From a virus, in the IMG/VR virus record IMGVR_UViG_3300046616_000610, positions 1 to 34,335 of that record: a DNA stretch of 34,335 bases; one strand, given 5' to 3'. The notes beneath the pieces were generated by a model. The model had not been told where the DNA came from. It saw only the letters and a list, made by a program, of their open reading frames with translations, and did no database searches. The translations under genes were made by a program, and so were the position numbers. Position 1 is the stretch's first letter; each line of letters begins with the position of its first letter. This document shows positions 1 through 34,335 of this stretch, in pieces.

Positions 1-423
1 TTAATGCATCATGACGCGTAGCATGTTTCTGACTTCGTCATTGTCTGCGCCCTTCACCAGGTAGTTGTAGAGCACAGCAATAATCGCGCCCTTCCTTTCT
101 GGAGGGATCACCTCTCCACACTCGGCTGCGTACTCTTCCAATGCGGTCACCGCTACTGCCAACAGGTCGGGATCCGCTTTACCTGGTCCGCCTCCGATAG
201 TGCCAACGACCCGCCCAGGCGCCTCATAAGACGTTTTCAGCATGTCCGTGATGGCCCGGTAGCGGGCAGGCAACTCAAACATTCTCCGAGTACCGCCCAG
301 GCCGGTGTGCTCTTCAAAGAACCAGCCTTCACGCTTGGCCTTCGCGCTTACTGCGACCTTTGACTGCGGCATCCCTGGCAGCTTCATAGCGGCAATTTCA
401 CTTGCGGAAAATAACTTTCTCAC
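1..423 (-). CDS. c: Mu-type c repressor
   Basis: Lysogeny repressor that should bind operators in the adjacent divergent region and shut off the early (transposition) promoter. The N-terminal half (residues about 3-55) is a Mu-type winged-helix DNA-binding domain, and about 30 of 49 residues match the N terminus of the transposase at 1481-3601, including the shared PGMP/PGLP, REGW and GGTRR motifs. This mirrors Mu, where c and A bind related operator DNA. The C-terminal part is short and helical, probably for oligomerisation and turnover control. I chose the GTG at 423 because GAGAG lies just upstream and the family homology starts there. An ATG at 480 would add 19 residues unlike the family and would run into the operator region. 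At 140 residues it is slightly shorter than Mu c. The stop codon is the very first triplet of the window. Confidence 0.85.
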   Translation of the reverse strand: MRKLFSASEIAAMKLPGMPQSKVAVSAKAKREGWFFEEHTGLGGTRRMFELPARYRAITDMLKTSYEAPGRVVGTIGGGPGKADPDLLAVAVTALEEYAAECGEVIPPERKGAIIAVLYNYLVKGADNDEVRNMLRVMMH

Positions 424-502
424 TTGTCTCTCTTTGTTGGTTAAGCGAAAAGCGCAACTGCAAAGTGATTCGCAGCGCATAGAAAAATATTGCTTATTTA
501 AA

Positions 503-526
503 TCAATGGCTTATACGAACCATTGA
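503..526. promoter_or_regulatory. 7-bp inverted repeat around the c promoter
   Basis: TCAATGG (503-509) and CCATTGA (520-526) form a perfect inverted repeat with a 10-base spacer. It brackets the proposed -10 of the leftward promoter, so a dimeric regulator bound here would compete with RNA polymerase. Confidence 0.35.
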
Positions 527-537
527 ACAATCAGCAA
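510..537 (-). promoter_or_regulatory. Candidate repressor promoter
   Basis: Read leftward, TTGCTG (537-532) and TATAAG (515-510) are separated by 16 bases, a reasonable sigma-70 promoter firing toward c, whose start is about 80 bases further on. The -10 hexamer matches consensus at five of six positions; the -35 hexamer is weak. The -10 lies between the arms of a perfect 7-bp inverted repeat, so repression or activation there is plausible. Confidence 0.4.
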
Positions 538-568
538 CCGAATCGAAGCGCAAAGATAGAACCCGCTC

Positions 569-597
569 TTTACTTTGCACTTCCTATCGGTTACGAT
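569..597 (+). promoter_or_regulatory. Candidate early promoter Pe
   Basis: TTTACT (569-574) and TACGAT (592-597) are 17 bases apart, each matching the sigma-70 consensus at four of six positions. A start near 604 would place ner about 25 bases downstream. The -10 overlaps the left arm of the inverted repeat at 583-621. In Mu the early promoter is in the same place and is controlled by c and Ner. Confidence 0.45.
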
Positions 598-621
598 CCG
601 CTTATGAATTCAACCGATAGG
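583..621. promoter_or_regulatory. 10-bp inverted repeat, candidate Ner operator
   Basis: CCTATCGGTT (583-592) and AACCGATAGG (612-621) are perfect inverted copies with 19 bases between them. They straddle the proposed early -10 and start site and end 8 bases before the ner ATG. Mu Ner binds an inverted pair of roughly 12-bp half sites at its early promoter to turn it down late in infection, so this is the natural Ner site. Assignment is by position and symmetry. Confidence 0.5.
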
Positions 622-629
622 GGCCACCC

Positions 630-944
630 ATGAGCGCATTGGATATGCCAAAAAAATCCGCCTTAGCTGACTGGCATCGGGCGGACGTCGTAGCAGCCCT
701 TCATAAGAAGGGATGGTCGTTGCGTGAACTCTCTCGCCAGAATGGTCTGAGCGCAGGAACGTTGAAATCTGCGCTTGACAGGCCGTATCGCAAGGCGGAA
801 GCAATCATTGCTGCCGCACTCGGTATGGACCCGCAAGACATCTGGCCGGAACGTTACGCAAAGCGCGATTTTACGCCGGTTTTGTCACTCTCACCACTTT
901 CCACTTCCGTACAGCAACCGCGTTGTGCCGTTGTGTTGGGTTGA
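630..944 (+). CDS. ner: Ner-like DNA-binding regulator
   Basis: Small winged-helix/HTH protein of the Ner/Nlp (SfsB) family, which turns down early transcription. The recognisable family block covers residues about 8-75: DWHRADVVAALHKKGWSL, the HTH around LSRQNGLSAGTLKSAL, then the hallmark RPYRKAEAIIAAALG and IWPERY. It is first in the early operon, divergent from c, exactly as in Mu. AGGGG at 618-622 supports the ATG at 630. At 104 residues it is longer than Mu Ner (about 75) because of a low-complexity tail of about 25 residues (Ser, Pro, Leu and Val rich) with no evident function. Confidence 0.88.
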   Translation: MSALDMPKKSALADWHRADVVAALHKKGWSLRELSRQNGLSAGTLKSALDRPYRKAEAIIAAALGMDPQDIWPERYAKRDFTPVLSLSPLSTSVQQPRCAVVLG

Positions 945-1004
945 ATATTACGACTCAGCAATGGAGAGCGCTACCTCTGCGTTTCTCACAAGGGAAAAGT
1001 GACA

Positions 1005-1484
1005 ATGAGAAAAACTAAGTGGAAGTCTGTTAAAGCAACAACCCTGACCGAGGCAATGGAGCTTTGTGTCGAGTTTGCTGGCGAAAACCGCCGCCCGATT
1101 AAGGTCCTAGCAGACCTTATGGGGGTCGAAAACAAGACGCTTTATCGGTGGCTTGCAGAGACGTCGATGCCGCTCAACCGTATTCGCCAATTTGAGTCGT
1201 TCTGCGGAATCTCTTTGGTCAGCGAATACCTGGTCACGGCGCAGGGCGACAAGATTGTTATTTCCATCCCAGCCGGGCGCAAGGCTGATGTCGCGCAGTT
1301 GGCTGAGGTGCAGTGCAAGTTCTCGGAAGCGATGATGTTGCTGACTCGGTTTTATCAAGATGGGGCCGACGTGGAGGCAACGGTCCAGGCGCTGACTTGT
1401 ACTTTGACTCAAGTTGCATACCAGCGCAGCAATGTGATGAAAGCCGGCACTCCTGAGCTTGACCTGTTCACGGTGGCCTCATGA
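1005..1484 (+). CDS. Phage regulatory HTH protein, early operon
   Basis: A 159-residue soluble protein with a probable HTH in its N-terminal third (about residues 28-60, around IKVLADLMGVENKTLYRWL). The C-terminal half is helical (the KFSEAMMLLTRFYQ and VEATVQALTCTLTQV regions), suggesting oligomerisation. It sits between ner and the transposase and its stop overlaps the transposase ATG (ATGA at 1481-1484), so the two are translationally coupled. I chose the ATG at 1005 because AGGGA at 991-995 is well spaced for it and too close for the GTG at 999. It resembles CII-type phage regulators in general form, but I cannot assign a family with certainty. Confidence 0.65.
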   Translation: MRKTKWKSVKATTLTEAMELCVEFAGENRRPIKVLADLMGVENKTLYRWLAETSMPLNRIRQFESFCGISLVSEYLVTAQGDKIVISIPAGRKADVAQLAEVQCKFSEAMMLLTRFYQDGADVEATVQALTCTLTQVAYQRSNVMKAGTPELDLFTVAS

Positions 1485-3601
1485 CCGTGATTAAAGCCCA
1501 GTACAGCCTCACTGAGCTGGCGGCAATGCAACTACCAGGACTGCCGGCAACGAAGGTGGCTCTCAGCAACAAAGCACAGCGTGAAGGATGGCCATTCGTC
1601 GAGGTAACCGGGGTCGGCGGAACTCGTCGTGAATACACTCCGCCCGCCAACGTGGTCGAGGCTATCAAAGAAAAGGCAGCGCGTGAGGTTGTGGCGGTAG
1701 TCCCGGTCAAGCGGTTGGCGCTCAAACCCGAAGACCAGTTGCCGCTGATCGTGACCGAGAGCCAAGGCCTTCAGCTCGATGCTCGTAAGGGTGTCCTCCT
1801 GGCACTAGAAACCCTGATGAATCGCTCGGGCTACCCCTTGAAGAAGGCGGCTCGCATTCTCATCGAAATGGCGCGCAAGGGCGAAGCCGGCGAGCAGTTG
1901 GTCGCCATGCTCAAGATGGCACGCGACGGCCGGGGCCGCCCCAGTCCGGACGGCCTGCCCTCCGAGCGCAGTGTCCTGCGCTTCGTCGAGTACGAGCGTG
2001 CCGGCATGCTGGCACCGAAGAAGCGTGAAGCCGACATGTCGGTACCGCCCTGGGCGAAGGCGTTCATGGAGTACTACCAGCGGCCGGAGAAGCCGACCGT
2101 CGAGCACGCTTACCGCCAGTTTCTCAATGCCCTGGATGCGACGGATCAGGCGCCAAGCATCTGGAAGGTGCGCCGCTTCCTGGACAAGGTAGGCAAGGTC
2201 ACGCTGCAGCTGGGCCGAATGGGCGATCGCGAGATCAAAAGCCTCAAGGGCTTCGTGCGCCGCGACTTCGCCAGCCTGCTGCCGGGTGACATTTATAGCG
2301 CTGACGGTCACACGTTCGACGCCGAGGTCCAGCACCCGATGCACGGCCGCCCATTTCGTCCGGAGATCACCTCGGTAGTCGATATCGCCACCCGCAAGAC
2401 CGTAGGCTGGTCCGTCGGCCTGGCGGAAAGCGCCTTCGCGGTGCTCGACGCCCTGCGCGCCGCGGTGCTCACCGGCGGCATCCCGGCCGTGTTCTACGTC
2501 GACAACGGCTCGGGCTACAAGAACGAGCTGATGACCGACATCGGTACCGGCCTGCTCGCGCGCCTCGGCACCGAGATGATCAACAGCCTGCCCTACAACA
2601 GCCAGGCGCGCGGCGTGATTGAGAAGCTGCACCAGACCATCTGGGTCAACGCGGCGAAGGAGCTGCCCGGCTTCATCGGACGCGACATGGACCGCCAGGC
2701 GAAGCAGACGACGTTCAAGCTGTCTCGCAAGGCGCTGGCCAGCGCGGCCGGCGACGCGGTGGCGATGCCGCTGATGGCCTGGGACCGCTTCGTCGCCTTC
2801 TGCGAGGAAAAGGTCGCCGAGTACAACAACCGGCCACACCGCTCTCTGCCGAAGGTCACCGATCCCGCGACTGGCCGCCGCCGTCACATGACGCCGAACG
2901 AGGCTTGGGCGCGCGCCGAGGAGGCTGGGTTTGCTGCCCACCTGGTGACGGATGACGAGGCCCGGCCGCTGTTCCGCCCGCAGGTGCTGCGCACGGTGCG
3001 CCGCTGCGAGATCGAGCTGTTCGGCAATAGGTACTTCACCCGCAAGCTGGAAGAGTTCCATACCGAGCAGCTGCGCGTCGGCTACGACATCCACGACCCA
3101 GCGCATGTATGGGTCTACGACGAGGCCGGCCGCTTTATCTGCACCGCCGAACTGGACGGCAACAAGCGCGACTACATGCCGATGTCGGTCATCGAGCGGG
3201 CACGTGACAAGCGCGAGGCTGGCCGCGAGCGCCGCCTGGAAAACAAGCTGGAAGAAGTCCGCCTGGAGCGCCGTGGTGCCCCGGCTCTGGAGATGCCCCA
3301 GCAGATCAGCATCCCAGGCCTGATGGGCAGCATCAACCTGACCCAACTGGCCGAGCGTGCGCGCCAGGCCGAACTGGTGGAGGTGACGCCGATCCCCACA
3401 CCGGCACCGGTCGCCACCGTCACCACGATCCCCGAACAGCACGTTTGGACCGTCCCAACCACACCTGGCGAACGCTTCGCCGAATGGCAACGCATTGAAA
3501 GCTTGAGCGAGGAGGCGCTCGTAAGCGAGAAGCAAAAAAAATGGCGGAACACCTATCAGGAGTCCGCCGAGTTCAGAGCATTTTTGAAAAAAACAGCTTG
3601 A
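1481..3601 (+). CDS. A: MuA-type DDE transposase
   Basis: Catalyses end cleavage and strand transfer for integration and replicative transposition. Residues about 7-60 are the Mu-type end/enhancer-binding winged helix, with PGLP, REGW and GGTRR, paralogous to the c repressor. The integrase-like core carries the DDE triad: D275 (in SADGH), D341 (in YVDNGSG) and E381 (in ARGVIEKLH); the MuA residues are D269, D336 and E392. The Mu-transpos C-terminal barrel follows at about 490-570 (RPQVLRTVRRCEIELFGN and onward), then a basic, charged tail that in MuA contacts MuB and ClpX. At 706 residues it is a little longer than MuA (663). The start overlaps the upstream stop. All catalytic residues are present, so the element looks active. 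Confidence 0.95.
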   Translation: MTVIKAQYSLTELAAMQLPGLPATKVALSNKAQREGWPFVEVTGVGGTRREYTPPANVVEAIKEKAAREVVAVVPVKRLALKPEDQLPLIVTESQGLQLDARKGVLLALETLMNRSGYPLKKAARILIEMARKGEAGEQLVAMLKMARDGRGRPSPDGLPSERSVLRFVEYERAGMLAPKKREADMSVPPWAKAFMEYYQRPEKPTVEHAYRQFLNALDATDQAPSIWKVRRFLDKVGKVTLQLGRMGDREIKSLKGFVRRDFASLLPGDIYSADGHTFDAEVQHPMHGRPFRPEITSVVDIATRKTVGWSVGLAESAFAVLDALRAAVLTGGIPAVFYVDNGSGYKNELMTDIGTGLLARLGTEMINSLPYNSQARGVIEKLHQTIWVNAAKELPGFIGRDMDRQAKQTTFKLSRKALASAAGDAVAMPLMAWDRFVAFCEEKVAEYNNRPHRSLPKVTDPATGRRRHMTPNEAWARAEEAGFAAHLVTDDEARPLFRPQVLRTVRRCEIELFGNRYFTRKLEEFHTEQLRVGYDIHDPAHVWVYDEAGRFICTAELDGNKRDYMPMSVIERARDKREAGRERRLENKLEEVRLERRGAPALEMPQQISIPGLMGSINLTQLAERARQAELVEVTPIPTPAPVATVTTIPEQHVWTVPTTPGERFAEWQRIESLSEEALVSEKQKKWRNTYQESAEFRAFLKKTA

Positions 3602-3652
3602 TTAACGCCTGCCGCTGCAACGGTGGGCACTAGAACAGAAAGAAACCAGAGT

Positions 3653-4393
3653 ATGACGACTACGAATCAGCCGGTCAATCGTGTGGCCAACATCAGCAAC
3701 CTCGACCTGGTATCTGTCGCGGCCGAGAAACTCGCTTCCCGCGTGAACGGTCTGCCGGGCATTGGCGTGCTGTACGGCGAAGCCGGCCGGGGCAAGACCA
3801 TCGCCTGCTCCGCGATCGCCAACAAAACGCGCGGTTACTACGTCCAGACGATGAGCGCCTGGAACCGCAAGACCCTGCTGGAGAAGATCCTGTTTGAAAT
3901 GGGCGTCAAGCCGGCCGGCACCATCCCGGCGATGCTCGACATGGTCTGCGAGCAGCTGGGCGCCTCCGGCCGGCCGCTGATCATCGACGAGTTCGACCAC
4001 TGCCTCAAGAAGGACGGAATGGTCGAGCTGGTGCGCGACATCTACGAGGGCAGCCAGGGCACGCTTCTGCTGGTCGGCGAGGAACAGGTGCCGCAGAAGA
4101 TGAAGCGCTGGGAGCGCCTACACAGCCGCGTCCTGGCCTGGATTCCGGCCCTGGCGGCGTCGATGGACGACGCTCGCAAGCTCGCCCCGATCTACTGCCC
4201 CGGCGTCGCGATCGCCGACGACCTCCTGCAGCGCGTCGTCGACATGGCCCACGGCTCGATCCGCCGCGTCTGCGTCAACCTGACCCGCATCCACGAAGAA
4301 GCGATGCTGAAGGCCGAGTCCGAGATGACGCTGGCCACCTGGGGAGATCTCGACCTCTACACCGGCGACGCACCGAAGCGTAGGACGGTGTAA
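3653..4393 (+). CDS. B: MuB-like AAA+ target activator ATPase
   Basis: ATP-dependent DNA-binding protein that picks target DNA and stimulates the transposase. Walker A is GEAGRGKT at residues 42-49 and Walker B is LIIDEFD at about 109-115; a sensor-type LLLVGEE segment follows. The C-terminal region around MAHGSIRRVCVNL is the usual lid of the family. At 246 residues it is shorter than MuB (312), as in the B3/BcepMu-type relatives that lack the long N-terminal HTH domain. It follows the transposase by about 50 bases. I chose the ATG at 3653 over the GTG at 3623, because the extra ten residues are not family-like; neither has a strong ribosome site. Confidence 0.92.
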   Translation: MTTTNQPVNRVANISNLDLVSVAAEKLASRVNGLPGIGVLYGEAGRGKTIACSAIANKTRGYYVQTMSAWNRKTLLEKILFEMGVKPAGTIPAMLDMVCEQLGASGRPLIIDEFDHCLKKDGMVELVRDIYEGSQGTLLLVGEEQVPQKMKRWERLHSRVLAWIPALAASMDDARKLAPIYCPGVAIADDLLQRVVDMAHGSIRRVCVNLTRIHEEAMLKAESEMTLATWGDLDLYTGDAPKRRTV

Positions 4394-4395
4394 CG

Positions 4396-5058
4396 ATGAG
4401 CATGGAGCAACAAAGCGAGAAGCGCGGCCGCCGCAAGCCCGCGCACATGGAGCTGGTAGGTGGTAAGGGGTCGCGCCAACGTGCCTGGGAAGCAATGCGC
4501 AAGCACGCGGGACCATTTACCTGCTATGGCATCGCTCGCAAGGCCAAGGTCGACGACGAAACCCTGTTCACCTACCTGAACTCCCTGGAGCGTGCCGGCA
4601 TCGTCGAGTGCGAGAAGGTCGAAGGCAAGGCGATCCAGCGCTACGCGAAGTGGATCATCGTCCGCGACAACGGGGTCGAGGCGCCGCGCGTGACCCGCGA
4701 CGGTAAGCCCGTCACCCAGGGCCTGGGCACCGAGGCGATGTGGCGGTCGATGCGGATCATCGGCGAGTTCAACATCAACGAGCTGGCCGCGCACGCCGAG
4801 GCCGCCGGCGTCAAGGTGAGCCAGGAGACCGCGAAGACCTATATCGGCGCGCTCTACGGCGCCGGCTACCTGGTCCGCGTGGCAGAGGTGCGAAGCCTTG
4901 GGTTCGGCAAGGGCAACGTCCAGGCGCGCTATCGCCTCGGGCCAGGCAAGTACACCGGGCCGCGCCCACCGATGATCCAGCGCACCAAGCAGGTCTACGA
5001 CCCGAACCTCAGCCAGGTCGTCTGGAAGGAAGAGCCGAAGAATGACGACGACCTCTGA
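4396..5058 (+). CDS. Tandem winged-helix protein, early region
   Basis: A 220-residue basic protein with two similar winged-helix-like units: residues about 27-75 (RQRAWEAMRKH to RAGIVE) and 113-163 (TEAMWRSMRII to GAGYLVRV). Each has the helix, helix, recognition helix and wing pattern with a closing AG(I/Y)(V/L) turn. Genes of this type commonly sit directly behind the transposase/ATPase pair in Mu-like phages, but no function is known to me. It starts 2 bases after the B stop and its end overlaps the next gene by 17 bases. A DNA-binding role in replication or early control is inference. Confidence 0.7.
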   Translation: MSMEQQSEKRGRRKPAHMELVGGKGSRQRAWEAMRKHAGPFTCYGIARKAKVDDETLFTYLNSLERAGIVECEKVEGKAIQRYAKWIIVRDNGVEAPRVTRDGKPVTQGLGTEAMWRSMRIIGEFNINELAAHAEAAGVKVSQETAKTYIGALYGAGYLVRVAEVRSLGFGKGNVQARYRLGPGKYTGPRPPMIQRTKQVYDPNLSQVVWKEEPKNDDDL

Positions 5059-5383
5059 GCCGCGCTGGCTCGTCCTCATGCATGAGGAGGCGGCCCGCAC
5101 CAACAAGCAGGCGCTGGCCGATCGCCTGGGCTATTCCCGCACGACCGTCAGCTTAGTGCTGTCGGGAACGTATCCCGGCAACACCGAGAAGATCGCCGAC
5201 AAAGCGCTCGCGGTGCTGGAGCCGGCCCTGGTAGTGGACTGCCCGTACCTGGGCGGTCAGCTGCCGACGAAAGAATGCGTCGACTACTCGACCCAACGGG
5301 CGCCGACGCACCACCCAACCAAGATGGCCCACTGGCGCGCATGCCAACAGTGCCAAAACAACTGCAAAGGAAAGCAGCCATGA
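5042..5383 (+). CDS. HTH protein with cysteine-rich tail
   Basis: A 113-residue protein. Residues about 17-55 form a Cro/LacI-type HTH (KQALADRLGYSRTTVSLVLSG). The tail has cysteines at DCPYLGG, KECVDY and a closing CQQCQNNC cluster, likely to bind zinc. It overlaps both neighbours (start inside the preceding gene, last 4 bases over the next ATG), typical of the compact early operon. It may be a further early regulator. The HTH is clear; the biological target is unknown. Confidence 0.7.
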   Translation: MTTTSEPRWLVLMHEEAARTNKQALADRLGYSRTTVSLVLSGTYPGNTEKIADKALAVLEPALVVDCPYLGGQLPTKECVDYSTQRAPTHHPTKMAHWRACQQCQNNCKGKQP

Positions 5384-5748
5384 ACGTGCAAGTCCGTACT
5401 GCCCAGGTTGTTTCGCTTCGTCCGGCCGGCGCGACGATGGTCGTCGACGTCGACGCCAAGGAACAAGGCTCCAAGACGTTCAACGCTGCGTTCCTGGCGC
5501 GGCTGCAGGCCGCGAACGATATGTCGCGCTGGCTCCGTCAGAACGGCCATCCGCCGATGACGACCCACCTGCAGGGCCGGATGCCGGCCATCCACGTCGA
5601 CGGCGCCGCCGCTCGGTTGCTGATCACCCAGGCGCGCGGCTTCACCGGCCGTCGCATCAGCGACACCCACCGGCACTGCAGCGTCGAGCTGCGCAACTGC
5701 CTGGTCACCTGGTTCGAACCGATTCACCCCACCCACCACCCTGTCTGA
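5380..5748 (+). CDS. Hypothetical early protein
   Basis: A 122-residue soluble protein with no domain I recognise. The ATG at 5380 is preceded by AAAGGAAAG and overlaps the upstream stop; longer in-frame starts upstream would lie inside the neighbouring gene. A central stretch around MPAIHVDGAAARLLITQARGF and a His/Cys-containing segment (DTHRHCSVELRNCLV) are its only notable features. Confidence 0.55.
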   Translation: MNVQVRTAQVVSLRPAGATMVVDVDAKEQGSKTFNAAFLARLQAANDMSRWLRQNGHPPMTTHLQGRMPAIHVDGAAARLLITQARGFTGRRISDTHRHCSVELRNCLVTWFEPIHPTHHPV

Positions 5749-5764
5749 AAGAGGAGATCTACCG

Positions 5765-6034
5765 ATGAGCCAACAAGAACACTGGTCCAAGCGCCTGCAC
5801 GACATTCTGGTCGCCCAGGAAAAGCCGAGCTATGAACTGCTGGAGGAAGCCGTTCAGGAGCTGCTCCTGGAACGCCAGGGCCTCACCGCCACCTTGACCG
5901 ACATGGCGAAGCAGATCGGCCGCATCGTCATCGCACGCAAGGCCGACAGCACGGATGGCGTCCTGAGCCTTGTCGACACCCTGATCGCGGAGCACGTCCG
6001 CGAGAGCAAGCCGGCGTCGATGCTGACGCACTGA
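5765..6034 (+). CDS. Small helical early protein
   Basis: An 89-residue, mostly alpha-helical acidic protein; the first 50 residues could form a helical hairpin or short coiled coil. GAGGAG at 5751-5756 is well placed for the ATG. It lies in the early operon between other small genes. I do not recognise the family. Confidence 0.55.
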   Translation: MSQQEHWSKRLHDILVAQEKPSYELLEEAVQELLLERQGLTATLTDMAKQIGRIVIARKADSTDGVLSLVDTLIAEHVRESKPASMLTH

Positions 6035-6042
6035 GGTGATCT

Positions 6043-6183
6043 ATGGGCGCGTTTGATCCTCTTATCCCTTTAACGGGCCCGAGCCGCGAGGGTGCCGCAA
6101 AGCCGGCAGCGCCGACGCAGGCGCCTCCCAAGGCGCCAGCACCACGCGACTGGCCCATTCATATCGGCCCGACCGACATCTGA
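6043..6183 (+). CDS. Very small proline/alanine-rich ORF
   Basis: A 46-residue reading frame filling the gap between two early genes. It starts 8 bases after the preceding stop, with GAGGTGAT at 6033-6040 as a good ribosome site. The product is Pro/Ala rich (PAAPTQAPPKAPAP region) with a short hydrophobic-aromatic end (DWPIHIGP). Its support is the ribosome site and operon spacing; there is no recognisable domain. Confidence 0.4.
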   Translation: MGAFDPLIPLTGPSREGAAKPAAPTQAPPKAPAPRDWPIHIGPTDI

Positions 6184-6208
6184 TTTCAACTGAAAGGAAG
6201 TAGAACCC

Positions 6209-6835
6209 ATGCAAAAAAACGACACCAACCTGGTCCCGGACGGCTACCGCCAGAACGCCCAGGGTCACCTGATCCCCGAGTCGCTGATCAAGCCGATCGA
6301 CCTGGAGCGCGACCGCCTGGTTGCTGAGCTGGTCTCCGCAGCGAAAGTCCTGAACAACCAGATGCTGGACTTCAAGAAAAAGGTGTTCGGTGACTTCGGC
6401 GCCTTCGTCCAGCTCTCGGCCGAGGAGTACAAGGTCTCGGTCGGCGGCAAGAAGGGCAACGTCACCCTGTTCGGCTTCGACGGCCGCTACAAGGTCCAGA
6501 TCCAGACCTCCGACCGCATCGCCTTCGACGAGCGCCTGCAGGCGGCGAAAGCGCTGATCGACGAATGCATCGCTGCCTGGAGCGCCGGCAGCAGCCCGGA
6601 GATCCTCGCCCTGGTGCAGCAGGCGTTCAACGCCGACAAGGAAGGCAACCTCAACACCGGCCGCATCCTGGCGCTGCGCCGGATGGAGATCAAGGACGAA
6701 CGCTGGCAACAGGCCATGAAGGCGATCGGCGAGTCCGTCCAGGTGGTCGGCAGCAAACAGTACGTCCGCTTCTACGAGCGCGTCGGCGAGACCGACCAGT
6801 ACGTCCCGATCTCGCTGGACATGGCCACCGTATGA
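6209..6835 (+). CDS. DUF3164 family protein
   Basis: A 208-residue protein with the family signature near the start, GYRQNAQGHLIPESLIKPID, followed by a long helix and the DFKKKVFGDFGAFVQLSAEEY block. DUF3164 proteins are almost restricted to Mu-like phages and sit in the early/middle operon; their role is not established, and a DNA-metabolism role has been assumed only from position. AAGGAAG (6193-6199) precedes the ATG. The stop overlaps the next start. Confidence 0.85.
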   Translation: MQKNDTNLVPDGYRQNAQGHLIPESLIKPIDLERDRLVAELVSAAKVLNNQMLDFKKKVFGDFGAFVQLSAEEYKVSVGGKKGNVTLFGFDGRYKVQIQTSDRIAFDERLQAAKALIDECIAAWSAGSSPEILALVQQAFNADKEGNLNTGRILALRRMEIKDERWQQAMKAIGESVQVVGSKQYVRFYERVGETDQYVPISLDMATV

Positions 6836-7035
6836 AGCTCCAGATCAACGACGCCGGCAGCTGGCGGCACATCAGCAACTTCGACCGGCTGAACGAGCCG
6901 ACCGTCCGCGTGCGCGCCGTCCAGCTGGCGGTCTTCCTGAACGAGCGCGCCAAGCTGCGGATTCTAGACGATCAAGGCAATGCGCGGGCGCATTGCAAAG
7001 GCCCCGACTTTACCTGGGAGGAATGGACGAAATGA
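6832..7035 (+). CDS. Small hypothetical early protein
   Basis: A 67-residue protein whose ATG overlaps the DUF3164 stop (ATGA) and whose own stop overlaps the next ATG, so it is translationally coupled on both sides. The sequence is mixed alpha/beta, with a basic middle (RVRAVQLAVFLNERAKLRIL). No family recognised. Confidence 0.55.
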   Translation: MKLQINDAGSWRHISNFDRLNEPTVRVRAVQLAVFLNERAKLRILDDQGNARAHCKGPDFTWEEWTK

Positions 7036-7487
7036 GCGTAACCGCACTGGCCAGCAGCGACGTCGACGTGCAATGCACGCGCTGCCGCAACAAGCACAAG
7101 GAGTCCGAACGCCAGCTGCAGGTCGTCGGTGACGGCCGCTGGGCGCGGGTTTGCCCCCGCTGCAGTTGCCGGTCGTTCTTCGACATCCAGCCGCAGATCG
7201 CCTGGTGTTGGCAGTCCGGCCTGATCGAGACAGGCAATGAAGATGCGCTGCCGGAGGGAGCCATCCTCATTGCCAACGGTGCGAAGGCGTACCTGACCGG
7301 GACGATCTCCGCGCTGGGCCGCATCGGCCGTGGTGCCAGCGAAGGAAAGTTCCTGGTGCCGGGCGTGCCTGAGCTGGACGATCCGAAGGCGAAGAGCGAC
7401 GCCCTGGCGAAGTGGCTGACCTGGTGTGCCCGGAACAATGGCCACAAGGGTCGCCATGCGGTCGTGTTCGTGAAGCCGACCCACTGA
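7032..7487 (+). CDS. Zinc-ribbon early protein
   Basis: A 151-residue protein with a probable four-cysteine zinc ribbon: CTRC near residue 14 and CPRCSC near residue 42, followed by a soluble domain (PEGAILIANG to VPGVPELDDPKAKSDALAKWL). The family is unknown to me. GGGAGG at 7016-7021 serves the ATG at 7032, which overlaps the upstream stop; an in-frame ATG at 7023 is possible but too close to that ribosome site. It is followed by an unusual two-hairpin spacer. Confidence 0.6.
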   Translation: MSVTALASSDVDVQCTRCRNKHKESERQLQVVGDGRWARVCPRCSCRSFFDIQPQIAWCWQSGLIETGNEDALPEGAILIANGAKAYLTGTISALGRIGRGASEGKFLVPGVPELDDPKAKSDALAKWLTWCARNNGHKGRHAVVFVKPTH

Positions 7488-7496
7488 AGCGAAACC

Positions 7497-7541
7497 GGCC
7501 GCTGGCGACAGCGGTCGTTCTACCTGGCGTGGTTGCCAGGT
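7497..7541 (+). other. Two tandem RNA hairpins in the early operon
   Basis: GGCCGCTG (7497-7504) pairs with CAGCGGTC (7509-7516), one G-U pair, around a GCGA loop. ACCTGGC (7522-7528) pairs perfectly with GCCAGGT (7535-7541). No T-tract follows, so it is not a standard terminator. The 85-base gap is the longest in the otherwise overlapping early block, so a processing or attenuation site, or mRNA stabiliser, is possible. Confidence 0.45.
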
Positions 7542-7572
7542 ACTGATGAGCAGCCAAACATAGGGGGAAGCA

Positions 7573-8064
7573 ATGAAATTGACGAAGGAACAGAGGGACG
7601 ACCTGGCACAAACACTGAGCCTGCCGTGGGGCTGTGTGAACCTACGGTGCGACGGCTACCTGATTACGCTGGACGTCCGCCGGGTCAGCAAGACGAGCAT
7701 GTCCTACCGCGTGTACACCTACGTGAACGGCAGAATCAATGCAGCCTGGTGCTATGAAAAGAACGCTGCGCCAGAAGCCAAGTTCCTGCGCAAGTCGATC
7801 CGGCCCAACGTGAGCCCAGCAAAACGCAAGCAAGCCGAGAAGGCTCTTGGCAAGCGTCGCGTGGCGAAAGACCCGTTCTTCAGCGGCTCGATAACGCTCT
7901 ACTTGCCGGACTGGGAAAACGGCAAGGCGGCCATCGACCACCTCTGTAAGGTGTGCGAATCCGTTGAGCTGATCCCGGCTGATGAAGCGCGACTGGTGCT
8001 GGCGGGACTCTCCAGGCCGGAGGCTCGGGAAGCGGCAGCCGACGCGGTCGAGCTGGAGGAGTGA
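7573..8064 (+). CDS. Hypothetical early protein
   Basis: A 163-residue protein with a strong ribosome site (AGGGGGA at 7562-7568). The N-terminal half looks like a small beta-sheet domain (GYLITLDVRRV, YRVYTYVNGRI), followed by a basic helical linker rich in Lys and Arg (SPAKRKQAEKALGKRRV) and an acidic helical end. I do not recognise the family. It lies directly before gemA, 3 bases apart, and probably shares its transcript. Confidence 0.6.
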   Translation: MKLTKEQRDDLAQTLSLPWGCVNLRCDGYLITLDVRRVSKTSMSYRVYTYVNGRINAAWCYEKNAAPEAKFLRKSIRPNVSPAKRKQAEKALGKRRVAKDPFFSGSITLYLPDWENGKAAIDHLCKVCESVELIPADEARLVLAGLSRPEAREAAADAVELEE

Positions 8065-8067
8065 CAA

Positions 8068-8493
8068 ATGCCGCGCAATCCCTCCCTCGCTAAAATCCAC
8101 ATCGCCAAGAAGCAGCTCGGCCTGGACGACGACACCTACCGAGCCATGCTGCAGCAGCACGGCGGCGTGACCTCGTCCAAGGACTTGACCCCGCTCGGCG
8201 CCGCCAAGGTGCTGCAGCACCTGGAGCGTTCTGGCTTCAAGCCCAAGGCCAGCCCAGGGAAGCGCCCGAAGCCGGCCACCGGCCGGGCCGCCCTGGTCGG
8301 CAAGATCGAGGCGCAGCTGGCGTCCGCCAAGCGTCCTTGGGCCTACGCCGAGGCGATGGCGAAGCGGATGTTCCAGGTCGAGAAGATCGACTGGCTGAAC
8401 GAGGAGCAGCTGGGCAAGATCGTCGCCGCGCTAGCCTATGACGCCAAACGCCGGGCCAAGCAGGCCGGCAAGGAAGGCGGCGATGGACAATGA
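8068..8493 (+). CDS. gemA: GemA/Gp16 regulatory protein (DUF1018)
   Basis: Mu GemA-type protein, which in Mu alters host gene expression and DNA topology during infection. The signature opening RNPSLAKIHIAKKQLGLDD and the YRAMLQ-HGG block at about 27-34 place it firmly in DUF1018; a basic linker (PKASPGKRPKPATG) and the C-terminal WLNEEQLGKIVAAL helix follow. GGAGGAG at 8056-8062 gives the start. Its last 11 bases overlap the activator gene, as gemA and mor overlap in Mu. Confidence 0.9.
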   Translation: MPRNPSLAKIHIAKKQLGLDDDTYRAMLQQHGGVTSSKDLTPLGAAKVLQHLERSGFKPKASPGKRPKPATGRAALVGKIEAQLASAKRPWAYAEAMAKRMFQVEKIDWLNEEQLGKIVAALAYDAKRRAKQAGKEGGDGQ

Positions 8494-8911
8494 TCTGTCC
8501 CATCTGCCGGACAGCGTGCAGAAGCTGATCGCCCTGATCGGCCTGCCGCTGACCCTGCGCATGGTCGACGTGTTCGGCGGGACAACGCTGTACCTGTACC
8601 GCAGCGCCGCCTGCGCCGAGAAGCTCTCGGCCGTCGTCGGCTCCGATGCGGCCGACAAGATCATCCGGTTCTTCGGCAACACCCCGCTGACGATCGCGAC
8701 CTGCAAGAACGCCATGGTCATCCTGCGCAACCGCGACATTCTGGCCAAGTTTGACCGCCTGACTCTGAAGGAGGGAAAATCGGCGCGGGCGAGCGTCCAG
8801 CTGATCGCCCGCGACTATACGCCGCCCCTTCATGAGCGTACTATCTGGCGCGTCTTGAAAAGCACCGGCGAAGTCGAGCCGGTTGACCCGCGCCAGATGA
8901 GCTTGCTCTAA
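8483..8911 (+). CDS. mor: Mor-family late transcription activator
   Basis: Transcription activator of the Mor/C family, a dimer that binds a dyad upstream of middle or late promoters and recruits RNA polymerase. The N-terminal dimerisation block is SVQKLIALIGLPLTLRMVDVFGG (residues 11-33, given here only as its first and last parts: SVQKLIALIG and LRMVDVFGG); the C-terminal HTH is at about 95-135 (RASVQLIARDYTPPLHERTIWRVL). AAGGAAGG at 8470-8477 selects the ATG at 8483, inside gemA. Only one such gene is present; no separate C gene is visible, so this one probably serves the late genes directly. A terminator follows its stop immediately. Confidence 0.88.
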   Translation: MDNDLSHLPDSVQKLIALIGLPLTLRMVDVFGGTTLYLYRSAACAEKLSAVVGSDAADKIIRFFGNTPLTIATCKNAMVILRNRDILAKFDRLTLKEGKSARASVQLIARDYTPPLHERTIWRVLKSTGEVEPVDPRQMSLL

Positions 8912-8953
8912 GCGGCCTGACGCTCCCGCGTCAAGGCCGCACCTCTCTTTTCC
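8912..8953 (+). terminator. Terminator after the early operon
   Basis: GCGGCC-TGACGC (8912-8923) pairs with GCGTCA-A-GGCCGC (8928-8940), with a TCCC loop and one bulged A. A pyrimidine run with TCTTTTCC (8945-8952) follows. It begins right at the mor stop, separating early from late transcription. Confidence 0.7.
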
Positions 8954-8972
8954 TCCCCGATTTGCCCCCACT

Positions 8973-8988
8973 GCTGACATGCGTCAGC
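8973..8988. promoter_or_regulatory. Late dyad site 1 (GCTGAC-N4-GTCAGC)
   Basis: A perfect 6-bp-arm dyad with 4-base spacer, GCTGACATGCGTCAGC. It lies just after the early terminator and about 150 bases before the holin gene. The wider context CACTGCTGACAT--GTCAG-CT is shared with the site at 17906. Mor and C bind dyads of about this size upstream of Mu middle and late promoters, so this is the likely activator site for lysis and head genes. A CTAGCGC at 9006-9012 may belong to its -10, which is uncertain. Confidence 0.55.
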
Positions 8989-9105
8989 CTTCCGAAAAAA
9001 GTTTCCTAGCGCGAACATGAATTCTGCGCGGGCATACCTTTGCCTGCGAGAACCGGGCAGAGAGACGGCACGATAAGCGTACCGCCAAACATGCTCCCCA
9101 CGCAG

Positions 9106-9121
9106 GCTGACCAATGTCAGC
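9106..9121. promoter_or_regulatory. Late dyad site 2 (GCTGAC-N4-GTCAGC)
   Basis: GCTGACCAATGTCAGC, perfect 6-bp arms and 4-base spacer, same arms as site 1. It ends 3 bases before the AGGAGG ribosome site of the holin gene. So close to the start codon, it may be a second activator site, an autoregulatory site, or act in the RNA as a small hairpin. Confidence 0.5.
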
Positions 9122-9134
9122 ACTAGGAGGAACT

Positions 9135-9419
9135 GTGCAACACACCCAACGCAAGGACTGGAACCGCATGATGAAGTGGCTGCTGGTCGCCCTCATGCTG
9201 TATGCCGCCGCTTTCGTCATGCTCAACCTGGGCTACAGCGGGCCGGCGCAGACCGTGGTCTGGAAACTCGGCCACGTGACCCTCGGCGGCTACGCCGGCT
9301 ACTGGCTCGACCGTGCAGCGTTCCGCGACCGCGTGCGCTGGGATACGCCGCCGCTGGTCATGATCCGCCGGGCCATCATCATGGCGTCCGCCATGTACAC
9401 CCTCGGGACGGGCCTGTAA
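9135..9419 (+). CDS. Putative phage holin
   Basis: A 94-residue membrane protein opening the lysis cassette. Hydrophobic segments are at about 13-31 (KWLLVALMLYAAAFVML) and 40-54 (WKLGHVTLGGYAGYW), with a third, weaker one at the end (IRRAIIMASAMYTLG). It resembles the superfamily II-like holins that sit in front of the lytic enzyme in transposable phages. Holins time lysis by opening the inner membrane. I chose the GTG at 9135 because AGGAGG is 4 bases upstream; the in-frame ATG at 9114 lies inside the dyad and has no ribosome site. The stop overlaps the next start (TAATG). Confidence 0.75.
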   Translation: MQHTQRKDWNRMMKWLLVALMLYAAAFVMLNLGYSGPAQTVVWKLGHVTLGGYAGYWLDRAAFRDRVRWDTPPLVMIRRAIIMASAMYTLGTGL

Positions 9420-10075
9420 TGCGTCTGTTGTTCCGTGCCGTGGTGATGGTGTCGAGCATGCTGCTGGCCGGCTGCACGCCGCTGGCCGTATCGTTCCTGG
9501 GCGCTCTGCTGACCGGGTGCCTGTCCCCCGCATACGCCGCCGATCCATGCGATCGCTACCGCGCGACGCTCACCCGCGAAGCCCAGGCGGTGTTCGGCCT
9601 GGCCGCGCCGGTGCCGGCGCTGGCGGCGCAGCTGCTGAAGGAGAGCAGCTGCAGGGCCGACATCACGGCATGGGACAACGGCAGGGGCATCGCCCAGTTC
9701 ATGGACCCAACCGCCGCCCAGGTCGCGCGCCTGTTCCCCGAGCTGGGCGTCCCCGACCCCTACAACCCGACCTGGTCGATCCGCGCCCAGGTCCGGTTCG
9801 ACCGCTGGCTGGGCCAGCGCGTCCAGGCTGCCGACGAGTGCCAACGCTGGGCAGCGACGTTCAAGGGCTACAACGCTGGCCTGGGCTACGTCCAGCGCGC
9901 GCAGCGGATCTCGCCGCAACCCGGCACCTGGTTCGGTGTTACCGAGGACATCAACGCCGGCCAGAGCGCCGCCAACTTCCAGGCGTCGCGCCAATACCCC
10001 CGCACGATCCTTTTCACCCATCAGCGCCGCTACCTCGCCTGGGGCGTGCCGCTCTGCCTCCAGGTGGCCCGATGA
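9419..10075 (+). CDS. Lytic transglycosylase/endolysin with export signal
   Basis: A 218-residue cell-wall lytic enzyme with an SLT/lysozyme-like fold. The probable catalytic glutamate is E75 in LLKESSCRAD, followed by the family's WDNGRGIAQFMDP block (85-97) and YNAGLGYV further on. The N terminus is hydrophobic, with a lipobox-like LLAGC (15-19), a second hydrophobic run and an AYA-A signal-peptidase site near residue 40. It is therefore probably exported by the host and held at the membrane, rather than released only through the holin. Starts on TAATG overlap with the holin; its stop overlaps Rz. Confidence 0.82.
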   Translation: MRLLFRAVVMVSSMLLAGCTPLAVSFLGALLTGCLSPAYAADPCDRYRATLTREAQAVFGLAAPVPALAAQLLKESSCRADITAWDNGRGIAQFMDPTAAQVARLFPELGVPDPYNPTWSIRAQVRFDRWLGQRVQAADECQRWAATFKGYNAGLGYVQRAQRISPQPGTWFGVTEDINAGQSAANFQASRQYPRTILFTHQRRYLAWGVPLCLQVAR

Positions 10076-10488
10076 AGGCCAGCGCCGCCGTCGTCGCCGT
10101 CCTGGTGTGGTCCCTGCTGCTGGGCTGCGCCGCGTTCGCGTTCGGCTTTCACGTCCGCGACGGCAAGCAGGCGACAAAAGAAGTGCAATCGCTGCGCACC
10201 GCCGTGACTTCCAAAGCCCGCCAGGACCGCAAGTCGCTCGCCGCTGGCGTGCGCACCGAGCAGGCCGCGACTGGCGCCGACCAAGCCTTCCAGACCATCC
10301 GATCCGACTATGAAGCCGACCTACGCAAGAACCCTGACGCTGGCTGCGTGCTTGATGCTGACAGCCTGCGCCGCTGGAATGCAGCCAACGCCGAATCCGA
10401 ACGCGACGCCGCAGGCGAACCTGCTGCAGCGGTGCCCGGCGCTGCCGAAGGCGAAGCCAGGGCAGAACGCGGTGACCAACCACATTGA
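10072..10488 (+). CDS. Rz: Inner-membrane spanin (Rz-like)
   Basis: A 138-residue type II membrane protein: one transmembrane helix at residues about 5-25 (AVVAVLVWSLLLGCAAFAFG), then a charged periplasmic helical region with many Lys, Arg and Gln, as expected for the i-spanin coiled coil. With Rz1 it spans the periplasm and fuses the membranes in the last step of lysis. The ATG overlaps the upstream stop. The o-spanin is nested in its 3' part in another frame, the classic lambda-type arrangement. The C-terminal Ala/Glu-rich end is shaped by that overlap. Confidence 0.78.
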   Translation: MKASAAVVAVLVWSLLLGCAAFAFGFHVRDGKQATKEVQSLRTAVTSKARQDRKSLAAGVRTEQAATGADQAFQTIRSDYEADLRKNPDAGCVLDADSLRRWNAANAESERDAAGEPAAAVPGAAEGEARAERGDQPH

Positions 10489-10570
10489 AGTGGCCAGGTT
10501 GTACCGGCTCTGCCAGATCAGGACGGCGGGGTGGATCGACTGGTACGAGACCACGAAGGAGACCCCTTGA
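10310..10570 (+). CDS. Rz1: Outer-membrane spanin lipoprotein (Rz1-like)
   Basis: An 86-residue lipoprotein: signal sequence MKPTYARTLTLAACLMLTAC with the lipobox LTAC and lipidated Cys at 20, then a Pro-rich stretch (QPTPNPNATPQ) typical of Rz1. It begins inside Rz in a different frame and runs 82 bases past the Rz stop, so it is embedded and then extended. The mature part is longer than lambda Rz1 and holds Cys in LLQRCPAL and RLCQIR. Confidence 0.78.
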   Translation: MKPTYARTLTLAACLMLTACAAGMQPTPNPNATPQANLLQRCPALPKAKPGQNAVTNHIEVARLYRLCQIRTAGWIDWYETTKETP

Positions 10571-10815
10571 TCGACATCCTGGATGAGGCAAGCCGCTGCG
10601 AGATGGCCGAGCGCGAGACGCTCGTCCGCGAGCAGCAGGCGCGCGCCCAACTGGCCGCGAAGCAGGCCGCTGACCGTGAGACGGCGCGCGCCGGCCTGGT
10701 CGCGGTCTGCGTCGACTGCGAGTTCCCGATTCCCGAAGCGCGGCGCCTGGCTGTTCCTGGTTGCCTGCGCTGTATCGAGTGTGAGCGCGTCAAGAGCGCC
10801 CGCGCTCCCCGATAA
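10567..10815 (+). CDS. TraR/DksA-type zinc-finger protein
   Basis: An 82-residue protein with a helical N terminus and a C-terminal zinc finger: C48-x2-C51, then PIPEARRLAVPGC (C66) and C69/C72. This is the TraR/C4-type family; TraR binds the secondary channel of RNA polymerase and mimics ppGpp with DksA. Many phages carry one in the lysis or early head region. The start is TTG at 10567, with AAGGAG at 10557-10562 upstream and overlap of the Rz1 stop; a GTG at 10531 would give an unrelated 12-residue extension. Confidence 0.8.
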   Translation: MIDILDEASRCEMAERETLVREQQARAQLAAKQAADRETARAGLVAVCVDCEFPIPEARRLAVPGCLRCIECERVKSARAPR

Positions 10816-10823
10816 CCCCACAA

Positions 10824-11174
10824 ATGGACCGCATACCAATGCAACCACTACAAGTAAGCAATGACGATCTCGGGCGTATCCTGGGCCGGATGGAAGCCCT
10901 CCTGAGCGAGCAGGTTTCCGCCACCAAACGCGTCGAGGAGGCAGTCGCCAATGTCGATCGCAAGATGACCCAACGCCTGGACGAGCATGACGTCCGGCTG
11001 CGCCGCCTGGAAGTCGCCAACCCCGAAAAGATCGCCGAGGCCGTCGCCGCCCACGGCAAGCGCATCGAGGCGCTGGAGCAGACCGCCGCTCGCTCGGGTG
11101 TGATCGCGGGCATCGCGTCCGGCGTCACCGTCAGCGCTCTGGCCGCCGCCCTGCGCCTGAAGCTGGGGCTGTAA
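10824..11174 (+). CDS. Coiled-coil protein with C-terminal membrane segment
   Basis: A 116-residue protein: long amphipathic helix or coiled coil at about 13-88, then a hydrophobic segment (GVIAGIASGVTVSALAAAL) near the C terminus. It lies where Mu has gp25/gp26, ahead of the small terminase, but I cannot tie it to a family. No clear ribosome site precedes either ATG (10824 or 10839). Its stop overlaps the next start (TAATG). Confidence 0.55.
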   Translation: MDRIPMQPLQVSNDDLGRILGRMEALLSEQVSATKRVEEAVANVDRKMTQRLDEHDVRLRRLEVANPEKIAEAVAAHGKRIEALEQTAARSGVIAGIASGVTVSALAAALRLKLGL

Positions 11175-11683
11175 TGGCGAAGGGGGCAGACGTCCGCGCC
11201 AAGCTGCGCAAGCATTATGTGTTCGACCGACTGTCCCTGGAGCAGGCGGCCACGCTCGCCGACGTGTCGTACTCGACCGCCAAGCGGTGGCGCGATGCTG
11301 CCGCTGCCGAGGGGGACGACTGGGAGCGGGTGCGCACTGCCTCGACCCTGGCCGGCGGCGACATCGAGCAGCTGTCCCGGCAGATCCTGACCGAGATGCT
11401 CATCCAGTTCGAAGCCACGCTGGAACTCATCAAGAACGATGCCGAGATGCCGGCTCTGCAGCGTGTCGACCTGCTGGCGAGCCTGATGGACAACATCCAC
11501 AAGAGCATGGCGGCGATGAAGAAGTTCCTTCCAGAGGCCAACACGACGGCGGCCGGCATGGCCGCCATTCGTGGCCTGGTCGAGTTCGTCCAGGACCGCT
11601 TCCCGCAGCACGGCGCTGCCCTGCTCGAGATCCTGGAGCCTTTCGGTGAGGTGCTGCCCAAGATCCTCGCGAGTGCCAAATGA
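11174..11683 (+). CDS. Small terminase-like protein (DUF1804, Mu gp27-type)
   Basis: A 169-residue protein with an N-terminal HTH (LSLEQAATLADVSYSTAKRW, residues 20-39) and a helical C-terminal part. DUF1804 proteins precede the terminase large subunit in Mu-like phages and are taken as the DNA-recognising small subunit for packaging. The genes overlap by 4 bases with the large subunit, supporting a complex. Confidence 0.85.
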   Translation: MAKGADVRAKLRKHYVFDRLSLEQAATLADVSYSTAKRWRDAAAAEGDDWERVRTASTLAGGDIEQLSRQILTEMLIQFEATLELIKNDAEMPALQRVDLLASLMDNIHKSMAAMKKFLPEANTTAAGMAAIRGLVEFVQDRFPQHGAALLEILEPFGEVLPKILASAK

Positions 11684-13449
11684 TTAGCAAAGACCTCACG
11701 CCGAAGGAACTCAAGGAAGAGCTGGCCGACCTGGTCAGCTCTTTACGCAAGGACATCGAGGCGCACGCGGCCGGCCTGGACGGCTCGCCGGCCGCCATCA
11801 AGGCCCGGCGCAAACGGGTGCTGTCCGGTGACTTCGAATTCTTCGCGTACACCTACTTTCCCCATCACATCAGGGGAACGCCGTCCCTGTTCCAGGCGCA
11901 GTTCTGTCGGCGCTTTCCGCTGCTGTTGGAGCAGCTGGCCGGCGTGAAGGAATGGTGGATCGCGCCGCGAGGCGAGGCCAAGTCGTCCATGCTGACGAAG
12001 ATCGGCCCGACGTGGGTCGTGGTTCAGGCGCTCCGGCAGCGCCCAGAGGTGCGCAAGGAGCTCGGCGTCGACGCGCCAGTCCAGTTCATCGACTACGTCA
12101 TCCTGCTGGGCGCCGAAACCGAGCTGCCCACCAAGCTGGTCGAGGTGGTCAAGACCGAGCTGACCAGTAACGCGGCCTTGGCCCTGGACTTCCCCGAGGT
12201 CTGCGGCAAAGGTCCGATGTGGAAGATCGGCGAGTGCGTCACCAGGACCGGCGTCAAGCTGGAGTCGTTCGGCGCCGAGCAGGCGATCCGGGGCACGTTC
12301 CATGGCGCAAGCCGGCCGAAGCTGCTGCTGGGTGACGATCTGATCACCGACGCCGAGGCGAAGAGTCCGACTGAGCGCGAGAACCGCTGGACGTGGCTGA
12401 CCAAGGCGATCGACTACCTCGGGCCGCCGGACGGCTCGGTCAAGTACTGTGGTGTCGGCACGATCCTGGACAAGGACGACCCGATCAGCCGGGCCAAGAA
12501 GACGATCGGCCACGTCGTCCATCACTTCCGCGCGCTCGCCGAGCTGCCGCAGGACATGGACCTATGGGCCAAGTGCGAAGAGCTGATGCGCAACGACGAC
12601 GTCGCCGCATCCCAGGAGGCGGCCGAGCGCGGCCAGGTCATCCCGGAGAGCGAGATGCCGTCGTACCGCTTCTACCTGGCGAACCGGGCGCAGATGGACG
12701 AAGGCGCGGTCGTATCCTGGCCGAGCGTGCGCAGCCTGTTCTGGCTGATGCGGCAGCGCGCCACGGCCCCGAAGGCGTTCAACACCGAGATGCAGGGCGA
12801 CCCGCGCACGGACGAGGACAAGACCTTCTACCGGATCACGTACTGGGCGCAGCGGTCAAGAGACTGGCTGATCTTCGGCGGCTGCGACCCGTCGATGGGC
12901 GCGAACGAGAAGTCGGACCCGTCCGCGATCCTGGTCGGCGGCCTGGACCAGCGCATGAAGCGCCTGCACGTGATGCATGCCGAGATCAAGCGCCGAGTGC
13001 CGTCCAAGCTGGAGAGCGACTTGATCAGCGCACAGCGGCAGTTCCGGTGCCTGGCCTGGGCCTTCGAAAACAACAATGCCTACGAGCACTCGCGGCAGAC
13101 GTTCATCCGGGCCGCCCTGGTCCAGGGCGTGCCGCTGCCCCTGGTAGGCATCACCGCGACGGTGCCGGCGCCGGTACGGATCGACTCGATCGAGCCGTTC
13201 GTCACCGACCTCCTGATGCCGGGGATCGTGTTCCACGCCGGGCTGACCCAGCTGCTGGCCGAACTAGACACCTGGCCGGAGGCGCAGAACAACCACCACT
13301 ACGACGGCCTGACCGCGCTGCACCTGCTGTGGCACATCGCCATCACGCGCGGCATGGGCAATTACGAAATTCAGACGACGCCACGATCGGGATTGTCCGG
13401 CGGCGGCCGGGACGACGATTACGGGTCGTCCTCAAGGAGGATGTTGTGA
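11680..13449 (+). CDS. terL: Terminase large subunit (Mu gp28-type)
   Basis: Packaging motor and headful nuclease, 589 residues. The ATPase half has a variant Walker A, APRGEAKSS (residues 95-103), and Walker B KLLLGDD (214-220). The RNase H-like nuclease half begins near 396 with WLIFGGCDPSMG (D403 the likely first metal ligand) followed by DPSAILVGG. Mu-type terminases cut host DNA outside the phage ends during packaging. The C-terminal part is Gly/Asp/Ser rich. It overlaps both neighbours by 4 bases. Confidence 0.92.
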   Translation: MISKDLTPKELKEELADLVSSLRKDIEAHAAGLDGSPAAIKARRKRVLSGDFEFFAYTYFPHHIRGTPSLFQAQFCRRFPLLLEQLAGVKEWWIAPRGEAKSSMLTKIGPTWVVVQALRQRPEVRKELGVDAPVQFIDYVILLGAETELPTKLVEVVKTELTSNAALALDFPEVCGKGPMWKIGECVTRTGVKLESFGAEQAIRGTFHGASRPKLLLGDDLITDAEAKSPTERENRWTWLTKAIDYLGPPDGSVKYCGVGTILDKDDPISRAKKTIGHVVHHFRALAELPQDMDLWAKCEELMRNDDVAASQEAAERGQVIPESEMPSYRFYLANRAQMDEGAVVSWPSVRSLFWLMRQRATAPKAFNTEMQGDPRTDEDKTFYRITYWAQRSRDWLIFGGCDPSMGANEKSDPSAILVGGLDQRMKRLHVMHAEIKRRVPSKLESDLISAQRQFRCLAWAFENNNAYEHSRQTFIRAALVQGVPLPLVGITATVPAPVRIDSIEPFVTDLLMPGIVFHAGLTQLLAELDTWPEAQNNHHYDGLTALHLLWHIAITRGMGNYEIQTTPRSGLSGGGRDDDYGSSSRRML

Positions 13450-15011
13450 GCAAGATTCTTGACCAGTTCGGCAAGCCGATCGACAACGCGGTTCTGGCTG
13501 AGCCGCAGACCTCGCGGGTCAATACGCTGCAGAACCAGTACCTGACCCCGATGCTGAGCGGCCTGACGCCGGCGCGCCTGGCCCGCACCCTGCAGGCCGC
13601 CGACCAGGGCGACCTGGTCGAGCAGCACCGCCTGTTCTCGGACATGGAGGAGCGCGACGGCCACATCCGCAGCGAGATGGACAAGCGCAAGGCGGCCGTC
13701 GCCGGGCTGGAGTGGGAGATCGTACCGCCGAGGGATGCCACGGCCGCCGAAACGGCATCGGCCGAATGGGTGCGGGAGACGCTGCAGAGCGCGGTTGACC
13801 CGATCGAGGATCTGATCCTGGCCATGATGGACGGCGTCGGTCATGGCTTCGCGCCGATCGAGCAGGAGTGGCGGCGGGAAGGCAAGGAATGGCTCCCGAC
13901 CATCCACCCGCGCCCCCAGGAGTGGTTCCGCCTGAACTCGGCGCGCACAGAGCTGCGCCTGCAAACGGCGTCGATCGACGGCGAGGCGCTACGCCCGTTC
14001 GGGTGGATCATGCACACCCACGGCAAGGCCAAGACCGGCTATCTCGGCCGGATGGGCTTGTACCGCACCCTGGTCTGGCCCTTCCTCTACAAGGCGTACG
14101 CCCTGGGAGACTTCGCCGAATTCCTGGAAACCTACGGCTTGCCCATCATCGTCGGCAAGTATTTCTCAGGAGCCACAGCCGAGGAGAAGGCCAGCCTAAT
14201 GCGCGCCGTCACAGCCCTGGGCCATGACGCCCGCGCGATCATGCCGCAGGAAATGCAGTTGGAGGTCCAGAAGATCACCGGTGGCGCCGGCGACTCGGCC
14301 CACCTGTCGATGATGCAGTGGGCTGAAGGCGCGGTGTCCAAGAGCATCCTCGGCCAGACCCTGACGACCGACGCCGGCAAGAACGGCGGCGGCAGCCTGG
14401 CCTTGGGCAAGGTACACAACGAAGTGCGCCACGACATCCGCAACAGCGATGCGCGCCAGATCGCGGAGACCATCACGCGGGATTACATCTACCCGCTGGT
14501 GGCCCTGAACCGCGGCGTCGACGGTCTGCGCCGTAGCCCGCGCCTGGTGTTCACGGTGACCGAGGCCGAGGACATGAAGCTGTACGCCGATGCGCTGCCC
14601 AAGCTAGTGGAAGTCGGCGTTCAGGTTCCTGTTACCTGGGCGCACGAAAAACTGCGCATCCCGCTCCCGAAGGAAGGCGAAGCGGTGCTGAAGGTGACAA
14701 ATAAGACGCCAGCGGCGGTGGGCGGAGTCGAGCCCGCGACCGCGCGCCTGTCGGCCGACGTGCCGGCGCCGGCCGTCCAGCCGGCCCAGCAGACGGCCGA
14801 CGAGCTGTCGGCGGCCGCTGCGCCGACGTGGGCCGAGCTGCTCGGCGAGATCCATGCGAAGGTCGAGAGCGCGACCGATCTGGCTGCGCTGCAGCGCGAC
14901 CTGGTCGAATCGTTCGGGGACCAACCGCAGGAGCAGCTGGTCAAGCTGATGGCCGCCGCGTTCGCCCTGGCGGAGCTGAAGGGCATTGTCGACATCCAGG
15001 ACGGGGCATAA
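13446..15011 (+). CDS. Portal protein (DUF935, Mu gp29-type)
   Basis: A 521-residue portal vertex protein, the ring through which DNA enters the head. The N-terminal DQFGKPID and the block RDGHIRSEMDKRKAAVAGLEW belong to DUF935; GFAPIEQEW, WFRLNS and LETYGLPIIVGKY are further family segments. The start is GTG at 13446, 5 bases after AAGGAGG and overlapping the terminase stop. The last 100 residues are Ala-rich and helical. Confidence 0.92.
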   Translation: MSKILDQFGKPIDNAVLAEPQTSRVNTLQNQYLTPMLSGLTPARLARTLQAADQGDLVEQHRLFSDMEERDGHIRSEMDKRKAAVAGLEWEIVPPRDATAAETASAEWVRETLQSAVDPIEDLILAMMDGVGHGFAPIEQEWRREGKEWLPTIHPRPQEWFRLNSARTELRLQTASIDGEALRPFGWIMHTHGKAKTGYLGRMGLYRTLVWPFLYKAYALGDFAEFLETYGLPIIVGKYFSGATAEEKASLMRAVTALGHDARAIMPQEMQLEVQKITGGAGDSAHLSMMQWAEGAVSKSILGQTLTTDAGKNGGGSLALGKVHNEVRHDIRNSDARQIAETITRDYIYPLVALNRGVDGLRRSPRLVFTVTEAEDMKLYADALPKLVEVGVQVPVTWAHEKLRIPLPKEGEAVLKVTNKTPAAVGGVEPATARLSADVPAPAVQPAQQTADELSAAAAPTWAELLGEIHAKVESATDLAALQRDLVESFGDQPQEQLVKLMAAAFALAELKGIVDIQDGA

Positions 15012-15012
15012 G

Positions 15013-16257
15013 ATGCCGCTGGCAGTCGGCAAGAACACCCCGTTCGAAGAGCAGCTGGCGTTCTTCAAGAGCAAGCTCAACCTGCCCACGGAGCGCTGGG
15101 ACGACATCATGCTCTCGGCGCACGACCGCGCCTTCGTCGTCGCCGGCGCCGCCAAGGCCGACCTGCTGGACGACCTCCGGTCGGCCGTGCAGCGCGGCAT
15201 CGAGACCGGCAGCGGCCTGGAGCAGTTCCGCAAGGACTTCAAGGAGATCGTCCAGCGGCACGGCTGGACCGGCTGGACCGGCCAGGGAACGGCCGCCGGC
15301 GAAGCCTGGCGCACGCGGATCATCTACCAGACCAACACGGCGACCAGCTACGCCGCCGGCCGCTGGCAGCAGCTGAACAACGCCAAGCTGCTGCAGCTGA
15401 AGCCGTACTGGAAATACGTCCACGCGGACGGTGTCGCCCACCCGAGGCCACTCCACGTGTCCTGGGACGGCCTGGTGTTGCGGCATGACCACGACTTCTG
15501 GAAGACCCACTTCCCGCCGAACGGCTGGATGTGCCACTGCCGCGTGGTCGCCGTCGACGCGCGGGCCTACCAGGCGGCCGTCGACGCCGGCAAGGGAGCA
15601 GCGCCGGACGGCTGGAACGAGATCAGCCCGAAGACCGGGGCGCCGGTCGGGATCGACAGAGGCTTCGACTATGCCCCTGGTGCGCGCGCCAACGCGCCCC
15701 TGCGGTCCCTGATCGACGATCGGCTGATGCGCCTGGCGTCGCCGATCGGGTCGCGCCTGTACCAGGCGATGCAGCCGGTCCTGCAGGCCGAGCAGCGGCA
15801 GGCGTACCAGGGCTTCGTCGACCAGGTACTGGCCGACCCGGTCACGCGCGGTCGCACCGCGATCGCCGGCGCGATCGAGCCGGAGATCCTGGGCTGGCTG
15901 CAGGTGAACACGGGCGTCATGCCGGCCAGCGCCGAGATCGCCGTCCCGGACAGCCTGCTGGTCGCTAAGCAGGTCGAACGGGCTGACGCGACCGGCGCCG
16001 CCCTGAGCGGGGACGAGTGGCGCGGTCTGTTTGACGCCCTGTCCGAACCGCTGCAGGTGCTCTACGACGTGAAGACAGGCAGGCTGCTGTACGTCCTGCA
16101 GGCGACGGACGACCAGGCACAAAAACTGGTGGTGGAGTTCGGCTTCCAGGTCAAGAAACGCGCCGGCGCGCTGAACAAGGTCGTCGCGGCATTCAGGCCG
16201 GTGCAGGAGAAGATCGAGGAAGGAATCGCCGGCGGGCTGCTGCAGGTGGTGAAATGA
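15013..16257 (+). CDS. MuF-like head protein with nuclease-like C-terminal domain
   Basis: Minor head protein, 414 residues. The MuF domain is at about 40-180, with HADGVAHPRPLHVSWDGLVL (given as HADGVAHPRPLH and SWDGLVL, 138-156) and the closing PPNGWMCHCRVVAVD with a CxC pair. MuF proteins are injected or lie inside the head at the portal. Residues about 290-410 form an extra alpha/beta domain (EPLQVLYDVKTGRLLYVLQA, LVVEFGF, NKVVAAFRPV) in the pattern of the phage Barnase/EndoU/ColicinE5/RelE-like (PBECR) toxins often fused to MuF. That second assignment is my inference from the strand pattern and position. Start at ATG 15013, 1 base after the portal stop. Confidence 0.85.
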   Translation: MPLAVGKNTPFEEQLAFFKSKLNLPTERWDDIMLSAHDRAFVVAGAAKADLLDDLRSAVQRGIETGSGLEQFRKDFKEIVQRHGWTGWTGQGTAAGEAWRTRIIYQTNTATSYAAGRWQQLNNAKLLQLKPYWKYVHADGVAHPRPLHVSWDGLVLRHDHDFWKTHFPPNGWMCHCRVVAVDARAYQAAVDAGKGAAPDGWNEISPKTGAPVGIDRGFDYAPGARANAPLRSLIDDRLMRLASPIGSRLYQAMQPVLQAEQRQAYQGFVDQVLADPVTRGRTAIAGAIEPEILGWLQVNTGVMPASAEIAVPDSLLVAKQVERADATGAALSGDEWRGLFDALSEPLQVLYDVKTGRLLYVLQATDDQAQKLVVEFGFQVKKRAGALNKVVAAFRPVQEKIEEGIAGGLLQVVK

Positions 16258-16760
16258 ACCAGCATATCGAAATCAACAACGGCTCCGTCGACCAGCTGCT
16301 CAAGCAACTCGCGCAGCGCGCCGGCGACATGGAGCCCTTCCTGCGCGCCCTGGGCGAGGACGTGGTCGAGCGGATCAAGGGACGGTTCGGCACTGGCACC
16401 GGCCCGGACGGTACGCCCTGGGCGGCCAACAGCCCGGCGACCCTGGCCAGGTATATCCAGTCGCACGGCCGCCGATCGGGCAAGCGCGCACCGGCCGCGC
16501 CGGCCAAGCGGCCGCTGATCGCCAGCGGCGAGATGAGCAGGGGCATCCACTACCAGGTCAACGCCGCCGCGCTCCTGGTGGCGTCGCCGGCGCCGCAGGC
16601 GTTCATGATGCAGTTCGGAGGGACGAAGGCGCAGTTTCCGCACCTGTGGGGAGACATTCCAGCGCGCCCGTACTTTCCCGTCCGGTCGGACGGATCGCTG
16701 TACCCGGACGAGGAGCAGGAGATCCTCGACGCTTTAACGCATTACCTGACTGTCGAATAA
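16254..16760 (+). CDS. G: Virion morphogenesis protein (Mu gpG-type)
   Basis: A 168-residue phage virion morphogenesis/tail completion protein. Family features are an N-terminal helical block, GRFGTGTGPDGTPWAANSPAT with the conserved DG-PW-A-S pattern (about 43-63), RPLIASGEM-RGIHYQV (about 84-99), the FMMQFGGTKAQFP block (about 118-130) and IPARPYFPV (about 137-145). It acts at the head-tail joining stage. The start overlaps the MuF stop by 4 bases. It closes the first late structural block. Confidence 0.85.
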   Translation: MNQHIEINNGSVDQLLKQLAQRAGDMEPFLRALGEDVVERIKGRFGTGTGPDGTPWAANSPATLARYIQSHGRRSGKRAPAAPAKRPLIASGEMSRGIHYQVNAAALLVASPAPQAFMMQFGGTKAQFPHLWGDIPARPYFPVRSDGSLYPDEEQEILDALTHYLTVE

Positions 16761-16771
16761 GGACAGAGCGA

Positions 16772-16799
16772 CCGACCAGGTGCGGGAACACCAGGTCGG
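16772..16799 (+). other. Hairpin after the gpG gene
   Basis: CCGACCAGGTG (16772-16782) and CACCAGGTCGG (16789-16799) pair with one A-A mismatch around a 6-base loop. No T-tract follows, so it is a weak or factor-dependent terminator, or an mRNA end protector. The rest of 16761-16885 holds only the methylase ribosome site (CGGAG at 16877-16881). Confidence 0.4.
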
Positions 16800-16885
16800 C
16801 CACTCCGCACGCAGCCTGAACTGCATGCTTCGCCAAGGCTCTGCCACCCCGTACGGAGGCGGGGCGAATTTTACCACGGAGAAAC

Positions 16886-17686
16886 ATGTACCAAACCGCA
16901 ACTCCCATCATCCCTTGGATGGGCGGCAAACGCCGCCTGGCAGACAAGCTGCTGCCGCTGTTTCCGAGCCACGAGTGCTACGTCGAGGTGTTCTGCGGCG
17001 GCGCCGCGCTCTACTTCCTTCGGGCATTCCCGGCCAAGACCGAGGTCATCAACGACATCAATGGCGACCTGGTGAACCTGTACCGGGTGGTGCAGCACCA
17101 TATGGAAGAGTTCGTCCGCCAGTTCAAGTGGGCGATCTCCAGCCGCCAGATCTTCAAGTGGCAGCAGATGACCCAGGGAGAAACCCTCACCGACATCCAG
17201 CGCGCCGCCCGGTTCTATTACCTGCAGCAGCATGCTTTCGGCGGCAAGGTCGACGGCCAAACGTTCGGCACGGCCACCACCGGCTCGCCGATCAACCTCT
17301 GCCGGATCGAGGAGAACCTGAGTGCCGCGCACCTGCGCCTGGCCGGCACCTATGTCGAGAACCTGCCCTGGCGCGAGTGCGTCAAGCGATACGACCGTGC
17401 CCATACGTTCTTCTATATGGACCCGCCGTACTGGCAGACCGAGGGATACGGCGTCGACTTCGACTTCCAGAACTACCTGGACATGGCGGAGCTGATGCGC
17501 ACCACCAAGGGCAAGGTCATGGTCAGCATCAACGACCACCCCGACATCCGCCGCGCCTTCGAAGGGATGTACTTCCTGGAACTGGACATCAAGTACTCGG
17601 TGGCCAACAACCGCGGCGCGGCCGCGACCAGCGGCGAGCTGGTGATTACGAACTGGGATTGCAACGCTCCAGGCGGGCTGTTCTAA
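16886..17686 (+). CDS. DNA adenine methylase (Dam/D12 class)
   Basis: A 266-residue N6-adenine methyltransferase of the D12 class. Motifs in order: PIIPWMGGKRRL (motif X, residues 7-18), EVFCGGAAL (motif I, SAM binding, about 33-41), VINDING (about 54-60) and the catalytic YMDPPYW (motif IV, about 177-183). It lies between gpG and the protease with non-coding gaps on both sides, unlike its overlapping neighbours, so it looks like inserted cargo. Its late-operon position suggests methylation of phage DNA before packaging, to evade restriction in the next host. The target sequence cannot be read from the gene. Confidence 0.88.
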   Translation: MYQTATPIIPWMGGKRRLADKLLPLFPSHECYVEVFCGGAALYFLRAFPAKTEVINDINGDLVNLYRVVQHHMEEFVRQFKWAISSRQIFKWQQMTQGETLTDIQRAARFYYLQQHAFGGKVDGQTFGTATTGSPINLCRIEENLSAAHLRLAGTYVENLPWRECVKRYDRAHTFFYMDPPYWQTEGYGVDFDFQNYLDMAELMRTTKGKVMVSINDHPDIRRAFEGMYFLELDIKYSVANNRGAAATSGELVITNWDCNAPGGLF

Positions 17687-17905
17687 TATATATAGAGGGC
17701 AAAAACCGCTAAAGCTGACTTCGTGGCGGTCGATTGAGGAAAATCGCGCTTTACGGCGTTTTTTCGGAGCAGATGGGCACATGCCCTCAAACTCACCGGG
17801 AAAACGCCTCCTATCCCCGTTAGTCCGGCGTTAAATCCGAGGCGGAGCCCCAGTGCTCGCCAGCAAACCGGATTTCCTGTTGGATTTTAAGTTCCGCAAG
17901 GCACT

Positions 17906-17921
17906 GCTGACATCTGTCAGT
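17906..17921. promoter_or_regulatory. Late dyad site 3 (GCTGAC-N4-GTCAGT)
   Basis: GCTGACATCTGTCAGT has five perfect arm pairs and a 4-base spacer. The flanks match site 1 beyond the dyad (CACTGCTGACAT on the left, CT on the right). It lies 37 bases before the protease start and so should drive the protease, head and tail block, corresponding to the Mu I promoter. Confidence 0.55.
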
Positions 17922-17933
17922 CTGTTTCCGCAT

Positions 17934-17955
17934 GGCTATCGCTGCGACGATAGCC
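17934..17955 (+). other. Perfect hairpin abutting the protease start
   Basis: GGCTATCG (17934-17941) and CGATAGCC (17948-17955) pair perfectly around CTGCGA, ending 2 bases before the ATG at 17958. There is no ribosome site between them. Either it is part of a promoter or operator and the mRNA starts inside or after it, or it controls translation. Confidence 0.4.
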
Positions 17956-17957
17956 AC

Positions 17958-19088
17958 ATGCCCAAACGTTCCAACACCCCTGTCCCTCAGCACTTCGGCA
18001 TCGCCGCGTGCGCGTTGACCATCACGACCGGCCGTGACCTGCAACTCCTGCCGGCCGGTGAGTTCATGGCCCGCGATGGTCGTCCCTACGATGCGCCGAG
18101 CTGGTATCTCGACGGCGCCCTGGCGCAACGCCTGATCGATGCAACGGCGGCGCGCAAGACCCCTTGCGTCATCGACTACGAACACCAGACCCTGCTTGCC
18201 AAGGAAAACGGCAAGCCGGCGCCGGCGTCCGGCTGGTTCCACAAGCTGGAGTGGCGCGAGGGTGTCGGGCTGTTCGCCGTCGACGTCGACTGGACCGACA
18301 GCGCGGCCGAGATGATCGAGAAGAAAGAGTACCGCTTCATCTCCCCGGTGATTGGTTACGACAAGGCAACGGGCGCCGTCACCTCTATATATATGGCGGC
18401 AATCACCAACAACCCGGCCATCGACGGCATGAGCGAAGTGCTGCTCACGGCCGCAGCCCTGCATTTCACCCTTTCCCCACCCACTCCATTAACCGAGGAC
18501 ACCGCAATGGAAGAACTCCTGGAGCAGCTCCGCTGGCTGCTCAACCTGCCTGTCGGCACGCCAGCCGAGGGCATCGTCTCGCACCTGCAGACCCTGATCG
18601 ACCAGCTGAAGGCCGGCGACCCGGCCGCGACGGCCGCCGCTTCGTTCGACCTGGTGACCTACATGGCAGCGCAGCGCGAGACCGTCGCGTCGCTGTCGTC
18701 GGCCACCCCGGACCCGGCCAAGTTCGTGCCGATCGGCGCCATGGTCGCCCTGCAGGGCCAGCTGGCTGCCCTGAGCGCCACCCAGGCTACCGGCCGCGTC
18801 GACGAGGTCGTCGCCGGCGCGCTGGCCAGCGGCAAGCTGCTGCCGGCCCAGGAAGAGTGGGCGCGCAACTACGGCACCAAGGACATCGCCGGCCTGACCG
18901 CCTACCTGGAAGGCGTGCAGCCGATCGCGGCCCTGTCTGGCCTGCAGAGCCGCCAGACCAACCTGGTGCCGCCGAACCCGGCCCACGTGACCGCGCTGAC
19001 GGCCGGCCAGAAGGACATGTGCCGAATGATGGGCGTGGCCGAGGCGGACTACCTCAAAACCCTGCAGGAGCTGGGCGCCGCCGCGTAA
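17958..19088 (+). CDS. I: Mu I-type head maturation protease with scaffold
   Basis: Prohead protease, 376 residues. The protease part (about 1-165) has the Mu I-protein blocks VIDYEHQT (71-78), YRFISPV (125-131) and ITNNPAIDGM (149-158). The rest (184-376) is helical scaffold, also made separately from an internal start. It cleaves scaffold and head proteins during capsid maturation. I chose ATG 17958: longer in-frame starts up to 17853 would cross the dyad. There is no ribosome site, and a hairpin lies directly upstream. Confidence 0.85.
   Translation: MPKRSNTPVPQHFGIAACALTITTGRDLQLLPAGEFMARDGRPYDAPSWYLDGALAQRLIDATAARKTPCVIDYEHQTLLAKENGKPAPASGWFHKLEWREGVGLFAVDVDWTDSAAEMIEKKEYRFISPVIGYDKATGAVTSIYMAAITNNPAIDGMSEVLLTAAALHFTLSPPTPLTEDTAMEELLEQLRWLLNLPVGTPAEGIVSHLQTLIDQLKAGDPAATAAASFDLVTYMAAQRETVASLSSATPDPAKFVPIGAMVALQGQLAALSATQATGRVDEVVAGALASGKLLPAQEEWARNYGTKDIAGLTAYLEGVQPIAALSGLQSRQTNLVPPNPAHVTALTAGQKDMCRMMGVAEADYLKTLQELGAAA
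18507..19088 (+). CDS. Z: Internal-start scaffold protein (Mu Z-type)
   Basis: In Mu the scaffold Z is translated from an internal in-frame start of gene I. Here the ATG at 18507 is codon 184 of the protease gene, preceded by GAGGA (18495-18499) and by a Pro/Thr linker (LSPPTPLTEDT) that separates the domains. The product would be 193 residues, helical and Ala/Leu/Gln rich, as expected for a scaffold. Seen: start, ribosome site, linker. Inferred: that it is used. Confidence 0.6.
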   Translation: MEELLEQLRWLLNLPVGTPAEGIVSHLQTLIDQLKAGDPAATAAASFDLVTYMAAQRETVASLSSATPDPAKFVPIGAMVALQGQLAALSATQATGRVDEVVAGALASGKLLPAQEEWARNYGTKDIAGLTAYLEGVQPIAALSGLQSRQTNLVPPNPAHVTALTAGQKDMCRMMGVAEADYLKTLQELGAAA

Positions 19089-19122
19089 GCGCGCTGCCCC
19101 GATTCCCCGACTGGAGAAATAG

Positions 19123-19527
19123 ATGACTGCTCTGACTTCATCCCGCAATACCCCGCACAAGGACGGCCAGCTGGCCGTCATGCCGGTGGCCGCCGGCGCC
19201 AGGATCTTCGCCGGCGCACTGGTTGCCCTGAACGCGGCCGGCTTTCTGGTACCCGGCTCGGTCTCGACCACCCTGCGTTACCAGGGCCGCGCCGAGGAGT
19301 TCTGCGACAACATCGGCGGCGCCGATGGTGCCAAAACTCTCGCAGTGCGCCGCAAGCTCGCCTTCAAGTTCGCCAACCACGCCGGCGATCCGGTCGCTCA
19401 GGCCGACGTCGGCAACGTGGTCTACATCGTCGACGACCAGACCGTGGCCAAGACCAACGGCGTCAACACCCGCTCGGCGGCCGGCAAGTTGCTGGCGGTC
19501 GAGGTCGACGGCGTCTGGATCGAATAG
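19123..19527 (+). CDS. Putative head decoration protein
   Basis: A 134-residue beta-rich protein between scaffold and major head protein, the usual place of the capsid cement protein. It has the pattern of the DUF2190-like group: an N-terminal extended arm, a GALVALNAAGFLVPG turn, a DVGNVVYIVDDQTVAKT block and the closing SAAGKLLAVEVDGVWIE. Such proteins clamp the capsid lattice from outside. Ribosome site GGAG at 19112-19115. Confidence 0.72.
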   Translation: MTALTSSRNTPHKDGQLAVMPVAAGARIFAGALVALNAAGFLVPGSVSTTLRYQGRAEEFCDNIGGADGAKTLAVRRKLAFKFANHAGDPVAQADVGNVVYIVDDQTVAKTNGVNTRSAAGKLLAVEVDGVWIE

Positions 19528-19569
19528 CCCAGCGCAGCCGCACAAGCTCCCTGAAACCCTAGGACTAAA

Positions 19570-20493
19570 ATGCTCATCAATCGCGAAAACATCAACAACC
19601 TGTTCATCAGCCTGAAGGCGACCTTCAACAACGCGTTCAAAGCGGCCCCTGGTGGCTGGGAACAGATCGCCATGAAGGTGCCGTCGACGACCGGCCAGAA
19701 CGACTACGCCTGGCTGTCCAACTTCCCGCGCATGCGCAAGTGGATCGGCGAGAAGACCGTCAAGGCGCTGGCCGCGTTCAAGTACGTCATCGTCAACAAC
19801 GACTTCGAAGCTACCGTCGAGGTCGACCGCAACGACATCGACGACGATAACCTGGGCATCTACCAGCCGCAGGCCATGGCCGCCGGCGACTCGGCGGCCC
19901 AGCTGCCGGACGAGATCGTCGCGGATGTGGTCAACGGCGCCTTCGTGACCAAGTGCTACGACGGCCAGTACTTCATCGACGTCGACCACCCGGCCAAGGA
20001 CGAGAACGGCCAGGACATCTCCGTCTCGAACAAGGGCACCAAGAAGCTGAGCGCCGCGAGCTACCAGGCCGCGCTGGACAGCCTGGGCGCCGCCGAGACC
20101 GCAATGATGGAATTCAAGGACGACGAAGGCCGCCCGCTGAACATCAAGCCCAACATCCTGATGGTCCCACCGGCGCTGAAGGCGGTCGCCAACACCCTGG
20201 TCACCGCCGACCGCCTGGACGACGGCAAGGCGAACCCCTTCAAGGGCGCCTACACGGTCCGCGTCGACGCCCGCCTGAAGTCCCGCACCGCCTGGTTCCT
20301 GCTCGACACCACCAAGCCGGTCAAGCCCTTCGTCTACCAGGAGCGCAAGGCGCCGGTCTTCGTCCAGCAGATCGATCCGCAGTCGGACGACGTGTTCAGC
20401 CGCAAGAAGTTCAAGTTCGGCGCCGAGGCTCGCGCGGCCGGCGGCTACGGCTTCTGGCAGCTGGCCTACGGTTCGGACGGCACGGTCGACTGA
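19570..20493 (+). CDS. T: Major head subunit (Mu gpT-type)
   Basis: Major capsid protein, 307 residues, of the Mu-like T family (HK97 fold). Family segments are MLINRENINNLFISLKATF at the N terminus, WEQIAMKVPS, WLSNFPRMRKWIGEK (about 50-64) and KPFVYQERKAPVFVQQ toward the end. The length equals Mu T (about 305). A strong 9-bp hairpin follows the stop, common after highly expressed capsid genes. Confidence 0.93.
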   Translation: MLINRENINNLFISLKATFNNAFKAAPGGWEQIAMKVPSTTGQNDYAWLSNFPRMRKWIGEKTVKALAAFKYVIVNNDFEATVEVDRNDIDDDNLGIYQPQAMAAGDSAAQLPDEIVADVVNGAFVTKCYDGQYFIDVDHPAKDENGQDISVSNKGTKKLSAASYQAALDSLGAAETAMMEFKDDEGRPLNIKPNILMVPPALKAVANTLVTADRLDDGKANPFKGAYTVRVDARLKSRTAWFLLDTTKPVKPFVYQERKAPVFVQQIDPQSDDVFSRKKFKFGAEARAAGGYGFWQLAYGSDGTVD

Positions 20494-20506
20494 ACGTAAG
20501 CGGCGT

Positions 20507-20527
20507 GCCCACCTGAACCAGGTGGGC
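20507..20527 (+). other. Hairpin after the major head gene
   Basis: GCCCACCTG (20507-20515) and CAGGTGGGC (20519-20527) form a perfect 9-bp stem with a 3-base loop. No T-tract follows. It probably stabilises the capsid mRNA or reduces read-through to tail genes. Confidence 0.5.
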
Positions 20528-20558
20528 ATCGGCGAACCACTCTAATAAGGAAGAGACC

Positions 20559-21218
20559 ATGGGAAAAAACGGATCAGCCGCCAAGGGCCGGGGCGGCGAC
20601 AAGGCGCAGGACTTGACCAGCCCGGACGCGAGCGGCTCAGCAACGAACGGCACGACGACGCTCGACCAGGGCGCGGCGGACGGTCAAAAGGGCGACGCTG
20701 GCTCCTCGGGCAGCACCAGCCAGGCGGACAAGCCGCCTGCGCCGAACCCGGGCGCGACGAGCAGCCAGGCGGCAGGCCCGACCTCGACGGGCGCCAGCGG
20801 TCCGGCGCCGGGCAACATCCAGGAGTCGGTCAGCCAGGCCGGCGAGGTGTCGTCGGCCAGCTTTGCGACGGGCTGGACGCTGACCACCGGCACTCAGCTC
20901 GTCGGGGAGAGCGGCCACGAGCTGCGCCTGGATCTGTCGAAGCTAGGCAACCGCGACGCTTCCAGCGACAAGTCCAATACGGACGCGGCGGCCGGTACTG
21001 GCGAAAGCTTCGGCAAGATGCTCGCCGACTCGTTCCGAAGCACCGCTGGTCTCAAGGTGACGTCCAGTCAGGCGGGCTTCCGCCGGGCTGGTCGCGCCTG
21101 GAATACCACGCCGACCGTGATCGCGCTTTCTGAGCTGACCGGCGACCAGGTCAAGCTGCTGCAGGGCGAGCCGATGCTGACGGTCGAACTGGTCGACCTC
21201 GAGGACGAGGACGCCTGA
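20559..21218 (+). CDS. Mu gp35-like protein with FluMu N-type domain
   Basis: A 219-residue protein in two parts. Residues 1-110 are low complexity (Gly, Ser, Ala, Thr, Pro), probably disordered. The C-terminal 50 residues (FRRAGRAWNTTPTVI and LTGDQVKLLQGEPMLTVEL) match the small domain of Mu gp35/FluMu-type proteins, with the conserved RRAGR-W and the EP-L-V ending. It is just after the head gene, as in Mu; its function is not established. AAGGAAGAG precedes the ATG. Confidence 0.72.
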   Translation: MGKNGSAAKGRGGDKAQDLTSPDASGSATNGTTTLDQGAADGQKGDAGSSGSTSQADKPPAPNPGATSSQAAGPTSTGASGPAPGNIQESVSQAGEVSSASFATGWTLTTGTQLVGESGHELRLDLSKLGNRDASSDKSNTDAAAGTGESFGKMLADSFRSTAGLKVTSSQAGFRRAGRAWNTTPTVIALSELTGDQVKLLQGEPMLTVELVDLEDEDA

Positions 21219-21220
21219 GC

Positions 21221-21619
21221 ATGCCTTACCTCGACCAATCCGCCCTGGAGCGCCGCTACGGCGCCGACGAGGTGGCCCAGCGTCTATCCATGCTGCCGCC
21301 TGGCGCCCTGGGCGACATCCTGCGCGACGCCTGCTCGATGATCGACGGCTACCTGGCCAGCCGCTACACCCTGCCGCTGGCCGACGTGCCTGAGGCGCTG
21401 GTGGCCAACGCCTGCGCGATCGCGCGCTACAAGCTGCTCGGCGACTCGGTGACCGAGAACGCCCGCACCCAGTACGTCGACGCCGTGGCATGGCTCCGCG
21501 ACGTCGCAGCCGGCAGGGTCGCGCTGCAGCAGGTGGCGCAGGTGCCGGGCAACGACCCGGCCACCGTGGTCATGTTCGCCCCGACCGAGCGGGTGTTCGG
21601 ACGGAGCGGCCGCCCATGA
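21221..21619 (+). CDS. Neck protein (DUF1320, Mu gp36-type)
   Basis: A 132-residue head-tail connector protein: YLDQSALERRYG at the start, ACSMIDGYLASRYTLPL (37-53) and VANACAIARYKL, all DUF1320 signatures. It acts at the head-tail interface. The ATG is 2 bases after the previous stop, and the stop overlaps the next ATG. Confidence 0.88.
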   Translation: MPYLDQSALERRYGADEVAQRLSMLPPGALGDILRDACSMIDGYLASRYTLPLADVPEALVANACAIARYKLLGDSVTENARTQYVDAVAWLRDVAAGRVALQQVAQVPGNDPATVVMFAPTERVFGRSGRP

Positions 21620-22038
21620 TCAACCAGACCGTCGAGCACATCCACGCGAACGTGCCGGCGTTCAAGCTGGTCGGCGGCGCGATCGACTTCCAGGCGGCCG
21701 TCGAGAGCAACCCCAAGGCCGTGCCGGCGTGCTTCGTGATTCCGATGCGCGAGCAGCCCGGCCCCAGCATCGCGGCTGACATCCTGCAGCAGAAGGTGAC
21801 GGTAACGATCGGCGTGATCCTGGTCGTCCGCAACCTGGTCGACCAGGTGGGCGCGGCCGCCGGCGCTGACCTTGAGCAGCTACGCCGCCTGGTGCGGGAT
21901 CAGTTGTACGGCTGGACGCCCGACCCTGCGTTCGATCCGTTTGAGCGCGGCCTGGGCCAGCTGCTGGCCTTCCGCGACGGTCACGCCTGGTGGCAAGACC
22001 TTTTTACTACTTCCTATTACGACAGGAGTGTTCTGTGA
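21616..22038 (+). CDS. Tail terminator-like protein (gp37 position)
   Basis: A 140-residue protein in the place of the tail terminator. The fold pattern fits: ACFVIPMREQPG early, a strand pair around VTVTIGVILVVRN, a helix (LEQLRRLVRDQLYGW) and a last strand (AWWQDLFTTSYYD). It caps tail growth and joins tail to head. Start at ATG 21616 overlaps the gp36 stop. Confidence 0.75.
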   Translation: MINQTVEHIHANVPAFKLVGGAIDFQAAVESNPKAVPACFVIPMREQPGPSIAADILQQKVTVTIGVILVVRNLVDQVGAAAGADLEQLRRLVRDQLYGWTPDPAFDPFERGLGQLLAFRDGHAWWQDLFTTSYYDRSVL

Positions 22039-22277
22039 GCACAGACAACAACAACGTCCAGGCAGCGGCGCCGCATGCCCTGCAGGACTTCACCAGCTGC
22101 CCCGACTGGGGCAAAGGTGGCCAGTTCATCTACGACCCGGCCACCAAGACCCGGACCCGCGTCGAGCCGGAAGCGGCCGCCCCGGAAGCAGCCGTCCAGG
22201 CGCCGGCCGAACAAGCGCAGGACACCGCGCCGGCGGAAACCTCGACCACCACCAGGAAGGAGCGCAAGGGTGCCTAA
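22035..22277 (+). CDS. Small acidic Ala/Pro-rich protein (gp38 position)
   Basis: An 80-residue protein starting with GTG at 22035, with CAGGAG (22022-22027) upstream and overlap of the previous stop. Residues 12-40 hold a short ordered piece (ALQDFTSCPDWGKGGQFIYD); the rest is disordered and rich in Ala, Glu, Pro and Thr. No function known. It overlaps the tail tube gene by 8 bases. Confidence 0.6.
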   Translation: MSTDNNNVQAAAPHALQDFTSCPDWGKGGQFIYDPATKTRTRVEPEAAAPEAAVQAPAEQAQDTAPAETSTTTRKERKGA

Positions 22278-23217
22278 TCTCGTCACAACCCCACGTAAGT
22301 GGAAGAACAAGGTCTTGCTCATGAAGCTGGAGACCACCTACGGCGTCGACTCCACCCCGGCCGGCGCCACCGACTGGATCGAGGCCCGCGACGTGACCCT
22401 GACGCCGATGGATGCCGACAAGGTCGACCGCAACATCGTGCTGCCGTACTACGGCAACGCCGGCAGCATCCTGACCGGCTTCTGGGCCAAGCTGTCTTTC
22501 AACGTCGCCTTGGTCGGCTCCGGCACCGCCGGCACCGCGCCGAAGTGGTCGGCGCCGATGCTGGCCTGCAGCACCGCACAAACCATCGTCGCGACTACCT
22601 CCGTGGCCTACAACCTGGTGAGCCAGAACCAGTCCAGCGTGGTCGGCTACATGAACATCGACGGTGTGCTGCACAAGCTGCTGGGCATGCGCGGCAACTG
22701 CAAGGGCAGCATGGCCAAGAAGGACATCCCGAAGCTGATGTTCGACTTCGACGCCCTGTATGTGACCCCAGTCACTGGCGCGGCGCCGGCCGTCACGCGC
22801 ACCGGCTGGGCGATCGAGGAAGGCATCAACAGCGTGAACACCGCTGCGGCCACGATCAACGCCGTCAGCTTGGCCTGGTCCAGTTTCGAATGGGACTTCG
22901 GCAACCAGGTCAGCCGCGTCGACATGCCGGGACCGCAAAAGGTCATCGACATCGGCGGTCGCCAGCCCAGCGCCTCGATCACCGTGCTCGCGCCGGATCT
23001 TGGCGTGTTCAACCCGTTCACGCTCGCCGAGAGCAACTCCGCGGTGCCGATGATCGTCAACCACGGCAGCGTCGGCGGCAAGAAGATCCGCGTCGACCTC
23101 CAGGCCAAGGTGACCGATGTTGCCTACGAGGAGATCGACGGGATGACCGGCTACAAGCTCACCCTGGAGCCGACGCCGAACGCCGGCAACGACGAACTGG
23201 CACTCACCTGCCTGTAA
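22270..23217 (+). CDS. Major tail tube protein (siphovirus type)
   Basis: A 315-residue tail tube subunit: LLMKLETTYGVDSTPAGATD (12-31) is the opening of many siphophage tube proteins, followed by the ALYVTP and beta-rich segments and the closing GYKLTLEPTP. It replaces the sheath and tube genes of Mu here, showing a non-contractile tail. The start is GTG at 22270, with AAGGAG at 22256-22261; longer in-frame starts would lie within the preceding gene. Confidence 0.8.
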   Translation: MPNLVTTPRKWKNKVLLMKLETTYGVDSTPAGATDWIEARDVTLTPMDADKVDRNIVLPYYGNAGSILTGFWAKLSFNVALVGSGTAGTAPKWSAPMLACSTAQTIVATTSVAYNLVSQNQSSVVGYMNIDGVLHKLLGMRGNCKGSMAKKDIPKLMFDFDALYVTPVTGAAPAVTRTGWAIEEGINSVNTAAATINAVSLAWSSFEWDFGNQVSRVDMPGPQKVIDIGGRQPSASITVLAPDLGVFNPFTLAESNSAVPMIVNHGSVGGKKIRVDLQAKVTDVAYEEIDGMTGYKLTLEPTPNAGNDELALTCL

Positions 23218-23264
23218 CCCCACCCGGCCCTGCGAGGGGTCAAATATAACGCTAAGGAAGAAAC

Positions 23265-23630
23265 ATGTTCAAGATCAGCTCCATCAGCCAGACCTACCCG
23301 ACCCCCGTCATCGTCGACGTGCCGGACGGCAAAGGCGGCAGCGTGAAACAGAAGTTCACCGTCATCTTTAAACGCCTGCCCCAGTCCGAACTGGACGAGC
23401 TGCACCGCCTCCTGAACCGCGACAAGCTGCAGGAAGGCGAGACCCTGCTGAGCGACGACGAGGTGCTCGACCGCGTGGTGGCCGGCTGGCAGGACGTCCT
23501 GGGCGAAAACGATCAGCAGCTGGAATTCAATCCGGAAAACTTCGCTGCCCTGAAGGACGTGTTCCCGGCTCGCCCGACGCTCGTCACCGCCTTCTTCGAC
23601 TCGATCAAGACGGCCAAGCGAAAAAACTAG
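23265..23630 (+). CDS. Tail assembly chaperone, short form
   Basis: A 121-residue protein between tail tube and tape measure, the place of lambda gpG. It has an N-terminal beta region (FKISSISQTYPTPVIVDV) and a helical middle (SELDELHRLLNRDKL). It coats the tape measure while the tube assembles and is not part of the virion. AAGGAAG at 23255-23261 precedes the ATG. It ends with a slippery AAAAAAC directly before TAG, giving a longer form by frameshift. Confidence 0.8.
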   Translation: MFKISSISQTYPTPVIVDVPDGKGGSVKQKFTVIFKRLPQSELDELHRLLNRDKLQEGETLLSDDEVLDRVVAGWQDVLGENDQQLEFNPENFAALKDVFPARPTLVTAFFDSIKTAKRKN

Positions 23631-24079
23631 TCGGCGCCGCCGAGTGGTGGGGGCAGCAAGTCAGCGGCGCCGCCCCGAAACCATCCAGGCCGGCGGTCTC
23701 CGACGAAGTAGCCGACGACATGAAGCTGTTCGGCATGGAGGACGAGATCGCCGACGTGCCCAGGGAAACCGAGGTCGAGACCGAGAGCTACACGGTCTGG
23801 GCCGACAACCTCCCGGTGCTGCAGCTGTTCCTGCGCCTGGAGAACAAGTGGAACGTCGTCATTGCTCCGGACGGCGAACTGGTAAGGACAGGGATCTGGC
23901 CCGCCGGCGTCGAGTGGGTACTTAGTACAACGAACGGCATCCCCAAGAGGAAGTGGCCCGAGTTCATTGCCGACCTTGAAGCGATGGAAGACGCAGCGCT
24001 GGAAGCAATTCACAAGGTCCAGGGCGAGCGGCGAGAAAAGCGCCTGCGGGAGATGCAGGCGAAACACTGGAAAAAGTAA
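23265..24079 (+). CDS. Tail assembly chaperone, -1 frameshift form (GT-like)
   Basis: A -1 slip at AAAAAAC (23621-23627) lets the ribosome pass the TAG and read on from 23627 to 24079, giving about 271 residues. The extension begins LVGAAEWWGQQVSG, has no ribosome site of its own before its first ATG (23720), and ends with a basic helix (RREKRLREMQAKHWKK). This equals lambda gpGT, where the T part binds tail tube and tape measure. Seen: perfect heptamer in frame, open -1 frame, downstream stem. The frequency of the shift is unknown. Confidence 0.75.
23621..23672 (+). promoter_or_regulatory. Programmed -1 frameshift signal
   Basis: The heptamer A-AAA-AAC (23621-23627) is in the correct phase of the upstream gene, and the stop TAG follows at once. 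Four bases later CGGCGCCGC (23632-23640) can pair with GCGGCGCCG (23664-23672), a 9-bp GC stem with a 23-base loop that would pause the ribosome. Confidence 0.75.
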
Positions 24080-24094
24080 GGAAGACGCGAACGC

Positions 24095-27000
24095 ATGAGC
24101 AATCAGGTCGAGTACGGCATCCGCATCAACGTCAGCGGGAACCGCCCAGCGGTGACCGCGATCGACGAGGTGAGCGCGGCGCATGACCGGCTTGGTGCTT
24201 CTGCCGATCGCGTCGGCGGCGCCCTGCAGGACGTCCTGGTCCACCAGACCACGACCGCCACCGCGCTGACGGGAACGGCGAATGCCAGCCGGACGGCGGC
24301 CGACGCGCTTGACCAAGTCGGCGCGGCGAACGACCGCCTCGGCATCTCGGCCGAACGCGTCGGCGGCGCCCTGCAAGTCGTTCAAGTCCACCAAACCGCC
24401 AGCACGGCCGCGATGACGGCCACTACCACGGCCAGCCGATCGGCGGCCGATGCGGTCGACCGTGTGGCCCAGGCCGACACCGGTCTGAGCACTGCTGCCC
24501 AGCACGTCACCCAGGTGCAAGCCGGCCAGGCGGCCAGCGCGGCGACGCTGCAGGCGGCCCAGCAAAACCTGGCCAGCACCCTGACGTCGCAGGCTACCCA
24601 GCTGAACAACGTCGTCGGCGGCCACCAGGCCGTCCAGCAGGCCACTCGCAACACCGCCGGCGTCACCCAGCAGCTCGGCGTCAGCCAAGCGCAGCTCAAC
24701 AACGCCATGCGCCAGGTGCCGGCGCAATTTACCGACATCGTGACGTCCCTGCAGGGCGGCCAGGCACCGCTTACAGTGCTGCTGCAGCAGGGTGGCCAGC
24801 TGCGCGATTCGTTCGGCAGCGCCGGCGCGGCCGCACGCGGCCTGGCGTCGTACGTCATGGGGCTGATCGGTCCATGGACGATGGCGGCCGCCGTCCTCGG
24901 TGTGCTCGCGGTTGCCTACAACGTTGGCGCGAATGAGTCCGAGGAATTTGCAAAAGCTTTGGCACTGAGCGGCAACGCTGCCGGCGCCACCGTTGGTGAG
25001 CTGCAGGACGTGGCCCGCCAGATCGGCGAGATCACCGGCTCGCAACACGAAGCGGCAGCGGCCGTCGCCGCCCTGGCTGCAACCGGCCAGGTTGCGGTGG
25101 GTAACATGCGCGAGTTCGGCACCGTGGCCGTCGAGGCCCAGCATGTCCTCGGCCGCAGCGTCGCCGACACCGCCGAGGAGTTCGCTGCGCTTGGCAAGGC
25201 GCCGCTCTCCGCCCTGGAAAAGATCAACGACAAGTACCATTTCATCACGGCCGCCACATTCGACCAGGTGAAGGCGCTGCAGGACGTCGGCCGGGCCACC
25301 GAGGCGGCCGAGGTCGCCCAGCGCGCGTACGCCGAGGGCGTCGACAAGCAGCGGCAGAAGGTGCTCGACAGCCTGACCGACTGGGAGCGCGGCTGGCTCC
25401 GAATCAAGAAAGCTGCCTCTGGCGCCGCTGATGCGGTCATCGACTTCGCCATGGGGCGCGGACAGACCAACGACCAGAAGATCGGTGACCTGCTGAAGCA
25501 GCGCGGCGAGATCGAGGAAAGCCAGCGCCGCGCCCGCGAGCGCGGCCTGACCCGCGACGTCGCCATCTACCAAGCCGAGCTGGAAAACAACCAACGGCAG
25601 ATCAACGCGATCCGTGGTCGGACCGATGCCGAGAAGGCGGCGGCCAAGGCCCAGGAGGAAGCGGCGCAGAAAGCGACCGCCCGCAAGCAGTGGAACGACG
25701 ACAGCGATAAATACCTGACCCGCCCCCAGCAACGTGATCGCGACCTGGAGAAGGCGCAGAACGCCGGCGTCGCTGCAGGCGCCACCCAGAAGGAAATTGA
25801 CGAACGCAAAGCCGCGATCCGCCGCTCCTACGCTGACCTGAACAATATCGCCCTGGCTGCGATCGAGGGCCAGCGCAACCTGGAGAAGGAGCAGACCGCG
25901 ACCAGCCTGGCCGAGCTGGACAGCCGGCACAAGCGGCAGCTCGTCAGCGACGTCGAGTACATCAACAAGAAGCGCGCCCTGGAAGCCCAGGACGTGCAGC
26001 GTGACATTGATGCCGCAAAAAAGCGTGCGGATCTCGCCGGCGGCGTGGGCGACATCGCCGAGCGCAACAAATACCTGGCCCAGATCCAGGCGCTGGAAGA
26101 GAAACGGCGCGGCATCATCAAGGGCGCCGACAGCGCCCTGGCCGAGTCGGGCTTCGCCGCGACCAAGGCAATCGCAGGCCAGGTGCAGGCGTGGGGTAAC
26201 GCCACGGCCAGCGAAAAGGTCGCCCTGGCCAATGAGACCGAGCTGTTCGGCAAGTCGACCGAGGCCCGCCAGATCGCGGCCGAGCAGATGAAGGTCGACG
26301 CCGAGCTGCGCCAGTTCATCGTGAACTGGCAGAAGCAGGGCCACGTCTTCACCGCCCAAGAAACTGCCGACCTGGAAGCGTCCGCCGCTGCCCGCAAGGA
26401 AAACATCGCGTCCATTATGGGGCAGCGCCAGGCGCTGGCCGGGGCCGAGCAACTGCGCAAGGAGAACGCCAGGTTCGCGGCCGATTCGATCGTCGACGAG
26501 AAGGAGCGCGCTCGCGCCCTGCTGGAGATCGACGCCGAGGTGTGGCGCGAGCGCATCCAGCTGGCCGGCGACGGCACCGATGCGCAGAAGAAGCTGCAAG
26601 CGCAATACGACACCTGGTACGCCAACCGCCTGCAGGCGGCCATGTCAAACGTCGACGTCACCAAGGCGAAGGAGATGCTGGACATCATGTCCGCCCTGGA
26701 CGATTCGGCCAAGGCAGCAGCGGACGGCATGGCCGCCTCGTTCGGCAAGGTGGGGTCGGCGATCGGCGGCCTGACGACGACGCTCAGCGGCTACGGTCGC
26801 ACCCAGGCCGCGATCGCCGCCCAGCTGGCGGCCGCGACCAAGGACGCCGGCGGGAACCAGGTCAAGATCCAGAAGGCGAACGCGACCGCTGCAGCCGCCT
26901 CTGCCCAGGCGCAGATGAAGTCCTACGGCGACATGGCAAGCGCCGCGAAGGGCTTCTTCAAAGAAAATTCCGCAGGGTATCGCGCCATGGAAGGCGTCGA

Positions 27001-29965
27001 GAAGACCTTCCGCGCGTTCGAAATGGCGATGGCGGTCGAGAACATGCTGCAGAAGACCGGCCTGTTGACCAGCTACACCACGGCCTTTGTGGCCAGCAAG
27101 CAGGCCGAGACGGCGGCCACCCAGGCCAGTGTCGCGCCGGACATCGCCGCCTCGATGGCGAAGGGCCAGGCCGCCGCTGTCGCCGGCGTAGCCAATCAGG
27201 CCCAGGGCGATCCGTACAGCGCCTGGGTGCGCATGGCTGCGATGGCCGCCGTGATGGTCGGCCTGGGCTTTGCAGTGTCGGGCGGCGGCAGCGGTCCCAG
27301 CCTGTCCGAGCAGCGTCAGAAAGCCCAGGGGACCGGTTCCGTCCTGGGCGACAGCAGCGCGAAGTCGGAGTCGATCAAGAACGCGATCGAGCTGTCGGCG
27401 TCGAACTCGTCCACGCAGATCAACTATCTGTCGGGCATGCTGGTGGCGCTGCGCAACATCGAGAGCAATATCGGCAGCTTCGCCAGCGAGCTGGTGCGCA
27501 CCACGGATCTGTCGGGGTCGGGCGTACAGCTGAACACCAATAACGGCGCGGCGACCACCGTCGCCAAGCTTGGTATGACGGTGGGCGCCTCCGCTGTAGG
27601 CGGCATGGCGGGCGCAGGTTTGACCGCGTTCACTACCATGGGCGCGGTTGGCGGCCCGGCCGGCATGGTGATCGGTGCGCTGATCGGCTACCTGGCAACC
27701 AAGAGCAGCCTGGTCGGTAAGATCGCCACCGCAATCTTCGGAGGAAAGCAGAGCGTCGAGGATACGGGCATCACCATGAGCCCGACCGCCCTGGCGGCCG
27801 TGCTCTCGGCTGGGGCCAGCGTCAGCCAATACACGGCCGTCAAGACCTCGGGGGGCTGGTTCAGTAGCGACAAGCACAACACCGTCACCAGCGCGCTGGG
27901 CAACGATGCGAACGCCCAGATCACGGCCGTTATCAAGTCACTCGCGGACAGCGTCCAGGCCGCCGGCGGCCTGCTCGGTCTGTCCGGCGACGAATTCACC
28001 GCTAAGCTCAGCAGCTTTATGGTCAGCATCGGCAAAGTGAGCCTGAAAGACCTCAAGGGCGATGAGCTGCAGAAGGCCGTGGAGTCGATTTTCTCCAAGC
28101 TCGGCGACGACATGGCGCAGTTCGCCGTGGGCGGCCTGCAGCAGTTCCAGAAGGTCGGCGAAGGCTACCTGGAGACGCTGGTCCGGGTCGGATCGGACTA
28201 TGCCAAGCTCGATGCCTCGCTGACCTCCATTGGTAAGACTTTTGGCGCTACCGGCTTGCAGTCGATCGCTGCCAGGGAATCGCTGGTCGACCTGATGGGC
28301 GGCATCGACGAGCTCCAGGAGAAAGCTTCCAGCTACGCGGAGAATTTCCTTACCCAAGCCCAGCGCCTGGCGCCGTTGCAGAAATACGTTAGCGACGAGC
28401 TGGCCAAGTTGAACCTGGGCTGGGTCGACACCCGCGAGAAGTTCGCCCAGGTCGTGGTCGGCCTGGACCTGACGACCGAGGCCGGCAGCAACACCTACGC
28501 GACCCTGATGGGCCTGTCCGAAGCGTTCGCGGCCACCCATGAGGCAATGCAAGACGCGACCAAGAGCGCTCAGGACATCGCCGACGAGCGCCGCGACCTG
28601 CAGGACCAGCTGGACGAGCTGACCATGACGTCGGTCCAGCTGCGCGAAAAGGAGCGCGCGGCGATCGACGACAGCAACAAGGCGTTGTACGACCAGGTGC
28701 AAGCCCTGAAGGACCAGCAGAGCGCGGTCGAGGCGGCGAAGGCGGCCGCGACGACGCTGCTGGACGGCGTCGACACCGCCTACTCAACGCTGCAGAAGGT
28801 AGTTGAACGCGAGAAAGGCGCCCTGCAGGCGACCATCGACGCCCATACCGCAGCGGTCACCAAGCTGCAAAACTTGTCCCAGGTGATCCACAGCGCGGTC
28901 GACAGCCTCACGTCGCCGGCCCAGCAGGCCGCCAGCCGTGCACAAGCGCAAGCCGAGATCATGGCGGACCTGGCCATCACGAAGGCTGGAGGCTCGCTTT
29001 CCGACAGCCAGGTCGAGTCGCTGAAGAAGGCGTTGACGACCGCGACTCAGGACGCCTCTGGCCAGTTCGCCTCGTACCAGGATTACCTGCACAACCTGAA
29101 CCAAACCCGCGACAGCATCGCCCAGCTGGGCGACCTGACCGATAACTCCTTGTCGGTCGAGAAGGCCGCCCTGGATGCCGCGCAGGCGCAGGTGAAGTCG
29201 CTCGACGCCATCCTGGCCAATGCTCAGGACGAGATCAACGTCCTGAAGGGCATCGATACCAAGGGCATGACTCTGATCGAGGCGATGCAGAGCTTAACCG
29301 CGGCGATTCACGCTGCGGAGCAAAACCCAGTCGTGGCGTCCTCGGCGATCAAGGCCGCCTACCAGACCTACCTGGGCCGCGCACCGGATGCGGCCGGCTT
29401 CCAGTGGTGGCAAGACGCGGCGGCCGGCGGCACGCCCCTGACACAAATCGCGGACGGCATCGCCAATTCCACCGAGGCGGCCCTCAACAGGCTCTACCAG
29501 AGCGTGCTGGGCCGCACGCCGGATGCGGAAGGGCTGGCCTTCTGGATGAATGCGTACGGGCCGACAATGGACGAGGCCGAAAAGGCGGACTTCATTAAGA
29601 ACGCCCAGAGCAGCGTCGAGTACAAGAGCAAGCACCCGATCCCAGGGTACGCGTCCGGAGGCGACTTCGCCGGCGGCTGGCGGATCGTGGGCGAGAACGG
29701 TCCCGAACTGGAGGCCACCGGCTCGGCGCGCATCTTCAATGCCCACCGGACCCAGTCGATCTTCAGTGGCCTGGGCGTCCCCCAGGAAGACAACGCCGCC
29801 GTGGTCGAGGAGCTGAGGCTGGTGCGCGCGGAGCTGCAGCAACTCCGGGAAGCGAACAGCAACGAAAACTATCACATCGCCAAGTATGCCCAGCAGACAG
29901 CCGATCACGTCGACGGTGCCGTCAATGGTGATGTGCCACTCGCAGTAAAGGTGATTCCTGCATGA
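24095..29965 (+). CDS. Tail tape measure protein with DUF4214 C terminus
   Basis: A 1956-residue tape measure, which sets tail length and passes into the host membrane at DNA entry. Residues 24-121 hold two 49-residue repeats (about 32 of 49 identical) and a third, fainter one. Residues about 190-400 fit the lambda gpH-like domain (VPAQFTDIVTSLQGGQAPL, LLQQGGQLRDSFGSAG). Long coiled coil follows. Hydrophobic segments lie at about 247-277, 1050-1070 and 1165-1205. Near the end, two DUF4214 motifs (TYLGRAPDAAGFQWW and SVLGRTPDAEGLAFW) precede the usual GENGPELEATG ending. AAGGAAG serves the start. It takes up 17 percent of the window. Confidence 0.93.
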   Translation: MSNQVEYGIRINVSGNRPAVTAIDEVSAAHDRLGASADRVGGALQDVLVHQTTTATALTGTANASRTAADALDQVGAANDRLGISAERVGGALQVVQVHQTASTAAMTATTTASRSAADAVDRVAQADTGLSTAAQHVTQVQAGQAASAATLQAAQQNLASTLTSQATQLNNVVGGHQAVQQATRNTAGVTQQLGVSQAQLNNAMRQVPAQFTDIVTSLQGGQAPLTVLLQQGGQLRDSFGSAGAAARGLASYVMGLIGPWTMAAAVLGVLAVAYNVGANESEEFAKALALSGNAAGATVGELQDVARQIGEITGSQHEAAAAVAALAATGQVAVGNMREFGTVAVEAQHVLGRSVADTAEEFAALGKAPLSALEKINDKYHFITAATFDQVKALQDVGRATEAAEVAQRAYAEGVDKQRQKVLDSLTDWERGWLRIKKAASGAADAVIDFAMGRGQTNDQKIGDLLKQRGEIEESQRRARERGLTRDVAIYQAELENNQRQINAIRGRTDAEKAAAKAQEEAAQKATARKQWNDDSDKYLTRPQQRDRDLEKAQNAGVAAGATQKEIDERKAAIRRSYADLNNIALAAIEGQRNLEKEQTATSLAELDSRHKRQLVSDVEYINKKRALEAQDVQRDIDAAKKRADLAGGVGDIAERNKYLAQIQALEEKRRGIIKGADSALAESGFAATKAIAGQVQAWGNATASEKVALANETELFGKSTEARQIAAEQMKVDAELRQFIVNWQKQGHVFTAQETADLEASAAARKENIASIMGQRQALAGAEQLRKENARFAADSIVDEKERARALLEIDAEVWRERIQLAGDGTDAQKKLQAQYDTWYANRLQAAMSNVDVTKAKEMLDIMSALDDSAKAAADGMAASFGKVGSAIGGLTTTLSGYGRTQAAIAAQLAAATKDAGGNQVKIQKANATAAAASAQAQMKSYGDMASAAKGFFKENSAGYRAMEGVEKTFRAFEMAMAVENMLQKTGLLTSYTTAFVASKQAETAATQASVAPDIAASMAKGQAAAVAGVANQAQGDPYSAWVRMAAMAAVMVGLGFAVSGGGSGPSLSEQRQKAQGTGSVLGDSSAKSESIKNAIELSASNSSTQINYLSGMLVALRNIESNIGSFASELVRTTDLSGSGVQLNTNNGAATTVAKLGMTVGASAVGGMAGAGLTAFTTMGAVGGPAGMVIGALIGYLATKSSLVGKIATAIFGGKQSVEDTGITMSPTALAAVLSAGASVSQYTAVKTSGGWFSSDKHNTVTSALGNDANAQITAVIKSLADSVQAAGGLLGLSGDEFTAKLSSFMVSIGKVSLKDLKGDELQKAVESIFSKLGDDMAQFAVGGLQQFQKVGEGYLETLVRVGSDYAKLDASLTSIGKTFGATGLQSIAARESLVDLMGGIDELQEKASSYAENFLTQAQRLAPLQKYVSDELAKLNLGWVDTREKFAQVVVGLDLTTEAGSNTYATLMGLSEAFAATHEAMQDATKSAQDIADERRDLQDQLDELTMTSVQLREKERAAIDDSNKALYDQVQALKDQQSAVEAAKAAATTLLDGVDTAYSTLQKVVEREKGALQATIDAHTAAVTKLQNLSQVIHSAVDSLTSPAQQAASRAQAQAEIMADLAITKAGGSLSDSQVESLKKALTTATQDASGQFASYQDYLHNLNQTRDSIAQLGDLTDNSLSVEKAALDAAQAQVKSLDAILANAQDEINVLKGIDTKGMTLIEAMQSLTAAIHAAEQNPVVASSAIKAAYQTYLGRAPDAAGFQWWQDAAAGGTPLTQIADGIANSTEAALNRLYQSVLGRTPDAEGLAFWMNAYGPTMDEAEKADFIKNAQSSVEYKSKHPIPGYASGGDFAGGWRIVGENGPELEATGSARIFNAHRTQSIFSGLGVPQEDNAAVVEELRLVRAELQQLREANSNENYHIAKYAQQTADHVDGAVNGDVPLAVKVIPA
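24164..24457 (+). repeat. 147-base in-frame tandem repeat in the tape measure
   Basis: Codons 24-72 and 73-121 encode two copies of a 49-residue unit, sharing DRLG-SA-RVGGALQ and ASR-AADA. A third, more diverged copy starts at codon 122 (DRVAQADTGLS). It is a duplication of the coiled N-terminal segment. Confidence 0.75.
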
Positions 29966-31500
29966 TCGTTATTGACCCTGTAACCCTGGGCGACGTGGCC
30001 TGCTCGCGCCCATCAGCCAAATCCGCTTGGGACAGGAACGGCACGCTGGTACAGGTGCCGCCCGATACTCTGGCGGTGACCTATGACCCAAGCGACCTCA
30101 GCAAGGCACCGTATGCGCTGCTAGAGCCAGCGGCAACGAACCTGTTGCCAAACAGCGAGGGTGGGGTTGCAACTCTTGGCGCGGCGTTTGGCGTTTCCGA
30201 TGACGTCGGTTTCGCAGGGTTCGCTGCTGCGGTTCGCATGGGCGATAACTCGGTGAGCACACCCTACGCATACCGCACTTTCGCAACAGTTCCGGGCACG
30301 AAGTATGTGTTCTCGGTCTTCGTTTGCATGGACGACCGAGGCGTGCCAGTAGTGGCCCTGACGAACAACCCAGGAGCGCCTGGCGACTTCATGATGATCG
30401 TCCAGGCTGACGCCTGGAACGAGCCCTCGGTTGTCCAGGATTGCGGCAACGGGGTCTATCGGATCTCGACTACATTCACGGCCACCACCACCGGCACGAA
30501 TTATGGCATTGCGAAATACACAGCGCTGTCAAAGCGGGGCATGCGCGTTGCAGGATACCAACTTGAGGTAGGCAACCTGTCCAGCTACATAAAGACGCTC
30601 GCCGCTCCGGGTACTCGTGCTGCTGACGTGATCACTCCGGGTGCCGGCCTGGTGTATTCGAACGTGCCGATCGCCGAGCAGCCATATGACGCGACTGCGA
30701 CGTATGCGAAGGACACGGTCGTCTACGACCGAATCACGCACCTGACCTATCGCTCGGTGATCGACGCAAACAAGGGCTTTCCGCTGACTGACGTCACCAA
30801 GTGGACAAAGGGTGACGTCATCAATCGTTGGAAGATGCTCGACCAGTACAACAACACCCAGACGAGCAATCCCGACGAGATCCTCCTGGTCGTTTCTCCG
30901 AAGGTAATTGCTCAAGGTTTTTATCTGGGCAATATGGATGCCAACGAGGTTCGTGTGAGCGTGGTCGACCTCTATGAGGGCGTCGTATATCGCGAGGTGC
31001 AAAACCTCGTCGTATCAACATCCCGATCCAGCTTCTTCAAATGGTTTTTCGGCCGCATCCGTAGGAAAAGCTACGCCGTCAGCGTGCTCCTGCCGGTCTA
31101 CGCGAAAGCCCTCATCACGATTTCCATAAGGAAGATCGGTTCGACCCCGAAGTGCGGCATGTGTGCTGTCGGCCCGGTAATCGACGTCGGGCTATCTGAG
31201 TGGGGAATCGCCACCGAGATCAAGGATTACTCGACGACAACCTTCCAGTTCGACGGCACAAGCGACACCCAGCAGCGTGGCTTCTCCAGGAGGATGAGCC
31301 TCGATGTTGAGGTTGATAACGACCAGAAAGACGTGGTGGAGGAAACGCTTGCCCAGTTCCGGCAAAAGCCGGTTGCTTGGATCGGCACCGTGTTGTGGGG
31401 TAGCGCTTGCGTATTCGGCCGTTATTCCAGTTTCAAAAGCGTACTGGCCAATGTAAGGAAATCAAAGATGTCTCTCCAAATCGAAGGAACTGTTCAGTGA
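29962..31500 (+). CDS. Tail tip protein with carbohydrate-binding-like modules
   Basis: A 512-residue tail protein. The start (MIVIDPVTLGDV) and the end (RMSLDVEVDNDQKDVVEETLAQFR to SLQIEGTVQ) are those of a tail tip protein found in several siphophages. Between them lies a jelly-roll-like insert (about 50-215: LLEPAATNLLPNSEGG, TVPGTKYVFSVFV, YQLEVGNLSSYI), typical of sugar-binding modules on phage tails, and a CBM5/12-like unit (about 245-275: YDATATYAKDTVVYD, LTYRSVIDANKG). It likely touches host surface glycans. AT content is higher than in head genes. It overlaps the tape measure stop by 4 bases. Confidence 0.68.
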   Translation: MIVIDPVTLGDVACSRPSAKSAWDRNGTLVQVPPDTLAVTYDPSDLSKAPYALLEPAATNLLPNSEGGVATLGAAFGVSDDVGFAGFAAAVRMGDNSVSTPYAYRTFATVPGTKYVFSVFVCMDDRGVPVVALTNNPGAPGDFMMIVQADAWNEPSVVQDCGNGVYRISTTFTATTTGTNYGIAKYTALSKRGMRVAGYQLEVGNLSSYIKTLAAPGTRAADVITPGAGLVYSNVPIAEQPYDATATYAKDTVVYDRITHLTYRSVIDANKGFPLTDVTKWTKGDVINRWKMLDQYNNTQTSNPDEILLVVSPKVIAQGFYLGNMDANEVRVSVVDLYEGVVYREVQNLVVSTSRSSFFKWFFGRIRRKSYAVSVLLPVYAKALITISIRKIGSTPKCGMCAVGPVIDVGLSEWGIATEIKDYSTTTFQFDGTSDTQQRGFSRRMSLDVEVDNDQKDVVEETLAQFRQKPVAWIGTVLWGSACVFGRYSSFKSVLANVRKSKMSLQIEGTVQ

Positions 31501-32489
31501 TTACAAAAATGATGAGTGGCCTGCCACTGCGGACAATGGACGAAGAACCATTCAACGAAGCAGTTGCGCAGCTGATGCGTGACTGGCCGATCTGGAATCA
31601 ACAGGTCAACGAATTGGTGGCTAACTTGAACGCCATCGCTGCTGGTGGAGCGTATGCGATTCCTTACACCTTCACCAACGGATTCAACGACAACGGTCTG
31701 TGCTTCAACATGACCACTCCGGGCACGCAAACGAGTGTCTACGAAGTGGTTGTTGGTCTTTTCGATGTCAGCAATAAGGGAGTTAGCGCGCTCCTCGACA
31801 GTATGTATGCCGGCGCGACAGGCACGATCAAGGGCATGTTCCGAATCGTCAAGGTTGGCGATATGTCGAAGTTCATGGTGCTCAGCACCACGGGTGTCGT
31901 CGGTAACAGCAATGCCCGTTCGCTTGTCGTCCAGCACATCGCGTCCAGCGGCGGGAGCCCCTTCACCGTGGGCGATATGGTTGTGCTGCAGTTCACCCCC
32001 GCCGGCCCAGCGGGCAACACCGGGCCGGCCGGTAGCCTGCTCGTTCCGCGCCTGCAAATCCGCGAGGAGTACGCCAACGGTGTTGCCGGGCCGATGTATA
32101 ACACGGGCGGATGGTATACGCGTTTGTTCAATTCCACGGCTGTGAACACGATCCCGAACGCCTCCGTCGCGAGCAGTTCGGCCACGCTGGACCCTGGCAC
32201 CTACGACGTAGACGCGTGGGCCGTGGTATTCGGCGCTGACGTTCGCCATCGCATCGCCCTCAAGAACACTTCGAGCGGTGCTTTCATTACATTCGGCTCA
32301 TCCGAATGGATCGGCCCGAACCAATACGCCAGCGTCGGGAAATCGGTCCTCAAGGATCGCATCAAGGTCGATGTGCGGAGCAATTTCCAGCTGCAGCACT
32401 TCGTCTCGGGATCGTGTTCGAGCGGGGCCGCCGTATCCGCCTCAGCCGTCGAACGCTATTCTGAAATCATCTTTGAAAAGGTGGCCTGA
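31497..32489 (+). CDS. Putative tail fibre with collagen-like hinge and jelly-roll head
   Basis: A 330-residue protein, start GTG at 31497 with GAAGGA about 9 bases upstream and overlap of the previous stop. Residues 20-50 (a WNQQVNELVANLNAI helix) would trimerise at the tail. Residues 55-165 form a beta domain. A short collagen-like GPAGNTGPAG (170-179) leads to a C-terminal jelly-roll of C1q/TNF look (YNTGGWYTRLFNS, LDPGTYDVDAWAVVF, RIALKN). The last domain is probably the receptor-binding part. Function is inferred from architecture and position. Confidence 0.6.
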   Translation: MITKMMSGLPLRTMDEEPFNEAVAQLMRDWPIWNQQVNELVANLNAIAAGGAYAIPYTFTNGFNDNGLCFNMTTPGTQTSVYEVVVGLFDVSNKGVSALLDSMYAGATGTIKGMFRIVKVGDMSKFMVLSTTGVVGNSNARSLVVQHIASSGGSPFTVGDMVVLQFTPAGPAGNTGPAGSLLVPRLQIREEYANGVAGPMYNTGGWYTRLFNSTAVNTIPNASVASSSATLDPGTYDVDAWAVVFGADVRHRIALKNTSSGAFITFGSSEWIGPNQYASVGKSVLKDRIKVDVRSNFQLQHFVSGSCSSGAAVSASAVERYSEIIFEKVA

Positions 32490-33121
32490 TGGACAACCTC
32501 ATCGAACTGCCGGATCTGCCGGCCAAGCCTGAACCGAAAACGCTGCGCTACGTGACCTTCACTGTCGACGGCGCTCTCGACGGCTGCTATCTGCAGATCC
32601 CACCCGAGGAGCACGTCGGCCACATGGTCGTCATCGACGAAGACTTGGCGCCGGCCTGGGTGAACTACCGGGCCAACGAAGCGCGCGACGGTGTTGAGCC
32701 GATTCCAGTCTTGCCGCGTGTGGTCAACCTTGAGGCACTGAAGACTGCAGCGATCAGCTCGACCTATGGAGACGTCGACGCCGTGACGGCCGCCGCTGTC
32801 GGCAATCGGGTCGAGGAATACCGCGATGCCGAGTCCGCAGCGCGGGCTTTTGTCGAAGCAGGCTATGTGGGCGATGTCGACGAGTACGTGACCAGTTACG
32901 CGCGATACAACCCTACCGGCCTGCAACAGACCAACGCCTGGGCGGCCGACCAGATCATCGCCCGCGCCGATGCCTTCAGGGTCGCACAACGGGGCATGCG
33001 CACCCAGCGCTTTGCTAGCCAGGCCGCGATGCGCCAAGCCGAGACACCCGAAGCGCTGGCGGCGGCGGTCAAGGCTTGGGGCCACTTCATTGTCGGCATG
33101 CGCACGGCGCTGGGGGTGTAA
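32489..33121 (+). CDS. Hypothetical tail-associated protein
   Basis: A 210-residue protein overlapping the fibre gene by one base (TGATGG). An N-terminal beta part (LRYVTFTVDGALDGCYLQI) and a longer helical part (ARAFVEAGYVGDVDEYVTSYA, ADQIIARADAFRVAQRGMRTQR) are seen. The helical part resembles the C termini of tail-end proteins in other siphophages, but I cannot name a family. Fibre assembly help or a tip component are both possible. Confidence 0.5.
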   Translation: MDNLIELPDLPAKPEPKTLRYVTFTVDGALDGCYLQIPPEEHVGHMVVIDEDLAPAWVNYRANEARDGVEPIPVLPRVVNLEALKTAAISSTYGDVDAVTAAAVGNRVEEYRDAESAARAFVEAGYVGDVDEYVTSYARYNPTGLQQTNAWAADQIIARADAFRVAQRGMRTQRFASQAAMRQAETPEALAAAVKAWGHFIVGMRTALGV

Positions 33122-33122
33122 G

Positions 33123-33653
33123 GTGCAGACCATCACACTGCTGTTCACCCGGCGCCGCTTCAATCCGATCTCGTGGCTGATCCGCTGGGCGATTCCACGT
33201 TCCCGATTTGCGCTGGCTTTGTCATCGCACTGCATCATCGACGCTGGCGACAAGCTCTACGAGGCGACTATGCTGCATGGAGTGCGGGAGGTCGATCGTG
33301 CGACGGCTCTCAAGGGTCAGACGGTTGTCCTGCAACGCGCCTATCGCGTCAGGGACGCGGCTGCAGGCATCGAATGGGTGAAGGCCCAGCTCTGCAGGTA
33401 CGAGGCCCAGGCGCCCGCCTGGCTCCCTCAGTGGGCGCGGCGGTTGTACTGTGCGGCAGCGCTGGTCCTCAACAGTAACTACGACTGGCCTGGCGCGCTC
33501 GGCCTGGGCCTGTCGCCCTATCGTGATTGGGCAGCCGAAGGCTTCTGGTTCTGCTATGAACTGGGAGCCGGATGCCTAGTCGCGGCCGGGCGTGATGACT
33601 TCGCGGACACTGGCCACATCACCGAGGCAGCGCTGCTGATGATTAAGCCGTAG
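33123..33653 (+). CDS. Permuted papain-like (NlpC/P60-type) protein
   Basis: A 176-residue protein. SHCII (H36) near the N terminus and EGFWFCYELGAG (C144, E146) near the C terminus match the permuted papain layout (His first, Cys in WFC-E later), as does YDWPGALGLGL (120-130). Such phage proteins are probable hydrolases or acyl-transfer enzymes; in a tail operon, wall or lipid cleavage at entry is likely. A hydrophobic insert lies at about 105-116. The start is GTG at 33123, with GGGGG about 10 bases upstream. It is the last gene before the terminator. Confidence 0.65.
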   Translation: MQTITLLFTRRRFNPISWLIRWAIPRSRFALALSSHCIIDAGDKLYEATMLHGVREVDRATALKGQTVVLQRAYRVRDAAAGIEWVKAQLCRYEAQAPAWLPQWARRLYCAAALVLNSNYDWPGALGLGLSPYRDWAAEGFWFCYELGAGCLVAAGRDDFADTGHITEAALLMIKP

Positions 33654-33671
33654 ACCGAAGACAGCGTCGAA

Positions 33672-33709
33672 AAAAGACAAGGCCGCTTTCCCTAACGGCC
33701 TTGTCTTTT
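33672..33709. terminator. Bidirectional terminator between convergent operons
   Basis: AAAAGACAAGGCCG (33672-33685) and CGGCCTTGTCTTTT (33696-33709) form a perfect 14-bp stem with a 10-base loop. Read rightward it ends in TTTT; read leftward in six Ts. It closes the late tail operon on one strand and the two-gene operon on the other. Confidence 0.9.
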
Positions 33710-33742
33710 CAGCGGACGTGACGCGGTTACCCTTCGATCCGT

Positions 33743-33940
33743 CTACGGGTCTTTAAAAACAGCGGTCGACAAGGGGGAGCGGCGCCGCTCCGCCGGCAAG
33801 GCCATCACGCGCACTGCGACATCGAGCGGCACGCCGCTGACCGCGAGCGAATAAGTTGCCTCCAGCCATCCGATGACTGGTAGCAAGGTAAGCACCAGGT
33901 CAACCCGACTCGCCGTGACGAGATCGATGCGCGATATCAT
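33743..33940 (-). CDS. Small reverse-strand protein, right end
   Basis: A 65-residue protein: N-terminal MISRIDLVTASRVDLV, a hydrophobic middle (LTLLPVIGWLEATYSLAV) that could be a membrane segment or buried helix, then GVPLDVAVRVMALPAERRR. Its ATG overlaps the stop of the secreted-protein gene (ATGA on the reverse strand), so it is translationally coupled, and it ends 34 bases before the terminator. No family recognised. A TTG 6 bases upstream is possible but has no ribosome site. Confidence 0.55.
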   Translation of the reverse strand: MISRIDLVTASRVDLVLTLLPVIGWLEATYSLAVSGVPLDVAVRVMALPAERRRSPLSTAVFKDP

Positions 33941-34335
33941 TTGCAAAGTGCTGTTACTGACGCCGCGCTATTGTCAGCGTTGCCAGACTTAACATGCCTT
34001 TCCTGCAGGTTGCACCGAGTGACCTCCGGGTCAAGCTGTATCCACCACTCGGCATCCTCCGGCCTTTTACGTTCGGAGGGTTTCCTGAAGTCATACAAGC
34101 AGACGAGCCAGCCGTGGTCACCGAAGTCGTACTGGGTGTCGATACCACCCTTAACGCGTTTACTGTCAGCACCCGCCAGCCAACCATTGCCATGCTTCTC
34201 GCCCCACATGATTCTGGCGCCAGTTAACGGGGCGTCCGAATGATTGTTGTCGGGATGGAACTGGGGGCACTTGTAGACTTGGGCATTGACGGCTGCGCAG
34301 GAGAGTGTAAGGGTGATAAATAAAAGCCCCTTCAT
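33937..34335 (-). CDS. Secreted four-cysteine protein (STY0301-like)
   Basis: A 132-residue exported protein: signal peptide MKGLLFITLTLSCAAVNA, cleaved before QVYKC. The mature part has four cysteines (YKCPQF, WLVCLYDF, VTRCNLQ, ALCK), likely two disulfides, and a GGIDTQYDFGDHGWLVCLY strand pair, in the style of the STY0301 family of periplasmic proteins of unknown function. It lies on the reverse strand beyond the tail genes, a typical place for phage cargo (compare mom in Mu), but could be host DNA, since the right end is not seen. Its start codon is the last triplet of the window. Confidence 0.6.
   Translation of the reverse strand: MKGLLFITLTLSCAAVNAQVYKCPQFHPDNNHSDAPLTGARIMWGEKHGNGWLAGADSKRVKGGIDTQYDFGDHGWLVCLYDFRKPSERKRPEDAEWWIQLDPEVTRCNLQERHVKSGNADNSAASVTALCK

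Follow-up and report, generated by a model that had tools for sequence, protein, structure and literature searches.

A predicted T6SS immunity gene and a small conserved partner gene, probable right-end cargo of a D3112-like transposable phage

Results

A reverse-strand gene pair at the end of a transposable phage record

The window analysed here is the whole of IMG/VR virus record IMGVR_UViG_3300046616_000610, 34,335 bases long. Its right-hand end holds two reverse-strand genes at 33937-34335 and 33743-33940 that overlap by ATGA, as an earlier note on this DNA had described. The features relevant to their interpretation are as follows.

1..480, reverse strand: c repressor-like gene (the c of the earlier note), with no more than weak PHROG matches; the record opens on its stop codon
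1481..3601, forward strand: A transposase of a D3112-like transposable phage; PHROG 310, E 1.9e-172; 54.8% identical to D3112 A
33123..33653, forward strand: last forward phage gene, following a tail-fibre-assembly-like gene; PHROG 1128 (moron/auxiliary), E 3.9e-8
33672..33709, no strand assigned: bidirectional terminator-like perfect 14-bp inverted repeat between convergent operons; from sequence and folding
33743..33940, reverse strand: 65-aa protein of a conserved unnamed family, with an ATGA overlap with the predicted immunity gene; from alignments A1 and A2, a codon test and 43 viral loci
33937..34335, reverse strand: STY0301-family (Tai2-like) predicted periplasmic immunity protein, complete at 132 aa; NF042415; its start codon forms the last bases of the record

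The window encodes DNA transposition protein B (PHROG 296 match) as well as the D3112-like A transposase, the combination by which D3112-like transposable phages are recognised, and on these gene contents we classify the virus as one of them. The sequence opens with the reverse c-like gene's stop codon and closes with the ATG of the last reverse gene, so both ends of the record look trimmed at gene boundaries. In relatives the left end lies beyond the c-like gene; here it would have been trimmed away.

On the forward strand, the last phage gene is preceded by a gene matching PHROG 8258 (tail fibre assembly), and its relatives border an accessory slot in other phages, near the 65-aa family. The stop codon of a 93% relative of this last gene is the exact end of two IMG/VR records (L042 and L043), which therefore cannot show the DNA that follows; cargo beyond that gene may have been trimmed from both as host-like. 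A search of viral contigs with the ORF at 31407-32489 gave no match.

Folding is in keeping with the perfect terminator that had been proposed between the pair and the tail operon. The repeat arms at 33672-33685 and 33696-33709 enclose a 10-nt loop, and the hairpin is stable on both strands (-24.1 and -28.1 kcal/mol, z -5.2 and -5.8). A rule-based scan between the operons called neither a terminator nor a promoter, with a terminator rule that covers loops of 3-8 only. Judged by sequence and predicted folding, a strong bidirectional hairpin of terminator-like form closes the reverse operon.

The 132-aa protein belongs to the STY0301 family

Searches against NCBIfam placed the 132-aa protein in the STY0301 family (NF042415, 25.2 bits, E 1.1e-5; curated cut-off 22 bits). 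It has an apparent signal peptide, MKGLLFITLTLSCAAVNA, recognised by eye, and the four cysteines on which the earlier note had remarked (23, 79, 108 and 131, all in the mature part) are invariant across the 14 sequences of alignment A3, window included. Its nearest relative found, 79% identical, is encoded in Massilia rhizosphaerae (L002, 6001-6399), where the STY0301 gene stands directly behind Hcp and BPSL0067-family genes, all in a row. With the window protein as query, STY0301 genes were found in 14 of 392 genomes of a family sample, at 21 places, and a second count gave 22 of 62 genomes.

Structure-based and phage-based searches were less informative. The predicted structure is beta-rich (pLDDT 82.1); Foldseek returned no match at E<=0.001 and thus no relative of known function, and the best VIA match, to small-heat-shock/alpha-crystallin domains (Z 3.8), is not informative. 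Alignment A3 had a single chance-level match among PDB sequences, a lectin at E 0.34. Neither the 132-aa nor the 65-aa protein has a PHROG family at E 0.01, a search of viral contigs with the single window protein gave no match, and the phages collection gave none with either the window end as DNA or the window protein.

Relatives place a Tae2-like gene before STY0301

At 20 of the 21 genome STY0301 loci found with the window protein, the STY0301 gene is preceded on the same strand by a BPSL0067 gene; a second STY0301 gene intervenes in L056, BPSL0067 is partial in L052 and in pieces in L055, and it was not detected in L059. Hcp is present within the 1.5-kb flanks in 17 of these 21 loci. A BPSL0067 profile, most of whose members came from loci found through the 65-aa gene, identified 20 loci on 19 viral contigs. 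STY0301 follows BPSL0067 in all 20 (cut by the locus end in L207); 13 of these loci were known from earlier searches, several being near-identical, and the 7 new ones all agree on STY0301. Hcp precedes BPSL0067 in 6 of the 20. At all 12 junctions examined in relatives, the start of the immunity gene overlaps the stop codon of the effector gene (11 ATGA, 1 GTGA); by coordinates the overlap holds for 13 of 15 pairs. The window gene likewise begins with ATGA.

The BPSL0067 profile matched PDB 6WIN (Tae2, type 6 secretion amidase effector 2) at E=1.6e-27, and the single BPSL0067 sequence of L002 did so at E 5.1e-5. All 13 BPSL0067-family sequences compared share Cys40 and His94. By homology and conserved Cys/His residues, then, the upstream gene of the relatives qualifies as a predicted Tae2 amidase effector. 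Taken together, the NF042415 match, the gene order in relatives and the Tae2 match of the BPSL0067 profile make a Tai2-like immunity gene the best reading of the 132-aa gene, whose product most likely serves as a Tai2-like immunity protein in the periplasm. The benefit to the lysogen that the earlier note had thought probable would thereby take a specific form, T6SS immunity. Its idea of an undescribed stand-alone two-gene system is not supported: the 132-aa gene has a family name, and BPSL0067 precedes it in relatives.

Searches of the phages collection added little. The BPSL0067 protein of L148 had no match there, that of G395 had one partial match, and the Hcp of L002 matched seven records, four of them short and unannotated and three long contigs of host-like size.

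Further Hcp-linked arrangements occur in other contigs. In L105 (5324-6735), Hcp-BPSL0067-STY0301 lies between a major head gene (PHROG 9953) and a tail gene (PHROG 6013), with one unnamed ORF after the cassette; L201 (5496-6917) has a cassette among phage structural genes that by eye is the same as that of L105. An Hcp gene (5644-6129) ends contig L099, which resembles a filamentous phage and has a Zot-like ORF recognised by eye (2752-3918). Another Hcp-linked unit, in L102 (10505-11103), L101 (3782-4210) and L134, joins a 142-aa protein, which has no Pfam or PHROG family above threshold, to a 93-aa probable membrane protein; we regard these two genes as a candidate new effector-immunity pair.

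The 65-aa gene belongs to a conserved phage-associated family

The small partner gene also proved to be real. Among eight chosen homologues (28 pairwise comparisons, which are not independent, and 1513 aligned codons), differences at the three codon positions numbered 367, 305 and 724, indicating a coding gene whose protein is under selection. A spurious ORF had been suspected, since similarity to L002 stops after 28 codons with nearly equal differences at the three codon positions (7, 8 and 11); phage homologues and the codon test ruled this out. The gene is intact in the window and in phages, and broken off after 28 codons in L002. The family has no match above threshold in Pfam, NCBIfam or PHROG.

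We found the family at 43 viral loci and counted over 42, dropping L156 because it looks the same as L155; no further thinning was made, and several loci are near-identical. T6SS cassettes lie beside 19 of the 42, and none of the searched types was seen at the other 23, where contig ends may hide some. The BPSL0067-STY0301 type lies upstream within 58 bases at 10 of the 42, Tae4/Rap1a on either side at 6 (about 1 kb off in L150) and another Hcp-linked type at 3; Pfam confirmed Tae4 in L127, L133 and L152 and Rap1a in L127 and L133. By our own models, an opposite-strand gene of phage lysis or tail-end type lies downstream at 30 of the 42 loci and an integrase upstream at 10.

Seen from the cassettes, the 65-aa gene is downstream in 10 of the 20 viral BPSL0067 loci, all 10 known through earlier searches, and in none of the 7 newly found ones, two of which have weak upstream matches. 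In genomes it accompanies STY0301 at 2 of 21 loci, once truncated and once as a weak match; 186 of the 392 genomes have 65-aa matches, mostly weak among the matches listed. The earlier note had asked whether the pair is common as chromosomal genes, and the answer is split: the immunity gene recurs in genomes at the frequencies given above, where some copies may belong to prophages, and the pair, seen at those 2 of 21 loci, is not common. Because 23 of 42 loci are without a cassette and none of the 7 new BPSL0067 loci has the gene downstream, the family is not specific to T6SS cassettes. These distributions suggest that the gene goes with a phage slot, not with any single toxin, and is loosely tied to the cassettes.

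An AlphaFold model of the 65-aa protein (pLDDT 80.8) has helices at 4-34, 39-47 and 49-52, and Foldseek gave three PDB matches with it, the best at E 3.4, hence no known relative. An HTH regulator was considered; the model, a long helix followed by short ones, and the Foldseek result left that idea open.

Other genes recur around these loci. An unannotated relative of the 65-aa protein (56% over 50 aa) lies near recombinase genes on a Massilia litorea plasmid (L124, 6001-6150). A DUF2471-family gene stands directly before the 65-aa gene in L144 (5293-5598, confirmed as PF10616), L149 and L162, and before Hcp in L150. A family of about 96 aa beginning MYSIV is found beside the same accessory slot in L101 (2664-2954), L132, L133, L144, L152-L154, L158-L160 and L163, on the strand opposite the cassettes in integrase-type phages; inspection by eye showed similar ORFs close to the G344 and G236 right ends (L108 and L110). 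What we take to be an ImuA-like gene adjoins the slot in L102, L128-L131, L136, L137, L146, L148-L151 and L162, in some of these loci by the integrase, and is possibly the attachment site.

The pair probably lies inside the phage

Whether the phage ends before the pair was addressed with three relatives in which both ends were mapped (G395, G344 and G236). By eye, their termini read TGTG..CTACA and are flanked by five-base target duplications (CTTTC, GAGAG and GGAGG, with CTTTC at both ends of G395), and their right ends carry two TGCCAAAA repeats 22 bases apart before finishing in ..CTACA. We therefore took GTGCCAAAA repeats plus ..CTACA as the right-end signature, which rests on these three relatives. 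In leave-one-out runs, a right-end model scored the true ends at 30.8-41.9 and the runner-up positions in those loci at 10.9-13.9.

Over 33600-34335 the best score of this model was 1.6, with no signature (13.2 was the best in the whole window); the model thus gives no sign that the phage stops to the left of the pair. This stretch includes 33709-33743, where the earlier note had asked for a right end to be sought. In G395, reverse-oriented STY0301, BPSL0067 and Hcp genes occupy the slot between the forward phage genes and the terminus, the layout that we predict for the window phage. This full cassette lies inside the phage termini, and G395 is the sole transposable relative seen with one; G344 and G236 have other cargo in the right-end slot. 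On this comparison the pair, placed at the phage right end by the earlier note, probably belongs to the phage and occupies an accessory slot at its right end.

The A transposase was present in 11 of the 392 genomes. G344 and G236, which gave both ends, are among these, and G395 is the third phage; G383, G167, G105, G120 and G372 yielded no right-end pair with the motif used, the G370 contig stops before the right end, and G363, G163 and G355 were left out of the end mapping. Four genomes with a good last-gene match (G053, G252, G076 and G391) fall outside these 11 and therefore yielded no ends, and by eye the right-hand stretch of G396 (L079) ends within phage genes.

Discussion

The likely explanation, in our view, is a T6SS effector-immunity cassette of which the pair forms the 3' part. 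The cassette would be cargo in the right-end slot of a D3112-like transposable phage whose hosts are Massilia-like bacteria. Because the record is cut at gene boundaries and ends on the immunity start codon, we would place the effector gene directly upstream, past 34335, where it would encode a Tae2-like (BPSL0067-family) Cys-His amidase, with or without a preceding Hcp gene.

A lysogen would use the host's own T6SS to deliver this amidase to the periplasm of neighbouring cells. Lysogenic sisters would be spared by the 132-aa protein, which, once exported to their periplasm and disulphide-bonded, would bind the enzyme. Non-lysogenic kin would be killed, and the clone that bears the phage would spread more readily. 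In the genus to which the L002 genome belongs, 57 of 62 genomes have the TssC sheath gene; lysogens among such bacteria would therefore come with an injector, to which the phage would supply both ammunition and antidote. The helical 65-aa protein would be accessory slot cargo, placed for translational coupling and possibly regulatory.

Other explanations were weighed against this one. One is that the cassette belongs to the host, as a chromosomal Hcp-BPSL0067-STY0301 operon beside which the phage inserted by transposition, with a phage right end that is lost or unrecognisable. The same cassette does occur on the Massilia scaffold of L002 with bacterial genes on both sides (ORFs presumably metH- and fmt-like), STY0301 genes are patchy among genomes, and DNA similarity to L002 extends over 475 bases at 81%, reaching 76 bases past the immunity stop codon. 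However, the right-end signature present in the three mapped relatives does not appear in 33600-34335, the 65-aa gene that breaks off in L002 is intact in the window and in phages, and G395 carries the cassette within its own ends; we consider a host origin unlikely.

It is also quite unlikely that the phage has the immunity gene and the 65-aa gene alone, protecting lysogens from the Tae2 of neighbours without killing. No effector lies within the window, and at L059, a genome locus, no BPSL0067 was detected with STY0301; yet BPSL0067 precedes STY0301 at all 20 viral loci and at all but this one of the 21 in genomes (counting the partial L052 and broken L055). Superinfection exclusion or envelope-altering lysogenic conversion, which the earlier note had suggested, would suit an apparently exported, cysteine-rich protein encoded on the reverse strand at a phage right end. 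We now think it highly improbable, as the STY0301 family and gene order point instead to the immunity gene of a Tae2-like effector, and neither protein falls in a PHROG family at E 0.01.

A broader reading, which we put forward tentatively and at less than even confidence, is that temperate phages of Oxalobacteraceae (transposable, integrase-type and podovirus-like) keep slots with interchangeable T6SS cassettes for use against non-lysogenic kin, the protein of about 60 aa perhaps controlling the cassette or tying it to lysogeny. The cassette types meant are Tae2-like/STY0301, Tae4/Rap1a and others, and many right-end slots would also contain a hitherto unnamed helical protein of about 60 aa.

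With the phage-cassette reading, an anonymous gene pair at a phage end has a named, testable function, and phage-borne T6SS arsenals extend to a D3112-type transposable phage. Such phages insert nearly anywhere and could therefore spread weapons without a fixed attachment site. If the reading is true, the phage turns its host's T6SS into a weapon against non-lysogenic kin. The analysis also exposes a conserved small family that recurs beside unrelated T6SS cassettes in phages, and a hazard of virus records: trimming at gene boundaries can hide cargo, and in this record the predicted effector would have been cut off precisely where the immunity gene begins.

Comparison with known systems

Compared with Pseudomonas phage D3112, the window virus has a related A transposase and likewise a c-like gene at the left; D3112 differs in its last 3.6 kb, where three genes are annotated, none of them a T6SS gene. 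The open-licence literature searched contained no BPSL0067/STY0301 cassette in phages, no Tae2/BPSL0067 in a transposable phage and no 65-aa family.

Tae2/Tai2 is an established pair of peptidoglycan amidase and immunity protein from Salmonella SPI-6 (PMC10469887, in excerpt). As there, the upstream gene of our relatives is homologous to Tae2, has invariant Cys and His residues and is followed by the immunity gene; in contrast, the Salmonella pair, according to that excerpt, sits in a variable region of a chromosomal T6SS island and is not phage cargo. The Tai2 likeness of the window protein comes from gene order in relatives, not from direct similarity to characterised Tai2.

T6SS toxin/immunity clusters as prophage cargo are closest in kind. 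Ralstonia myo-, sipho- and inovirus prophages carry such aux clusters, and phiRSY1-like phages are reported to carry them in virions (PMC11481896, in excerpt). Many of the Ralstonia clusters have lipases, however, and the excerpted text of that report includes no transposable phage, BPSL0067/STY0301 or 65-aa family. Aux3 of Vibrio cholerae is likewise a prophage-like element with a T6SS effector, the peptidoglycan-degrading TseH, and an immunity gene, but it is an integrase-type element with PAAR-assisted loading and another effector, and its authors, in the portion of the report available, found no tailed particle (PMC7721734). In Myxococcus xanthus, prophage T6SS effector loci similarly discriminate against related strains without immunity, in a different host group and with other effectors (PMC10047993, a review, in excerpt). 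Phage-carried T6SS toxin clusters have thus already been published; what our sequence comparison would add is the cassette type, the transposable vehicle and the small 65-aa family.
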